From the NCBI RefSeq assembly GCF_001536065.1, contig NZ_CZVW01000015.1, positions 1-51,119 of the forward strand: a stretch of DNA of 51,119 nucleotides, written 5' to 3'. Each line of letters begins with the position of its first letter. Position 1 is the first letter of the stretch. The stretch comes from Candidatus Chryseopegocella kryptomonas. GTDB lineage: Bacteria > Bacteroidota > Ignavibacteria > Kryptoniales > Kryptoniaceae. The notes beneath the pieces are model-generated. The model worked only from the letters and a program-made list of their open reading frames with translations, ran no database searches and was not told the DNA's origin. Positions 1 through 51,119 of this stretch are shown here, in pieces. A program made the translations under genes and the position numbers.

Positions 1-1
1 A

Positions 2-2814
2 ATTCGTGGTGCAAGACAACATAATTTAAAAAACATAAATCTTGACATACCGAGGGAAAAATTAATCGTAATAACAGGTGTCTCTGGTTCTGGAAAATCA
101 TCGCTTGCGTTTGATACAATTTATGCAGAGGGACAGAGAAGATATGTTGAGTCGCTTTCCGCTTATGCAAGACAATTTCTTGACATAATGGAAAAGCCCG
201 ATGTTGATTTAATAGATGGATTAAGTCCCGCAATCTCAATTGATCAAAAATCCGTAAGCCACAACCCCCGTTCAACAGTCGGAACTGTAACAGAAATTTA
301 TGACTATCTTCGGCTTCTTTTTGCAAGAGTTGGCGTTCAATTTTGCTATAACTGTGGTAAAAGAGTTCAAAAGCAATCAACAGACCAGATCGTTCAAAGC
401 ATACTTAAACTCGGTGATGGGAAAAGAATTGAAATTTTTGCTCCCGTCGTTCGTGGGAGAAAGGGGCATTATAGAGAACTTTTTGAAAAAATTTTAAAAG
501 ATGGATTTCTTCGCGTTCGGGTTGACGGCAAGGTTTTAGAAATTACACCCGGAATGCAAGTTGATAGATACAAAATTCACAACATAGAAATTTTAATTGA
601 CAGAATAACGATTTCAAAAGATGCTAAAAGAAGAATTTACGAATCTGTTGAGCTTGGACTTGAATATGGGGATGGTTCTATAATCGTAAATGATGGGAAA
701 GAGGATTTGTTTTTCAGCAAACATCTTGCTTGCGTTGATTGCGGTATAAGTTATGAAGAGCTTTCGCCAAATTCATTTTCTTTTAATTCACCTTACGGAG
801 CATGTCCAGAGTGTGACGGGCTTGGGGAGAAAAAAGAGATTGATTTAAAACTTGTGATCCCAGATGAAAATGTTTCAATCTCGGATGGAGGAATTGCTCC
901 ATACGGAAAAGAAAGAGATACATGGGAATGGTCACTTTTGAAATCTGTTGCAAAAAAGTATGACATTGATTTGAAAAAACCAATAAAAAAGTTAACAAAA
1001 GATAAACTCAACATAATCCTTTACGGTGCAGGCGACGAAAAATTTTCGGTTAAATACACATACTCCGATGGTTATGTCGCAACATACACACACAAATTTG
1101 AAGGAGTTATAAACCATTTAAAACATTTATACAACAACACAACATCGGAGGGAATTAGACAGTGGGTTGAAAGTTTTATGAGTAGTCAACCTTGCAATGT
1201 TTGCAACGGAAAAAGATTAAAAAAATCATCTCTTGCAGTCAAACTCGTTGATGCGAAAACTGGAAAGAAAACGGGAATTGATGAGATTGTTTCAATGACG
1301 ATTAAATCTGCTTACGATTTTTTTGAAAATTTAAATCTTACAGAAAGAGAAACTTTGATCGCAAAACAAACTTTGAAAGAGATAAAATCAAGATTGAAAT
1401 TTCTTCTTGATGTCGGACTTGATTATCTCACGCTTGATAGACCGGCAAGAACTTTATCCGGTGGTGAATCTCAAAGAATACGGCTTGCAACTCAAATTGG
1501 CTCACAACTTTCCGGAGTTCTCTATGTCCTTGACGAACCAAGCATCGGATTGCATCAAAGAGATAATTTAAAACTTATACAATCGTTGAAAAACCTGCGC
1601 GATCTTGGAAACACAGTTATAGTTGTTGAACACGATAGAGAAACAATTGAAAACGCAGATTTCGTCATTGACCTTGGACCTGGTGCGGGTGAAAATGGTG
1701 GTTATGTGATTTCAGTTGGAAAACCTTTTGAACTTGATAACAACTCAATTACTGCACAATACCTCAGGGGTGAAAAGAAAATTGAAATTCCAAAGAGACG
1801 AAGAGAAGGAAATGGAAAGTTTTTAATTTTGAGAGGTGCAAGCGGAAATAATCTTAAAAACATTGATGTAAAATTTCCACTTGGAAAATTTATCTGTGTG
1901 ACAGGTGTAAGTGGTTCTGGAAAATCAACATTGATTGATGAAACGCTTTACAGAATTCTCAAAAGACATTTTTACGGTTCTGGCGAAGAACCTCTCCCAT
2001 ATAAATCAATTGAAGGGATTGAACATATTGACAAAGTCATTGAAATAGATCAATCTCCAATCGGTCGGACGCCGCGTTCAAACCCAGCAACATACACGGG
2101 TGTTTTCACATTTATAAGAGATCTTTTCTCACAACTTCCGGAGTCGCGACTTCGTGGATACAAACCGGGAAGATTTAGTTTTAATGTAAAGGGTGGAAGA
2201 TGTGAAGCATGTGAAGGTTCAGGGGTTAAAAAAATTGAGATGCATTTTTTGCCCGATGTTTATGTTGTTTGTGATGTTTGTAAAGGTAAAAGATACAACA
2301 GAGAAACGCTTGAGGTAAGATACAAAGGAAAATCAATAAATGATGTTCTTGACATGACAGTTTCAGAGGCGCTTGAATTTTTCAAAGACATCCCAAATAT
2401 AAAAAGAAAATTGCAAACGCTTTATGATGTCGGACTTGGATATATAAAACTTGGTCAACCCGCACCAACTTTGTCCGGGGTGAAGCTCAAAGAGTCAAAC
2501 TTGCAACCGAACTTTCAAAAGTTGCAACAGGAAAAACACTTTACATCCTTGACGAACCAACAACGGGATTACATTTTGACGACATAAAAATGTTGCTTGA
2601 TGTTTTGAATAAACTTGTTGACAAAGGCAACACAGTTATAGTCATAGAACATAATCTTGATGTTATAAAAGTTGCTGATTGGATAATTGACTTGGGTCCG
2701 GAGGGTGGAGATGAAGGTGGCTACATTGTTGCTGAAGGGACCCCTGAGGAAGTTGCACAAAATCCAAATTCTTACACGGGGAAATTTTTAAGAAAAGAGC
2801 TTGGGCTTGAATGA
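2..2814 (+). CDS. uvrA: UvrABC excinuclease subunit A (5' partial, one apparent frameshift)
   Basis: UvrA is the dimeric DNA-damage sensor of nucleotide excision repair and hands damaged DNA to UvrB. The reading frame is already open at base 2, where [20 protein letters not shown] is the first Walker A, so the true start lies just outside the window. Visible features are zinc-finger cysteine pairs (CYNCGK, CVDCG, CPECDG, CNVCNG, CEACEG, CDVCKG), the first ABC signature [12 protein letters not shown] near base 1450, and the second Walker [10 protein letters not shown] near base 1905. At the second signature the frame breaks in the GGGG run at 2477-2480. One missing G changes [12 protein letters not shown] into LSGVKLKES. 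Reading on in the other frame gives [20 protein letters not shown] and a normal C terminus ending at TGA 2812-2814. Joined length is about 938 residues, normal for UvrA. The break is either a real mutation or a homopolymer error. Confidence 0.96.
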
Positions 2815-2815
2815 G

Positions 2816-3649
2816 CTAAAAGTTTTTGATTATTTCATTCAACCACGGCATCGCTTGGGTTATAAATCCCGGTCCATGATGTGCAAGAAAATCATAAATT
2901 CCCGGAGTTATAAAAACAAGTTCGTTTTTTATCGCTTCAACATCTCCAAATCTTTTATGTAAAGAATCAAATATTCTCGCTTTATCTCTATTTTTTGAAA
3001 ACATCTTCGGCTCATAGATGATTATATCCGGATTTAAATTCTTAACACTTTCATCATCTGCATAAAGCCATTCAGAAGGATGATTCCCGAATATATTTTC
3101 ACCACCGAGAATTTCAATTGCATCTGTTATATAACTATAAGCACCGAATGTCACAGGAGCGCCGAAATCAATTTCAACATAAATTTTCGGTTTTTTGCCT
3201 CTTTCAAAATTTTTTGAGATTAAACTTGATAAATTTACCATCAATTTCTTCTCAAGTTCTCTTGCATTTGAAAAATATCCAGCAACTATCCCAACCTCAC
3301 AACTTGTTGAAATTATCTCAACAACATTTGGAGGAAGACGCACGGGATAAACTTGAAATTTATCTTCAAGTTTTTTGATTAGTTCAAGTTGATATCCTGT
3401 TGTTGTGAAAATTATGTCGGGATTTAACTTTTTAAGTTTCTCATCTTTAAAAGTGTTATAACTTCCAACGATTGTCTTTTTTCTTGCCTCTGGTGGTCTA
3501 ACACAATAGACGCTCACACCGACGACAAATTCCCCAAGCCCCATCTCAAAAAGCGCCTCTGTGACAGCAGGGCTGAAACTTACTATCCTTTCACATTTAT
3601 CTGGAAGATTTAATTCTTTCCCTGTGATTTCATTATAAACTTTTCGCAA
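2816..3649 (-). CDS. Cobalamin/siderophore-type substrate-binding protein fold, no signal peptide
   Basis: A 277-residue protein with the two-lobed periplasmic-binding-protein fold of the BtuF/FepB family. RIVSFSPAVTEALFEMGLGE at residues 20-40, LNPDIIFTT, and the second-lobe LNPDIIIYEP are typical. Family members normally bind vitamin B12 or ferric siderophores outside the inner membrane. Here the N terminus (MRKVYNEITGKELNLP) has no signal peptide or lipobox, so it appears cytoplasmic, and no permease or ATPase gene is adjacent. The start is TTG; no ATG exists upstream in frame before the thiE-like stop 8 bp away. It ends 1 bp after the convergent uvrA stop. It could be a cytosolic B12-binding or metabolic enzyme homologue. 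The fold is clear, the ligand is not. Confidence 0.75.
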   Translation of the reverse strand: MRKVYNEITGKELNLPDKCERIVSFSPAVTEALFEMGLGEFVVGVSVYCVRPPEARKKTIVGSYNTFKDEKLKKLNPDIIFTTTGYQLELIKKLEDKFQVYPVRLPPNVVEIISTSCEVGIVAGYFSNARELEKKLMVNLSSLISKNFERGKKPKIYVEIDFGAPVTFGAYSYITDAIEILGGENIFGNHPSEWLYADDESVKNLNPDIIIYEPKMFSKNRDKARIFDSLHKRFGDVEAIKNELVFITPGIYDFLAHHGPGFITQAMPWLNEIIKNF

Positions 3650-3657
3650 GTGTAAAC

Positions 3658-4329
3658 TTAATTACTTTTTGCGACAGCGATCTTTTCTTTAAATTTTTTG
3701 CTCTCATTCTCTGGATTTTCAGATTTCAATAACGCAGATACAACAGCAACTCCATCTGCACCAGCAATTAAAACATCCTCAACATTTTCAAGCGTGATTC
3801 CACCCGAAGCAAAAACAGGAATTTCAGAGCCAAGGATTTCTTTCGCCCTTTTTATCATTTCAAGAGGAACTATCTCGCATGAATCAACCGAAGAAGATGG
3901 AAAAACAGAGCAAAACGAGATATAATCAATCCCATTCACCTTTGCCCATTCAATTTTTCTGATGTCATTACCGCAGGTTACTCCAATGATTTTATCCTCA
4001 CCTATAATCTTTTTAATCTCAAATCCTGATTTATCGGGTAACTCATAACTATCAAGGTGAACTCCATCTGCATTGAGTTTAACACAGAGTTCAATATCAT
4101 TTGCAACAAGCACGGGGACATTGTATTTATGTGAAATTTCAATTATTTTCATCGCAACATCAAATAATTTCTCAAAATTTTCTTTCCACTTTGTTTTTTC
4201 AGCCCAGATTTGAATCACATCAACCCCGCCTTTAATCGCTTTCTCAACGATTTCACAAAGTTTTTCAACTCCAAATTTTTCCGCTGAATTTATATCAACA
4301 ACGAAATATAAACCACCTTTTATCTTCAT
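3658..4329 (-). CDS. ThiE/TenI-like thiamine-phosphate synthase family protein
   Basis: A TIM-barrel protein of the thiamine phosphate synthase (ThiE/TenI) superfamily, which in the classical enzyme joins the thiazole and pyrimidine moieties. Family landmarks in order are GGVDVIQIWAEK (ThiE consensus VQLREK), VPVLVANDIELC (INDD), ADGVHLDSYELP (GVHLGQ), DKIIGVTCGND, DYISFCSVFPSSSVDS (FGPVFPTxTK) and PVFASGGITLENV with GADGVAVVSALL. Several pyrophosphate-binding positions differ: the Arg of QLREK and the TxTK lysine are absent. Canonical ThiE activity is therefore not assured and a TenI-like or altered substrate is possible. ATG at 4329 is preferred over 4341 because GGAGGT lies 4 nt before it. 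The gene follows the AIR-synthase-like gene with a 2-bp gap, implying coupled expression. Confidence 0.75.
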   Translation of the reverse strand: MKIKGGLYFVVDINSAEKFGVEKLCEIVEKAIKGGVDVIQIWAEKTKWKENFEKLFDVAMKIIEISHKYNVPVLVANDIELCVKLNADGVHLDSYELPDKSGFEIKKIIGEDKIIGVTCGNDIRKIEWAKVNGIDYISFCSVFPSSSVDSCEIVPLEMIKRAKEILGSEIPVFASGGITLENVEDVLIAGADGVAVVSALLKSENPENESKKFKEKIAVAKSN

Positions 4330-4331
4330 CT

Positions 4332-5399
4332 TTACCTCCATCCTTTATTTATGGCGTTTATATAAGCATTCCAGTAAGGGTCTGCCTCTGGGTAAGTTAA
4401 TGCTTCTTTCGTTCCATCTTCATTCTCAATCCACATTCCATAAGATGGCTCTGCAAAATAACCAACTTCCACTGCTTCAATTCCCGCTTGAGAAAGTGTT
4501 TTTATAAGTTCAGAAACCTTGCTCTCTTTTACTGCGATAATCAAAGTTCCTTCGCTCAAAGAAATGTATGGATCAATTTCAAAAAGTTCACAAATTTTCC
4601 TTGTTATTTCAGAGACAGGGATTTTATTTTTAAATACATTAACACCGCATCCACTTGCAACCGCCATCTCATAAATTCCGCCAAGAACTCCACACTCCGT
4701 TGCATCGTGCATCGCACTTACTCCATCATCACGAACTCCAATTTTAACGGCAGTTAAGGCATCATCAACGACGGAAAATTTCCAGAAATAATTTTGTGCT
4801 TTTTTTAAAAAGTCCGAGCCAAAATTTTTCTCTATCGTTTCTGGGAAAACGCGAGCAAGAATTCCCGTTGTCGCAATTCCAGCACCTTTTGTTATCACAA
4901 TTCTATCGCCTGGCTTTGCCATATTTGATGAGACATATTTATCAATATCTGAAACTGCTATAAATGTTCCACCGCCAACGATTGTGTAATCAATTCCAAA
5001 AAATTTTCCAGTATGTCCGCCAACAATTGCTATGCCAAGTTTTTCGCATTCGCGATGAAATGCATCCCAGTAAATTTCAAATTCTTCTTTTGTGATCTGT
5101 GGTGGAAGGTTAAAATCAAGAACTGCATACATCGGCGGAACACCGCTCGTTGCAAGATCCGAAGCAAGAAGATGAACCGTAAGCCAAGCCGAATCTTCAA
5201 ACCCAAGTGCAGGAATTATTGAAAGCGGATCGGAGGTCAGAATAAGAACCTGTTTATCATTTAACTTTACAACCGCATTATCGCAACCGTAGCCAGGTCC
5301 AACAATAACTTCATCTCTTCTTGCACCAAGTTTTGGATATATCACATTGTCAAAAAATAACTTTCCAACTTTTCCAAATTTTGGGAAATCAACTTGCAT
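4332..5399 (-). CDS. AIR synthase-related (PurM/ThiL/HypE superfamily) protein
   Basis: A protein of about 355 residues with the two-domain AIR-synthase fold that binds ATP and transfers or activates phosphate. Recognisable parts are VGPGYGCDNAVVKL (ATP-lid region), LILTSDPLSIIP, WLTVHLLASDLATSGVPPMY (equivalent to the SDLAAMGA motif of ThiL/HypE), IVGGHTGKFFGIDYTIVGGG, and the C-terminal MHDATECGVLGGIYEMA. It resembles HypE-like proteins most, yet no hydrogenase genes are present and it lacks HypE's C-terminal PRIC-type cysteine. ATG 5399 is chosen because GGTGA lies 4 nt upstream; the alternative upstream start is a TTG inside the methyltransferase gene. Coupling to the ThiE-like gene suggests a thiamine-related role such as ThiL-like kinase, which is inference. 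Confidence 0.75.
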   Translation of the reverse strand: MQVDFPKFGKVGKLFFDNVIYPKLGARRDEVIVGPGYGCDNAVVKLNDKQVLILTSDPLSIIPALGFEDSAWLTVHLLASDLATSGVPPMYAVLDFNLPPQITKEEFEIYWDAFHRECEKLGIAIVGGHTGKFFGIDYTIVGGGTFIAVSDIDKYVSSNMAKPGDRIVITKGAGIATTGILARVFPETIEKNFGSDFLKKAQNYFWKFSVVDDALTAVKIGVRDDGVSAMHDATECGVLGGIYEMAVASGCGVNVFKNKIPVSEITRKICELFEIDPYISLSEGTLIIAVKESKVSELIKTLSQAGIEAVEVGYFAEPSYGMWIENEDGTKEALTYPEADPYWNAYINAINKGWR

Positions 5400-5412
5400 A
5401 TTTTCACCGATT

Positions 5413-6096
5413 TTATTTGAATTTAACTCCAACACCAAGGAAAGAACCCAAAAATGGAATTTTCACCAATTTTTTAATTCCAAAAATTTTCGGGAAAACA
5501 GCGCAACTCCAATCAAGAAATTCAAATTCTCCATCAACAAACGCCTGCTTGATTTTCTTTTTAATCATCGGCAAGGAATAAAATCTCGCATTGAAATAGT
5601 ATGGATTTTTTCCAAGTTTCACTTGAATAATTCTTCTAATCGTTGGCAAACTCCACCTGTTCATAAGCCCCATAACTATTCCACGCCTTGCAACTCTTCT
5701 TGCTTCTCTAAACACGCGAACAAGAACAGGCATATACACAAGGTAAGCGACAAAACGGTCAACATGTAAAGATTTATCTTTAAAAGGTAAAAATTCAGCT
5801 CTTGCGTTGACAAATTTCCCATCCTTCCAAAGTTCTTTTGCGACACCAAGCATAACAGGCGAAATATCTGCACCGACAACTTTGTATCCAAGCGAATTCA
5901 ACCACCTTGTGAAGTGCCCCGTCCCACATCCAACTTCAAGAATCTCACCTACGCCATCTATCTGATCAAGTAAAAATTTTAACAGATTTTTCTCCTGGAT
6001 ATCCGCTTCTTTATATTTCCCCTCATAAAAAGATTCATAAACCTTTGCTATTTCGGGTTGAAAATACCAAGGCGTAAATGTCTCTTCTCTTGCCAT
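5413..6096 (-). CDS. Class I SAM-dependent methyltransferase
   Basis: A 227-residue Rossmann-fold methyltransferase of the methyltransferase-11 type. Motif I is ILEVGCGTGHFTRWLNSLGY at about residues 55-75, followed by the acidic motif II VVGADISPVML and the post-motif ARAEFLPFKDKSLHVD. The C-terminal half, with basic and aromatic patches and a MIKKKIKQAF segment, resembles UbiE-like or small-molecule methyltransferases, but no substrate can be read from sequence. ATG start. The gene stops 13 bp before the AIR-synthase-like gene and starts 20 bp after the pseudouridine synthase stop, so it lies inside a minus-strand gene run. Confidence 0.85.
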   Translation of the reverse strand: MAREETFTPWYFQPEIAKVYESFYEGKYKEADIQEKNLLKFLLDQIDGVGEILEVGCGTGHFTRWLNSLGYKVVGADISPVMLGVAKELWKDGKFVNARAEFLPFKDKSLHVDRFVAYLVYMPVLVRVFREARRVARRGIVMGLMNRWSLPTIRRIIQVKLGKNPYYFNARFYSLPMIKKKIKQAFVDGEFEFLDWSCAVFPKIFGIKKLVKIPFLGSFLGVGVKFK

Positions 6097-6116
6097 CGCT
6101 TTTCTGCAAATTTGTT

Positions 6117-6872
6117 TTAAAAATTATCTTCCTTGACGCTGTATTTTCTCAACTGTTTCAACAAACTTTCAAAATCTTTCGGCAACCTCGCTTCAAACTC
6201 AACATATTCTTTTTTCCTAAAATGGAAAAATCCAAGCCTCAAAGCGTGCAATGTTAATCTGCTCATTAACGGTTTCTCTGGTTCGTCTTCTTTTGGTTTA
6301 TATTTTTTCTTTATCTCCGAAAGAAAAATCTCCTGCCTGCCACCGTAAACAGGATCAATAGCAAGCGGATGTCCAATCGCTTTAAAATGAACGCGAATTT
6401 GATGCATCCTCCCCGTCAATGGTCTTACTTCAAGGAGTGAGAAATTTTCAAATTCTTCAAGAACTCTGTATTCGGTGATTGATCTTTTGCCATTTTCATA
6501 ATCAACTTTCATCGTTCCGGGAAGTTTCGGATTCTCGGAAAGCGGAATATCAATTCTGCCTTGTTTGTTTCTTAAATGTCCAGTTATTAAGGCAAGATAA
6601 ATTTTTTTGACTTCGTGTTCTTCAAATTTTTCGCTCAAATCGGAATGTGCTTCTTCATTTTTCGCAAAACAAATGACCCCGCTTGTTTCTTTATCAAGCC
6701 GATGCACGACGAAAATCTCACCGTATTTTTCTTTTAAAATGTCATAAAGATTGGGGATACCACGAGCAAATCTGTCGGGAATTGTGAGAACTCCGGCTGG
6801 TTTGTTCAAAACTATAAAATCTTCATCTTCGTAAATTGTTTCAATCTCTTCAATTAACTCGTCAGGTTTCAT
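6117..6872 (-). CDS. RluA-family rRNA/tRNA pseudouridine synthase
   Basis: A 251-residue pseudouridine synthase of the RluA family, which isomerises uridine to pseudouridine in rRNA or tRNA. The catalytic motif is VHRLDKETSGVICFAKN at about residues 57-73, with Asp60 in HRLDKETSG as the nucleophile. Other family segments are DFIVLNKPAGVLTIPD, VRPLTGRMHQIRVHF and GHPLAIDPVYGG. The N-terminal S4 RNA-binding domain of RluC/RluD is missing, so it is closer to the short RluA/TruC-like types. ATG start with a weak GGA element. The RNA target cannot be assigned. Confidence 0.9.
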   Translation of the reverse strand: MKPDELIEEIETIYEDEDFIVLNKPAGVLTIPDRFARGIPNLYDILKEKYGEIFVVHRLDKETSGVICFAKNEEAHSDLSEKFEEHEVKKIYLALITGHLRNKQGRIDIPLSENPKLPGTMKVDYENGKRSITEYRVLEEFENFSLLEVRPLTGRMHQIRVHFKAIGHPLAIDPVYGGRQEIFLSEIKKKYKPKEDEPEKPLMSRLTLHALRLGFFHFRKKEYVEFEARLPKDFESLLKQLRKYSVKEDNF

Positions 6873-6890
6873 ATTCCGAGCGGGAAATTT

Positions 6891-7538
6891 TTAAAAATTT
6901 AATTTTAGAGAGAACTCCAGTCCCTGATGCGGTTTAAAATTTAACTCCGGCTTCAAATTAAATCTTTTTGCAAGTATAAAAGCATCTATTGCACTTGTGA
7001 AGTGATTTACAATTACAAAAACAAGGGCAAACTTCGCATAATACTTCATCGCACGACTTTTGATCCTGATGTCCTTATATTTTTGCCTTGATTCGTCGCT
7101 GTTCCACCACCAGAAAAATTTTTCAGGGTCATAAATTTTGTCGTAGCTTCTATCTCTACCCTTTCTCTGATTAAAATCAAAGACGCTTCTGTAATTTTCA
7201 ATATCAGAGAAAAAGTCATCATTTTTATTCACGGGATCAATACCTGCATTTAAGATGGCAAAATTTATAGCGTCATCATTGAGCCATCTTCCGTATTCGT
7301 TCAATCCAAAATAAACAAGCCAAAGCGAGATTTCAGAAGCGATAAAATACTTACCTACATCAAACCTGTCAACATAGATTTGCCCTGCCCCCGGCAAAAT
7401 CAAAGACATTGTGAAGGCAAGCGCTGGTGATTTCTTAATATCTTTCCCCGAAACAATCTTTTCGTTTATCATCAACCTTTCAAAATCGCCCGCACTCAAA
7501 AAATTTGCCAGAAAAAATAAGATGAAAATTTTTTTCAT
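6891..7538 (-). CDS. DUF5683-type membrane protein
   Basis: A 215-residue exported or membrane protein. A short N-terminal hydrophobic signal (KKIFILFFLANFLSAG) is followed by SPALAFTMSLILPGAGQIYV, the hallmark of the DUF5683 family found mostly in Bacteroidota and relatives. Next come hydrophobic segments around ISLWLVYFGL and FALVFVIVNHFTSAIDAF, and a C terminus ending in the aromatic, beta-like FSLKLNF. The family has no established function. It lies between the pseudouridine synthase and ruvA on the same strand. Confidence 0.75.
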   Translation of the reverse strand: MKKIFILFFLANFLSAGDFERLMINEKIVSGKDIKKSPALAFTMSLILPGAGQIYVDRFDVGKYFIASEISLWLVYFGLNEYGRWLNDDAINFAILNAGIDPVNKNDDFFSDIENYRSVFDFNQRKGRDRSYDKIYDPEKFFWWWNSDESRQKYKDIRIKSRAMKYYAKFALVFVIVNHFTSAIDAFILAKRFNLKPELNFKPHQGLEFSLKLNF

Positions 7539-7559
7539 TTTAACTTAGCCAGTGTTAAT

Positions 7560-8171
7560 TTACCTAACTGATGATACATGCCTTAAAGCAAGTTTGACAA
7601 GTTCCTCTACTGTAAATTCTCTCTTTTCATTTTCTTTAAGAGCGAGACGAATTGCTTTCTCCGCAACCTGTCTTGTAAAACCAAGCGATATCAAAGCAAG
7701 AAGCGCTTCATTGCGAACTTCAACTTGATCCGTGCTTATAAGTTCAACTTTCTTGCCAGCAAATTCAATCTTTGCAATTTTATCCTTAAGCTCAACTATA
7801 ACTCGTTCTGCGGTTTTTTTGCCAACTCCCGGAATTGAAACAAGAGTTGAAACATCACCACGCATAATTGATTCCTTTAATTCATCAACGCTCATTCCCG
7901 ACATAATAGCTTGAGCCATCTTCGGACCAATCCCAGAAACTGAAATCAAAAGTTTAAAAAATTCTCTTTCTTCAACCGTTGAAAATCCGTATAAAACCAT
8001 TTCTTCCTCACGAACGATAAGATATGTGTAAAGTTTTGCCGTTGAACCCGGATCGCCAATTTTATCGTAAACGGTCACCGGAATATTCACAAGATAATTT
8101 ACACCACCTACATCAATCACAACCTCCGTAGGAGCTTTGCTTACAACTTTTCCTTCAATTGCAAAAATCAT
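7560..8171 (-). CDS. ruvA: Holliday junction branch migration protein RuvA
   Basis: RuvA binds the four-way junction and loads the RuvB motor during recombinational repair. The 203-residue length is normal. The N-terminal OB fold begins MIFAIEGKVVSKAPTEVVID. Tandem helix-hairpin-helix motifs follow (LLISVSGIGPKMAQAIMSG and LVSIPGVGKKTAERVIVEL), and the C-terminal RuvB-binding three-helix domain contains ALLALISLGFTRQVAEKAI. Its ATG overlaps the ruvC stop by 4 bp (ATGA), giving translational coupling. No ruvB is in the window. Confidence 0.97.
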   Translation of the reverse strand: MIFAIEGKVVSKAPTEVVIDVGGVNYLVNIPVTVYDKIGDPGSTAKLYTYLIVREEEMVLYGFSTVEEREFFKLLISVSGIGPKMAQAIMSGMSVDELKESIMRGDVSTLVSIPGVGKKTAERVIVELKDKIAKIEFAGKKVELISTDQVEVRNEALLALISLGFTRQVAEKAIRLALKENEKREFTVEELVKLALRHVSSVR

Positions 8172-8767
8172 TTTCTCTTTCGTTTTGACTTTATTAAAAT
8201 ATCCTCGCCTTCAGAGAGAAACTCCGGATGAGCCTTTAAAAATGCTTTCCAATCTCTGAATCTAACATATTCAGGCACAAGAGTTCTATTAATGTGACAA
8301 ATTGCAATAGCAAGAGCATCTGAAACATCGTAAAATTCGGCAAAGTTTTTTAAGCCAAGGATTGCCCTTACCATAAATTGAACTTGCTCCTTTGTAGCGT
8401 TACCTCTTCCGACAACTGCCTTCTTGACTTCACGAGGAGTGTATTCAAAAACTGAAATTCCGGAGTTAACAGCTGAAAGAATCACAACTCCTCTGACATG
8501 ACCAATTTTAAATGCGGATTGAAAATTCTTTCCGTAAAATGCGGTTTCAATTGCAAGTTCAGTTGGATGATGTAAATTTATGATCTCGGTAATTTTATCG
8601 TAAATTTTTTTCAACTTTACCGGGAAAATTTCTTCCTCATCAAGTTTAACGATGCCATAATCAATCACTGTTAACTTCGTCCTGTCAAGTTTCCCACCTT
8701 GCTCCATAACTTTGATTACGCCGTATCCAGTGATATTACTTCCCGGGTCCACGCCAAGGACAATCAT
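8168..8767 (-). CDS. ruvC: Holliday junction resolvase RuvC
   Basis: RuvC nicks Holliday junctions symmetrically. The RNase H-like active-site acidic residues are all visible: Asp in MIVLGVDPGSNITGYG (D7), Glu in LAIETAFYGKN, and the two Asp of FYDVSDALAIAICH. The PREVKKAVVGRGNATKEQV DNA-contact segment is also conserved. At 199 residues it is slightly longer than the usual 160-180 because of a basic C-terminal tail (SKRKRK). GGTGA precedes the ATG by 5 nt. It forms an operon with the overlapping ruvA. Confidence 0.97.
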   Translation of the reverse strand: MIVLGVDPGSNITGYGVIKVMEQGGKLDRTKLTVIDYGIVKLDEEEIFPVKLKKIYDKITEIINLHHPTELAIETAFYGKNFQSAFKIGHVRGVVILSAVNSGISVFEYTPREVKKAVVGRGNATKEQVQFMVRAILGLKNFAEFYDVSDALAIAICHINRTLVPEYVRFRDWKAFLKAHPEFLSEGEDILIKSKRKRK

Positions 8768-8794
8768 CTAAATTCACCATCTGAATTTAAAATT

Positions 8795-9553
8795 TTAAAC
8801 TCCCATTTGCTTGCTGTATTCTGCAAGGACGCTATCATCAATTTCAAAATTAGCATAAACATTTTGGACATCATCGTGATCTTCAAGCGCTTCAAGAAGT
8901 TTCAAAAGAAGTTGAGCATCTTTGCCTTCAACTTTGACGGTGGTTTTCGGCAACATTCTCACCTTTGCATCATCAAATTTGATGTTATTCTTTTCAAGCG
9001 CTTCACGAACTTGCTCAAGGTTTTCCGGTGCAGTTATAACCTCAAAGAAAGTATCATATGACTTCAAATCCTCAGCACCTGCATCAAGTATTATCGCAAG
9101 GATAGTGTCCTCATCATATTCTTTTGGAATTTGTATAACTCCTTTTCTTTCAAAAATCCAAGCAACGGAGCCAGCTTCACCCAAACTTCCATTGTGTCTA
9201 CTCAAGATATTCCTTATTTCAGCTACGGTTCGGTTTTTATTATCCGTTGTTGATTCAATGTAAAGTGCAACTCCGCCCGGACCATAACCTTCGTAAACCA
9301 CTTCTTCATAAGCAACGCCTGGGAGTTCGCCCGTCCCTCTTTTGATTGCTCTTTCAATGTTTTCCCAGGGCATGTTTGCTGCTTTTGCATTTTGAATTGC
9401 GATCCTCAATCTTGGATTTGTCTCAGGGTTTCCACCGCCTTGCTTTGCTGCAACGGTTATCTCTTTAATAAGCTTTGTAAAAAGTTTTCCCTTCTTTGCA
9501 TCTACAACCGCTTTTTTGTGTCTTATTTGATGCCATTTTGAATGTCCTGACAT
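8795..9553 (-). CDS. yebC: YebC/PmpR (TACO1) family protein
   Basis: A 252-residue protein starting [20 protein letters not shown], diagnostic for the YebC/PmpR/TACO1 family. Members were annotated as DNA-binding regulators, and recent work implicates some in helping ribosomes through proline stretches. The family core [20 protein letters not shown], then [20 protein letters not shown], then [15 protein letters not shown] is intact. An AGGAGGTG Shine-Dalgarno precedes the ATG. It sits between recJ and ruvC, and yebC-ruvC-ruvA is a common bacterial gene order. Confidence 0.95.
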
Positions 9554-9572
9554 AGCTTACACCTCCTGAGTT

Positions 9573-11273
9573 TTACTTTAAATCTTTTACTTTAAATTGA
9601 ATTACCTGCTGTCCATTCCAGTTTCCCTCGTCAAATGTAAAAACGACGCTTGCTCTTTCCCTTCCCGAAAACTCACCGTAAAGATCACCAAGTCCATATC
9701 CAACCGCATCAACTGTCACTCCATTTGATTTAATTTTAAATTTTAAATGATTGTTCCCGAAAGTTTTTACATCAGAAATTGAAACATTGGGAGCAAGAAA
9801 AACGGGTTCCGGGTTCCCCGGACCATAAGGTTCAAAATTTTTCAACAATCGCCAGTATTCGTAAATTGACTCTGAAACTTCGTTTATATCAACCATCGCA
9901 TCAATGTTAATTTCCCGAACAAGCATTTCATCATTTACTATTTCATCCGCAAATTTATTTATCGCAATTTTGAAATCATCAAGTTTTTCTGGGTGAAGGA
10001 TCATTCCAGCTGCGTGTTTATGCCCACCAAATTGAATGAGCATTTCTTCACATTTTTTTAACGCATGGTAAATGTCAAAATTCGGGATGCTTCGTGCCGA
10101 ACCTTTTAAAACTCCATCAGCGTAGGTTAAAAGTATCGTTGGTCTGTAATACTTTTCAACTATCTTTGATGCAACAATTCCTATAACACCTTGATGCCAT
10201 TTTTCATTGTAAAGCACAAAAACTTTATCTTTTTCAAAAATTCCATTGCTTTCAATCATATTAACAGCTTCTTCAAATGCGGTTCTATCCAAAGCTTGCC
10301 TTCTTTCGTTTTCTCTGTCCAGTTCCTCTGCCCAGATTGAGGCTGAACTATAATCATTGCTTATCAAAAATTCAACAGCCCTTGTCGCATCGCCGAGTCG
10401 CCCAACCGCATTGATTCTGGGTCCGATGATGAAGCCGATGTGCCATGTGTTAATTTTTTTACCTTTTAATCCAGCTTTTTCAAGAAGCGCAAGAAATGAG
10501 ACTCTCGGATTTGATGAGTTTAGAAGATCAAGCCCATACTTGACAAGTATTCTATTCTCATCAACCAATGGAACAACATCAGCTGAAGCTGCAACTGCAA
10601 CGAAATCAAGATATTGATACGGATCTATATCAACATTAAGTTTTTTCTGTAAAGCTTGGATAAGTTTGAAAGCAACACCACAACCTGAAAGATATTTAAA
10701 TGGATATTGACAGGTTTCTTTCAAAGGATCAAGCACAGCATACGCATCTGGAATTACATCCCCCGGCTCGTGATGATCGCAAATTATAACATCAATCCCG
10801 AAATTTTTAGCAAACTTCACTTCATTTATCGCAGTAATCCCACAATCAACAGCTATCATAATTGAAGCGCCCTTTTCATAAGCTCTTTGGATACCAACTT
10901 TTGAAATTCCATAACCTTCTTTAAATCTATCCGGAATGTAAACTTCAACATTTGCACCGAGCTCTTTTAAAAAAAGATAAAGCATAGATGCCCCCGTCGT
11001 TCCATCAACATCATAATCTCCATAGATCAAAATTTTTTCTTTGTTAAGAAGAGCCCGTTGAATCCTGTCAACCGCCTTATCCATATCTTCCATCAAAAAT
11101 GGATCATACAAATCGTTCAAACTTGGATTGAAAAACTTTTCCATTTTTTCTCTTGTATCAATTCCTCTTGCGACCAGAACTTTTGCGATAGCTTTAGGGA
11201 TGTTAACTTCGCTTGAAAGTTTCAAAATTTTCTCCTGATTTTGAACCTGTGATATTTTCCATCTGTTTTTCAA
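9573..11273 (-). CDS. recJ: Single-stranded-DNA-specific exonuclease RecJ
   Basis: RecJ is a 5'-3' exonuclease on single-stranded DNA used in RecFOR recombination and mismatch repair. DHH motifs are visible: ILIYGDYDVDGTTGASML (about 78-95), MIAVDCGITA, IDVIICDHHEPGD, and YLSGCGVAFKLIQAL. The DHHA1 domain has PTILLTYADG..KGSARSI and FGGHKHAAGMIL. A C-terminal OB fold ends in VIQFKVKDLK. The 566-residue length is normal. The start is probably the TTG at 11273 (KNRWKISQ), as no in-frame ATG is nearby and no strong Shine-Dalgarno is visible. It begins only 29 bp after the rnpB 3' end, with no terminator between. Confidence 0.96.
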   Translation of the reverse strand: MKNRWKISQVQNQEKILKLSSEVNIPKAIAKVLVARGIDTREKMEKFFNPSLNDLYDPFLMEDMDKAVDRIQRALLNKEKILIYGDYDVDGTTGASMLYLFLKELGANVEVYIPDRFKEGYGISKVGIQRAYEKGASIMIAVDCGITAINEVKFAKNFGIDVIICDHHEPGDVIPDAYAVLDPLKETCQYPFKYLSGCGVAFKLIQALQKKLNVDIDPYQYLDFVAVAASADVVPLVDENRILVKYGLDLLNSSNPRVSFLALLEKAGLKGKKINTWHIGFIIGPRINAVGRLGDATRAVEFLISNDYSSASIWAEELDRENERRQALDRTAFEEAVNMIESNGIFEKDKVFVLYNEKWHQGVIGIVASKIVEKYYRPTILLTYADGVLKGSARSIPNFDIYHALKKCEEMLIQFGGHKHAAGMILHPEKLDDFKIAINKFADEIVNDEMLVREINIDAMVDINEVSESIYEYWRLLKNFEPYGPGNPEPVFLAPNVSISDVKTFGNNHLKFKIKSNGVTVDAVGYGLGDLYGEFSGRERASVVFTFDEGNWNGQQVIQFKVKDLK

Positions 11274-11302
11274 AGCACGAACTTGGATTTATTTTTAAAA
11301 AC

Positions 11303-11704
11303 CTGGTGCGGGTCTATAAGCCAAATTCTGTCTATCCCACGCAAAAGTGGGAGAGGTGGTTATTTCTCTTCTGCGACCTACCCGAGAGTCCTTCGCCATC
11401 AAAGGCGAAGCTGAGGCGGGCAACCTCAGCCCCGTTTTTCAACAGGGGTCCTCTCCTATTTGGTCTTGCTCCATAAGGGGTTTACCCTGCTCCCGATATC
11501 GCTATCGGGACGGTGGGCTCTTACCCCACCTTTTCACCCTTACCCCGACTCAAAAGTCGGGGCGGTATGTTTTCTGTGGCACTTTCCATCTCCAGCGGAT
11601 GTGGCCACTGGAGTTCCTGATTGCTCAGGACTTAACGCCCTAAGGAGTTTGGACTTTCCTCCCTCTGCTTCAAAAGCAGAGGGCAACCACCCGACCCGCA
11701 CCAG
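11303..11704 (-). ncRNA. rnpB: RNase P RNA, bacterial type A
   Basis: RNase P RNA is the catalytic RNA that matures tRNA 5' ends. On the minus strand the universally conserved GAGGAAAGTCC box is the reverse complement of 11651-11661, and the 3' conserved ACAGAA-N3-GGCTTAT box is the reverse complement of 11316-11331. The ends form a perfect 12-bp P1 helix (11303-11314 with 11693-11704), fixing the limits at about 400 nt. Several internal stems are G+C-rich, unlike the surrounding coding DNA. It begins 3 bp after the zinc-ribbon gene stop. A TAAAGT element about 6 nt before the 5' end could be a -10 box, or the RNA may be processed from the upstream transcript. Confidence 0.95.
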
Positions 11705-11707
11705 AAT

Positions 11708-12448
11708 TTACTTTAAACTCTCAACCGCTACCTTATAAACCTGATCCGATATCAAAATACGCCCGCACGACTCACAAGAATAAATCCTATTATTCTGCGA
11801 AATCTCAACAAGTCGCTGAGCTGGAATCCTCGCACCACAACCACCACAATTTCCATTGTTAATCGGCACTACAGCCGGAACCCCAAGCGCATTTATTACT
11901 CTGTTATACCTTGCCAAAAGATGCGCATCAACATCTTTCACAAACTTATCTCTAACCTTTAGCAACTTCTGCTCATCATCTTTTATCTCACTGTCAATCT
12001 CCTCAAGTTCTTTCTGCTTCTCCTCTAACTCATCTTTCATCCTTTTCAATTCTTTCTCATCTTCCTTTATCTCTTCCTCAAGCTCACCCTGTTGCTTAAT
12101 AAGTTGACTCCTTTTCTCCTTAAGTTCCTCAATTCTTTCATCAGCATCACTTATCTGTTTCTGCAAAGTATCATATTCACGATTTGATTTTACCTGCGTC
12201 AGTTGTTTTTTCCATTTTTTCTTATTCTCGTTTAATCTACTTATTTCAATGTCAGCATCATCAATCGCTTCAATTACATTTTTAAGCATATCCTTTTTCC
12301 GCCGTAGGTCTTCCTCCAGTTTTTCAATTTCCTCGCTCAGCGACTTAATCTCATCAGGTAAAGTTCCTCTCTTCCCAGCAATCTCATAAAGCTTGGTATC
12401 AATCAACTGCAACTTATAAAGAGCCACCAGCTTCTTTTTCAATTCCAC
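11708..12448 (-). CDS. Coiled-coil C4-type zinc-ribbon protein (DUF164/CdsZ-like)
   Basis: A 246-residue protein with a long charged coiled coil (about residues 5-175, rich in E/K heptads such as IKEDEKELKRMKDELEEKQK) followed by a C4 zinc ribbon, CGGCGARI..CESCGRIL. This is the architecture of the widespread zf-RING_7/DUF164 family, whose members are poorly characterised nucleic-acid-associated proteins. The start is GTG at 12448 or, with better spacing from the GAGG element at 12451-12454, TTG at 12442. It precedes rnpB and recJ on the same strand and has a 5' leader containing a terminator-like hairpin. Confidence 0.85.
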   Translation of the reverse strand: MELKKKLVALYKLQLIDTKLYEIAGKRGTLPDEIKSLSEEIEKLEEDLRRKKDMLKNVIEAIDDADIEISRLNENKKKWKKQLTQVKSNREYDTLQKQISDADERIEELKEKRSQLIKQQGELEEEIKEDEKELKRMKDELEEKQKELEEIDSEIKDDEQKLLKVRDKFVKDVDAHLLARYNRVINALGVPAVVPINNGNCGGCGARIPAQRLVEISQNNRIYSCESCGRILISDQVYKVAVESLK

Positions 12449-12480
12449 AACCTCATAAATTAATTTTTATTTTTAAATAA

Positions 12481-12507
12481 AAAAGTGCACCCCTGCGAGT
12501 GCACTTT
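12481..12507 (-). terminator. Terminator-like hairpin in the zinc-ribbon gene leader
   Basis: A perfect 9-bp stem (12482-12490 with 12499-12507, AAAGTGCAC/GTGCACTTT) and 8-nt loop are followed on the minus strand by a T-rich tract. It lies only about 33 nt before the downstream start codon and downstream of a good promoter match. It could therefore attenuate that transcript or end a small RNA. Confidence 0.7.
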
Positions 12508-12608
12508 CATTTATTTCCAGAATTTTTTGCCCAACAAAAATTTAAAACTTTTATTTTCTGTCTCAACTCCCAATCAATTCTTCACAATTTTTTTGTCTCG
12601 TGTTTTAA

Positions 12609-12637
12609 AATATAACAATTACAATTCAAAAAAACAA
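12609..12637 (-). promoter_or_regulatory. Predicted sigma70-type promoter for the leader/zinc-ribbon/rnpB/recJ unit
   Basis: On the minus strand TTGTTT (12632-12637) and TATATT (12609-12614) are separated by 17 nt, a near-consensus arrangement. It sits just after the korB terminator, predicts a start near 12602, and gives a leader of about 155 nt before the zinc-ribbon gene. Sequence match only. Confidence 0.5.
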
Positions 12638-12640
12638 ATG

Positions 12641-12666
12641 AAAAAACCCTCCCCAAACGGAGAGGG
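12641..12666 (-). terminator. Intrinsic terminator of the korAB operon
   Basis: On the minus strand an 8-bp stem (12659-12666 with 12647-12654, one G-U pair) with a GTTT tetraloop is followed directly by six T residues. It begins 8 bp after the korB stop codon. Confidence 0.85.
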
Positions 12667-12673
12667 CTTATAT

Positions 12674-15602
<2,929 letters not shown>

Positions 15603-15687
15603 CTTGATTTCTCTCCTTATTTGATTTTAGATTAATTCTAAATTTTGCAACTTCAAAAGATATAACAAGCTTTAAAATTTTTTCGTT

Positions 15688-16698
15688 TCAACCCGTTGTC
15701 GTTCTAAACTTTAATCTATCCTTGAATGGTTCTTCCCTATCTGAAAAATCAGGTCTGTAAAAATCAGGTGATTCATCAAAATCCTGAATCCAACCATTTT
15801 CAAAACCAAATTTATCAAGCAAATCCAAAACAGCCACATATTCACTAAACATTATCCTGCGTGAGATCAAAGGATAATTAAATGCTTTATTCGTCGGATA
15901 ATACTGCGACATTATGCTCAATGTCACCTCTGTCCCAATCTCTTCAGCAATCCAGCGTAATGATTCCTCGCTCCCTGCGATGTCATTTGGTAAAATCAAA
16001 TGTCTTATTATCAATCCACGCTTTAAAACTCCATCTTCAATAACAAGTTCACTCCCAACCTGCCTGTGCATCTCTTTTATCGCCATTCTTGAATACTTAA
16101 CATAATTTGGAATTTTTGAGTATCTCCACGCCATTTCATCACTGCTATACTTTATATCGGGAAGATAAATATCAACAATTCCATCAAGCAACCTCAAAAC
16201 TTCAACTGAATCATAAGCATTTGTGTTATAAACAAGTGGAATGCGAAGACCATTTTCAACTGCTATGTAAAGTGCCTTAACAATCTGGGGGACGAAGTGT
16301 GTTGGAGAAACAAGTCCAATGTTGTGGCAACCTTTATCCTGCAATTCAATCATAATATCAGCAAGTTGTTCAAATGTAACCTCGTTTTTAATTTCAACTT
16401 TCCAATTTTGGCTGATTTGATAATTTTGACAGTAAACACATCTTAAATTGCAATTCCCAAAAAATATATTGCCCGCTCCATTAACTCCGACAAGCAATGG
16501 TTCTTCACCAAAATGTGGGACATAAGCCGAAACAATCGGTTTATATCCAGAATAACATCTTGCTATCTCATTTTTCAATCTATTAACACCACAATTATGC
16601 GGACATATATTGCATTTTTCAAGCATTGATTCAAGAATCTCAACTCTTCTTTTAAGTTCGCCACTTTCATATAACTTAACATAAGAAGGAACGAACAT
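15688..16698 (-). CDS. Radical SAM protein, PFL-activase-like (COG1313 type)
   Basis: A 336-residue radical S-adenosylmethionine enzyme. The cluster motif FGNCNLRCVYCQNYQISQ (CxxxCxxC, about residues 84-91) follows an N-terminal cysteine pair CNICPHNCGVNR typical of the PflX/COG1313 family. Partial TIM-barrel strands such as HNIGLVSPTHFVPQIVKAL, VDIYLPDIKY and GLIIRHLILPND are present. Related proteins resemble pyruvate-formate-lyase activases, but no glycyl-radical enzyme gene is nearby and the substrate is unknown. ATG start; about 86 bp separate it from korA upstream of that operon. Confidence 0.85.
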   Translation of the reverse strand: MFVPSYVKLYESGELKRRVEILESMLEKCNICPHNCGVNRLKNEIARCYSGYKPIVSAYVPHFGEEPLLVGVNGAGNIFFGNCNLRCVYCQNYQISQNWKVEIKNEVTFEQLADIMIELQDKGCHNIGLVSPTHFVPQIVKALYIAVENGLRIPLVYNTNAYDSVEVLRLLDGIVDIYLPDIKYSSDEMAWRYSKIPNYVKYSRMAIKEMHRQVGSELVIEDGVLKRGLIIRHLILPNDIAGSEESLRWIAEEIGTEVTLSIMSQYYPTNKAFNYPLISRRIMFSEYVAVLDLLDKFGFENGWIQDFDESPDFYRPDFSDREEPFKDRLKFRTTTG

Positions 16699-16719
16699 AA
16701 CTTCAAAGATAACTTTGTT

Positions 16720-17625
16720 TTAAATCTTCGCCATCCTATTGGCATTGTTAACTGGGAGTAATTCTTTCATATTTTCAATTATGTATCCGATTTCTTCTTT
16801 AATTTCAAAGTAATATCTCAACTCATTTTCCCTTTGCTTCAATTCAACATCTTTCGTGATTCTTTTATCGCTTCCTTCTTCTCTATAAGTTTGCTCTATC
16901 ATTTCGTTGAAGAACTGCTTTCGTCCCGTTTTTAAAACATCAACCTGCGTTTGTGTCCAATTTATTACATCTGACATAAGGTTATAAATTTCGTATATAT
17001 CCGATGCAGTTGGATTTCCTCTTAAAACTTTCAAAAGAAATTCAAATTTTTCAATTGAAATTTCCCTGTTTCCAGCAACATATACAAAATAAGCACGCAA
17101 AAATTCTTCTCGCCATCCTTCCTTCCAAAATTTATCTCTTAACATCGCCTTAACTTTATCTGCATCCTGTCCAAAAACGACATCAATCGCTCGTGAAATT
17201 TGCTTTGATGGTTGACAATCAAGATTTAAAAGTTTAACATATCTTTCAAGATTAACTCTATTCAATTTAACTGTAAATTTTTTCTCAACAACTTCATCAC
17301 CCTTTTTGAAATTGACATAAAAAGTCGTCTGCAATCCTTTAGAATCAAGCAAGTCAATTATTTCCGAAATGTCTTCGCCCGTTAAGACAACCTCATCAAG
17401 AATTTTTGAAAACACCGCTTTATCAGAAATCTTCGGCGTGAAAACTGGTGAGAACAAAAGATCAATTTCATAATCCTCAAGATTTTTCAATTCTTCTTCA
17501 AAAAATTCATCAATCTGATCAAGTGTATATGAGTAGTGCGAAAGTATATGATTTATAACCTGCTCTGTAATTTGCTTTGGTTTCATAAGTTCGTTTTCTA
17601 TCATATGAATTAGTTCTTGTTTCAT
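16720..17625 (-). CDS. Conserved-looking hypothetical protein next to glnD
   Basis: A 301-residue acidic, mostly helical, soluble protein that I do not recognise. It has no signal peptide, membrane segment or metal motif. Visible segments include a helical N terminus rich in I/L/E, a mixed region FYVNFKKGDEVVEKKFTVKL around residue 105, and a C-terminal charged helix containing KQRENELRYYFEIKEEIGYI. It starts 2 bp after the glnD-like stop, so the two are almost certainly co-translated. The gene downstream is the radical SAM protein. A regulatory partner of the GlnD-like enzyme is possible but unproven. Confidence 0.7.
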   Translation of the reverse strand: MKQELIHMIENELMKPKQITEQVINHILSHYSYTLDQIDEFFEEELKNLEDYEIDLLFSPVFTPKISDKAVFSKILDEVVLTGEDISEIIDLLDSKGLQTTFYVNFKKGDEVVEKKFTVKLNRVNLERYVKLLNLDCQPSKQISRAIDVVFGQDADKVKAMLRDKFWKEGWREEFLRAYFVYVAGNREISIEKFEFLLKVLRGNPTASDIYEIYNLMSDVINWTQTQVDVLKTGRKQFFNEMIEQTYREEGSDKRITKDVELKQRENELRYYFEIKEEIGYIIENMKELLPVNNANRMAKI

Positions 17626-17627
17626 TT

Positions 17628-20315
17628 TTATTCCGCTGTTAGTTTTAAATTGTTAAGTTCGTAAATGACATTTAAAATTTCTTCTTTGATTTTTTCTTTG
17701 AACTTCTCATCACAAATTTTGCGTCCGCTTAAATCAAGGACATAGAAAGAATCAACAATTCCATCGGTTCGTGTGGCAATTTTAGCAAAATAAATGTTTA
17801 AACCAAGTTCAGAAATTTTTCTTGAAACCCTGTATAAAAAGCCAAGCGAATCGGGGGCGAAAACATCAATTATAGTATAATCTTTTGAATCTTCAAACTC
17901 AACCGCAATCTTGACATCTTTTTTCGTGCTTTCAATTTTTCGCTTCCATTTTCTCCTGTGCTTTTCAAATATCTCATCCAAATCAACTAATCCATTAAAA
18001 ACATCGTTTAAATCCTTTTCAATCTTTTTACACTGTGTTTGAGATAGTTCAAGCCCAGAAATGTAATCAAAGACCCTGAATTTATCTATCACAATCCCAT
18101 CCTTTCGTGTGAAGATTTTCGCATCAAATATATTCGCATCGTTTGCAGATAAAACACCGCATATGCTCGCAAGAACAAATGGTGCATCTTTCGTTATGAC
18201 GGTTATCTCCGTATAACCCTCCATCTTTTTGAAAACGACATCAACTTTTTTCTCGCTTGTTTCAACGATTTTCTTTATATGCTCTTCTATTTCAACATCA
18301 CTAAAGACGCTTAAATATGAATCATCTTCAATCAAATTTTCAAAATGATTTTCAACAATCTCACGAGAAATTTTGTCCGAAAGAGATGCGATAATTGACT
18401 CAATTCTTTTGTTCGTTCTTTCTTCAACTAACTTGTAAACTTCATCAAGTGTTAATTTGTTTTCCACGATTGGCTTTGAAACAAAATAAAGTTCTTCAAG
18501 AAGTTGTGCTTTCCAACTCGTCCATACTTCTGGATTCACTGCGGAAAGATCAGCATAGGTTAAAATATAAAGCATATCAAGAAGATCGCTCTTATAGAAT
18601 TTTGAAGCGAAATTAAACAATGTTTCTGGCTCATAAAAATTTCTTCTAAAAGCGGTTTGCTCCATTAAAAGATGATTTTCAACGAGAAAACAAACATCAT
18701 CAATTGCGTCAAATTTTATCTTTTGCAGAAAATTTCTCGCCATTTCAACGCCAATTTTGCTATGACCTTCAACTTTTATCGCTTTCCCTGAATCGTGAAA
18801 TAAAATCGCAAGATAAAGAATGTCCCTTCTTTGAAGATTTCTAAATATATCCCCAAGATTTGAGTGATCATCTGTTAAATTCTCTGCATTCCCAATCGCC
18901 TTCAAAGTGTGTTCATCAACAGTGTAAAAATGATAAACGCTGTGCTGAAAAAGTCCCGTCAAGTTGCCAAACTCTGGAATATACTTACCTAAAATTCCAA
19001 GTTCATTCATCAATTCAAGCGTAGATGCGACATTGTAGTGTGAATTCAAAATTTTTAGAAAAATTTTATTGACCTCATCTTCGTTTTCAAAGTTAAATCT
19101 TTCCGAACTTTTCATAATCGCATCTTTCAATTCCTCATCAAAGTCAACTCCGAATTTGCATCTGTGAAGAAATGCTGTGAAAATTTCAACGGGAGTGAGA
19201 AATTTTTTTCCAAAGTTAAGAAAAATTTTTCTGCCATTGCGAATTGAAAAATTAGAATCAATTACTTCAATTTCTCCGAAATCTTGCGGTTCAAATTTTT
19301 CTTTAAATTTGCTCACAAAGAATTTATTCAAACTGTAAATTGCACGTGCATTCAAATAATAATCCCGCATAAAAATTTCAACTGCTTTTACTCCACCTTC
19401 ATCTTTGTATCCAAGACCACGGGAAATTTTCTCTTGAACATTGAAATCAAGAACATCGGTCGTTCCTTCTGTGTCAAAGTGAAGTTCAATTCTCGTTCGG
19501 AGTATAAATTCAAAAGCCTTTAATGTCAAGTTAAATTGTTCATCTGAAATAATTTTTTTCGCATGCATCAATTCAAGCATACTTTTACAGGCAGATTTAT
19601 CAGATGGGAGATTCCAGAAATCAGGGTTTGTGCTTTTGAAAAGCCAAAGCAAAGTGTGAATGTCCCTTAAACCACCTGCACTTTTCTTAACATTTGGTTC
19701 AAGAAGTTTGATTGAATTCCCATATTTTTCATGCCTTATGCGATTACCCTCAATTATCCCAGAAATAAATTTTTCTGAATCTCTGCTCAATGCTTTTGAT
19801 CTTACTTGCTGAATAAAACGATTGTAAAGTTCTGTGTCCCCATACACAAACCTTGCTTCAAGAATTGAAGCCCAAGATTCAAAATCAAACTCAAAAAGTT
19901 CAAGGCAATCTTTTATGGTTCTGAAACTATGCCCGATGTTTATGCTCTCGTCCCAAAGTTTTTGAAAAAACTCAACAACTACATTTTCAACGCCATTAGA
20001 TTTATTCTCAACGAGAAACATAATATCAATGTCGGACTTCGGACACAGTTCAACTCGCCCATATCCACCGAGCGCAACTATCGCAAATGGCGTGTTAAAA
20101 TTTAAACTTTCTGCGATTGCTCTTAACTTCTTGTCAAGCAAAAAAGTCAATAACCGAGTGGTTTCAAATGCACTCGCACCGTTTCTATGTAATTTTTCAA
20201 CTTCTTTAAAATCTATTTTAATTTCCGACCCTTGGCTCACGAATTTTACGAGATTTATTTTGCTTAAAATTACGCAAAATTTTTCTCTTTTCAGAATTAA
20301 ACTTAAATTTAACAA
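17628..20315 (-). CDS. glnD: GlnD-like PII uridylyltransferase / uridylyl-removing enzyme
   Basis: GlnD senses glutamine and attaches or removes UMP on PII signal proteins. Domain order matches: nucleotidyltransferase (IVALGGYGRVELCPKSDIDI, with the GG..R and SDxD signature), a helical linker with LKKSAGGLRDIHTLLWL-like sequence, an HD phosphohydrolase (VDEHTLKA, ILFHDSGKAIKVEGHSKIG), and two C-terminal ACT domains (EITVITKDAPFVLASICGVL and IIDVFAPDSLGFLYRVSRKI). The start is uncertain. The longest frame would overlap the divergent Rieske gene, so TTG 20315, preceded by AGG, is chosen; GTG 20240 is an alternative. No glnB or glutamine synthetase gene is in the window. Confidence 0.88.
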   Translation of the reverse strand: MLNLSLILKREKFCVILSKINLVKFVSQGSEIKIDFKEVEKLHRNGASAFETTRLLTFLLDKKLRAIAESLNFNTPFAIVALGGYGRVELCPKSDIDIMFLVENKSNGVENVVVEFFQKLWDESINIGHSFRTIKDCLELFEFDFESWASILEARFVYGDTELYNRFIQQVRSKALSRDSEKFISGIIEGNRIRHEKYGNSIKLLEPNVKKSAGGLRDIHTLLWLFKSTNPDFWNLPSDKSACKSMLELMHAKKIISDEQFNLTLKAFEFILRTRIELHFDTEGTTDVLDFNVQEKISRGLGYKDEGGVKAVEIFMRDYYLNARAIYSLNKFFVSKFKEKFEPQDFGEIEVIDSNFSIRNGRKIFLNFGKKFLTPVEIFTAFLHRCKFGVDFDEELKDAIMKSSERFNFENEDEVNKIFLKILNSHYNVASTLELMNELGILGKYIPEFGNLTGLFQHSVYHFYTVDEHTLKAIGNAENLTDDHSNLGDIFRNLQRRDILYLAILFHDSGKAIKVEGHSKIGVEMARNFLQKIKFDAIDDVCFLVENHLLMEQTAFRRNFYEPETLFNFASKFYKSDLLDMLYILTYADLSAVNPEVWTSWKAQLLEELYFVSKPIVENKLTLDEVYKLVEERTNKRIESIIASLSDKISREIVENHFENLIEDDSYLSVFSDVEIEEHIKKIVETSEKKVDVVFKKMEGYTEITVITKDAPFVLASICGVLSANDANIFDAKIFTRKDGIVIDKFRVFDYISGLELSQTQCKKIEKDLNDVFNGLVDLDEIFEKHRRKWKRKIESTKKDVKIAVEFEDSKDYTIIDVFAPDSLGFLYRVSRKISELGLNIYFAKIATRTDGIVDSFYVLDLSGRKICDEKFKEKIKEEILNVIYELNNLKLTAE

Positions 20316-20334
20316 AAAATCAACCTGAAAAAAT

Positions 20335-20661
20335 ATGTCAAAGGAGTTAAAAATTTGCAAAGTTTCGGAGATAAAAACTGGAAAGGCGAAATCATTCAAG
20401 ATAGAAGAATTTGAAATTGCGATTGTGAATTTAAATTCAAATTTTTATGCAATTTCAAATATCTGTCCGCACCAGCACACGAAAATAGTTAACGGAAGTG
20501 ATGCTATAATTGAAGGTGAAAATATAGTTTGCCCGATGCACGGGTGGAGTTTTGAGATAAAAACTGGAAAACCAGTTTATGGCTCTGGAAGATTGAAAAC
20601 TTTTGAATTGAAGATAAAAAACGATGAAATATGGCTAATAATTGAGGATGGACAAGTTTGA
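20335..20661 (+). CDS. Small Rieske-type [2Fe-2S] ferredoxin
   Basis: A 108-residue soluble Rieske ferredoxin resembling NirD and dioxygenase ferredoxins. The cluster ligands are Cys-Pro-His in NICPHQHTKIV and Cys-x-x-His in IVCPMHGWSFEI. The usual GxY/LK C-terminal strand is present (RLKTFELKIKNDEIWLI). It has no signal or membrane anchor, so it is a cytoplasmic electron carrier, distinct from the membrane Rieske protein at 45.4 kb. It overlaps the start of the queG-HAD gene by 14 bp, so it might donate electrons to that reductase, which is inference. Confidence 0.88.
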   Translation: MSKELKICKVSEIKTGKAKSFKIEEFEIAIVNLNSNFYAISNICPHQHTKIVNGSDAIIEGENIVCPMHGWSFEIKTGKPVYGSGRLKTFELKIKNDEIWLIIEDGQV

Positions 20662-22276
20662 GTTAACACATAAGATAAAGCAAAAAGCAATTGAACTTGG
20701 GTTCTCAAAAGTTGGAATTGCAAAGGCAGAAAAACTTCTGGATGAAGCGGAGAGATTAAGGCAATGGCTTGAGCGAAAATATCACGCTGATATGCTTTGG
20801 CTTAAAAATAATTTTGAAAAAAGAATAAATCCCGAGAATATCCTTCCAGATGCAAAGTCAATAATTGTCGTTGGACTTAACTATTTTCAAAAAATTCCGC
20901 CAGCAAAGAAAGAGCAGGGCAAAATTTCAATTTACGCTCTTGGTAAAGATTATCACATCGTTCTAAAATCAAAACTTGAAAACCTCTTGAATTTCATAAA
21001 AGAAATTTGCCCAAATGTAAACGCAAAAATTTATGTTGACACTGGACCTGTTATGGAGAAAGTTTGGGCTGTAAGAGCAGGACTCGGATGGATCGGAAAA
21101 CATACAAATCTGATAACGAAAGAATTTGGTTCGTGGATTTTTCTTGGGGTTTTAATTTGCGACCTTGAACTTGAATACGATGAACCAATGGCTGACTTCT
21201 GCGGTAAATGCACAAGATGTATAAATGCTTGCCCAACATCTGCAATTGTTGAACCTTATGTGCTTGACTCAAATAAATGCATCTCATACTGGACAATTGA
21301 ATTTAAAGGAGAAAATTTTCCAGAAGGTATAAAGAAAAAATTTGGCAATTTAATTTTTGGATGCGACATTTGTCAAGAAGTTTGCCCGTGGAATATTAAA
21401 TTTCAAAAAGAGACAACCGTTGAAGAATTTAAAGCGTTTGAGCACAACATAAATCCAGATTTATTTAAACTTTCAAATTTAACGGTTGATGAGTTTAACC
21501 TTCTTTACAAATTCAGTCCGATAAAAAGAGCGAAGTTTTTTGGATTTATGCGAAATGTTAAAAACGCTATCTCAAATTTAACACTTGAAAAAATTTTAAA
21601 TCTTGATTTTGAATGCGCTATATTTGACCTTGATGGAGTTGTTGCAGATACTTTTCTTTTTCATTTTTCATCGTGGAGTGAAATTTGCAGAAGATATGGG
21701 CGTGATTTAAGTTTGGAAGAATTTAGAAAAATTGTCTTTGGAAGAAAAGGTGAAGAAAGTGCAAAAATTTTGTTTGATGGGAAAATATCTGATGAAGAAG
21801 CGAAAGAAATAGGTGTTGAAGTTGACAGAATTTTTAGAGTCATAGCAAAGGGACAATTGAAAGAAGTGGATGGGGCGATTGATTTTATAAAGATGTTGAG
21901 AGAAAACGGGATTAAAACAGCGCTTGCGACATCTGCACCATTTGAAAATGTTGAGTTAATTTTTAACGAGTTGAGTTTGAATGGTTTGTTTGATGTTGTT
22001 GTTTCAGCAAAAGATGTGAAGCGAGGGAAACCCGAACCAGATATTTTTATTCTTGCGGGTTCAAAGTTAAATTGTAATCCGAGAGAATGTATCGTTTTTG
22101 AAGATTCAATTGCGGGTCTTATCTCTGCAAAGAGAGCAGGGATGCTTGCGGTTGGCGTTGAAACTACTTTAACGAAAATAGAGTTATCAAATTACGCAGA
22201 TTTGACAATCAAAAATTTTTTGGAAATTTTTGAAAATGTAAAACAAAATAGAAAGGAGAAAGATGCAACCAATTGA
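20648..22276 (+). CDS. queG: Epoxyqueuosine reductase QueG fused to a HAD phosphatase/phosphoglucomutase-like domain
   Basis: Residues 1-310 are QueG, the cobalamin and Fe-S enzyme completing queuosine in tRNA. They show the catalytic Asp in [17 protein letters not shown] (about D131), [12 protein letters not shown], and two ferredoxin-like clusters, [12 protein letters not shown] and [11 protein letters not shown]. Residues 318-540 are a HAD hydrolase of the beta-phosphoglucomutase class: [13 protein letters not shown] (nucleophile DxD), [12 protein letters not shown] (motif II), [10 protein letters not shown] and [17 protein letters not shown]. No stop or in-frame Met marks a boundary, so it reads as a genuine 542-residue fusion. 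ATG 20648 is preferred to the TTG 6 bp upstream. It overlaps trxB by 14 bp. Confidence 0.9.
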
Positions 22277-23204
22277 GCACAGAAAACTTATTATCATTGG
22301 TTCTGGACCTGCTGGTCTTACGGCTGCTATTTACGCAGGGCGAGCTGATCTTCAACCGCTTGTATTTGAAGGTTCTCAACCAGGCGGACAATTGATGCTG
22401 ACAACAGAAGTTGAAAATTTCCCCGGTTTTCCGAAGGGTATTCAAGGACCTGAACTTATGCAACTTATGAGAGAGCAGGCAGAAAGATTTGGGGCAAAAC
22501 TTGAAATGCTTGATGTCACAAAAGTTGATTTTTCCACGCGACCTTTCAAAATCTGGGCAGATGAAGACCTTTATACTGCCGATGCAGTTATAATCGCAAC
22601 TGGCGCATCTGCCAAATGGCTTGGGCTTGAGTCAGAACAAAAACTTCGCGGTTTTGGGGTCTCTGCGTGTGCAACTTGCGATGGTTTCTTCTTTAAAGAT
22701 AAAGAGGTCGTCGTCGTTGGAGGAGGCGATACCGCAATGGAGGAAGCTCTATTCCTTACAAGATATGCAAGCAAGGTCACCGTCGTTCATCGCAGAGACA
22801 AACTAAGAGCATCAAAGATAATGCAGGATAGAGCAATGAAAAACCCAAAAATTACATTTATCTGGAACTCCGTCGTTGAGGAGGTCTATGATGTGAATCA
22901 GAAAAAAGTCACGGGAGTAAGATTAAGAAATGTTTTAACAGGCGAAACTATGGATTACAAATGCGATGGGCTATTCATTGCAATTGGACACCAGCCTAAT
23001 ACGGAAATTTTTAAAGGTCAAGTTGAAATGGATGAAGTTGGCTATATAATAACCAAGCCGGGCACAACTGAAACGAGCGTCCCCGGGGTATTCGCCGCTG
23101 GCGATGTCGCTGACAAGGTTTATAGACAGGCAGTTACAGCAGCCGGAACAGGGTGTATGGCTGCTCTTGATGCGATAAGGTATCTTGAATCACTCCACGA
23201 TTGA
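22263..23204 (+). CDS. trxB: Thioredoxin-disulfide reductase
   Basis: A 313-residue low-molecular-weight thioredoxin reductase that passes NADPH electrons via FAD to thioredoxin. FAD motif: [20 protein letters not shown]. The redox pair is CATCDG in [11 protein letters not shown] (about residues 136-139), the NADPH motif is [17 protein letters not shown], and the second FAD motif is [21 protein letters not shown] precedes the ATG with good spacing. It follows queG-HAD with a 14-bp overlap and is closed by a strong terminator. Confidence 0.97.
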
Positions 23205-23215
23205 CAGTGGGACGA

Positions 23216-23240
23216 GGCGGGTTTCAAACCCGCCTTTTTT
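23216..23240 (+). terminator. Intrinsic terminator after trxB
   Basis: A 7-bp G+C-rich stem (GGCGGGT 23216-23222 with ACCCGCC 23228-23234) is followed by six T residues. It ends the Rieske-queG-trxB transcript. Confidence 0.92.
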
Positions 23241-23308
23241 ATTTGCTTGATTCAAAATTTTTATTTATTTTGACTTTGAAAAACGAAAAATAAACCACCG
23301 GGTCAAAA

Positions 23309-24715
23309 ATGGATTTCAGAGATTTTGATGACAGAGATGAATTTGAAGAATCCCCGGAAAAAATTGAAGATAAAATTAAACAATATGAAGAATACATCAG
23401 AAAAACCAGTGGCTCTTATCTCAATAGCGAAATCATTGAGGAATTGATTGACCTTTATATTATCTCTGGGCAATATGAAAAGGCATTGCCTCATATTCAA
23501 AAGTTGATTGAAATTTTCCCTTATTCAGCTGACTACTGGATAAAGCGTGGAGTCATATTAAACAACATGTCCGAATATGAAAAAGCGCTTTTATCCTTCC
23601 ATAAAGCATTGATGCTTAATCCGAATGAATCCGACGCCTGGGCAAATATGGCCATAACTTTTGAAAATATGAACAAGACAGAAGAAGCGCTTGAATGTAT
23701 TGACCGTGCGCTTGAACTTCAACCGACAAATTTTGACTTTATGAGGATAAAAGCAGAACTTCTTGAAAAAACAGAAAGGTATAAACAAGCAATTGACCTT
23801 TTGAAAAAATTAGCCGAAATGAACCCGAACAATAAAGATATTTATTTAAAACTTGCAAATTGCTACGAGAAAATCGGCGATTTTGAATCAATAATTGATG
23901 CACTTGAAAAATGCATAAACCTTGACCCGTATGATCACGAATTGTGGTATAAAAAAGGATTTGCACATGCAAAGACAAATCAACTTGCAAAGGCGATTGA
24001 AAGCTTAGATATGGCAATTGTCATTAAAGAAAACTTTATTGATGCGATTGAGCTAAAAGCGGAGATTCTTTTTAAAATGGGAAGATACATAGATTCACTT
24101 GAGACATTCAAACAACTTTTAAAATTTCAACCAAATTATGAAGTCGCCTTATTTTACATTGGGAACATTTACGCAAAACTTGGTCAATATCGTGAAGCTA
24201 TAAAGTATTATAATCAAGTCATCAAGATAAACCCTTCAAACTTCGTCGCATATTATGCACGGGGAAATTGTTATGAGGCAATTGGAAATTACAAAAGAGC
24301 TCTTGCGGATTATACGATTGCTGTTAATTACAATCCGAAAATTTCTGATTTATGGGAAGCAAAAGCGGAACTTGAATATGAAATTGGCAAATTCAGTGAA
24401 GCACTTTCAAGTTATATGATGGCGATAAAATTAAATCAAAAGAATCCAGATTTGTGGATAGGTGCTGGTATGACTTATGAGCAACTTGGAAGATACCAAG
24501 AAGCAGCACAGGCATATTACAATGCGCTTAAAATAAATCCAGATTATGCAGAGCCGTATTATCAAATTGGACGCTTATTTTTACTTGCAGATATGCTTGA
24601 TGAGGCGGGGAAATACTTTTCAAAAGCATTTGAACTTGACAGCTCAAAAATTGATGAATTTGAGGAAGAATTTCCTAAGTATAAGCGATACATAAAAAAG
24701 TGGGTTAAAAAATAA
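23309..24715 (+). CDS. Tetratricopeptide repeat protein
   Basis: A 468-residue protein made almost wholly of TPR units after a highly acidic N terminus (DFRDFDDRDEFEESPEKIED). About ten to eleven 34-residue repeats are visible, each with the W/L-G-Y-A-F-A-P pattern, for example ALLSFHKALMLNPNESDAWA, EALECIDRALELQPTN and REAIKYYNQVIKINPSNFVA. No signal peptide or membrane segment is seen, so it is a cytoplasmic scaffold with unknown partners. It lies alone between the trxB terminator and aroE. Confidence 0.9.
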   Translation: MDFRDFDDRDEFEESPEKIEDKIKQYEEYIRKTSGSYLNSEIIEELIDLYIISGQYEKALPHIQKLIEIFPYSADYWIKRGVILNNMSEYEKALLSFHKALMLNPNESDAWANMAITFENMNKTEEALECIDRALELQPTNFDFMRIKAELLEKTERYKQAIDLLKKLAEMNPNNKDIYLKLANCYEKIGDFESIIDALEKCINLDPYDHELWYKKGFAHAKTNQLAKAIESLDMAIVIKENFIDAIELKAEILFKMGRYIDSLETFKQLLKFQPNYEVALFYIGNIYAKLGQYREAIKYYNQVIKINPSNFVAYYARGNCYEAIGNYKRALADYTIAVNYNPKISDLWEAKAELEYEIGKFSEALSSYMMAIKLNQKNPDLWIGAGMTYEQLGRYQEAAQAYYNALKINPDYAEPYYQIGRLFLLADMLDEAGKYFSKAFELDSSKIDEFEEEFPKYKRYIKKWVKK

Positions 24716-24768
24716 TAAAGACACTGCCTAATCTTTGATTTCACCCAATAAAAAATTAAGCGGGGGCT

Positions 24769-25656
24769 ATGGAAATTAATGCGGAAACGAAAATAGTTGG
24801 TCTCATTGGACATCCTGTTTTGCATTCTTTTTCTCCTTTTATTCACAATCTTGCTTTTGAAATTTTGGGGCTTAATTATAAATACCTAACTTTTGATGTG
24901 CTACCTGAAAATTTGAAAGATGCCTTAAAAGGGATCATCTCGCTCGGAATAAAAGGAGTAAATGTCACGATTCCACACAAGGAGACAGTGATTGAAAATC
25001 TTGATTTCGTTTCGCCAGAGGCAAGGATAATCGGCGCTGTTAATACGATTGTAAATGACAATGGAAATTTAAATGGATACAATACCGATGTTTTCGGGTT
25101 TACGGAGTCGCTGAAAAAATACAAAGATTTGCTTTCAAATACCCCAGCTTTTATATTTGGCGCAGGTGGTTCAGCAAGAGCTGTGATTTATTCGCTTATT
25201 ACGAATTTTCAACCAGAAAGAATTGTGATAGCAAATAGAAACTTAACAAGGGCTGAAAGTTTAGTAAGATATTTCTCACAGGTTCTTGGTTATAAAGATT
25301 TTGAAGTTAAAGAATTCTTCCCGCCCGAAATTGCAGGAGACATAAAGTCATCTCGTCTAATAGTTAACACAACTCCAATCGGTATGTATCCTAATTCAAA
25401 CGAACTCCCTTTTCAATCTGATGAAACATTTCACGAAGGTCAAATTGTCTATGATCTTGTCTATAATCCGCCGATGACAAAGTTTTTAAAACTTGCCCAA
25501 AGCAAAGGAGCAAAAGTTATAAGTGGGGTTGAAATGTTAATTCTTCAAGCAAGCAAATCTTTTGAACTATGGACTGGGAAGCAGATGCCAGTTGAAGAAG
25601 TAAAAAAGTTCTTGCTTAAAAAACTAAAATTAAGAAAAAAGAGAAATGACACTTAA
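24769..25656 (+). CDS. aroE: Shikimate 5-dehydrogenase
   Basis: AroE reduces 3-dehydroshikimate with NADPH in aromatic amino acid synthesis. The 295-residue protein shows GLIGHPVLHSFSPFIHN (substrate site), KGVNVTIPHKE (catalytic Lys), GAVNTIV, YNTDVFGF, the Rossmann GAGGSARAVIYSL, IVNTTPIGMYPN, VYDLVYNPPMT and SGVEMLILQA. A GGGGG tract precedes the ATG. It overlaps the larE-like gene by 11 bp. Confidence 0.96.
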   Translation: MEINAETKIVGLIGHPVLHSFSPFIHNLAFEILGLNYKYLTFDVLPENLKDALKGIISLGIKGVNVTIPHKETVIENLDFVSPEARIIGAVNTIVNDNGNLNGYNTDVFGFTESLKKYKDLLSNTPAFIFGAGGSARAVIYSLITNFQPERIVIANRNLTRAESLVRYFSQVLGYKDFEVKEFFPPEIAGDIKSSRLIVNTTPIGMYPNSNELPFQSDETFHEGQIVYDLVYNPPMTKFLKLAQSKGAKVISGVEMLILQASKSFELWTGKQMPVEEVKKFLLKKLKLRKKRNDT

Positions 25657-26536
25657 CGATAAATATCTCAAACTTCGCAAAATCCTTGAAGAAATGGGCT
25701 CGGTTGTAATTGGTTTCTCGGGTGGAGTTGATAGCACATTGCTTGTTAAGGTCGCTTATGATGTTCTAAAAGATAAAGCAATTGCCGTCATCGGTAGGTC
25801 TGACACATATCCAGAAGATGAGTTAAATGAAGCGGTAAAACTTGCAAAGATGATCGGGATAAAGTATAGAATCATTGACACGGAGGAAACGGATAATTTA
25901 AAGTTTAGCGAAAATCCGCCCGATAGATGTTATTATTGCAAAACTGAATTATTTTCAAAGTTGAAAAAAATCGCATTTGAAGAAAATATCCAATGGATTG
26001 CGGATGGGACAAATGTTGATGACCTTGGAGATTTTAGACCTGGTTTGAAAGCAGTACGGGAAAACAATGTCCGTTCTCCGCTTCTTGAAGCTGGATTGAC
26101 AAAAAATGAGATAAGAGAACTTTCAAAAATGCTTGGACTTCCAACTTGGGATAAGCCATCTTTTGCTTGTTTATCTTCACGATTTCCATATGGATTGCCG
26201 ATTGAGAGAGAAAAACTTAAAAAAATTGATAAAGCGGAGTCGTTTTTACGAAAGCAGGGTTTGAAAATCGTCAGAGTAAGATACATTGACGAGAACACGG
26301 TCAGAATTGAAACTGGGAAAGAAGAATTCAAAAAATTTTTTGATGATGAATTCAGAAACAAAGTTGTCAAAGAACTTAAAAATCTCGGCTTTATATACAT
26401 AACGCTTGACCTTGAAGGATACAGGACTGGAAGCATGAACGAAGTTTTACAAATTCAGTTTAACGCAAATCCAAAACATTCAAACGAACTTGAAAAAGTC
26501 GTCAATCGTTCGGGAAACGGGGAAAATAATCCTTGA
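25646..26536 (+). CDS. larE: LarE-like ATP-dependent sulfur transferase
   Basis: A 296-residue protein of the LarE family, which adenylates and sulfurates a pyridinium cofactor precursor for the nickel-pincer nucleotide of lactate racemase and relatives. The PP-loop is VVIGFSGGVDSTLLVKVAYD (about 20-40). NPPDRCYYCKTELF (C95, C98) and PSFACLSSRFPYG (C175) are conserved; the last matches the sacrificial cysteine position of the lactobacillal enzyme. The extra CxxC pair suggests the three-cysteine, cluster-type LarE rather than the single-cysteine sacrificial form. No larB, larC or larA is nearby. The family assignment is strong, the pathway role inferred. Confidence 0.85.
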   Translation: MTLNDKYLKLRKILEEMGSVVIGFSGGVDSTLLVKVAYDVLKDKAIAVIGRSDTYPEDELNEAVKLAKMIGIKYRIIDTEETDNLKFSENPPDRCYYCKTELFSKLKKIAFEENIQWIADGTNVDDLGDFRPGLKAVRENNVRSPLLEAGLTKNEIRELSKMLGLPTWDKPSFACLSSRFPYGLPIEREKLKKIDKAESFLRKQGLKIVRVRYIDENTVRIETGKEEFKKFFDDEFRNKVVKELKNLGFIYITLDLEGYRTGSMNEVLQIQFNANPKHSNELEKVVNRSGNGENNP

Positions 26537-26547
26537 AAATTGGATTT

Positions 26548-27612
26548 TTAAATTTTCGCAAGTTCTGATTTTAAATACTCAATTGGTTTAACTGGCGTTG
26601 GATCAACTTTGTTTAAAATGGCAAGATAAAAACTGACCCAATCTCCAAGATAAATATGCGAGAAAATTCTTGCAAGCAACGATTTGCCTTCCGAATAAAT
26701 GTTAAGAATTTCACCAGCGTAAGGTCTCATCAAATCATCGGTTATTTCAATTCTGTGTTTTATTCTTTCATATTCTCCATCGTCACGAAGCATCACAATG
26801 CTGATTTTATTCATCAAATCCTTGAAACTTCCGCCAACTTCTCCAGACCACCCAACGATTTCATTATGATTTAACTCTGGAAAAACATTAAAATGTGCGA
26901 GCATTTTTGCATTCTCCTCAATCTGACAAGCCCATCTCATTGCGACTGCGTCAAATTTACCTGATGTGTAAATAAAGGGTAGAGACCCTGAAAGGCGGAT
27001 TGCAATTTTATAAGCGAGATTTTCTTCGTGTTCGGGGTTTGAGTAAATTTTTGATTTTTCCTCAATGAGTTTTACCGTCTCTGCGATTTCTCTCTTTTTA
27101 TTTTTGATAAAGCCAAGTTTTGTGAGAACAACAAGAAGCGGGAAAAAAGAATAACCAAGCGCTGTTCTCGGCGGGAAACCCGACGGTATTTTTATAACTG
27201 GATGTTTTTTCTTTAAAGCAATTTTCTCAACCTCACCATTTGAAGTGATGCAAATTATCTTTGCTTTTTTCTTAACTCCATCTTTATAAGCAGAGATCGT
27301 CTCTTCCGTATTTCCAGAATAACTTGAAACGACAAGCAATGTATTTTCATCAACAAACTTCGGAAGGAAATAATCACGGTTGACGATTATCGGAATTTTG
27401 ATTTCTTCTGAAAGATACGAGCGAAGTAAATCACCAGCAATTGCCGAACCCCCAAGACCTGTTAAGACAATTTTGTTAATTTTTTTAACCTGCAATTTAA
27501 CTTCGGCTTGCTCCCCTATTTTAACTGATTCTTTTATTTGTTCGTGGAAATTGACAAGTTTTGAAAACATATCCTGTTTGTCAAAAGTTCTGATGTCTTC
27601 AATTGTAATCAT
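26548..27612 (-). CDS. Bifunctional phosphoglucose/phosphomannose isomerase
   Basis: A 354-residue sugar isomerase (SIS) protein of the PGI/PMI family that interconverts fructose-6-phosphate with glucose- or mannose-6-phosphate. Two SIS domains are visible: KIVLTGLGGSAIAGDLLRSY, LLVVSSYSGNTEETISA, IICITSNGEVEKIA, and IKIPSGFPPRTALGYSFFPL. The C-terminal part has FPELNHNEIVGWSG with the catalytic Glu/His region. GGAGGC precedes the ATG. It lies 17 bp after ptsI on the same strand and converges on larE, whose stop is 11 bp away. Confidence 0.92.
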   Translation of the reverse strand: MITIEDIRTFDKQDMFSKLVNFHEQIKESVKIGEQAEVKLQVKKINKIVLTGLGGSAIAGDLLRSYLSEEIKIPIIVNRDYFLPKFVDENTLLVVSSYSGNTEETISAYKDGVKKKAKIICITSNGEVEKIALKKKHPVIKIPSGFPPRTALGYSFFPLLVVLTKLGFIKNKKREIAETVKLIEEKSKIYSNPEHEENLAYKIAIRLSGSLPFIYTSGKFDAVAMRWACQIEENAKMLAHFNVFPELNHNEIVGWSGEVGGSFKDLMNKISIVMLRDDGEYERIKHRIEITDDLMRPYAGEILNIYSEGKSLLARIFSHIYLGDWVSFYLAILNKVDPTPVKPIEYLKSELAKI

Positions 27613-27629
27613 GTTGCCTCCATTTGGTT

Positions 27630-29369
27630 TTAGATTTCAAATTCAGAGATTAAATCCTTCAACTCCTTCCGCAGATAATCAATGACTTCGCTTTGCGTTT
27701 TGAAAATAAGAGCACGCTTGCTAATTCGTTTTGCGTCTTTAAATTTAATTGAGCGAATTATTTGTTTTATTTTTGGAATTGACTTTGGAACAGTGCTGAA
27801 TTCATCAAGTCCAAGACCAACTAAAAGAATTGTCGCAAGCGGATCGCCTGCCATTTCACCGCACATTGAAACGGGTATCTTTGAGCGATGCGCTGATTCA
27901 ATCACAAACTGAATTAACCTTAAAACTGCTGGATGAAATTCCTGAAAAATTTTTGCAACTGTTTCATTCCCACGATCAACTGCAAGTGTATATTGAATTA
28001 GATCGTTTGTTCCGATGCTGAAGAAATCAACCTCCCGAGCCCTTTCCTCAGCCAATAATCACGACGATGGAACTTCAATCATAACTCCAATTTTTATACT
28101 CTCATCAAACTTGACATTTTTCTCTCTCAACTGCGATTTTGCAATCTCAACATATTTTTTAATTTCCCTCACCTCATCAATGGTTGTAACCATAGGAAAC
28201 ATTATCATAACATTTCCTTTGATGCTCGCTCTCAAAATTGCCCTAAGTTGTGTTAGCAAAATATCCGGTCTATCAAGCCCGATTCTTATTCCACGCCAGC
28301 CGAGGAATGGGTTATCCTCCTTGTGATAATCTTTGAAGATTTTATCTCCGCCTATATCAAAAGTTCTTATTACAACTTTTCCGGGATAAATTTTTTCTGC
28401 AACCCGGAGATATTCTTCAAATTGTTCATCTTCATCAGGGATGATGCTGTTGTTGATTATATATTCGGTTCTGAAAAGTCCAATTCCTTCGGCGCCATTT
28501 TCAATTGCCTCATCAACTTCATCCGGAAATTCAATGTTTGCAAGAAGTGTGAACTTTTTACCATCCATTGTTTCCGCAGGAAGTTGCTTCAGTTGTTCAA
28601 GTTTTCTTTCAAGTTCAGCAATTCGTTTCATTTTCTCTTGATACTGCTCTATCAAACTTTGATCAGGATTCACGATCACAATTCCTCTATAACCATCAAG
28701 AATCACTGTATCTCCGGTTTTTATAAATTTTGTCGCCTCTTTTAGTCCGACGACAGCGGGAATTTTCAAAGCCCGAGCAAGAATTGCTGTATGTGATGTA
28801 TATCCGCCAAGGTCTGTTATATAGCCGAGGACTTGATTTCTACTGAACAAAATCGTGTCAGCTGGTGTTAAATTCTCAGCGACGACAATTCTTGAAGTGT
28901 CAAATCTTGAAAGCCATTTCTCTTGTTGAATGTTTCTTATAACCCTGTTTTTAAGGTCTTCAAGGTCGTTTGCTCTTTCCTTTAAATACTCATCCCCCGA
29001 ACTTTGCATAAACTTAACATATTTTTCAACCTCGTCATTTACGATGGATTCGGCGTTAAATTTTTCTGTTTTAATTCGCTCAATTATTTTGTCAATCATT
29101 GTTTTATCATCAAGCATCAAAAGTTGCGCTTCAAAAATTTGTGCGCCTTCAGAGCCAATTCTTTCAATTGCAAGTTTTAAAATTTTGCTTAATTCGCTTT
29201 TTGACTTCTCAATCGCTCTCAAAAATCTTTCAATCTCTACTTCTACCTCTTCCTCTTTAATCTCTTTTTTCGTGATCTTTGGTTTAAGCTTTTCGTATTT
29301 AAGTGCTGTCCCAATTGCTATGCCAGGCGATGCAGGTATGCCCTCAATTATCTTTTGATGACCGTCCAT
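27630..29369 (-). CDS. ptsI: PTS enzyme I (phosphoenolpyruvate-protein phosphotransferase), interrupted by an in-frame TGA
   Basis: Enzyme I takes phosphate from phosphoenolpyruvate and passes it to HPr. Conserved parts are IIEGIPASPGIAIG, the active-site His in DLGGYTSHTAILARALKIPA, GIGLFRTEYI, RTFDIGGDKIF, then KIGVMIEVPSS. A TGA at 28059-28061 stops the frame here. The same frame continues as LLAEERAREVDFFSIGTND and MCGEMAGDP and reaches a normal C terminus. Spacing between PSS and EVDFF equals that of intact homologues, so nothing is deleted. Inserting a G before the TGA and removing one in the following TTGG would restore PSSVIIAEE, so paired sequence errors are as likely as a nonsense mutation. 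Joined length is about 579 residues. Confidence 0.9.
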
Positions 29370-29658
29370 CTTTGTTTTCTTCTTTTAATTCTTCAAGTTC
29401 ACCAAATCCTGATTCAAAAAGTTTAACAATTGCCTCAGCTGCTTCTTCTTCATCTTCACCATCAAATTTTAAAATAAGCTTTGATCCCTGTTCCGCTGCA
29501 AGAGACATCACTCCGATTATGCTTTTGCCATTTATTTCCATTCCGTTTTTCTCAATGAAAAAGTCAGATTTAAATTTTGATGCAAGTTTTACAAGCATTG
29601 CAGCGGGGCGAGTGTGTAATCCTGTTCTATTTTTTATTTCAACTTCCTTCTTTATCAT
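29344..29658 (-). CDS. ptsH: Phosphocarrier protein HPr
   Basis: HPr carries phosphate from enzyme I to sugar permeases or regulators. The histidine loop is NRTGLHTRPAAMLV (His15), and the regulatory serine site is NGKSIIGVMSLAAEQGS (equivalent of Ser46), so control by HPr kinase is plausible. At 104 residues it is about 16 longer than usual, with an acidic tail (EELKEENKDGRSSKDN). It overlaps ptsI by 26 bp and abuts the polyprenyl synthase stop with no gap. No EII permease is present. Confidence 0.94.
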   Translation of the reverse strand: MIKKEVEIKNRTGLHTRPAAMLVKLASKFKSDFFIEKNGMEINGKSIIGVMSLAAEQGSKLILKFDGEDEEEAAEAIVKLFESGFGELEELKEENKDGRSSKDN

Positions 29659-30633
29659 TTAAATTTTTCTCTCACAAAGTTTATTTGCAAGCCAAATTAA
29701 CATATCACGTGCTCTGGATTTGGGCAAATCCTCAATTGATTTAACCGCAAGTTCAGTGTAAAATTTAACCTTATTCTGAGTTTCCTCAATGACGCCACAG
29801 CGATAATAAATTTCTTTGACAATCGGAACAAGTGAAGCATCAATGCCATCTTTATTGAAAACTCTCATTATAATTTCTCTGTCTTTATCTTTTGTTAATT
29901 CCTTTGCTCTTAACAGAAGAAATGTTCTTTTCCCATTTACAATATCTCCACCGATTGACTTGCCAAATTCTTCATCTGCGATAACATCAAGGAGGTCATC
30001 CTGAAATTGAAAAGCAAGCCCAAGATTCAAACCATAATTTTCAAGAGCCAGAATTTGCTCTTCACTCCCGTCTGCTATTAACCCACCTATTTTAACGGAG
30101 TTTTTGATAAGTGATGCTGTTTTTTTGTTTATCATTTTTATGTAATCGTCAACAGTGACATCAAACTTCGTTTCAAGTTCAAGGTCAAGCGCCTGCCCTT
30201 CGCAAACTTCAATCGCAGATTGTGAAAATGCGGTGAAAATTTCGCTTAATCTGTTTGATTTCGTCTGAGACAATAATTTGTATGCTATTGCAAACATTGC
30301 GTCACCACTTAAAATGGCTGTGTTCATGTCCCATTTTTTGTGGATCGTTTGAATTCCCCTGCGAAGGTCCGCATTGTCCATTATATCATCGTGGACAAGT
30401 GTAAAATTATGAAAAATTTCAACGGCAACAGCAGCATTTAAAGCACCTTTATAATTTCCACCAAGAGATTCACACGCAAGCAAAAGCAAGGTAGGTCTTA
30501 TCCTTTTCCCGCCAGCGAACAAAATGTATTTTATTGGCTCGTATAAACCCGCTGGTTCGCTTTCCGTAATTAACCGCTTCAAATGTTCGTCTATAATTTC
30601 TCTGTAATTTCTATAACTTTGGTCGTAATCCAC
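29659..30633 (-). CDS. Polyprenyl diphosphate synthase
   Basis: A 324-residue trans-prenyltransferase that elongates isopentenyl units for quinone side chains or carrier lipids. The first Asp-rich motif is LVHDDIMDNADLRRG (DDxxD), the second is FQFQDDLLDVIADEEFGK, and FAGGKRIRPTLLLLACE is the IPP-binding Arg-rich segment. Small residues before the first motif (HNFTL) suggest a long-chain product such as a menaquinone tail, which is inference. The start is GTG. A near-consensus promoter lies upstream, making this the first gene of the polyprenyl synthase-ptsH-ptsI-PGI/PMI unit. Confidence 0.93.
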   Translation of the reverse strand: MDYDQSYRNYREIIDEHLKRLITESEPAGLYEPIKYILFAGGKRIRPTLLLLACESLGGNYKGALNAAVAVEIFHNFTLVHDDIMDNADLRRGIQTIHKKWDMNTAILSGDAMFAIAYKLLSQTKSNRLSEIFTAFSQSAIEVCEGQALDLELETKFDVTVDDYIKMINKKTASLIKNSVKIGGLIADGSEEQILALENYGLNLGLAFQFQDDLLDVIADEEFGKSIGGDIVNGKRTFLLLRAKELTKDKDREIIMRVFNKDGIDASLVPIVKEIYYRCGVIEETQNKVKFYTELAVKSIEDLPKSRARDMLIWLANKLCERKI

Positions 30634-30687
30634 TTTTTGTTGTTTATAAATTTTTAAACGCTTCCCGACGGATTGACATTCACAGAA

Positions 30688-30716
30688 ATTTTAATAAAAG
30701 ATGATTAAATAATCAA
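30688..30716 (-). promoter_or_regulatory. Predicted sigma70-type promoter for the polyprenyl synthase-ptsHI operon
   Basis: On the minus strand TTGATT (30711-30716) and TAAAAT (30688-30693) are separated by 17 nt, in the 185-bp divergent gap before the helicase gene. Predicted start near 30681, leader about 48 nt. The other strand of the gap shows only weak promoter-like sequence for the helicase. Confidence 0.55.
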
Positions 30717-30818
30717 GTTTTAAACTTTACTTGCCATCGGTTTTACAGAGCAAATGAAAATTTGAATTTAGCGCAATAAAAGTTAATTTTATTAAAAACA
30801 ACCATTTGAAGATAAGCG

Positions 30819-32807
30819 ATGGAGAAAAAGCGATACATATTGAAGCGGGAGATTTTTGAAGAGCATAGCGTAAAACCGTCAAAAATTAGATATAGAGACG
30901 AATTAAACCCAGCGCAGTATGAAGCTGTGATGACGCTTGATGGTCCTGTCCTTGTGATCGCAGGAGCTGGAACTGGGAAAACAAGGACGATAACATACCG
31001 TGTAGCACGACTTGTTGAAATAGGCGTAAACCCGGAATCAATTTTACTTCTCACATTTACGAGGAAAGCAGCGCAGGAAATGTTAAGTCGGGCTTCAATT
31101 TTACTTGATGCAAGATGCGATAGAGTTTCAGGAGGAACTTTTCACTCATTTGCAAATTTAACACTGCGAAAATACGCTCATCTTTTAAAATATGATAACT
31201 CATTCACCATTCTTGACCAAGGAGATGCAGAAGATGTGATAAATTTACTCAGAACGCAAGAAGGATATGATAGAGCAAAAGTTCGTTTCCCACGAAAGCA
31301 AACACTTTATGAAATTTACAGCAAAAGTATCAACACAGAGACACCGATTGAAGAAATTGTCCTAAACGAATTCCCACATTATTACGAACAGATTGAAGAC
31401 ATTGTTAAGTTGTTCAGAGTTTATAACTCATACAAAGCAAAACATAATTTGATGGATTATGACGATTTGCTTTTAAACTTAAAAAGATTGCTTGAAGAGT
31501 TTGACGATGTGAGGAAAAAACTTGCCAACCAATACAAATACATTATGATAGACGAATATCAAGACACAAATCGTCTTCAAGCGGACATCGTTCGTTTGCT
31601 TGGAATGGAACATAGAAATGTAATGGCGGTTGGAGATGATTCACAGAGCATTTATGCATTTAGAGGGGCAAATTTTAGAAACATTATGGACTTTCCGAAA
31701 GATTTCCCTGGGACAAAAATCATAAAACTTGAAGAAAATTACAGGAGCACGCAACCAATTTTAAATCTTGCAAACGAAATAATTGACAGAGCAAGGGAAA
31801 AATATACAAAAGTTCTTTACACAAAGAAGCAAGGCGGAGAGCTACCTGTAATCGTAATCGCACCAAGTGAAAATCATCAATCAAAATTTGTCGTTCAAAA
31901 AGTTCTTGAATTAAGAGAAGAAGGAATTCCATTAAATCAAATGGCTGTTTTGTTCAGAGCAAGCTATTTATCTTTTGACCTTGAAATAGAGCTTGCAAAG
32001 GCGAACATACCTTTTGTTAAGTTTGGTGGTTTTAAATTCATTGAGACAGCACACATTAAAGACATCGTCGCTCATCTGCGTGTAATTCTCAATCCAAGCG
32101 ATGTGATTTCCTGGCATAGAATTTTACTTCTTCTTGATGGAGTTGGTCCGAGAACCGCTCAAAAAGTTATTGAAGATATAACATCTGGAAAATTGAACAT
32201 AAAGACGAATCCAAATTTCTGGCTTGAATTTAAAGGTTATCCTGAAAGCGTCTTACGACTTTTTAAAGTTCTTTACACAATTTATCCGGACGATGTTTCC
32301 GTTCAAGAAAAGACGGAAATAATCCTTCGCTATTATGAGCCGATAATGAGAGATAAATACGATGATTACGAAAAAAGGAAAAAAGACCTTGAAATTTTTG
32401 AGAGCATAGCTTCAAGATATGATTCACTTGAAGAGTTTTTAACAGACCTTGCAATTGAGCCACCGAATGAAAGCGTTTCTGAAATTGTCCCACCTGGGAC
32501 AGATGATGAGTTTTTAGTTCTTTCAACGATTCATTCAGCAAAGGGTCTGGAATGGAACACGGTTTTTATTATTCACGCACTTGATGGAATTTTCCCTTCT
32601 TCACACTCTGCGAGAAATGATGACGAAATGGAGGAGGAAAGAAGATTGATGTATGTTGCTTGCACAAGGGCAAAGGAGCATCTTTTCATTTGTTATCCCG
32701 TTGGGATTTACGATTCAAGAACTGGCTTTGTTTTAACAAAGCCATCAAGATTTATAGCAGACCTTCCAGATGGACTTGTTGAATACTGGGTGATTGATGA
32801 AGAATAA
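30819..32807 (+). CDS. UvrD/Rep-family (superfamily 1A) ATP-dependent DNA helicase
   Basis: A 662-residue 3'-5' helicase. Motifs in order are LNPAQYEAV (Q motif), IAGAGTGKTRTITYRVA (I), LLTFTRKAAQEML (Ia), GGTFHSFANLTL, MIDEYQDTNRLQ (II), AVGDDSQSIYAFRGANF (III), LEENYRSTQPILN (IV), LSTIHSAKGLEWNTVFI (V), and RRLMYVACTRAKEHLF (VI). It is slightly short compared with UvrD/PcrA (about 720) and lacks the usual C-terminal RNA-polymerase-binding tail, so it may be a Rep-like paralogue. It faces away from the polyprenyl synthase and converges on the NosL-like gene. Confidence 0.93.
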   Translation: MEKKRYILKREIFEEHSVKPSKIRYRDELNPAQYEAVMTLDGPVLVIAGAGTGKTRTITYRVARLVEIGVNPESILLLTFTRKAAQEMLSRASILLDARCDRVSGGTFHSFANLTLRKYAHLLKYDNSFTILDQGDAEDVINLLRTQEGYDRAKVRFPRKQTLYEIYSKSINTETPIEEIVLNEFPHYYEQIEDIVKLFRVYNSYKAKHNLMDYDDLLLNLKRLLEEFDDVRKKLANQYKYIMIDEYQDTNRLQADIVRLLGMEHRNVMAVGDDSQSIYAFRGANFRNIMDFPKDFPGTKIIKLEENYRSTQPILNLANEIIDRAREKYTKVLYTKKQGGELPVIVIAPSENHQSKFVVQKVLELREEGIPLNQMAVLFRASYLSFDLEIELAKANIPFVKFGGFKFIETAHIKDIVAHLRVILNPSDVISWHRILLLLDGVGPRTAQKVIEDITSGKLNIKTNPNFWLEFKGYPESVLRLFKVLYTIYPDDVSVQEKTEIILRYYEPIMRDKYDDYEKRKKDLEIFESIASRYDSLEEFLTDLAIEPPNESVSEIVPPGTDDEFLVLSTIHSAKGLEWNTVFIIHALDGIFPSSHSARNDDEMEEERRLMYVACTRAKEHLFICYPVGIYDSRTGFVLTKPSRFIADLPDGLVEYWVIDEE

Positions 32808-32811
32808 AAAA

Positions 32812-32829
32812 GGCGGGCAAAAGCCCGCC
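32812..32829 (-). terminator. Terminator between the helicase and NosL-like genes
   Basis: A perfect 7-bp stem GGCGGGC (32812-32818) with GCCCGCC (32823-32829) and AAAA loop. On the minus strand it is followed by six T, ending the copper-uptake operon; on the plus strand the T-tract is weak. Confidence 0.85.
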
Positions 32830-32839
32830 ACAAGATTTT

Positions 32840-33307
32840 TCAATTGCTCTTTTTTCTCTCCTCACGAATCTTCTTCGCTAAATCAAACATACTTTGATAA
32901 TCAAGCACTTTACCACCGTAAATTTTTGCAAATTCATCCGCTTCTTTTTTGCTTGCAAAAGAAAATTCAGGCAACATCGCCCTTACCGGGGATATTACGC
33001 TTCCAACGACGAACCACGATTTTTTAGCGTCAACGAGCTTGAATGTTTTAAAATCAACCACCTTTACATCTTTAACATTTTTCCCTTCCATTATAGCGGT
33101 TGCACAGCCAATGCCACACGCGTGATAAACAGTATCAGCAACTTCAATTTCAACTCGTGTCATCATTTTTTCAAATACATCCATTCCACAAACACTACAT
33201 GTCCCGAGTTTTTTGCCAAGGTCTGGTTTTAAAATATCCATCATTGATTGAGCGAAAATTGAAGCCGGCAAAAGCAAAAGAGCCAGAATTAAAATTTTAA
33301 TTTTCAT
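32840..33307 (-). CDS. NosL-family periplasmic protein
   Basis: A 155-residue exported protein with a cleavable signal peptide (MKIKILILALLLLPASIFAQ, no lipobox). The mature domain has the NosL signature CSVCGMDVFEK (CxxCxM, metal-binding in NosL) and a second Cys/His cluster, YHACGIGCATAIMEG. NosL proteins bind Cu(I) and deliver it to NosZ. This copy follows the TonB receptor rather than lying in the nos operon, so it is probably a periplasmic copper acceptor for imported metal. ATG 33307 has GGTGAG upstream; the receptor stop overlaps its Shine-Dalgarno region. Confidence 0.85.
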   Translation of the reverse strand: MKIKILILALLLLPASIFAQSMMDILKPDLGKKLGTCSVCGMDVFEKMMTRVEIEVADTVYHACGIGCATAIMEGKNVKDVKVVDFKTFKLVDAKKSWFVVGSVISPVRAMLPEFSFASKKEADEFAKIYGGKVLDYQSMFDLAKKIREERKKSN

Positions 33308-33309
33308 AT

Positions 33310-35586
33310 TCACTCACCAACTTTCATTGTTATGTTGATAAAGAAATTGCGTCCGGGCTCATAAATTGGAATTCCGCTTGTTCTAATTTTTCTGTTAAGA
33401 TGCTCATAGTAAGCTTTATCAAAAAGATTGTTCACGCCTACGGAAATATCTGCAAATTTAAAATATACGATATCAACGAGGAAATTGACAAGGACAAATC
33501 CGGGAGTTGAAGTTTCACCAAAGCTTGTTGATACATCGCTCTTTCGTGCAACAGCTCTTATCGTCAACTCAGGTCTTATTTTTCCATCAAAGAAGTTATA
33601 ATAAACAACTGTCTTTGCTTCAAATGGCGGAATCTCGGGCAATGCTTCACCAGTTACAGCATCCCATGCCTTTGTCTGATAAATGTTAAGGTCAAATCCA
33701 AATGTCCTGCTAAACGTTGATGTATAACCAAGTTCAAATCCAAAGAACTTTGCTCTGTCAATGTTGACAAACTGCTTCACACCGCGAACTCCCATGTTCT
33801 TGGGCGTAAGATCGCTTCTTATCTTTGCAGAGATAAAGTTCTTAACATAGTAATAGAAAACATCGCCTTTGAATATGCCTCCGATGACTTTGCTCTTTAA
33901 AATCAAATCAATGCTGTTATTTGTCTCTGGCTTTATTGATGGATTCCCGACATAATCATAATTATCAATTCCGATTGGGAGAAAGTTTATAAATCTTTCA
34001 CTTATGTTCGGGCTTCTCTTTGCTGAACCAGCAAGAATTGTTAATTGCACATTTGGAGTAATTGCTTTATCTAAACCACCGCTGAAGCTGAAATTATGAA
34101 ACTTGGAAGACAAATTACCAAACAATTTTGCAAAAGATGGAGCTGGCGTTCGTGCTTGTGCGTAATTCACATCGTATCTTGCAGAAAGCATCAAATTAAA
34201 TCCATAAATTCCTGTCCTGAATTCACCAAAAATTCCGAAATTTGAAACATAAGAATTTTGCCATACCGTATCAATGAAAGTTTTACCAGCCATTGGACCC
34301 GTTTTCATTTTCCTCGTTCTGAAACCATCCTTTTCAACTTTCGCATAATCAAAACCGACATAAAGCAAATTATTTCCAAAAATTAAACCTGCTTCACCTC
34401 TTCCACCTGTAACTTTTGTATTCGCCTCCGTGACCGCATCAACATTGAGTCTCGTTGGCTTGAATTCGTTATCCATCAAGTGATAAACTTTTGAATAATA
34501 AGCTTTAAGATTGACGCTATTTATCAACGAGTTTAAATTTCTCGCTCCATAATCAATTGAAATTATCCTTGAATCATCTTTTCTACCGTCCATAGGAAGT
34601 GCTGGATAAAGAACATCACGAGCGTATGTCTCACGAATAGAAAATTGAACTCTATGATTATCGCCCAAATTAACACCAAATTTCCCAGTCCAATCTCTGA
34701 TTTTAAAACTTGACTGAATTTCATTTCCATCGCCATCTTTATAATTTTTATAATCTTTCACTCCACCAGCAATTCTAAAATCAAACAATCTCTGTCCTCC
34801 GAAAAGCGTCAATCTTGCAACTTTGCCATTCCAATTGCTTTCATAACCTGTTTCAATGTTTCCACCGATAGAAAACTTTTCAAATCTTTTTGGCTTCGCA
34901 AGGACAAAATTCATAACACCACCAATGTTGGGTCCATAACGCAAGGCATAGGGTCCTTTTAAAATTTCTATTTTTTCAAGGTCTTCAGCTTGAACATGCG
35001 AAGTTGGCGGGTCCATTCTGTTTGGGCAAGCTGCTTCAATCTTAACACCATTATCAATTTGAACATTTATCTGGTCAAACTTTGTCCCTCTCACAACTGG
35101 ATCAAGAGCATAGCCACCTTTTTTAATTGCGGATGTATTGGAGAAATTTCTCACGAAATCACCAAGATCACGAGGTGCCTTTTTCATAATCTCTCTTCCT
35201 CCAATCTCTGCCTGATTATATGTCTCGGCTGGTCTCCCAAGAACAACAATCTCCTCAACCGAAAAATAAGGCAATTCTTCAAGATAAACTTCAACCGTTT
35301 TAACTTCACCAGATTTAAGTTGAATTTGCTCCTTCGTCTGTTTATAACCGACATAAGAAACGACAAGATTGTAATTTCCAGGCGCAAGATTTTTTATCTC
35401 AAAATAACCTTTGAAATCCGAGACATCACCACGATTTGTTCCCTCAATCCATATATTTGCATTCACAAGAGGATATTTCGCTTTTGAATCATAGACAAAG
35501 CCACGAATTGTCGCTTTTTCCTGCGCAAATGAAATTTGAAAAGATACGAAAATAAACACCACAAGTGTGAAAATGGCTCTTCTCAT
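33310..35586 (-). CDS. TonB-dependent outer-membrane receptor, OprC/NosA-like copper importer
   Basis: A 758-residue TonB-dependent receptor: signal peptide (1-21, ending FAQ), carboxypeptidase-D-like beta domain (about 25-105), plug (about 110-235 with DPVVRGTKFDQINVQIDN and EILKGPYALRYGPNIGGVMN), then a 22-strand-type barrel ending in aromatic FFINITMKVGE. The plug loop EAACPNRMDPPTSH has a CxxxM pair (C187, M191), and the barrel loop KVYHLMDNEF has HxM (H369, M371). These match in type and spacing the CxxxM-HxM copper site known from Pseudomonas OprC. NosA is the same family in denitrifiers. AGGAGGG sits 8 nt before the ATG but can pair with the end of the upstream ORF. Confidence 0.9.
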   Translation of the reverse strand: MRRAIFTLVVFIFVSFQISFAQEKATIRGFVYDSKAKYPLVNANIWIEGTNRGDVSDFKGYFEIKNLAPGNYNLVVSYVGYKQTKEQIQLKSGEVKTVEVYLEELPYFSVEEIVVLGRPAETYNQAEIGGREIMKKAPRDLGDFVRNFSNTSAIKKGGYALDPVVRGTKFDQINVQIDNGVKIEAACPNRMDPPTSHVQAEDLEKIEILKGPYALRYGPNIGGVMNFVLAKPKRFEKFSIGGNIETGYESNWNGKVARLTLFGGQRLFDFRIAGGVKDYKNYKDGDGNEIQSSFKIRDWTGKFGVNLGDNHRVQFSIRETYARDVLYPALPMDGRKDDSRIISIDYGARNLNSLINSVNLKAYYSKVYHLMDNEFKPTRLNVDAVTEANTKVTGGRGEAGLIFGNNLLYVGFDYAKVEKDGFRTRKMKTGPMAGKTFIDTVWQNSYVSNFGIFGEFRTGIYGFNLMLSARYDVNYAQARTPAPSFAKLFGNLSSKFHNFSFSGGLDKAITPNVQLTILAGSAKRSPNISERFINFLPIGIDNYDYVGNPSIKPETNNSIDLILKSKVIGGIFKGDVFYYYVKNFISAKIRSDLTPKNMGVRGVKQFVNIDRAKFFGFELGYTSTFSRTFGFDLNIYQTKAWDAVTGEALPEIPPFEAKTVVYYNFFDGKIRPELTIRAVARKSDVSTSFGETSTPGFVLVNFLVDIVYFKFADISVGVNNLFDKAYYEHLNRKIRTSGIPIYEPGRNFFINITMKVGE

Positions 35587-35594
35587 GGCTATAA

Positions 35595-35677
35595 CCCTCC
35601 TGATTTTTTGTTTGTTTAAAATTTCCAGAAAATTTAAAACGGTAATGTTGATTTGTGGGGATTTTTAATCAGGAGGG
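35595..35677 (-). promoter_or_regulatory. Long-range hairpin sequestering the receptor ribosome-binding site
   Basis: On the minus-strand RNA, CCCTCCTGATT (complement of 35667-35677, the last codons of the Cys-rich ORF) pairs perfectly over 11 bp with AATCAGGAGGG (complement of 35595-35605). The latter contains the whole Shine-Dalgarno of the TonB receptor. The loop is 61 nt. A ribosome ending at the UAA 35665-35667 would cover the anti-Shine-Dalgarno arm, which predicts translational coupling. Confidence 0.55.
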
Positions 35678-36027
35678 TGGAAAATTTCGGTTTGGGAAAT
35701 TGAAATGTTTAAGTTCTCAACAATTGTGAAAAATTTTTGTTGATTGAAAGGGAATAAATCCTTTTTAGTTTCAAATTTTGCCTCTTTTATCGGGAAATCG
35801 GAAACATTTTTGACTTTTTTACATCCGCAACCCGTGGAATCTAAACAAACAAAATTAATCAGGTTAATTCCAATTTTACCTTTACATCCGCATTTGCAAT
35901 TTTCTTCACATTGGCACACTCCACCGTGGCAATGGTTTTTCCCAGACGGCAGAATCACAAGCACATAATTAAGGCTCACCACGAAAACAAGTAAAAGCGA
36001 AAATATTTTGTAAAACCTAACTTGCAC
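35665..36027 (-). CDS. Small Cys/His-rich exported protein, candidate copper-sensing leader ORF
   Basis: A 120-residue protein I cannot place in a named family. An N-terminal hydrophobic segment (about residues 7-27, FSLLLVFVVSLNYVLVIL) is followed by a dense metal-ligand block NHCHGGVCQCEENCKCGCKG and a second CLDSTGCGCKK; nine Cys in all (33, 38, 40, 44, 46, 48, 61, 67, 69). The C-terminal 50 residues are ordinary and end FHPPD. The start is GTG. It is the first gene of the operon with the copper-type receptor. It resembles in design the Cys-containing DUF2946-type upstream ORF (CruR) reported to control a TonB receptor in Bordetella in response to copper, though sequence similarity is not evident. 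A metallothionein-like periplasmic role is also possible. Confidence 0.7.
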   Translation of the reverse strand: MQVRFYKIFSLLLVFVVSLNYVLVILPSGKNHCHGGVCQCEENCKCGCKGKIGINLINFVCLDSTGCGCKKVKNVSDFPIKEAKFETKKDLFPFNQQKFFTIVENLNISISQTEIFHPPD

Positions 36028-36133
36028 CTAAACTTTTGAAAATTGTTTGACGATTTTCTAAAAATTTAACTCAACATTCCAACGCAAAGTTCCACTCCCA
36101 CGATTAGAATTTCTTTAACAAAAAATTGAAATT

Positions 36134-36156
36134 CCCCCCTCCGATATGGAGGGGGG
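36134..36156 (-). terminator. Probable terminator at the 3' end of the nos operon
   Basis: A perfect 9-bp stem (CCCCCCTCC 36134-36142 with GGAGGGGGG 36148-36156) and 5-nt loop follow the 128-residue gene by 6 bp. The downstream tract on the minus strand is A/T-rich (AATTTCAATTTTTTG) rather than pure T. Confidence 0.65.
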
Positions 36157-36161
36157 AAAGA

Positions 36162-36548
36162 TTAACTTCCTTTCTTCTTAACCTTAACTTGCAAACTGTT
36201 AAGTGCAAGGGTTAACTTCGTTCCTGCCTCAACATAATATCTCCACGCATACCCAAGCTGTAAAAAAACATCTTCGTTATACTCGCCTTTGTCCATGCGG
36301 GCTTTTTGCTTGTTCATAATTTCATCCGCAAGATTAAGCCAGTATTGTGCATCTGTTAAATCCTTCTTCACAACATCTGTTTGTTCAGATTTTTTAACTT
36401 GGTCAAGAAGATTCAGCACAACATTTTTCACAGCGACATTGTCGTTATACTGCTTTTCGCAGGTTGTCTTCCAGTCCTTTTGCCCCTGCGCAAGTGCAAG
36501 TGAAAAAGTAAATACCAAACCTGTTAAGATAAAAATCAGGCGCTTCAT
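36162..36548 (-). CDS. Small exported protein of unknown function, last gene of the nos operon
   Basis: A 128-residue protein with a clear signal peptide (MKRLIFILTGLVFTFSLALA) and a helical mature domain rich in K, D and Q, including a single Cys near the N terminus (KTTCEKQYND) and aromatic-rich YAWRYYVEAGTKLTLALN. I do not recognise the family. ATG 36548 follows GGAGG with 7-nt spacing; the GTG 15 bp upstream is rejected. Its position 21 bp after nosY suggests a periplasmic accessory role in N2O reduction. Confidence 0.75.
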   Translation of the reverse strand: MKRLIFILTGLVFTFSLALAQGQKDWKTTCEKQYNDNVAVKNVVLNLLDQVKKSEQTDVVKKDLTDAQYWLNLADEIMNKQKARMDKGEYNEDVFLQLGYAWRYYVEAGTKLTLALNSLQVKVKKKGS

Positions 36549-36569
36549 TTTTTCTTCCTCCACTTTTGT

Positions 36570-37421
36570 TTAACTTATGTCTTGTTTTGAAAAAATTTTG
36601 ATTGATAGAAAAGTTGTTGCAATAAACCAGAAAATTAAATCAGCAATTAAAATCACATAGGTTTGCAAGCTCCCGCCCATAAACTTCAAAAACGCTGCAC
36701 CAGCTGGACCGAAAATTTCAGGTGAGTTCAGAGTTATCAAACTTAACACACGAACGATGTCAACAGGATTTCCAAGAAGTGAAACCATTGCGAAAGTTGC
36801 TGCAACTTTGCCCTTTAAAAATGTCGTCGCCCCAATTATCACAAGATCGTAAAAAATTAGAAAAAGAAACCAAACAAGAATTGAGATCCCAAAAGCCCTC
36901 GCCCTTTGCTTTGCAATTGCACATACAAAAGCCGAAATCCCAATGAACACAAATCCAAGAAGATTTGAAAGCAAAACAAAAACAAGATATTTGAACACAC
37001 CTTCTGCACCAACCCTCATCAAAATAATAAAACCACTTATCCCAAACCCAAGAGCAGTCGCACTAAAAATGACGATTAACAAACCTAACAATTTCCCCGC
37101 TTGAATCTCCCAACGATTCAAAGGTTGTGAATAAAGTATCTCATTTAATCTTCCATCACCAGAAAAACTCATGACTCCGATGACAAGAGAAACAAGTGGA
37201 ATGATGTAAAGAATCAAATTAAGCAAACTCAAAGTCGTCCTTGAAAAATCCTGCATGCTCCCCGTGTATCCACTTGCTGTCAATCCAAAATAAGAAATTC
37301 CAAGGACAAGAATTGTAAAGATTGCTGTAAAAATATGCGTCCACTTATTCCTAACGCTTGTGATGACCTCCGTCTCCGCAACAGTTAAAATTGCATTTCC
37401 AGATAAAGCAAAATTTTTCAT
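36570..37421 (-). CDS. nosY: NosY, ABC transporter permease for NosZ maturation
   Basis: A 283-residue ABC-2-type permease with about six transmembrane helices. It is the membrane partner of NosF, and together with NosD it is required to build the NosZ copper centre. The N terminus has TVAETEVITSVRNKWTHIF; GVMSFSGDGRLNEILYSQPL with NRWEIQAGKLLG is the coupling-helix region typical of NosY. The ATG follows GAAGTGAG and lies 1 bp after the nosL stop, within a continuous operon. Confidence 0.93.
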   Translation of the reverse strand: MKNFALSGNAILTVAETEVITSVRNKWTHIFTAIFTILVLGISYFGLTASGYTGSMQDFSRTTLSLLNLILYIIPLVSLVIGVMSFSGDGRLNEILYSQPLNRWEIQAGKLLGLLIVIFSATALGFGISGFIILMRVGAEGVFKYLVFVLLSNLLGFVFIGISAFVCAIAKQRARAFGISILVWFLFLIFYDLVIIGATTFLKGKVAATFAMVSLLGNPVDIVRVLSLITLNSPEIFGPAGAAFLKFMGGSLQTYVILIADLIFWFIATTFLSIKIFSKQDIS

Positions 37422-37422
37422 C

Positions 37423-37863
37423 TCACTTCAAAATTTTAATTTCAAGTTGTTCATAAGGAAATTCTTCCCCGCCGTATTCTCTCATAAATCTCTCAAGCGA
37501 TTCCTTCGTTTTAAATGTGACGACAAAATAATTCATCGGCGTTTGAATTTTCTCCGACCTGACGAAATAAGCGTTTTCAATCTTAACCCATTCTTTCGTG
37601 TAAAAATCCCTCACAAACATAACCGAGCCATCGGGCAAATTCTTCATCTTTTTAAATTCAATCATACATCCAATGTCGTCAAACTTATAAACTTCACCAT
37701 CTGGAGTGACTATCTCCGTTGCAAAATTGAGTTGAGAAATTGCCATCTTGCAAAGATAACAAACATCATAAGGTTCAATTTCTTCAGGTCTTAACTCTTT
37801 TGAACACGAGAAAAATAAAATTGACAAAGTCAAAATTAACGCTGTTTTAACTTGTCCTTTCAT
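37423..37863 (-). CDS. nosL: NosL, copper-chaperone lipoprotein
   Basis: A lipoprotein of about 146 residues that binds Cu(I) and delivers it for NosZ assembly. The lipobox is ILFFSC near residue 20, and the metal motif is CYLCKMAISQLNFATEI (CxxCxM). DDIGCMIEFKK and FVRDFYTKEW are also typical of NosL. ATG 37863 is chosen over the TTG 9 bp upstream. It overlaps nosF by 17 bp. Confidence 0.93.
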   Translation of the reverse strand: MKGQVKTALILTLSILFFSCSKELRPEEIEPYDVCYLCKMAISQLNFATEIVTPDGEVYKFDDIGCMIEFKKMKNLPDGSVMFVRDFYTKEWVKIENAYFVRSEKIQTPMNYFVVTFKTKESLERFMREYGGEEFPYEQLEIKILK

Positions 37864-38758
37864 GTTCTTCAATTAATTTTTGGTAAATTGATTCAAAAGA
37901 TTGGCTTGATGTCTGGAAATTTTCAATTTGTGCTCCACTTTCCTTGATCTTAAAAAGTATGTCAAGAATTTTGCTTGACTCCGCTTTTATAATCATACTT
38001 GTTCCATTTCTTCTAACCTCAAGCGCTCCATAATCGTATGCAACTTTAACGAAATCATCTTGCATATTTTTCACGACAAGATAAATTTTTGACTCAAACT
38101 TTAACTTCTTTTTTAATTCGCTTGCGTTTTCAAAAGTTATCAATTTCCCGCTCACAAGAACCCCAACTTTATCCGCAAATTCATCAACTTCGTTCAAAAG
38201 ATGAGTTGTAAAAAGAATTGTTTTACCCTCTTTTTTCAAATTTGAAAGAAGAGATTTAAACCTCATCACACCTTCGGGGTCTAAACTCAATGTCGGCTCA
38301 TCAAGAATTAAAATCGGGACATCGGGAAGAAGAGCAATTGCAATTCCCAAACGCTGTGCATTACCTCCAGAGAGTTCACGACTGTATTTTCCAAGTATAT
38401 CTTTCAAGTTCAAAGTTTCAATCACATATTCAACTCTTTGAGCCGACAAATTTCTCACTTTTCTGAAAAACTCAAGTATCTCAATCACTTTCAAATTTTC
38501 GTGAAGAGCAACTCTTTGCGGAAGAAAACTCAAAAACTGTCTTGCTTTTTTGGGCTCTTTTAAAGCATCTACTCCATTGATGTGAATTTCACCTTCATCA
38601 GGGATCACAAGCCCGACGATTGATTTGAGCGTGGTTGTTTTACCGCTTCCATTTGGACCAAGCAAAACCACCGTCTCATTTTCTTCAACGCTGAAACTTA
38701 CACCATTTACCGCAAAAACATCGCCGTATGATTTTTTTAAATTTTTAACCGAAAGCAT
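37847..38758 (-). CDS. nosF: NosF, ABC transporter ATPase for NosZ maturation
   Basis: A 303-residue cytoplasmic ATPase. Walker A LLGPNGSGKTTTLKSIVGL (about 32-50), Q-loop FLPQRVALHENL, signature ELSGGNAQRLGIAIAL, Walker B ILILDEPTLSLDPEG, and switch His in LFTTHLLNEVDE are all intact. It powers the NosDY complex. The ATG overlaps the nosD stop by 14 bp. Confidence 0.95.
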   Translation of the reverse strand: MLSVKNLKKSYGDVFAVNGVSFSVEENETVVLLGPNGSGKTTTLKSIVGLVIPDEGEIHINGVDALKEPKKARQFLSFLPQRVALHENLKVIEILEFFRKVRNLSAQRVEYVIETLNLKDILGKYSRELSGGNAQRLGIAIALLPDVPILILDEPTLSLDPEGVMRFKSLLSNLKKEGKTILFTTHLLNEVDEFADKVGVLVSGKLITFENASELKKKLKFESKIYLVVKNMQDDFVKVAYDYGALEVRRNGTSMIIKAESSKILDILFKIKESGAQIENFQTSSQSFESIYQKLIEEHERTS

Positions 38759-40163
38759 ATCTTGACCTCAAGATTTTTGATTGAATCAGAAGAATCAAAA
38801 AAGGAACAAAAGCCATAAGTCCAATTGCAACAACTATGAAAAACGCAATCTTTCTATTTTCCTCGCCACGAGCGACTTCTCTTTTGACAAGATATGTTAG
38901 ATCAGGGATTTCAACTTTTCTCATCAGCGGATGTTCATCATAGATATTAAACGACTTAACAATCGGCATTGCTTTTTCTGCTATTTCAATCGCTTTCGCA
39001 CTCGGGCTTGACAGATAAAGTTGCAGGGCTGGATATTTCCCTTGAATTGATTCAAAAACATTTGTTAACTTGAACTTCACATCTCCAACGCCATCATTAT
39101 CAAGATCGTATCCGAGATATCCGTCCCAGTAATTTCCCCTGCCATTGTTGCTGAATTGAGTTGTCTTCGGATTTCCAATTGTCCTGATCAAAGCAAGATT
39201 TCCAATGAAATTATTTTCGTAAATTTTATCATAGTTCGCACTTGCAAAAAGTGCGATAGCAAGGTCATTGTTCATAACAAGATTCCTGCGAATGATGTTG
39301 TAATTTGTGCTTTCAAAATGAAGCCCTATTGAATTATCAATTACATAATTTTCTTCAGCAACGCAATAATCGCAAGATTGAAGCAAAAGTCCGTAAGAAC
39401 TAAATCCACGATTTCTCGCAAAGATATTTCTTTTGAAATAAATATGCCTTGAATACATCACTGCACCACCAACGACATCATTAATGAAAACATTTTCCTC
39501 AAATCTGTTTGAATCCGAAAACATATAATGAATCCCGTATCTTAAATCGGTTGCGTAATTTCTTCGGATCAAATTGTTTGAAGATTCCTGAATATACATT
39601 CCATCTCTTACCTTCGTGATGAAATTCTCTTCAACAAGGTTGAAGTGCGAATTCCAGATGTGAAGTCCGCTCCCACGCTCACCTATGCCAAGATAAGGTC
39701 TTCCGATGACGGTATTTCTTCTCACAATATTATAGTTTGAAGCGAAGAAATAAATACCGAAAAGAACATCTTCAAGTAGGTTATTTTCAACGATGTTGTA
39801 TGAAGAATTTTTTAGAAGGATTCCAGAATCTTCTTTTTGCAGTAAATTTCCTCCACCTGTAATTTTAAATCCATTTATCACGCATGAATCCGCAAGAACT
39901 GTGACTGTGCTCCCCCAGTTTTCGCCTTTTATCCACGGTCTTCCAACACCGATCAATACAAGTGGTTTTTCAAGAAATATATTCCCGAAATATTCCCCGC
40001 CGTAGACATAAATAGTATCGTGTGGTTTTGCAACCGCAATTGCTTCCTTTATAGTTTTGAATTCGTAATTTTTCCCAACTTTTAAAACATCCGCAATGCT
40101 TGAACAAAAAAGTAATGAAAGCAAAAAAGAAATTTTCAAAATATGTCCTGATAAAATTTTCAC
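38745..40163 (-). CDS. nosD: NosD, periplasmic right-handed beta-helix maturation protein
   Basis: A 472-residue exported beta-helix protein of the CASH/NosD type that works with NosFY and NosL to load copper into NosZ. Repeats such as SYNIVENNLLEDVLFGIYFF and NYNIIRRNLVMNNDLAIALF with ladder Asn/Ile are plain. GRGNYWDGYLGYDLDNDGVG is the NosD calcium-like signature. A hydrophobic helix near the C terminus (KIAFFIVVAIGLMAFVPFLI) suggests membrane anchoring. The GTG start overlaps nosB by 4 bp; TTG 40139 with AGGA upstream would give a cleaner signal peptide (KISFLLSLLFCSS). Confidence 0.94.
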   Translation of the reverse strand: MKILSGHILKISFLLSLLFCSSIADVLKVGKNYEFKTIKEAIAVAKPHDTIYVYGGEYFGNIFLEKPLVLIGVGRPWIKGENWGSTVTVLADSCVINGFKITGGGNLLQKEDSGILLKNSSYNIVENNLLEDVLFGIYFFASNYNIVRRNTVIGRPYLGIGERGSGLHIWNSHFNLVEENFITKVRDGMYIQESSNNLIRRNYATDLRYGIHYMFSDSNRFEENVFINDVVGGAVMYSRHIYFKRNIFARNRGFSSYGLLLQSCDYCVAEENYVIDNSIGLHFESTNYNIIRRNLVMNNDLAIALFASANYDKIYENNFIGNLALIRTIGNPKTTQFSNNGRGNYWDGYLGYDLDNDGVGDVKFKLTNVFESIQGKYPALQLYLSSPSAKAIEIAEKAMPIVKSFNIYDEHPLMRKVEIPDLTYLVKREVARGEENRKIAFFIVVAIGLMAFVPFLILLIQSKILRSRYAFG

Positions 40164-40789
40164 TCTGTTTTCACTTCTTTTGATGTTAATATCAAAGCGA
40201 CAACAAGCGTCAGAAGTGATAACAAAAGTCCAATTGAGCCAAGATCAGGATAACTATAAACTGTGAATTGTGCTATTAATTTTTTCCCCAAAAGAGGTGG
40301 AGTAAATGGTTGAACTTTTATCGGCGCATCTGGAGCAAGATTATGCCCATAGGTGTAAAGTTTGTTGTAAAAATCAAGTATTGAGAAAATTCCAACATAA
40401 AGATACATAACGATCAAGTCAACAAGCGTTGAAATTTTCCCAAGGACAACCGCTCTTAAAGCAAGAAGCCCCAAAGCACCAAAGACAAACGGAAGATATG
40501 TAAACTCTGCAAAATCACTTTGAGAAAGTGGCTTCATACCGATGTAATGGTTGAGCGTATTGATTTCACGGAGATCATCTCTGCCTGCAGTTTTACCGCC
40601 TTCAAGCTTATAGGAGTAAATGTAAAGTTTTAAACCATCGGGATAGAATGTCGCAAAAAATTGCATTCTCCATAAAGGGAAGAAGAAAACCGCAAGAAGG
40701 AAGATTACAGAAATAAAAATAACAAGTCGTGATTTCAGGTTCAAAGGTGTGTCCTGGAGTTTTTCCCACTTTTGAATTATTCGCTCCAT
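40160..40789 (-). CDS. nosB: Membrane protein in the NosB position
   Basis: A protein of about 209 residues with four or five predicted membrane helices: LVIFISVIFLLAVFFFPLWR near the N terminus, YLPFVFGALGLLALRAVVL, LVDLIVMYLYVGIFSIL, and a C-terminal IGLLLSLLTLVVALIL. The soluble loop has INTLNHYIGMKPL with His and Met as possible metal ligands. Clade II nos clusters carry an uncharacterised membrane gene, nosB, between nosZ and nosD; this gene is in that position, and the symbol rests on position. ATG 40789 has GGGAG upstream; the longer ATG frame would begin inside the nosZ-nosB hairpin. Confidence 0.7.
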   Translation of the reverse strand: MERIIQKWEKLQDTPLNLKSRLVIFISVIFLLAVFFFPLWRMQFFATFYPDGLKLYIYSYKLEGGKTAGRDDLREINTLNHYIGMKPLSQSDFAEFTYLPFVFGALGLLALRAVVLGKISTLVDLIVMYLYVGIFSILDFYNKLYTYGHNLAPDAPIKVQPFTPPLLGKKLIAQFTVYSYPDLGSIGLLLSLLTLVVALILTSKEVKTE

Positions 40790-40824
40790 TTTTGCGTTCT
40801 CCCTATTAAATTTTTTGATAGAAC

Positions 40825-40846
40825 GGGGTGGCATTTAAGCCACCCC
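40825..40846 (-). promoter_or_regulatory. Intercistronic hairpin between nosZ and nosB
   Basis: A perfect 8-bp stem GGGGTGGC (40825-40832) with GCCACCCC (40839-40846) and 6-nt loop lies between the nosZ stop and the nosB start. On the minus strand it is not followed at once by a T-run, although TTTTTT occurs about 8 nt later. It could stabilise nosZ mRNA or partly terminate. Confidence 0.6.
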
Positions 40847-40859
40847 TTAAGTGTTTAAT

Positions 40860-42749
40860 TTACTTTTGTGCTACACCAGCTCCGCCTTTCGGCTTAACAA
40901 GAAGATAACCCTGCATCTCTTGATGGAGAGCAGAGCAGAAGTTTGTGCAATAGAATGGATAAACGCCCGGTTTATTTGCAACGAATTCAATCGTCTTTGT
41001 CTCGCCTGGGTCAACAACAACATTTATATCATACTCACAAATTGCAAATCCATGAAGTTCGTCCGTCGTCTGCTCAATGTTTGTAAGATGAATTATAACT
41101 TTATCTCCTTGATTAACTTCAATCTTCCACGGTTGGAACCTTGACCTTACCGCTATCATCCAAACCTCAACCGTATTCCCCTTTCGCACAACTTTTGCAT
41201 CTTTCTCATCCCAGATCGCATTCGGATTCTTATTATCAATACCTTTTTGATAAACTTCAATAACTTTATCTTTAAGTTTGTCCGCTCTAATTGCTTTCGC
41301 ATAATGTGGTTCCGGTTCTGTAAAAGCATCGTAAAGCAATTTCATCTTTTCACCTGTTATATCAATTAACTGTGATGCCTCTGGCTGGGATGGTCCAACT
41401 GTGAGATGCCTTCCGTGAGAAAGCTTATTTAAAGCGATGACATACTTCCCAGCCGGATGCTTTGTGTCACCTTCGGGAACACAAAGATGTCCGATGTTAT
41501 AAGCGATCGGTATTTTATCAACAACTTCCCAAGTCCCAAGTTTCCACTTTGCGATTGCACTTTCAACGAAAAGCGATGTATAAGCATAACCTTTATCATC
41601 AAACTGCGTGTGAAGTGGACCAAGCCCAACTGGAACCTCTGCTTCACGAACGCTTTCGTATCTCAAAACTGGAATTCCATCTTCTTCACCAACAAAATCT
41701 TTATTCTCAATTGCTTTGAGCATTTTTTCAAAGTTATAAACTGTCGTTATGCTCTGCAATTTCCCGCTTCCAACGATCCACTTACCATCTGGGCTGACAT
41801 CAACTCCGTGCGGTGATTTAGCACATGGCATAAGATAAACAACCCCGGGAGCTTCTTTCGGGTCAATCACTCTGACGCCGTTAATAATTTTATACTTACC
41901 CTGCTTCAAGTATTCCTCTGCTTTCTTCCAGTTAACAGCTGCAATGTAATCACGATCATTTTGAGAAGCTGTTATTTCAAGGATTCCTGTTGCTCTTTCG
42001 GAGTTATAGCATGTCCAGAAAACCCAGCCATGGCTTGGTCCTTTTCCAGCGTCTCCAAGGTCAAAGTTAAACGGTGGCATTAAAACCTGGAATCCATGCT
42101 TTTCATCCATTCTCATCTCACCTGTTTTAGGATCAACTTCAACAAGCGCAACAATTCCGTGATATTTCTTCGCATATTCCTCAACTGGGACATATGTTCC
42201 TTTTGGAATTGGGACAGAAAATCTTGTCGCAATTGTGACATATTCAGTATTTTCGGTTACAAAAGTTGAGCCATGATTTCCGGAGAGATTTGGAATTGGA
42301 CCAAGTATTTGCTTCACTTTGAAATCTTTGAGGTCAATTCTTGCGATGCGATTATTTGCGTTATCATTGATGAAAAGCCATCTTCCGTCATAATCTCCAT
42401 TCGTTTCGCTCAATGCAGGGTGATGCGCATCTCCCCAAGTGTAGCCACCAAGCATTTTCTTTGTCTCAGCGTCAAAACCATAGCCAGTTGATGGATAAGG
42501 TGTGAAAACCGGAATAGTGCAGATGTGTCTCATTGATGGAATCCCTGCAACAAAGATATTTCCTGAATGTCCACCTGAATAGAACAGATAAAATTCGTCA
42601 AGGTCACCGGGTGGAACATAAGTTGCAAGTGCTGCTTCAACTGCTTCTGACTTAACTGCTTCTTTTCCGGGTTTGCAGCTGTGGAAAACGATTGCAACAG
42701 CAACAAAGGTAATTAAAATGCCGAGGACAATTTGAAGTTGCCTTTTCAT
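40860..42749 (-). CDS. nosZ: Nitrous-oxide reductase, clade II, Sec-exported
   Basis: NosZ reduces N2O to N2 in the periplasm. The 629-residue protein has a CuZ-type beta-propeller with ligand histidines in GDAHHPA, NHGSTF, KSPHGVDVSPDG, GPLHTQFDD, NIGHLCV and EPEPHYAKA. The C-terminal cupredoxin with CuA has DELHGFA, CTNFCSALHQEM. The leader (MKRQLQIVLGILITFVAVAI) has no twin arginine, typical of clade II, and Cys25 in VFHSCKPG looks like a lipobox, so it may be a lipoprotein. AGGAGGG precedes the ATG. It follows the pentaheme cytochrome by 23 bp, the likely electron donor. Confidence 0.97.
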   Translation of the reverse strand: MKRQLQIVLGILITFVAVAIVFHSCKPGKEAVKSEAVEAALATYVPPGDLDEFYLFYSGGHSGNIFVAGIPSMRHICTIPVFTPYPSTGYGFDAETKKMLGGYTWGDAHHPALSETNGDYDGRWLFINDNANNRIARIDLKDFKVKQILGPIPNLSGNHGSTFVTENTEYVTIATRFSVPIPKGTYVPVEEYAKKYHGIVALVEVDPKTGEMRMDEKHGFQVLMPPFNFDLGDAGKGPSHGWVFWTCYNSERATGILEITASQNDRDYIAAVNWKKAEEYLKQGKYKIINGVRVIDPKEAPGVVYLMPCAKSPHGVDVSPDGKWIVGSGKLQSITTVYNFEKMLKAIENKDFVGEEDGIPVLRYESVREAEVPVGLGPLHTQFDDKGYAYTSLFVESAIAKWKLGTWEVVDKIPIAYNIGHLCVPEGDTKHPAGKYVIALNKLSHGRHLTVGPSQPEASQLIDITGEKMKLLYDAFTEPEPHYAKAIRADKLKDKVIEVYQKGIDNKNPNAIWDEKDAKVVRKGNTVEVWMIAVRSRFQPWKIEVNQGDKVIIHLTNIEQTTDELHGFAICEYDINVVVDPGETKTIEFVANKPGVYPFYCTNFCSALHQEMQGYLLVKPKGGAGVAQK

Positions 42750-42772
42750 GGCTAGGGCCCTCCTTTTGATTT

Positions 42773-43978
42773 TTAATGTTTTGAGGTTAATTGTTGTTTG
42801 CGATATTTCTCATACGCTTTCGTCAAAAGTTGAACAACGGTTGCTTTTTCTTCATCTGTCAAAGTTATCTGGCTTCCTAACACAATTGCCATCGTCCCTG
42901 TCGGCTCTTTGATGAAGTTTTCAAGCGTCTTTCCGAATCTACTTGGCACATCTTCAACTGCATTGCTCAAATCAGGTCCAATTTTGGCTGCTGATTCAAT
43001 CCCAAAGACAGAAATTGAATGACACACAAAACATCCTTTATTAACAAAGAATGCACCTTCGCCCTCCCTCATCTGTCTTTCCTTCTCAATCTCTTCAGGC
43101 GTTGGAAGATCAGCAAGGGCTGTGTAAGATTGCGGATAATACTCCGGCGGTAGATGAACTTTTTTCCAGCTTAACATCAAAAGTGTAAGAGCAATCGCTT
43201 CTCTTGAGCCAAATCCCATCTCCGGCATAATTGATTCAGGCGAAACCATCTTCGGATTTTTAAAGTGAGCAACATGCCAAGCGAAAACTGATTTCCTTCC
43301 ACCAATTCTTGCATAATCAAATTGTTCAGGCGCTTTATCTCCTTCATAAGTTAAGTCAGGACCTATCACACCACCACGACCGTTAATTTTATGGCACGCA
43401 CGGCATCCTTTTTCTTTGACAAGTTTTTTAGCATAGTTTATGTAATCAGCCCCAGCTGTTAAAGTATCATAACGATGACAGATATTGCAGTTCATCTGCA
43501 TCAAAACCTTTCTATCCGGAGGACGATAAAGGTCTTCAAGCTCTTTCCCAAGCAACGGCTCTTCCCAGTGTTCAATGAAACCATGCGCTTCCTCTTTATT
43601 CAGGGCGTATCCCTGTCCACCGTGGCAAATTGTGCAACCATATTTTGAAACTGGATGCTTGTCAAGAATTTCCTTTGGATGTGTTTTAAATGGATTTGGT
43701 GCGTTTTCAAGCCCCTTCCATTCATAACCCATATGACAGGTTATGCATCTATCAACTCGCCTCAACTCTTTCACATAAATTTGTTTTATCCCCGTCTCTA
43801 TTCCTTTCGCTTTCTCTTCACCAAGCTTTTGTTTGACATATTTTTTGAACTCCGATTGATACATTTTCCATTCCGGGGTAAAATAGCCAACATAGACGAT
43901 TAAAGTTACAATTAAACCGATTACAGCGACTGCATAAATTGCGATGACATCTTTTTTAAGTTTCTCTTTTTCCATCAT
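42773..43978 (-). CDS. Membrane-anchored pentaheme cytochrome c
   Basis: A 401-residue cytochrome with one N-terminal membrane helix (about 11-30, VIAIYAVAVIGLIVTLIVYV) and five CxxCH heme sites: C78-C81, C115-C118, C164-C167, C192-C195 and C316-C319. The fourth and fifth lie in cytochrome-c-like folds followed by GPDLTYEG and IGPDLSNA with candidate Met ligands (MPEMGF). It sits 18 bp after the cytochrome b gene and 23 bp before nosZ, so it fits the c subunit of a quinol oxidoreductase passing electrons to NosZ. The order of transfer is inference. Confidence 0.9.
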   Translation of the reverse strand: MMEKEKLKKDVIAIYAVAVIGLIVTLIVYVGYFTPEWKMYQSEFKKYVKQKLGEEKAKGIETGIKQIYVKELRRVDRCITCHMGYEWKGLENAPNPFKTHPKEILDKHPVSKYGCTICHGGQGYALNKEEAHGFIEHWEEPLLGKELEDLYRPPDRKVLMQMNCNICHRYDTLTAGADYINYAKKLVKEKGCRACHKINGRGGVIGPDLTYEGDKAPEQFDYARIGGRKSVFAWHVAHFKNPKMVSPESIMPEMGFGSREAIALTLLMLSWKKVHLPPEYYPQSYTALADLPTPEEIEKERQMREGEGAFFVNKGCFVCHSISVFGIESAAKIGPDLSNAVEDVPSRFGKTLENFIKEPTGTMAIVLGSQITLTDEEKATVVQLLTKAYEKYRKQQLTSKH

Positions 43979-43996
43979 TTATGCGAATTTTTCTTT

Positions 43997-45331
43997 TTAA
44001 AATTTCTTTGGAATTTCTGGCCATGGCTCCCACGGGAAGTAGAATTCCCAGTTCGGTCCTCGCATATAAGTTCCAATTATGATTAAAAGGATTACAAAGA
44101 AGCAAAGCACAAGAAAAACAATGTTTTGCCTTATTCTTTCTTTTCCGAACCATACGCCGGTGTTAAGATTTGAGCTTTTATCAAAATACGGCCAAATCGC
44201 AAGCAATAAGACGAGAACGCCCGGAATTAAAATCCCACCTATAAAAGCACCATTCAAAACAAAACCCCCGATTCTAATCGTCGTTATAGCCACAAGTTCC
44301 TGCAACCAAAGGAAATACCACGGAGCTTTTGCCGGATTTGGAGTTACATTCGGATTCGCCGGCTCCTCAAGTGGAGCGTTGATAAACAAACTAATCAAAG
44401 CGACAAAAATAAATGTCCCAAGCATAACAAGACCAATTCTTCTAATAAGAAACGGAACGGAATTAACAGTGTATTTTTCTTCATCAAGAAGAGTTGCTTC
44501 AACCTGAACTGTTCTCCCCGTAGTCAATCCAAGCAATGAATAAGTTTTGCTCTTGATCCCATCTTTCACTTTTTCCTTTTTTTGACTCAAGACCAAATTA
44601 TCAACGCAGGCAAGCCCACCATCTTTTCTTATCCTCCACATATGATAAGAGAAAAGTATCAAAACAGCAGATGGCAAAAAGAAGCAATGAAGCACATAAA
44701 ATCTAATCAAAGCATTTTGCTCAATCTCATGCCCACCCAAAAGAATAAACCTTATCCATTCACCAACAAGAGGTGCGCTTTTTGCAATGTTTGTCCCAAC
44801 TGTAATAGCCCAAAACGCAAGCTGATCCCACGGCAAAAGATAACCTGTAAATGAAAGAAGCAAAGTTATGAGCAAAAGCACAACCCCAACAATCCAGTTC
44901 AAAGGTCTATTTTGCCCGACGCCAATTCCATTTTTATAAGCTCCGGTTAAAAACACACGAACCATATGCAAAAAAGCAGACGCAACCATAAGATGAGCTG
45001 CATTCCTGTGCATCGCCCTTATAAACCAACCAAACGAAACAACATACTCTATATCTTTAATACTTTGATACGCTCTCTCAACCGATGGAACATAAAGAAA
45101 CATCAAAATCACACCCGTTATCCCAAGAATTAAAAACAATGCTGCTGTTATCGTCCCAAGCCATAGAGAATATCCCCAAGACAAACTTTTGAGAGTAACT
45201 TTTGCCGGAAACCAGTGAAGCAACAAATTTCTGACTATTGACTCGCCCGCCTCTTTCTCAGACCTCGGACTCCATGTCCAGAATAAACCTCGTCCGTTTA
45301 ACCTTTTTTGTTTAACCTCTAATTCAGCCAT
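43997..45331 (-). CDS. Cytochrome b (b6-type, fused with a subunit IV-like half)
   Basis: A 444-residue integral protein of a quinol:cytochrome c oxidoreductase. Heme b ligands in helix B are spaced 14 apart ([20 protein letters not shown]), and those in helix D are 15 apart ([19 protein letters not shown]), the cytochrome b6 pattern. [18 protein letters not shown] is the Qo region. In the C-terminal half [18 protein letters not shown] replaces the PEWY motif as in many menaquinol complexes. It lies between the Rieske and pentaheme cytochrome genes, with 18-bp gaps on both sides. Confidence 0.93.
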
Positions 45332-45349
45332 AGCAAACCTTTTTTAATT

Positions 45350-45847
45350 TTACACTGTAAGCTTGTAGTTTTGTGGAACTGTTTTATTTAAGTCAAGAAC
45401 AAGTTTTCCATCCTCTGGTGAAATCTCAACCTTTACCCAATCAAGCGGTCTTGGAGCAGGTCCAGCATAATTTGTCCCATCTCCGTAAAATTTTGAGCCA
45501 TGGCAAGGGCAATGAAATTCCCATTTTACTTCAACTTCTTTACCACCAATCTTGACAATTTTTGGCTTTGATAAACCAACATATTTGACAGTGCAACCAA
45601 GATGTGTGCAAACAGCAGATATTGCATAAAATGTCTTCCCCTCACGAAAGATGTATGCCTTAATATCGTCAATAAATGTCACACCATCTGGAATTTTATC
45701 CGGCTCATCAAGTTTAACTCGCCTCACACTTTCATAACTTACATTCGGGAACAATGATCTTATCCATGTGTAAAGTTGTCCCACAAGCCCAACCAGAAGC
45801 GAGCCAATCCCAATTGTTTTTAAAAAATTTCTTCTGTTAAGTTTCAT
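45350..45847 (-). CDS. Rieske iron-sulfur protein with Tat signal
   Basis: A 165-residue membrane-anchored Rieske protein. The Tat signal is NRRNFLKTIGIGSLLVGLVG. Cluster ligands are in CTHLGCTVKY and CPCHGSKFYGDGTNYAGPAP, and the disulfide partner cysteines are both present. ATG 45847 is preferred because GGAGG precedes it; the TTG 27 bp upstream overlaps the end of the oxidoreductase gene. With cytochrome b and the pentaheme protein it completes a bc-type complex. Confidence 0.94.
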   Translation of the reverse strand: MKLNRRNFLKTIGIGSLLVGLVGQLYTWIRSLFPNVSYESVRRVKLDEPDKIPDGVTFIDDIKAYIFREGKTFYAISAVCTHLGCTVKYVGLSKPKIVKIGGKEVEVKWEFHCPCHGSKFYGDGTNYAGPAPRPLDWVKVEISPEDGKLVLDLNKTVPQNYKLTV

Positions 45848-45870
45848 CAAGTCCTCCATTTGTTTATTTT

Positions 45871-47793
45871 TCAATCTTCAATTATTTCCTGCTCCACATA
45901 ATACATTCTCTCCATCGTCATCGCATCAGTTGGGCAGACAATTGCACATAAGCCACACCTTATACATTTCTCATCATCTTTAATCATTGCAGATAAAGGC
46001 ACGCTATCTGAAAATTGATAATGTTGTAAAAGTTTCTCTTTTGTTTCCTCATCAAGTTCAAGTTCTTCAATCGGAACAAGTTTCAAACAATACTCTGGAC
46101 AAACATCCGTGCAAGCTCCACATAGAACACATTTTTCTGCGTCATAAATAGTTTGAATATGGCAGAGCAAGCATCTTTTTGCCTGCTCAATTGCTTGTTC
46201 TTCGGTATATCCAAGCTCAACTTCATCAATTCCTGTTCTTCTATCAATTGGAATTGTATCAGGTGCCTTCCTTGGGATTATCTCATATCCAACATAAGTT
46301 GAATAATCTCGCTTTTGGATCTTTTCAACCGATAGATGAAAAATTTTTTTGGTTTTCAAACCACGCAGATAGTTATCAATTGATATCGCAGCTTGTTTAC
46401 CATTCGCAATTGCATCAATTAAATTTCTTGGACCAAAGGCGACATCACCACCAGCAAAAACACCCGGGGCTGTTGTCTCAAGCGTTTCTGGATTTACTTT
46501 AATCGTTCCAGATGCAGTAAGTTCAATACCGTCTTCCGGTTTCAAAAAGTTCAAATTCGGTCTTTGCCCAATGGCAAGGATAACTGTGTCAGCTTCCATA
46601 TATTCACTTATGCTTTCATCAAAAATTGGGTTAAATCTCCCATTTTCATCATAAGTTCTTTTAACACCCATAAATTCAACGCCTTTAACTCTTCCATTTT
46701 CACCAATGAATCTTTTAACGCCTCTTTGCGGATGGAATATAATTCCCTCTTTTACTGCTTCCTCAAACTCTTCTTTCCCTTGTGCAGTCCTTAACACAGG
46801 CATTTCTTCAAATGATTCCAAACTTGCGATGTGAATTTCAAGAACACCCGCTCTTCTTGCGGTCCTTGCTGCATCCATTACGATGTTATAGGTTGAGCCA
46901 TTGCCGATTTTCTCTTTCTCCTCCATTTCAACAGCCATTCTCAAAGCTGTCCTTGCAGCGTCAAAAGCAACAAATCCACCACCTATTACAAGAACCTTCT
47001 CACCAAGTTCAACTCTGTAGCCATTATTCACACCAACGAGAAAATCAATTGCTTTTATAATTCCATTGAGATTTGCACCTTCAACATTCATCTCCCTTCC
47101 TTCTTGCGTCCCAACAGCGATGAAAATAGCATCAAACTCCTCTTTTAACTCTTTTATCCCAAAATTTTTAGTCAAAGGTGTGAGCGTTCTGACTTCAACA
47201 CCAAGCCAAAGGATTTTATTTATTTCTTTCTCAATTATAGCCCTTGACAATCTAAATTCTGGAATTCCGTGTCTCATCATTCCACCAAGAACATGAGAAG
47301 CTTCAAAAATTGTCACTTGATAACCTATTAAAGCAAGATCATGAGCGCATGCAAGTCCCGCAGGTCCAGCCCCTATAATTGCGACTTTTTTATCTCTGAC
47401 ATCAGATTTTCTCACCTTTGCAATGGTTGGCAGATGCCAGAAAAGTTTATTATCACCAGCGTCAAAATCATTCTCAAAAATTTCATCTTGTGTATCCGGG
47501 TAAAGAGATTCAACTCCATATTTTTCGGTTAAAAATCTTTTTAATGCTCTTATCGTCACAGGTTTATCAATGCTTCCTCTCCTGCAAAAATCTTCACACG
47601 GAGCAGCACATACTCTCCCACACACAGAAGCAAATGGATTTGGCGAGCGAGCGACAAAATATGCTTCTTTATATCTTCCCTCCGCAATTAATTGAACATA
47701 TCTACCTGCATCGGTATGAATTGGACATGCTGCTTGACACTTGACCTGCTTTTGCCAATGTATTAAATCGGGAAGAAAAATTTTGTAACTCAT
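45871..47793 (-). CDS. Glutamate-synthase-beta-like FAD oxidoreductase with C-terminal 2[4Fe-4S] ferredoxin domain
   Basis: A 640-residue protein. The N-terminal helical Fe-S domain (CQAACPIHTDAGRYVQLIAE, then NPFASVCGRVCAAPCEDFCR) matches GltD/NfnB-type enzymes. FAD: VAIIGAGPAGLACAHDLALI. NAD(P): VLVIGGGFVAFDAARTALRM. Second FAD contact: GVFAGGDVAFGPRNLIDAIA. The C-terminal CVLCGACTDVCPEYC and CIRCGLCAIVCPTDA hold two [4Fe-4S] clusters. No glutamate synthase alpha gene is nearby, so it probably shuttles electrons between NAD(P)H or ferredoxin and the quinol module. ATG 47793 overlaps the Rrf2 stop by 1 bp (TGATG). Confidence 0.9.
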   Translation of the reverse strand: MSYKIFLPDLIHWQKQVKCQAACPIHTDAGRYVQLIAEGRYKEAYFVARSPNPFASVCGRVCAAPCEDFCRRGSIDKPVTIRALKRFLTEKYGVESLYPDTQDEIFENDFDAGDNKLFWHLPTIAKVRKSDVRDKKVAIIGAGPAGLACAHDLALIGYQVTIFEASHVLGGMMRHGIPEFRLSRAIIEKEINKILWLGVEVRTLTPLTKNFGIKELKEEFDAIFIAVGTQEGREMNVEGANLNGIIKAIDFLVGVNNGYRVELGEKVLVIGGGFVAFDAARTALRMAVEMEEKEKIGNGSTYNIVMDAARTARRAGVLEIHIASLESFEEMPVLRTAQGKEEFEEAVKEGIIFHPQRGVKRFIGENGRVKGVEFMGVKRTYDENGRFNPIFDESISEYMEADTVILAIGQRPNLNFLKPEDGIELTASGTIKVNPETLETTAPGVFAGGDVAFGPRNLIDAIANGKQAAISIDNYLRGLKTKKIFHLSVEKIQKRDYSTYVGYEIIPRKAPDTIPIDRRTGIDEVELGYTEEQAIEQAKRCLLCHIQTIYDAEKCVLCGACTDVCPEYCLKLVPIEELELDEETKEKLLQHYQFSDSVPLSAMIKDDEKCIRCGLCAIVCPTDAMTMERMYYVEQEIIED

Positions 47794-48272
47794 CAATTGA
47801 TGCCCATCTGAGTTTTAATTTTTTTAAGCAATATGAAATCTTCCGCAAATTGAAGAACCCTTTTCCCATTTCTTAATTCTTTAACCATATCTGCTAAACT
47901 TTCGTGATCAAGCAACACTCTCACTTGATTTTTTATCTTAATCCAGTAATCGTGCAAAGCACACGGATCGTCTGGATTACAAGGACCGATCCTCAAAATA
48001 CAAGAGTCAAACCAATCCGTTCCGTCAATTTCTTTAACTATATCAAAAATCGTTATATCCTTTGGATCCTTCGCAAGGACAAATCCCCCACCTGGTCCTC
48101 TAACAGAAGCGAGAAAACCTGCTTTAACAAGAAGTTGCATCACCTTGTTTAAAAACTCTCTCGGAATAGACAAAGCCCCAGCGATTTGCTTTGCAAGGAC
48201 AGGTTCTTGTGAGTTCATTGATGCTATAAAAATCATCGCTTGAATTGCATATTTACAGGTCCGACTAAGCAA
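47793..48272 (-). CDS. Rrf2-family transcriptional regulator with three-cysteine cluster site
   Basis: A 159-residue Rrf2 protein of the IscR/NsrR/RsrR type. The winged helix is LSRTCKYAIQAMIFIASMN through VRGPGGGFVLAKDP, and three cysteines (C91, C98, C104 in DSCILRIGPCNPDDPC) match the Fe-S ligand positions of NsrR/IscR. The start is TTG, fixed by the conserved MLSRTCKYA N terminus. It is the first gene of the nos operon and just downstream of a promoter and palindrome, so it likely controls its own operon in response to NO, O2 or cluster status. The exact signal is inferred. Confidence 0.92.
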   Translation of the reverse strand: MLSRTCKYAIQAMIFIASMNSQEPVLAKQIAGALSIPREFLNKVMQLLVKAGFLASVRGPGGGFVLAKDPKDITIFDIVKEIDGTDWFDSCILRIGPCNPDDPCALHDYWIKIKNQVRVLLDHESLADMVKELRNGKRVLQFAEDFILLKKIKTQMGIN

Positions 48273-48302
48273 CTCAAATTTCGGATTTATTTGTCTGCAA
48301 CT

Positions 48303-48331
48303 AATTTAAACCCAATAAAATTAAAAGTCAA
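48303..48331 (-). promoter_or_regulatory. Predicted promoter of the Rrf2-nos operon
   Basis: On the minus strand TTGACT (48326-48331) and TAAATT (48303-48308) are 17 nt apart, giving a start near 48296 and a short leader of about 24 nt before the TTG start of the regulator. Confidence 0.6.
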
Positions 48332-48334
48332 GAA

Positions 48335-48352
48335 GTGGATAAACTTGTCCAC
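48335..48352. promoter_or_regulatory. Imperfect palindrome upstream of the nos promoter
   Basis: GTGGATAAACTTGTCCAC is an 18-bp imperfect inverted repeat 3 bp upstream of the -35 box, centred near -47 from the predicted start. It is a candidate operator or activator site. Each arm also resembles a DnaA box, and a weak DUF167-gene terminator is a further alternative. Confidence 0.45.
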
Positions 48353-48364
48353 ATTTTCTTTAAC

Positions 48365-48583
48365 TTAATCAATTTCAACGACCTTGTTCCTTGCGTTTAA
48401 ACCCGAAATAATTTTAACTTTTGACTTTGGAACTTTGAAATAATCTGCAATTAAACTTATCAACTCATCATTTGCTCTCCCCTCAATCGGTGGTGCTTTC
48501 ACAAATGCTGAAAAATGTAATTCGTCAATCTTTTCAATTTTGCTAATCTTTGCGTTCGGCTTAACCTTTACAAATATGCGCAT
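48365..48583 (-). CDS. DUF167/YggU family protein
   Basis: A 72-residue protein with the DUF167 core: MRIFVKVKPNAKISKIEK, FSAFVKAPPIEGRANDELIS, and KSKVKIISGLNARNKVVEI. The family is widespread and small, with a mixed alpha/beta fold and no settled function. ATG start. It lies upstream of the nos promoter on the same strand and diverges from exbB. Confidence 0.9.
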   Translation of the reverse strand: MRIFVKVKPNAKISKIEKIDELHFSAFVKAPPIEGRANDELISLIADYFKVPKSKVKIISGLNARNKVVEID

Positions 48584-48697
48584 AGAATTTGATGACTTTA
48601 TTTTTAAATTATTTTGCGACTTAAAAACTCAGCATAATTTCTCCTACACCCTGCTTAAACCCAAACTTTGACATTGGACTCAAATACGGCTTAACTC

Positions 48698-48726
48698 TTG
48701 ATTTTGAGAAAATTATTTATTATAAT
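48698..48726 (+). promoter_or_regulatory. Near-consensus sigma70 promoter for exbB-exbD-exbD
   Basis: TTGATT (48698-48703), 17-nt spacer, perfect TATAAT (48721-48726). Predicted start near 48733, leader about 55 nt ending in the GGAGGT Shine-Dalgarno before ATG 48788. This is the best promoter match in the window. Confidence 0.7.
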
Positions 48727-48787
48727 TTCCACAAATGCAAGTTAAACGAAATTTAAAACAAAAACTAAAATTTTGGAGGTTAAAAAC

Positions 48788-49516
48788 ATGGTTTTATCGC
48801 AAGGTGTATTAGCGTTTTTATTCCAGGCACAACAGAAGGGATTGATTGAGCAAATTACAAATATTCTCGTTGAGAAGTATATTGAAGGTGGATTCTTTAT
48901 GCATCCTATTCTTGCAATCTTGATAATTGGTCTTGCTCTCAGCATCGCAAAGTGGATTTCACTTAGCAAAGCAAGCATCAATACAAGAAAATTCCTTGCT
49001 GAAGTAAAGAAAGCGCTTGATGAGGGCGGTGTTGACAAAGCCCTTGAAGTTTGCCAGAAAACCCCAGGTCCTGTTGCAAGCATCTTCCAGGCTGGACTCT
49101 TAAGAGCAAACGAAGGAATTGAAGCAGCAGAAAAAGCGATCATCTCCTATGGTGGAATTGAGATGGCTTTCCTTGAAAGAGGTCTCGTCTGGCTTTCGCT
49201 GTTTATCTCACTTGCACCACTTCTTGGTTTCACAGGGACAGTTCAAGGAATGATCGTCGCATTTGACTCAATCAAGGAAGCAAAGAATATATCACCAGAA
49301 ATCGTTGCAGGCGGTATCTCAATAGCACTTTTGACAACGCTTTTCGGACTCATCGTTGCGATGATACTTCAAACATTTTACAACTACTTCGTTTCAAAAA
49401 TTGACAGGATCGTAATTGATATGGAAGAAAGCTCAATTGAGCTTATTGATGCGCTTGCAGCGATGCAGCAAGGAAAGAAAGTAAGTGAGCCGTCGGAAAC
49501 AAAGAACACAAAATAA
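48788..49516 (+). CDS. exbB: MotA/TolQ/ExbB proton channel protein
   Basis: A 242-residue inner-membrane protein with three membrane helices: HPILAILIIGLALSIAKWIS, WLSLFISLAPLLGFTGTVQG, and GISIALLTTLFGLIVAMILQ. LGFTGTVQGMI is the conserved proton-channel signature. ExbB with ExbD energises TonB-dependent transport. ATG 48788 has a strong GGAGGT; the TTG 15 bp upstream is rejected. No tonB gene is in the window. Confidence 0.94.
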   Translation: MVLSQGVLAFLFQAQQKGLIEQITNILVEKYIEGGFFMHPILAILIIGLALSIAKWISLSKASINTRKFLAEVKKALDEGGVDKALEVCQKTPGPVASIFQAGLLRANEGIEAAEKAIISYGGIEMAFLERGLVWLSLFISLAPLLGFTGTVQGMIVAFDSIKEAKNISPEIVAGGISIALLTTLFGLIVAMILQTFYNYFVSKIDRIVIDMEESSIELIDALAAMQQGKKVSEPSETKNTK

Positions 49517-49531
49517 AATTTTTTAAAAGCC

Positions 49532-50038
49532 ATGTTTAAACGAAGAAAAAGAGCCGAAGCAGAAATCCCATCTGCTTCAATGGCAGATATAGCTTTTGAA
49601 TTGATGATATTTTTCCTCGTAGCAACAACATTTGATGTTGACACAGGTATAGGTCTTGTCCTTCCACCTGCTGCGGAAACAACCGAACAAGTCAAGGTTA
49701 AACAAAGCAACATTGCAAAACTCCTCGTAAACGCAGCAGGCGAAGTTTTGCTGGATGGAGAACTTATCACAGTTCCACAAATTAGAGAAACAATAAAGAA
49801 CAAGATCAAGCAAAATCCAAAACTTATTATTTCAATTAAGACAGACCGTGAAACCAGTTATAGCAGATACATTGAAGTGCTTGATGAATTAAAACTTGCC
49901 TATAATGACCTGCGTGAGGAGTATTCATTGCGAACATTTGGTAAATCGTTTAAAGATCTGACAAGAGATCAACAAGAAGAGGTAAAGAAGGAGATTCCAA
50001 TTCGTATTTCAATAGCCGAACCAGAAGAAGTCAAATAA
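49532..50038 (+). CDS. exbD: ExbD/TolR biopolymer transport protein (first copy)
   Basis: A 168-residue protein with one N-terminal membrane helix carrying the essential Asp, SMADIAFELMIFFLVATTFD (about 16-35). A periplasmic ExbD domain follows (KLLVNAAGEVLLDGELITVP, IISIKTDRETSYSRYIEVL). The C-terminal extension has a long charged helix containing LRTFGKSFKDLTRDQQEEVK, longer than usual ExbD. It lies 15 bp after exbB. Confidence 0.93.
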   Translation: MFKRRKRAEAEIPSASMADIAFELMIFFLVATTFDVDTGIGLVLPPAAETTEQVKVKQSNIAKLLVNAAGEVLLDGELITVPQIRETIKNKIKQNPKLIISIKTDRETSYSRYIEVLDELKLAYNDLREEYSLRTFGKSFKDLTRDQQEEVKKEIPIRISIAEPEEVK

Positions 50039-50056
50039 AAAGGGAGGCGATAAATA

Positions 50057-50470
50057 ATGAAATTCAAAAAGAAGTTTGGTGAAACAAAACCGAGAATTCC
50101 AACAGCGTCATTGCCAGATGTAATTTTTCAACTAATTCTATTTTTTATGGTAACGACGACGATCAAGGTCTATGATGTGAAGGTAAGATACATTTTGCCA
50201 GAAGCAGCTGCAATTGAAAAAATTGAGAACAAACGACTCGTCTCATACATCTGGGTCGGAAGGGACGGAAGAATTCAAATTGATGACAACATCGTTCAAC
50301 TTGATGATATAGTTGACATTATGTACCGAAAGAGACAGGAAAATCCAAATGTCATAGTTTCCTTGAGAATTGACCGTGATTCAAAGATGGGAATTGTAAT
50401 TGATATACAGCAAAGATTGAGAAAAGCAGACGCTTTGAGAATTAACTACTCAGCGTTGCAGAAATTGTAA
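50057..50470 (+). CDS. exbD: ExbD/TolR biopolymer transport protein (second copy)
   Basis: A 137-residue ExbD with PTASLPDVIFQLILFFMVTT as the membrane helix and its essential Asp, then the periplasmic domain YIWVGRDGRIQIDDNIVQLD and VIVSLRIDRDSKMGIVIDI. It is shorter than the first copy and lacks its C-terminal extension. GGGAGG precedes the ATG. The exbB-exbD-exbD order is common in Bacteroidota. Confidence 0.93.
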   Translation: MKFKKKFGETKPRIPTASLPDVIFQLILFFMVTTTIKVYDVKVRYILPEAAAIEKIENKRLVSYIWVGRDGRIQIDDNIVQLDDIVDIMYRKRQENPNVIVSLRIDRDSKMGIVIDIQQRLRKADALRINYSALQKL

Positions 50471-50520
50471 TGATGGTTGCAAAATTAAATTTAGTTAAAC
50501 AAAATTTGATTTAAATTTTC

Positions 50521-50546
50521 AAAGGCAGGCATTGTCCTGCCTTTTT
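50521..50546 (+). terminator. Intrinsic terminator after the exbBDD operon
   Basis: Stem AAAGGCAGG (50521-50529) with CCTGCCTTT (50536-50544), 6-nt loop, followed by a T-rich tract. Confidence 0.88.
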
Positions 50547-50574
50547 ATTTTTAAAAACAAAGAACAGTCAAAAA

Positions 50575-51033
50575 ATGGGCCTCAAGGAAAAACTTCAAGA
50601 AGATTTGAAAAACGCAATGAAATCGGGAGATAAAATTCGGCTTGAGGTTGTCAGAATGCTTCAAACAATGTTAAAGAGAAAAGAAATTGAAAGAAAAGGT
50701 GAAGGGAAGGACTTAACAGAAGAAGATGAGATTCAAGTGATAAAATCGGAAATTAAAAAGAGGAAGGAAGCAATTGAACTTTTTGAAAAGGGCGGGAGAA
50801 ACGATCTTGCTGAAAAAGAGCGAAAAGAACTTGAAATTTTAAACGAATATCTTCCTGAGCAAATGTCGGAAGAAGAGATAAAAAATTTTGTTGAAAAAGT
50901 TATTCAAGAAATTGGCGCAACTGGACCAAAAGATTTGGGCAAAGTTATGGGAGCAGTGATGAAAGAACTTCGTGGGAAAGCAGATGGCGCCTTGGTTCAA
51001 AAAATTGTCAAAGAAAAACTTCAAGTGCAATGA
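50575..51033 (+). CDS. GatB/YqeY domain protein
   Basis: A 152-residue YqeY-type protein, homologous to the C-terminal tRNA-binding domain of GatB. LKEKLQEDLKNAMKSGDKIR, LEVVRMLQTMLKRKEIE, LEILNEYLPEQMSEEEI, and GPKDLGKVMGAVMKELRGKADG are all characteristic. The precise role of stand-alone YqeY is unsettled. It overlaps the next gene by 4 bp (ATGA). Confidence 0.93.
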   Translation: MGLKEKLQEDLKNAMKSGDKIRLEVVRMLQTMLKRKEIERKGEGKDLTEEDEIQVIKSEIKKRKEAIELFEKGGRNDLAEKERKELEILNEYLPEQMSEEEIKNFVEKVIQEIGATGPKDLGKVMGAVMKELRGKADGALVQKIVKEKLQVQ

Positions 51034-51119
51034 ATTGGCTTGATTATGTAATTCTTGGTTTTCTTGCTTTGTTTGTTTATCGTGGTTTTAGAAAAGGATT
51101 TTTGAGAAGAGTTCTTGGT
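51030..51119 (+). CDS. CvpA-like membrane protein (3' partial)
   Basis: Thirty codons to the window edge, starting with an ATG that overlaps the yqeY stop. The product begins MNWLDYVILGFLALFVYRGF, then RKGFLRRVLG, the typical first helix and basic turn of CvpA/colicin V production family proteins. The rest lies outside the window. Confidence 0.7.
   Translation, partial: MNWLDYVILGFLALFVYRGFRKGFLRRVLG

Follow-up and report, generated by a model that had tools for sequence, protein, structure and literature searches.

The window analysed here comprises positions 1-51,119 of contig NZ_CZVW01000015.1 of a Candidatus Kryptonium genome (RefSeq assembly GCF_001536065.1, listed under Candidatus Chryseopegocella kryptomonas). 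Its minus strand carries a gene for an OprC-like TonB-dependent receptor of 758 aa (33310..35586, with the ATG at 35586). Directly after the receptor, a gene for a NosL-like protein (32840..33313, minus strand; PF05573, E 2.5e-08) is probably part of the receptor's transcript. A nitrous oxide reductase cluster (36570-42749, minus strand) lies directly upstream of the locus and includes a Sec-type NosZ, NosD, an ABC ATPase and NosL; the Sec-dependent NosZ and NosD both exceed their own curated cut-offs. Kryptonia, which were reported to encode nitrous oxide reductase, are known from pH-neutral springs of high temperature (PMC4737851). Between the nos genes and the leader described below, a gene for a small exported-looking protein (36162-36563, minus strand) occupies the same position in four congener loci; its matches are weak (Vta1 of Pfam at E 0.0065; Gpos_C8_like of NCBIfam at E 0.00027 and 20.7 bits, against a cut-off of 27). 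A terminator-like hairpin (36132..36158, minus strand) separates the nos cluster side from the leader, and is weak evidence by itself, since two such hairpins were found where 1.1 are expected. The sole Rfam match at gathering score within the window is the RNase P RNA (RF00010, 241.4 bits; 11301-11702, minus strand).

That the receptor is of the copper type, as the first-pass annotation of the window had it, agrees with a PDB sequence search in which OprC (6fok) was the first match of five receptors (E 1.9e-39). The ACPNRMD and HxMDN stretches of the receptor align with the same motifs of the OprC sequence, and the CxxxM (C187, M191) and HxM (H369, M371) ligands, reported as the OprC copper site (PMC11836926), are invariant in the five Kryptonium receptors. 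Because its score against TIGR01778 (TonB-dependent copper receptor), 214.8 bits, lies below the curated cut-off of 472.45, we term the receptor OprC-like. It thus shares CxxxM-HxM with OprC (PDB 6fok and others) but differs in this score and in an additional match to an N-terminal CarbopepD_reg domain.

The receptor is preceded on the same strand by a leader ORF of 120 aa (35665..36027, minus strand), which starts with GTG, encodes nine Cys and ends in EIFHPPD followed by the stop codon TAA (35665..35667, minus strand). Its N-terminus is hydrophobic and, as judged by eye, signal-like. The codons from Cys33 to Cys69 (35821..35931, minus strand) form a Cys block, and those of FHPP (35671..35682, minus strand) encode the presumed arrest motif. 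Like the CutF-like leaders selected in PMC9973294, the leader is shorter than 150 aa, has its Pro-Pro (Pro118-Pro119 of 120) within the last 15 residues and is followed within 1,000 nt, here after 78 nt, by the next gene on the same strand. No Pfam family matched it at E<=1, the DUF2946 model included, in line with the initial view that it is unrelated to the family of CruR. Membership in DUF2946/CruR was accordingly rejected: besides the lack of a model match, FHPP takes the place of RAPP in all five Kryptonium leaders, and CXXC is absent from the window leader, which has instead a CxC 48 residues from Pro-Pro. The HYC_CC_PP family of NCBIfam (NF047658) was rejected as well, as none of the five Kryptonium leaders matched its model at E<=5; nor was a match to this model found elsewhere in the same genome (G000).

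The end of the leader gene is complementary to the Shine-Dalgarno (SD) region of the receptor. The anti-SD arm ACCCUCCUGAUU (35678-35667, minus strand), which lies within the codons for HPPD and takes in one base of the stop codon, is perfectly complementary over 12 nt to the SD arm AAUCAGGAGGGU (35605-35594, minus strand). The 11 nt reported earlier are thereby extended by one A-U pair, and the stop codon does touch the anti-SD arm, as had been noticed, its first base lying inside it. This arm pairing is real and unusual. When the mononucleotides of the upstream stretch were shuffled 20,000 times, 2 shuffles gave a match of at least 12 and 15 gave one of at least 11. A survey of the same genome took in 20 stretches besides the window, 451 kb altogether, and listed 487 ORFs no shorter than 100 aa, of which 75 have a strong SD; among these the receptor has the longest perfect complement between a start region and its upstream stretch, 12 nt, followed by 8 nt in three genes. 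Folding the minus-strand RNA of the leader end and the receptor start, a check that had been proposed for the pairing, gave a minimum free energy of -23.5 kcal/mol (z -2.39), a value that 4 out of 200 shuffles reached. Synonymous recoding with the amino acids fixed yielded p = 0.0645 for the window locus alone; this value is weak because HPPD itself dictates much of the arm, and it is therefore the comparison of related loci that carries the argument. A search of the genome (79% complete) for the usual 16S 3' end returned no match, and we draw no inference from it. An RNA thermometer, in which the hairpin melts at the growth temperature of a thermophile, would suit the high-temperature spring habitat (PMC4737851), but the SD core of the window is predicted to stay paired with a probability of at least 0.99 from 37 to 80 C, and we regard this explanation as the least probable of those considered.

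As the window leader used as a query across 148 phylum genomes retrieved only itself, the receptor was taken as the search anchor. It was found in 5 of 41 genomes, its own and four congeners at 72-76% identity, and the leader, sought in 391 genomes, is present in those same five. Both thus occur together in five of the seven genomes of the genus, while neither was detected at the thresholds used in the other two, G151 (97% complete) and G152 (71% complete). Scanning genome contigs with the receptor alignment returned three loci, two of which were already in the Kryptonium set, and the same locus was seen in Candidatus Kryptonium thompsonii (L054) and in a Ca. Kryptonia MAG (L055). The four congener leaders are 34-46% identical to the window leader, with seven of the nine Cys and FHPP invariant throughout.

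Both arms are present in all five Kryptonium loci, each leader pairing with its own SD. In four loci the second Pro codon reads CCU, opposite AGGAGG, and in the fifth (L012) it reads CCG, opposite CGGAGG; the third base of the codon that follows is U, A, G and G facing A, U, C and C, being unpaired in L012. Over the 12-pair helix, 86.7% of cells are paired (12 of 500 shuffles as high) and 3 of the 12 pairs have changed on both sides (26 of 500 as high). The covariation score of 0.167 compares with 0.048 for shuffles, 10 of which in 500 score as high, and with at most 0.092 for slid versions, a result based on five sequences of one genus. The proposal that the 3' end of the Cys-rich leader sequesters the receptor SD gains from these paired changes and from its conservation at 5/5 loci. 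Homologous loci keeping leader and receptor but lacking the arms had been named as evidence against it; there are none among the four other Kryptonium loci, but more distant pairs of leader and gene, such as L118 and L131, are of this kind.

Counted from the last base of the second Pro codon, GGAGG is 70, 65, 73, 67 and 70 nt away in the window and L010-L013, respectively, whereas the stop codon is 3, 30, 12, 27 and 21 nt away. The residues between Cys and the first Pro number 56, 50 and 48 in four of the five leaders, and 67, 56 and 50 in L018; the gap between leader and receptor is 45-78 nt. With Pro-Pro-SD and Cys-Pro-Pro spacing nearly fixed and the stop varying, we take the Pro-Pro codons rather than the stop codon as the fixed point of the arrangement, and the stop codon, which earlier had served as the landmark, loses that role. 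In L011 the same codons are able to form a local hairpin, CCUCCUGAGGAGG, a would-be competitor of the SD pairing.

A folding model in which a ribosome on Pro-Pro was represented by blocking 30 nt around these codons (20 loci, L132 left out) points the same way. At 37 C and with no ribosome, predicted access to the SD core is at most 0.004 in all five Kryptonium loci; with a ribosome on Pro-Pro it rises in every one of them, to 0.055-0.288, a partial opening in the model. With the ribosome at the stop codon, the predicted access is 0.175 for the window, 0.070 for L016 and 0.000 for the other three, and with a ribosome 20 codons upstream at most 0.001. The corresponding values at 70 C are 0.197-0.532 for Pro-Pro and, for the stop codon, 0.535 (window), 0.346 (L016) and at most 0.015 in the rest; at this temperature the SD of L015 is predicted to be already 0.132 open with no ribosome. 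The first-pass annotation had a ribosome finishing the leader as the trigger, which does not fit a stop codon that opens the SD clearly in two of five loci, against five of five for Pro-Pro; according to the model, a ribosome arrested on Pro-Pro is the likelier opener.

Plain translational coupling, by which leader translation would be needed for the receptor with neither arrest nor copper input, can account for part of these observations, given that a passing ribosome would open the stem too and that pairing and conservation alone do not require arrest. It does not explain, however, why FHPP and seven Cys are invariant and at fixed spacing in leaders of such low identity, or why the position of the stop codon is free to vary, and we consider it unlikely. 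The nine Cys and the export-like N-terminus would also befit a working copper-binding protein, a chaperone or scavenger, with the pairing merely setting its ratio to the receptor. Yet the sequence outside the Cys and FHPP diverges fast, and the products of CruR and CutF were reported as undetected or short-lived (PMC9426467; PMC9973294), which makes this reading quite improbable.

The explanation we somewhat favour is that the nascent leader peptide controls translation of the copper receptor, a Pro-Pro arrest in copper-poor cells turning it on and copper bound to the Cys block turning it off. Folding and conservation suggest that, with no ribosome near, the last codons of the leader would pair with the receptor SD and keep the receptor shut. 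When copper is scarce, a ribosome translating the putatively exported, Cys-rich leader would arrest at the Pro-Pro codons, by analogy with CruR, for which RAPP was reported to be required for expression and CXXC, 45 residues away, for copper control (PMC9426467), and for which arrest was reported in vitro, the P and A sites both holding Pro codons (PMC12992588). The arrested ribosome would cover the anti-SD arm, the arm being those very Pro-Pro codons, and a second ribosome could then start the receptor 78-84 nt downstream. Plentiful copper, again as for CruR, would bind the Cys block, which lies some 48-50 residues ahead of the point of arrest; this would lift the arrest, the hairpin would re-form and uptake would stop. 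Judging from the gene neighbourhood, the imported copper may be destined for the nitrous oxide reductase encoded next to the locus.

The same hairpin could in principle work in the opposite sense, copper lengthening the Pro-Pro pause and turning the downstream gene on. The CutF leader of Rhodobacter reportedly operates thus, with a Cys motif, a proline-rich C-terminus and an SD-shielding stem-loop (PMC9973294), and the anatomy of the Kryptonium locus is compatible with this sense. The downstream gene here is nonetheless an OprC-like uptake receptor, for which repression by copper is expected, and the receptor under CruR is copper-repressed (PMC9426467). As the target is an uptake receptor, the CruR sense (copper off) fits better, and we think it unlikely that the CutF sense applies. 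Rho-dependent termination between leader and receptor, with SD pairing secondary, is the model proposed for CruR (PMC9426467); with a gap of 45-78 nt here against 162 bp in CruR, and with the SD pairing conserved, we judge it very unlikely at this locus.

Copper leaders that combine a C-terminal Pro-Pro with an SD-shielding stem-loop are already known, and many CutF-like leaders with a C-terminal Pro-Pro were counted in Bacteroidota, one of their main groups (PMC9973294); the first-pass annotation had not brought up this shared Pro-Pro. Another survey found the RAPP/RGPP leaders of copper genes to be absent from groups such as Bacteroidota (PMC12992588), which fits the FHPP-type motif found here. 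The CutF-like leader of R. capsulatus cutFOG, an exported one, likewise is a short Cys ORF with a near-C-terminal Pro-Pro, a short gap and an RNA-shielded SD; its stem-loop, however, is described as intergenic, and the anti-SD was mutated apart from the protein, whereas the anti-SD of Kryptonium consists of the Pro-Pro codons, and copper turns CutO on, whereas in Kryptonium repression by copper is expected (PMC9973294). CruR/DUF2946 of B. pertussis resembles the Kryptonium leader in heading an operon before a TonB copper receptor and in placing a Cys motif about 45-50 residues ahead of a C-terminal Pro-Pro motif, but has RAPP, CXXC, Rho and a gap of 162 bp instead of FHPP, CxC, SD pairing and a short gap (PMC9426467). 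HYC_CC_PP leaders (NF047658) of Bacteroidota, which are exported, are also Cys-rich small ORFs with a near-C-terminal Pro-Pro and metal genes downstream; unlike in the Kryptonium leader, their Pro-Pro is farther from the C-terminus and the arm sits at the stop codon, mostly with no SD. In SecM, MifM, VemP and related arrest peptides, an arrested ribosome likewise breaks an SD-hiding stem, but these sense protein export and are unrelated in sequence (PMC7897499, PMC10987492). What sets the Kryptonium leader apart is that the Pro-Pro codons themselves are the anti-SD, a trait that several related loci lack; otherwise it would work like CruR and CutF. We found no literature on an FHPP copper leader, and none was evident on Pro-Pro codons as anti-SD; both negatives are weak, most subscription journals and supplements lying outside the coverage of the search.

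Two starting points, copper receptors (20 of 341 class genomes have a TIGR01778 match at E<=1e-40) and MbnP (41 of 341), led to a second leader family, here called A4 (type NxDKPxxxCxGKC with a C-terminal Pro-Pro), which was seen in 42 class genomes out of 323. The four members from which the family was founded have no match in Pfam. A4 leaders (L114-L157) precede TonB-like receptors and MbnP genes. For the Kryptonium type (A1), five weak matches were obtained outside the genus, of which L019, L020, L022 and L023 were dropped by eye and L021, which ends in FHPPEVLPV and is followed by an MbnP gene, was kept. Pro-Pro falls within the last 30 residues in 48 of 49 leaders, that is, six of A1 and 43 of the 44 A4 places, L127 at a contig end having been dropped. 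Homology between A1 and A4 was rejected, hhalign aligning only seven columns around FHPP with a probability of 0.84%. As the two families have no detectable similarity beyond FHPP, either convergence or deep divergence is implied.

The synonymous test was applied to 47 of these leaders, leaving out L128, which lacked an identifiable start, and L130, in which the frame of the leader overlaps the next gene. The last 45 nt of the leader pair with the start region better than synonymous recodings do, at p<0.025, in 10 of the 24 loci with an SD-like start: four from Kryptonium, L135, L138 and L139 of a single family, and L119, L137 and L140. The starts of L134, L135 and L139 were hand-set from the SD and start codon, and two of these three are among the loci with p<0.025. 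A single locus reaches p<0.05 among the 23 without an SD-like start. The other 14 SD loci are not below p = 0.025, with L118, L125, L131 and L147 at 0.59-0.99; when a ribosome is modelled at 37 C, the SD does not really open in L114, L115, L118 and L131. Many A4 leaders have no SD. The end of the leader has its best partner (rank 1) in the start region in 11 of 20 SD loci.

CCG as the second Pro codon, opposite CGGAGG, is seen again in G192, G177 and G388. Across 11 loci with both core motifs, that position is U-A in four, G-C in four and unpaired in three; these loci were chosen for CCTCC at Pro-Pro and for GGAGG, which excludes L118 and L131 (GGAGG, with no CCTCC there) as well as L135, L138 and L139. 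When SDs were swapped among the leaders of eight loci, roughly one from each genus, the native combinations stood out at p = 0.0005; this set omits L114 and L118 (of the genus of L115), among others. In a preselected set of seven loci, flank pairs number 26 against 16 (p = 0.005), and restricting the comparison to Kryptonium gives p = 0.017.

HYC_CC_PP leaders occur in 34 of 118 phylum genomes. Thirty of their loci (L024-L053) were examined and a start was found for 27, in 15 of which the region of the stop codon pairs at p<0.05 with the stretch before the next start. The pairing extends to as many as 16 nt (L038) and mostly involves no SD; in L043, ACTCTCCTT does pair with an SD, AAGGAGAGT. 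In DUF2946 leaders on Enterobacter and Serratia plasmids (L179:1605-1821 and L181:1607-1821), ten bases pair between AGCCTGTTTT, located just after the RAPP codons, and AAAACAGGCT, ahead of the receptor in its start region. Blocking Pro-Pro at 37 C raises the predicted SD access from 0.001 to 0.138 in L181 and leaves it essentially as it was in L179 (0.393 to 0.400).

We put forward tentatively, with rather less confidence than the mechanism proposed for Kryptonium, that a single stretch of code serves both as arrest motif and as switch. Pro-Pro written as CCU CCU (or CCU CCG) is an anti-SD, and copper leaders may repeatedly have set their arrest codons opposite the next SD, the match being kept through compensating changes of third bases, and this in two or more leader families whose detectable similarity is confined to FHPP. 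HYC_CC_PP and some DUF2946 leaders, with the arm at or after the stop side, would follow the same principle with another offset from stall to arm, and this offset may set whether copper acts as an on or an off signal.

If the proposed mechanism is true, copper-controlled nascent-peptide regulation reaches Candidatus Kryptonium, whose leader has no match in Pfam or NCBIfam under the thresholds applied. The design would be compact and testable, with one set of codons doing double duty as presumed arrest motif and as RNA switch, and suggests an RNA-level reason for the recurrence of a C-terminal Pro-Pro in unrelated leaders. It also offers a route for finding targets, by matching the last codons of a leader against the start region of the next gene. 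For the organism itself, it would tie a copper receptor to the neighbouring nitrous oxide reductase cluster.
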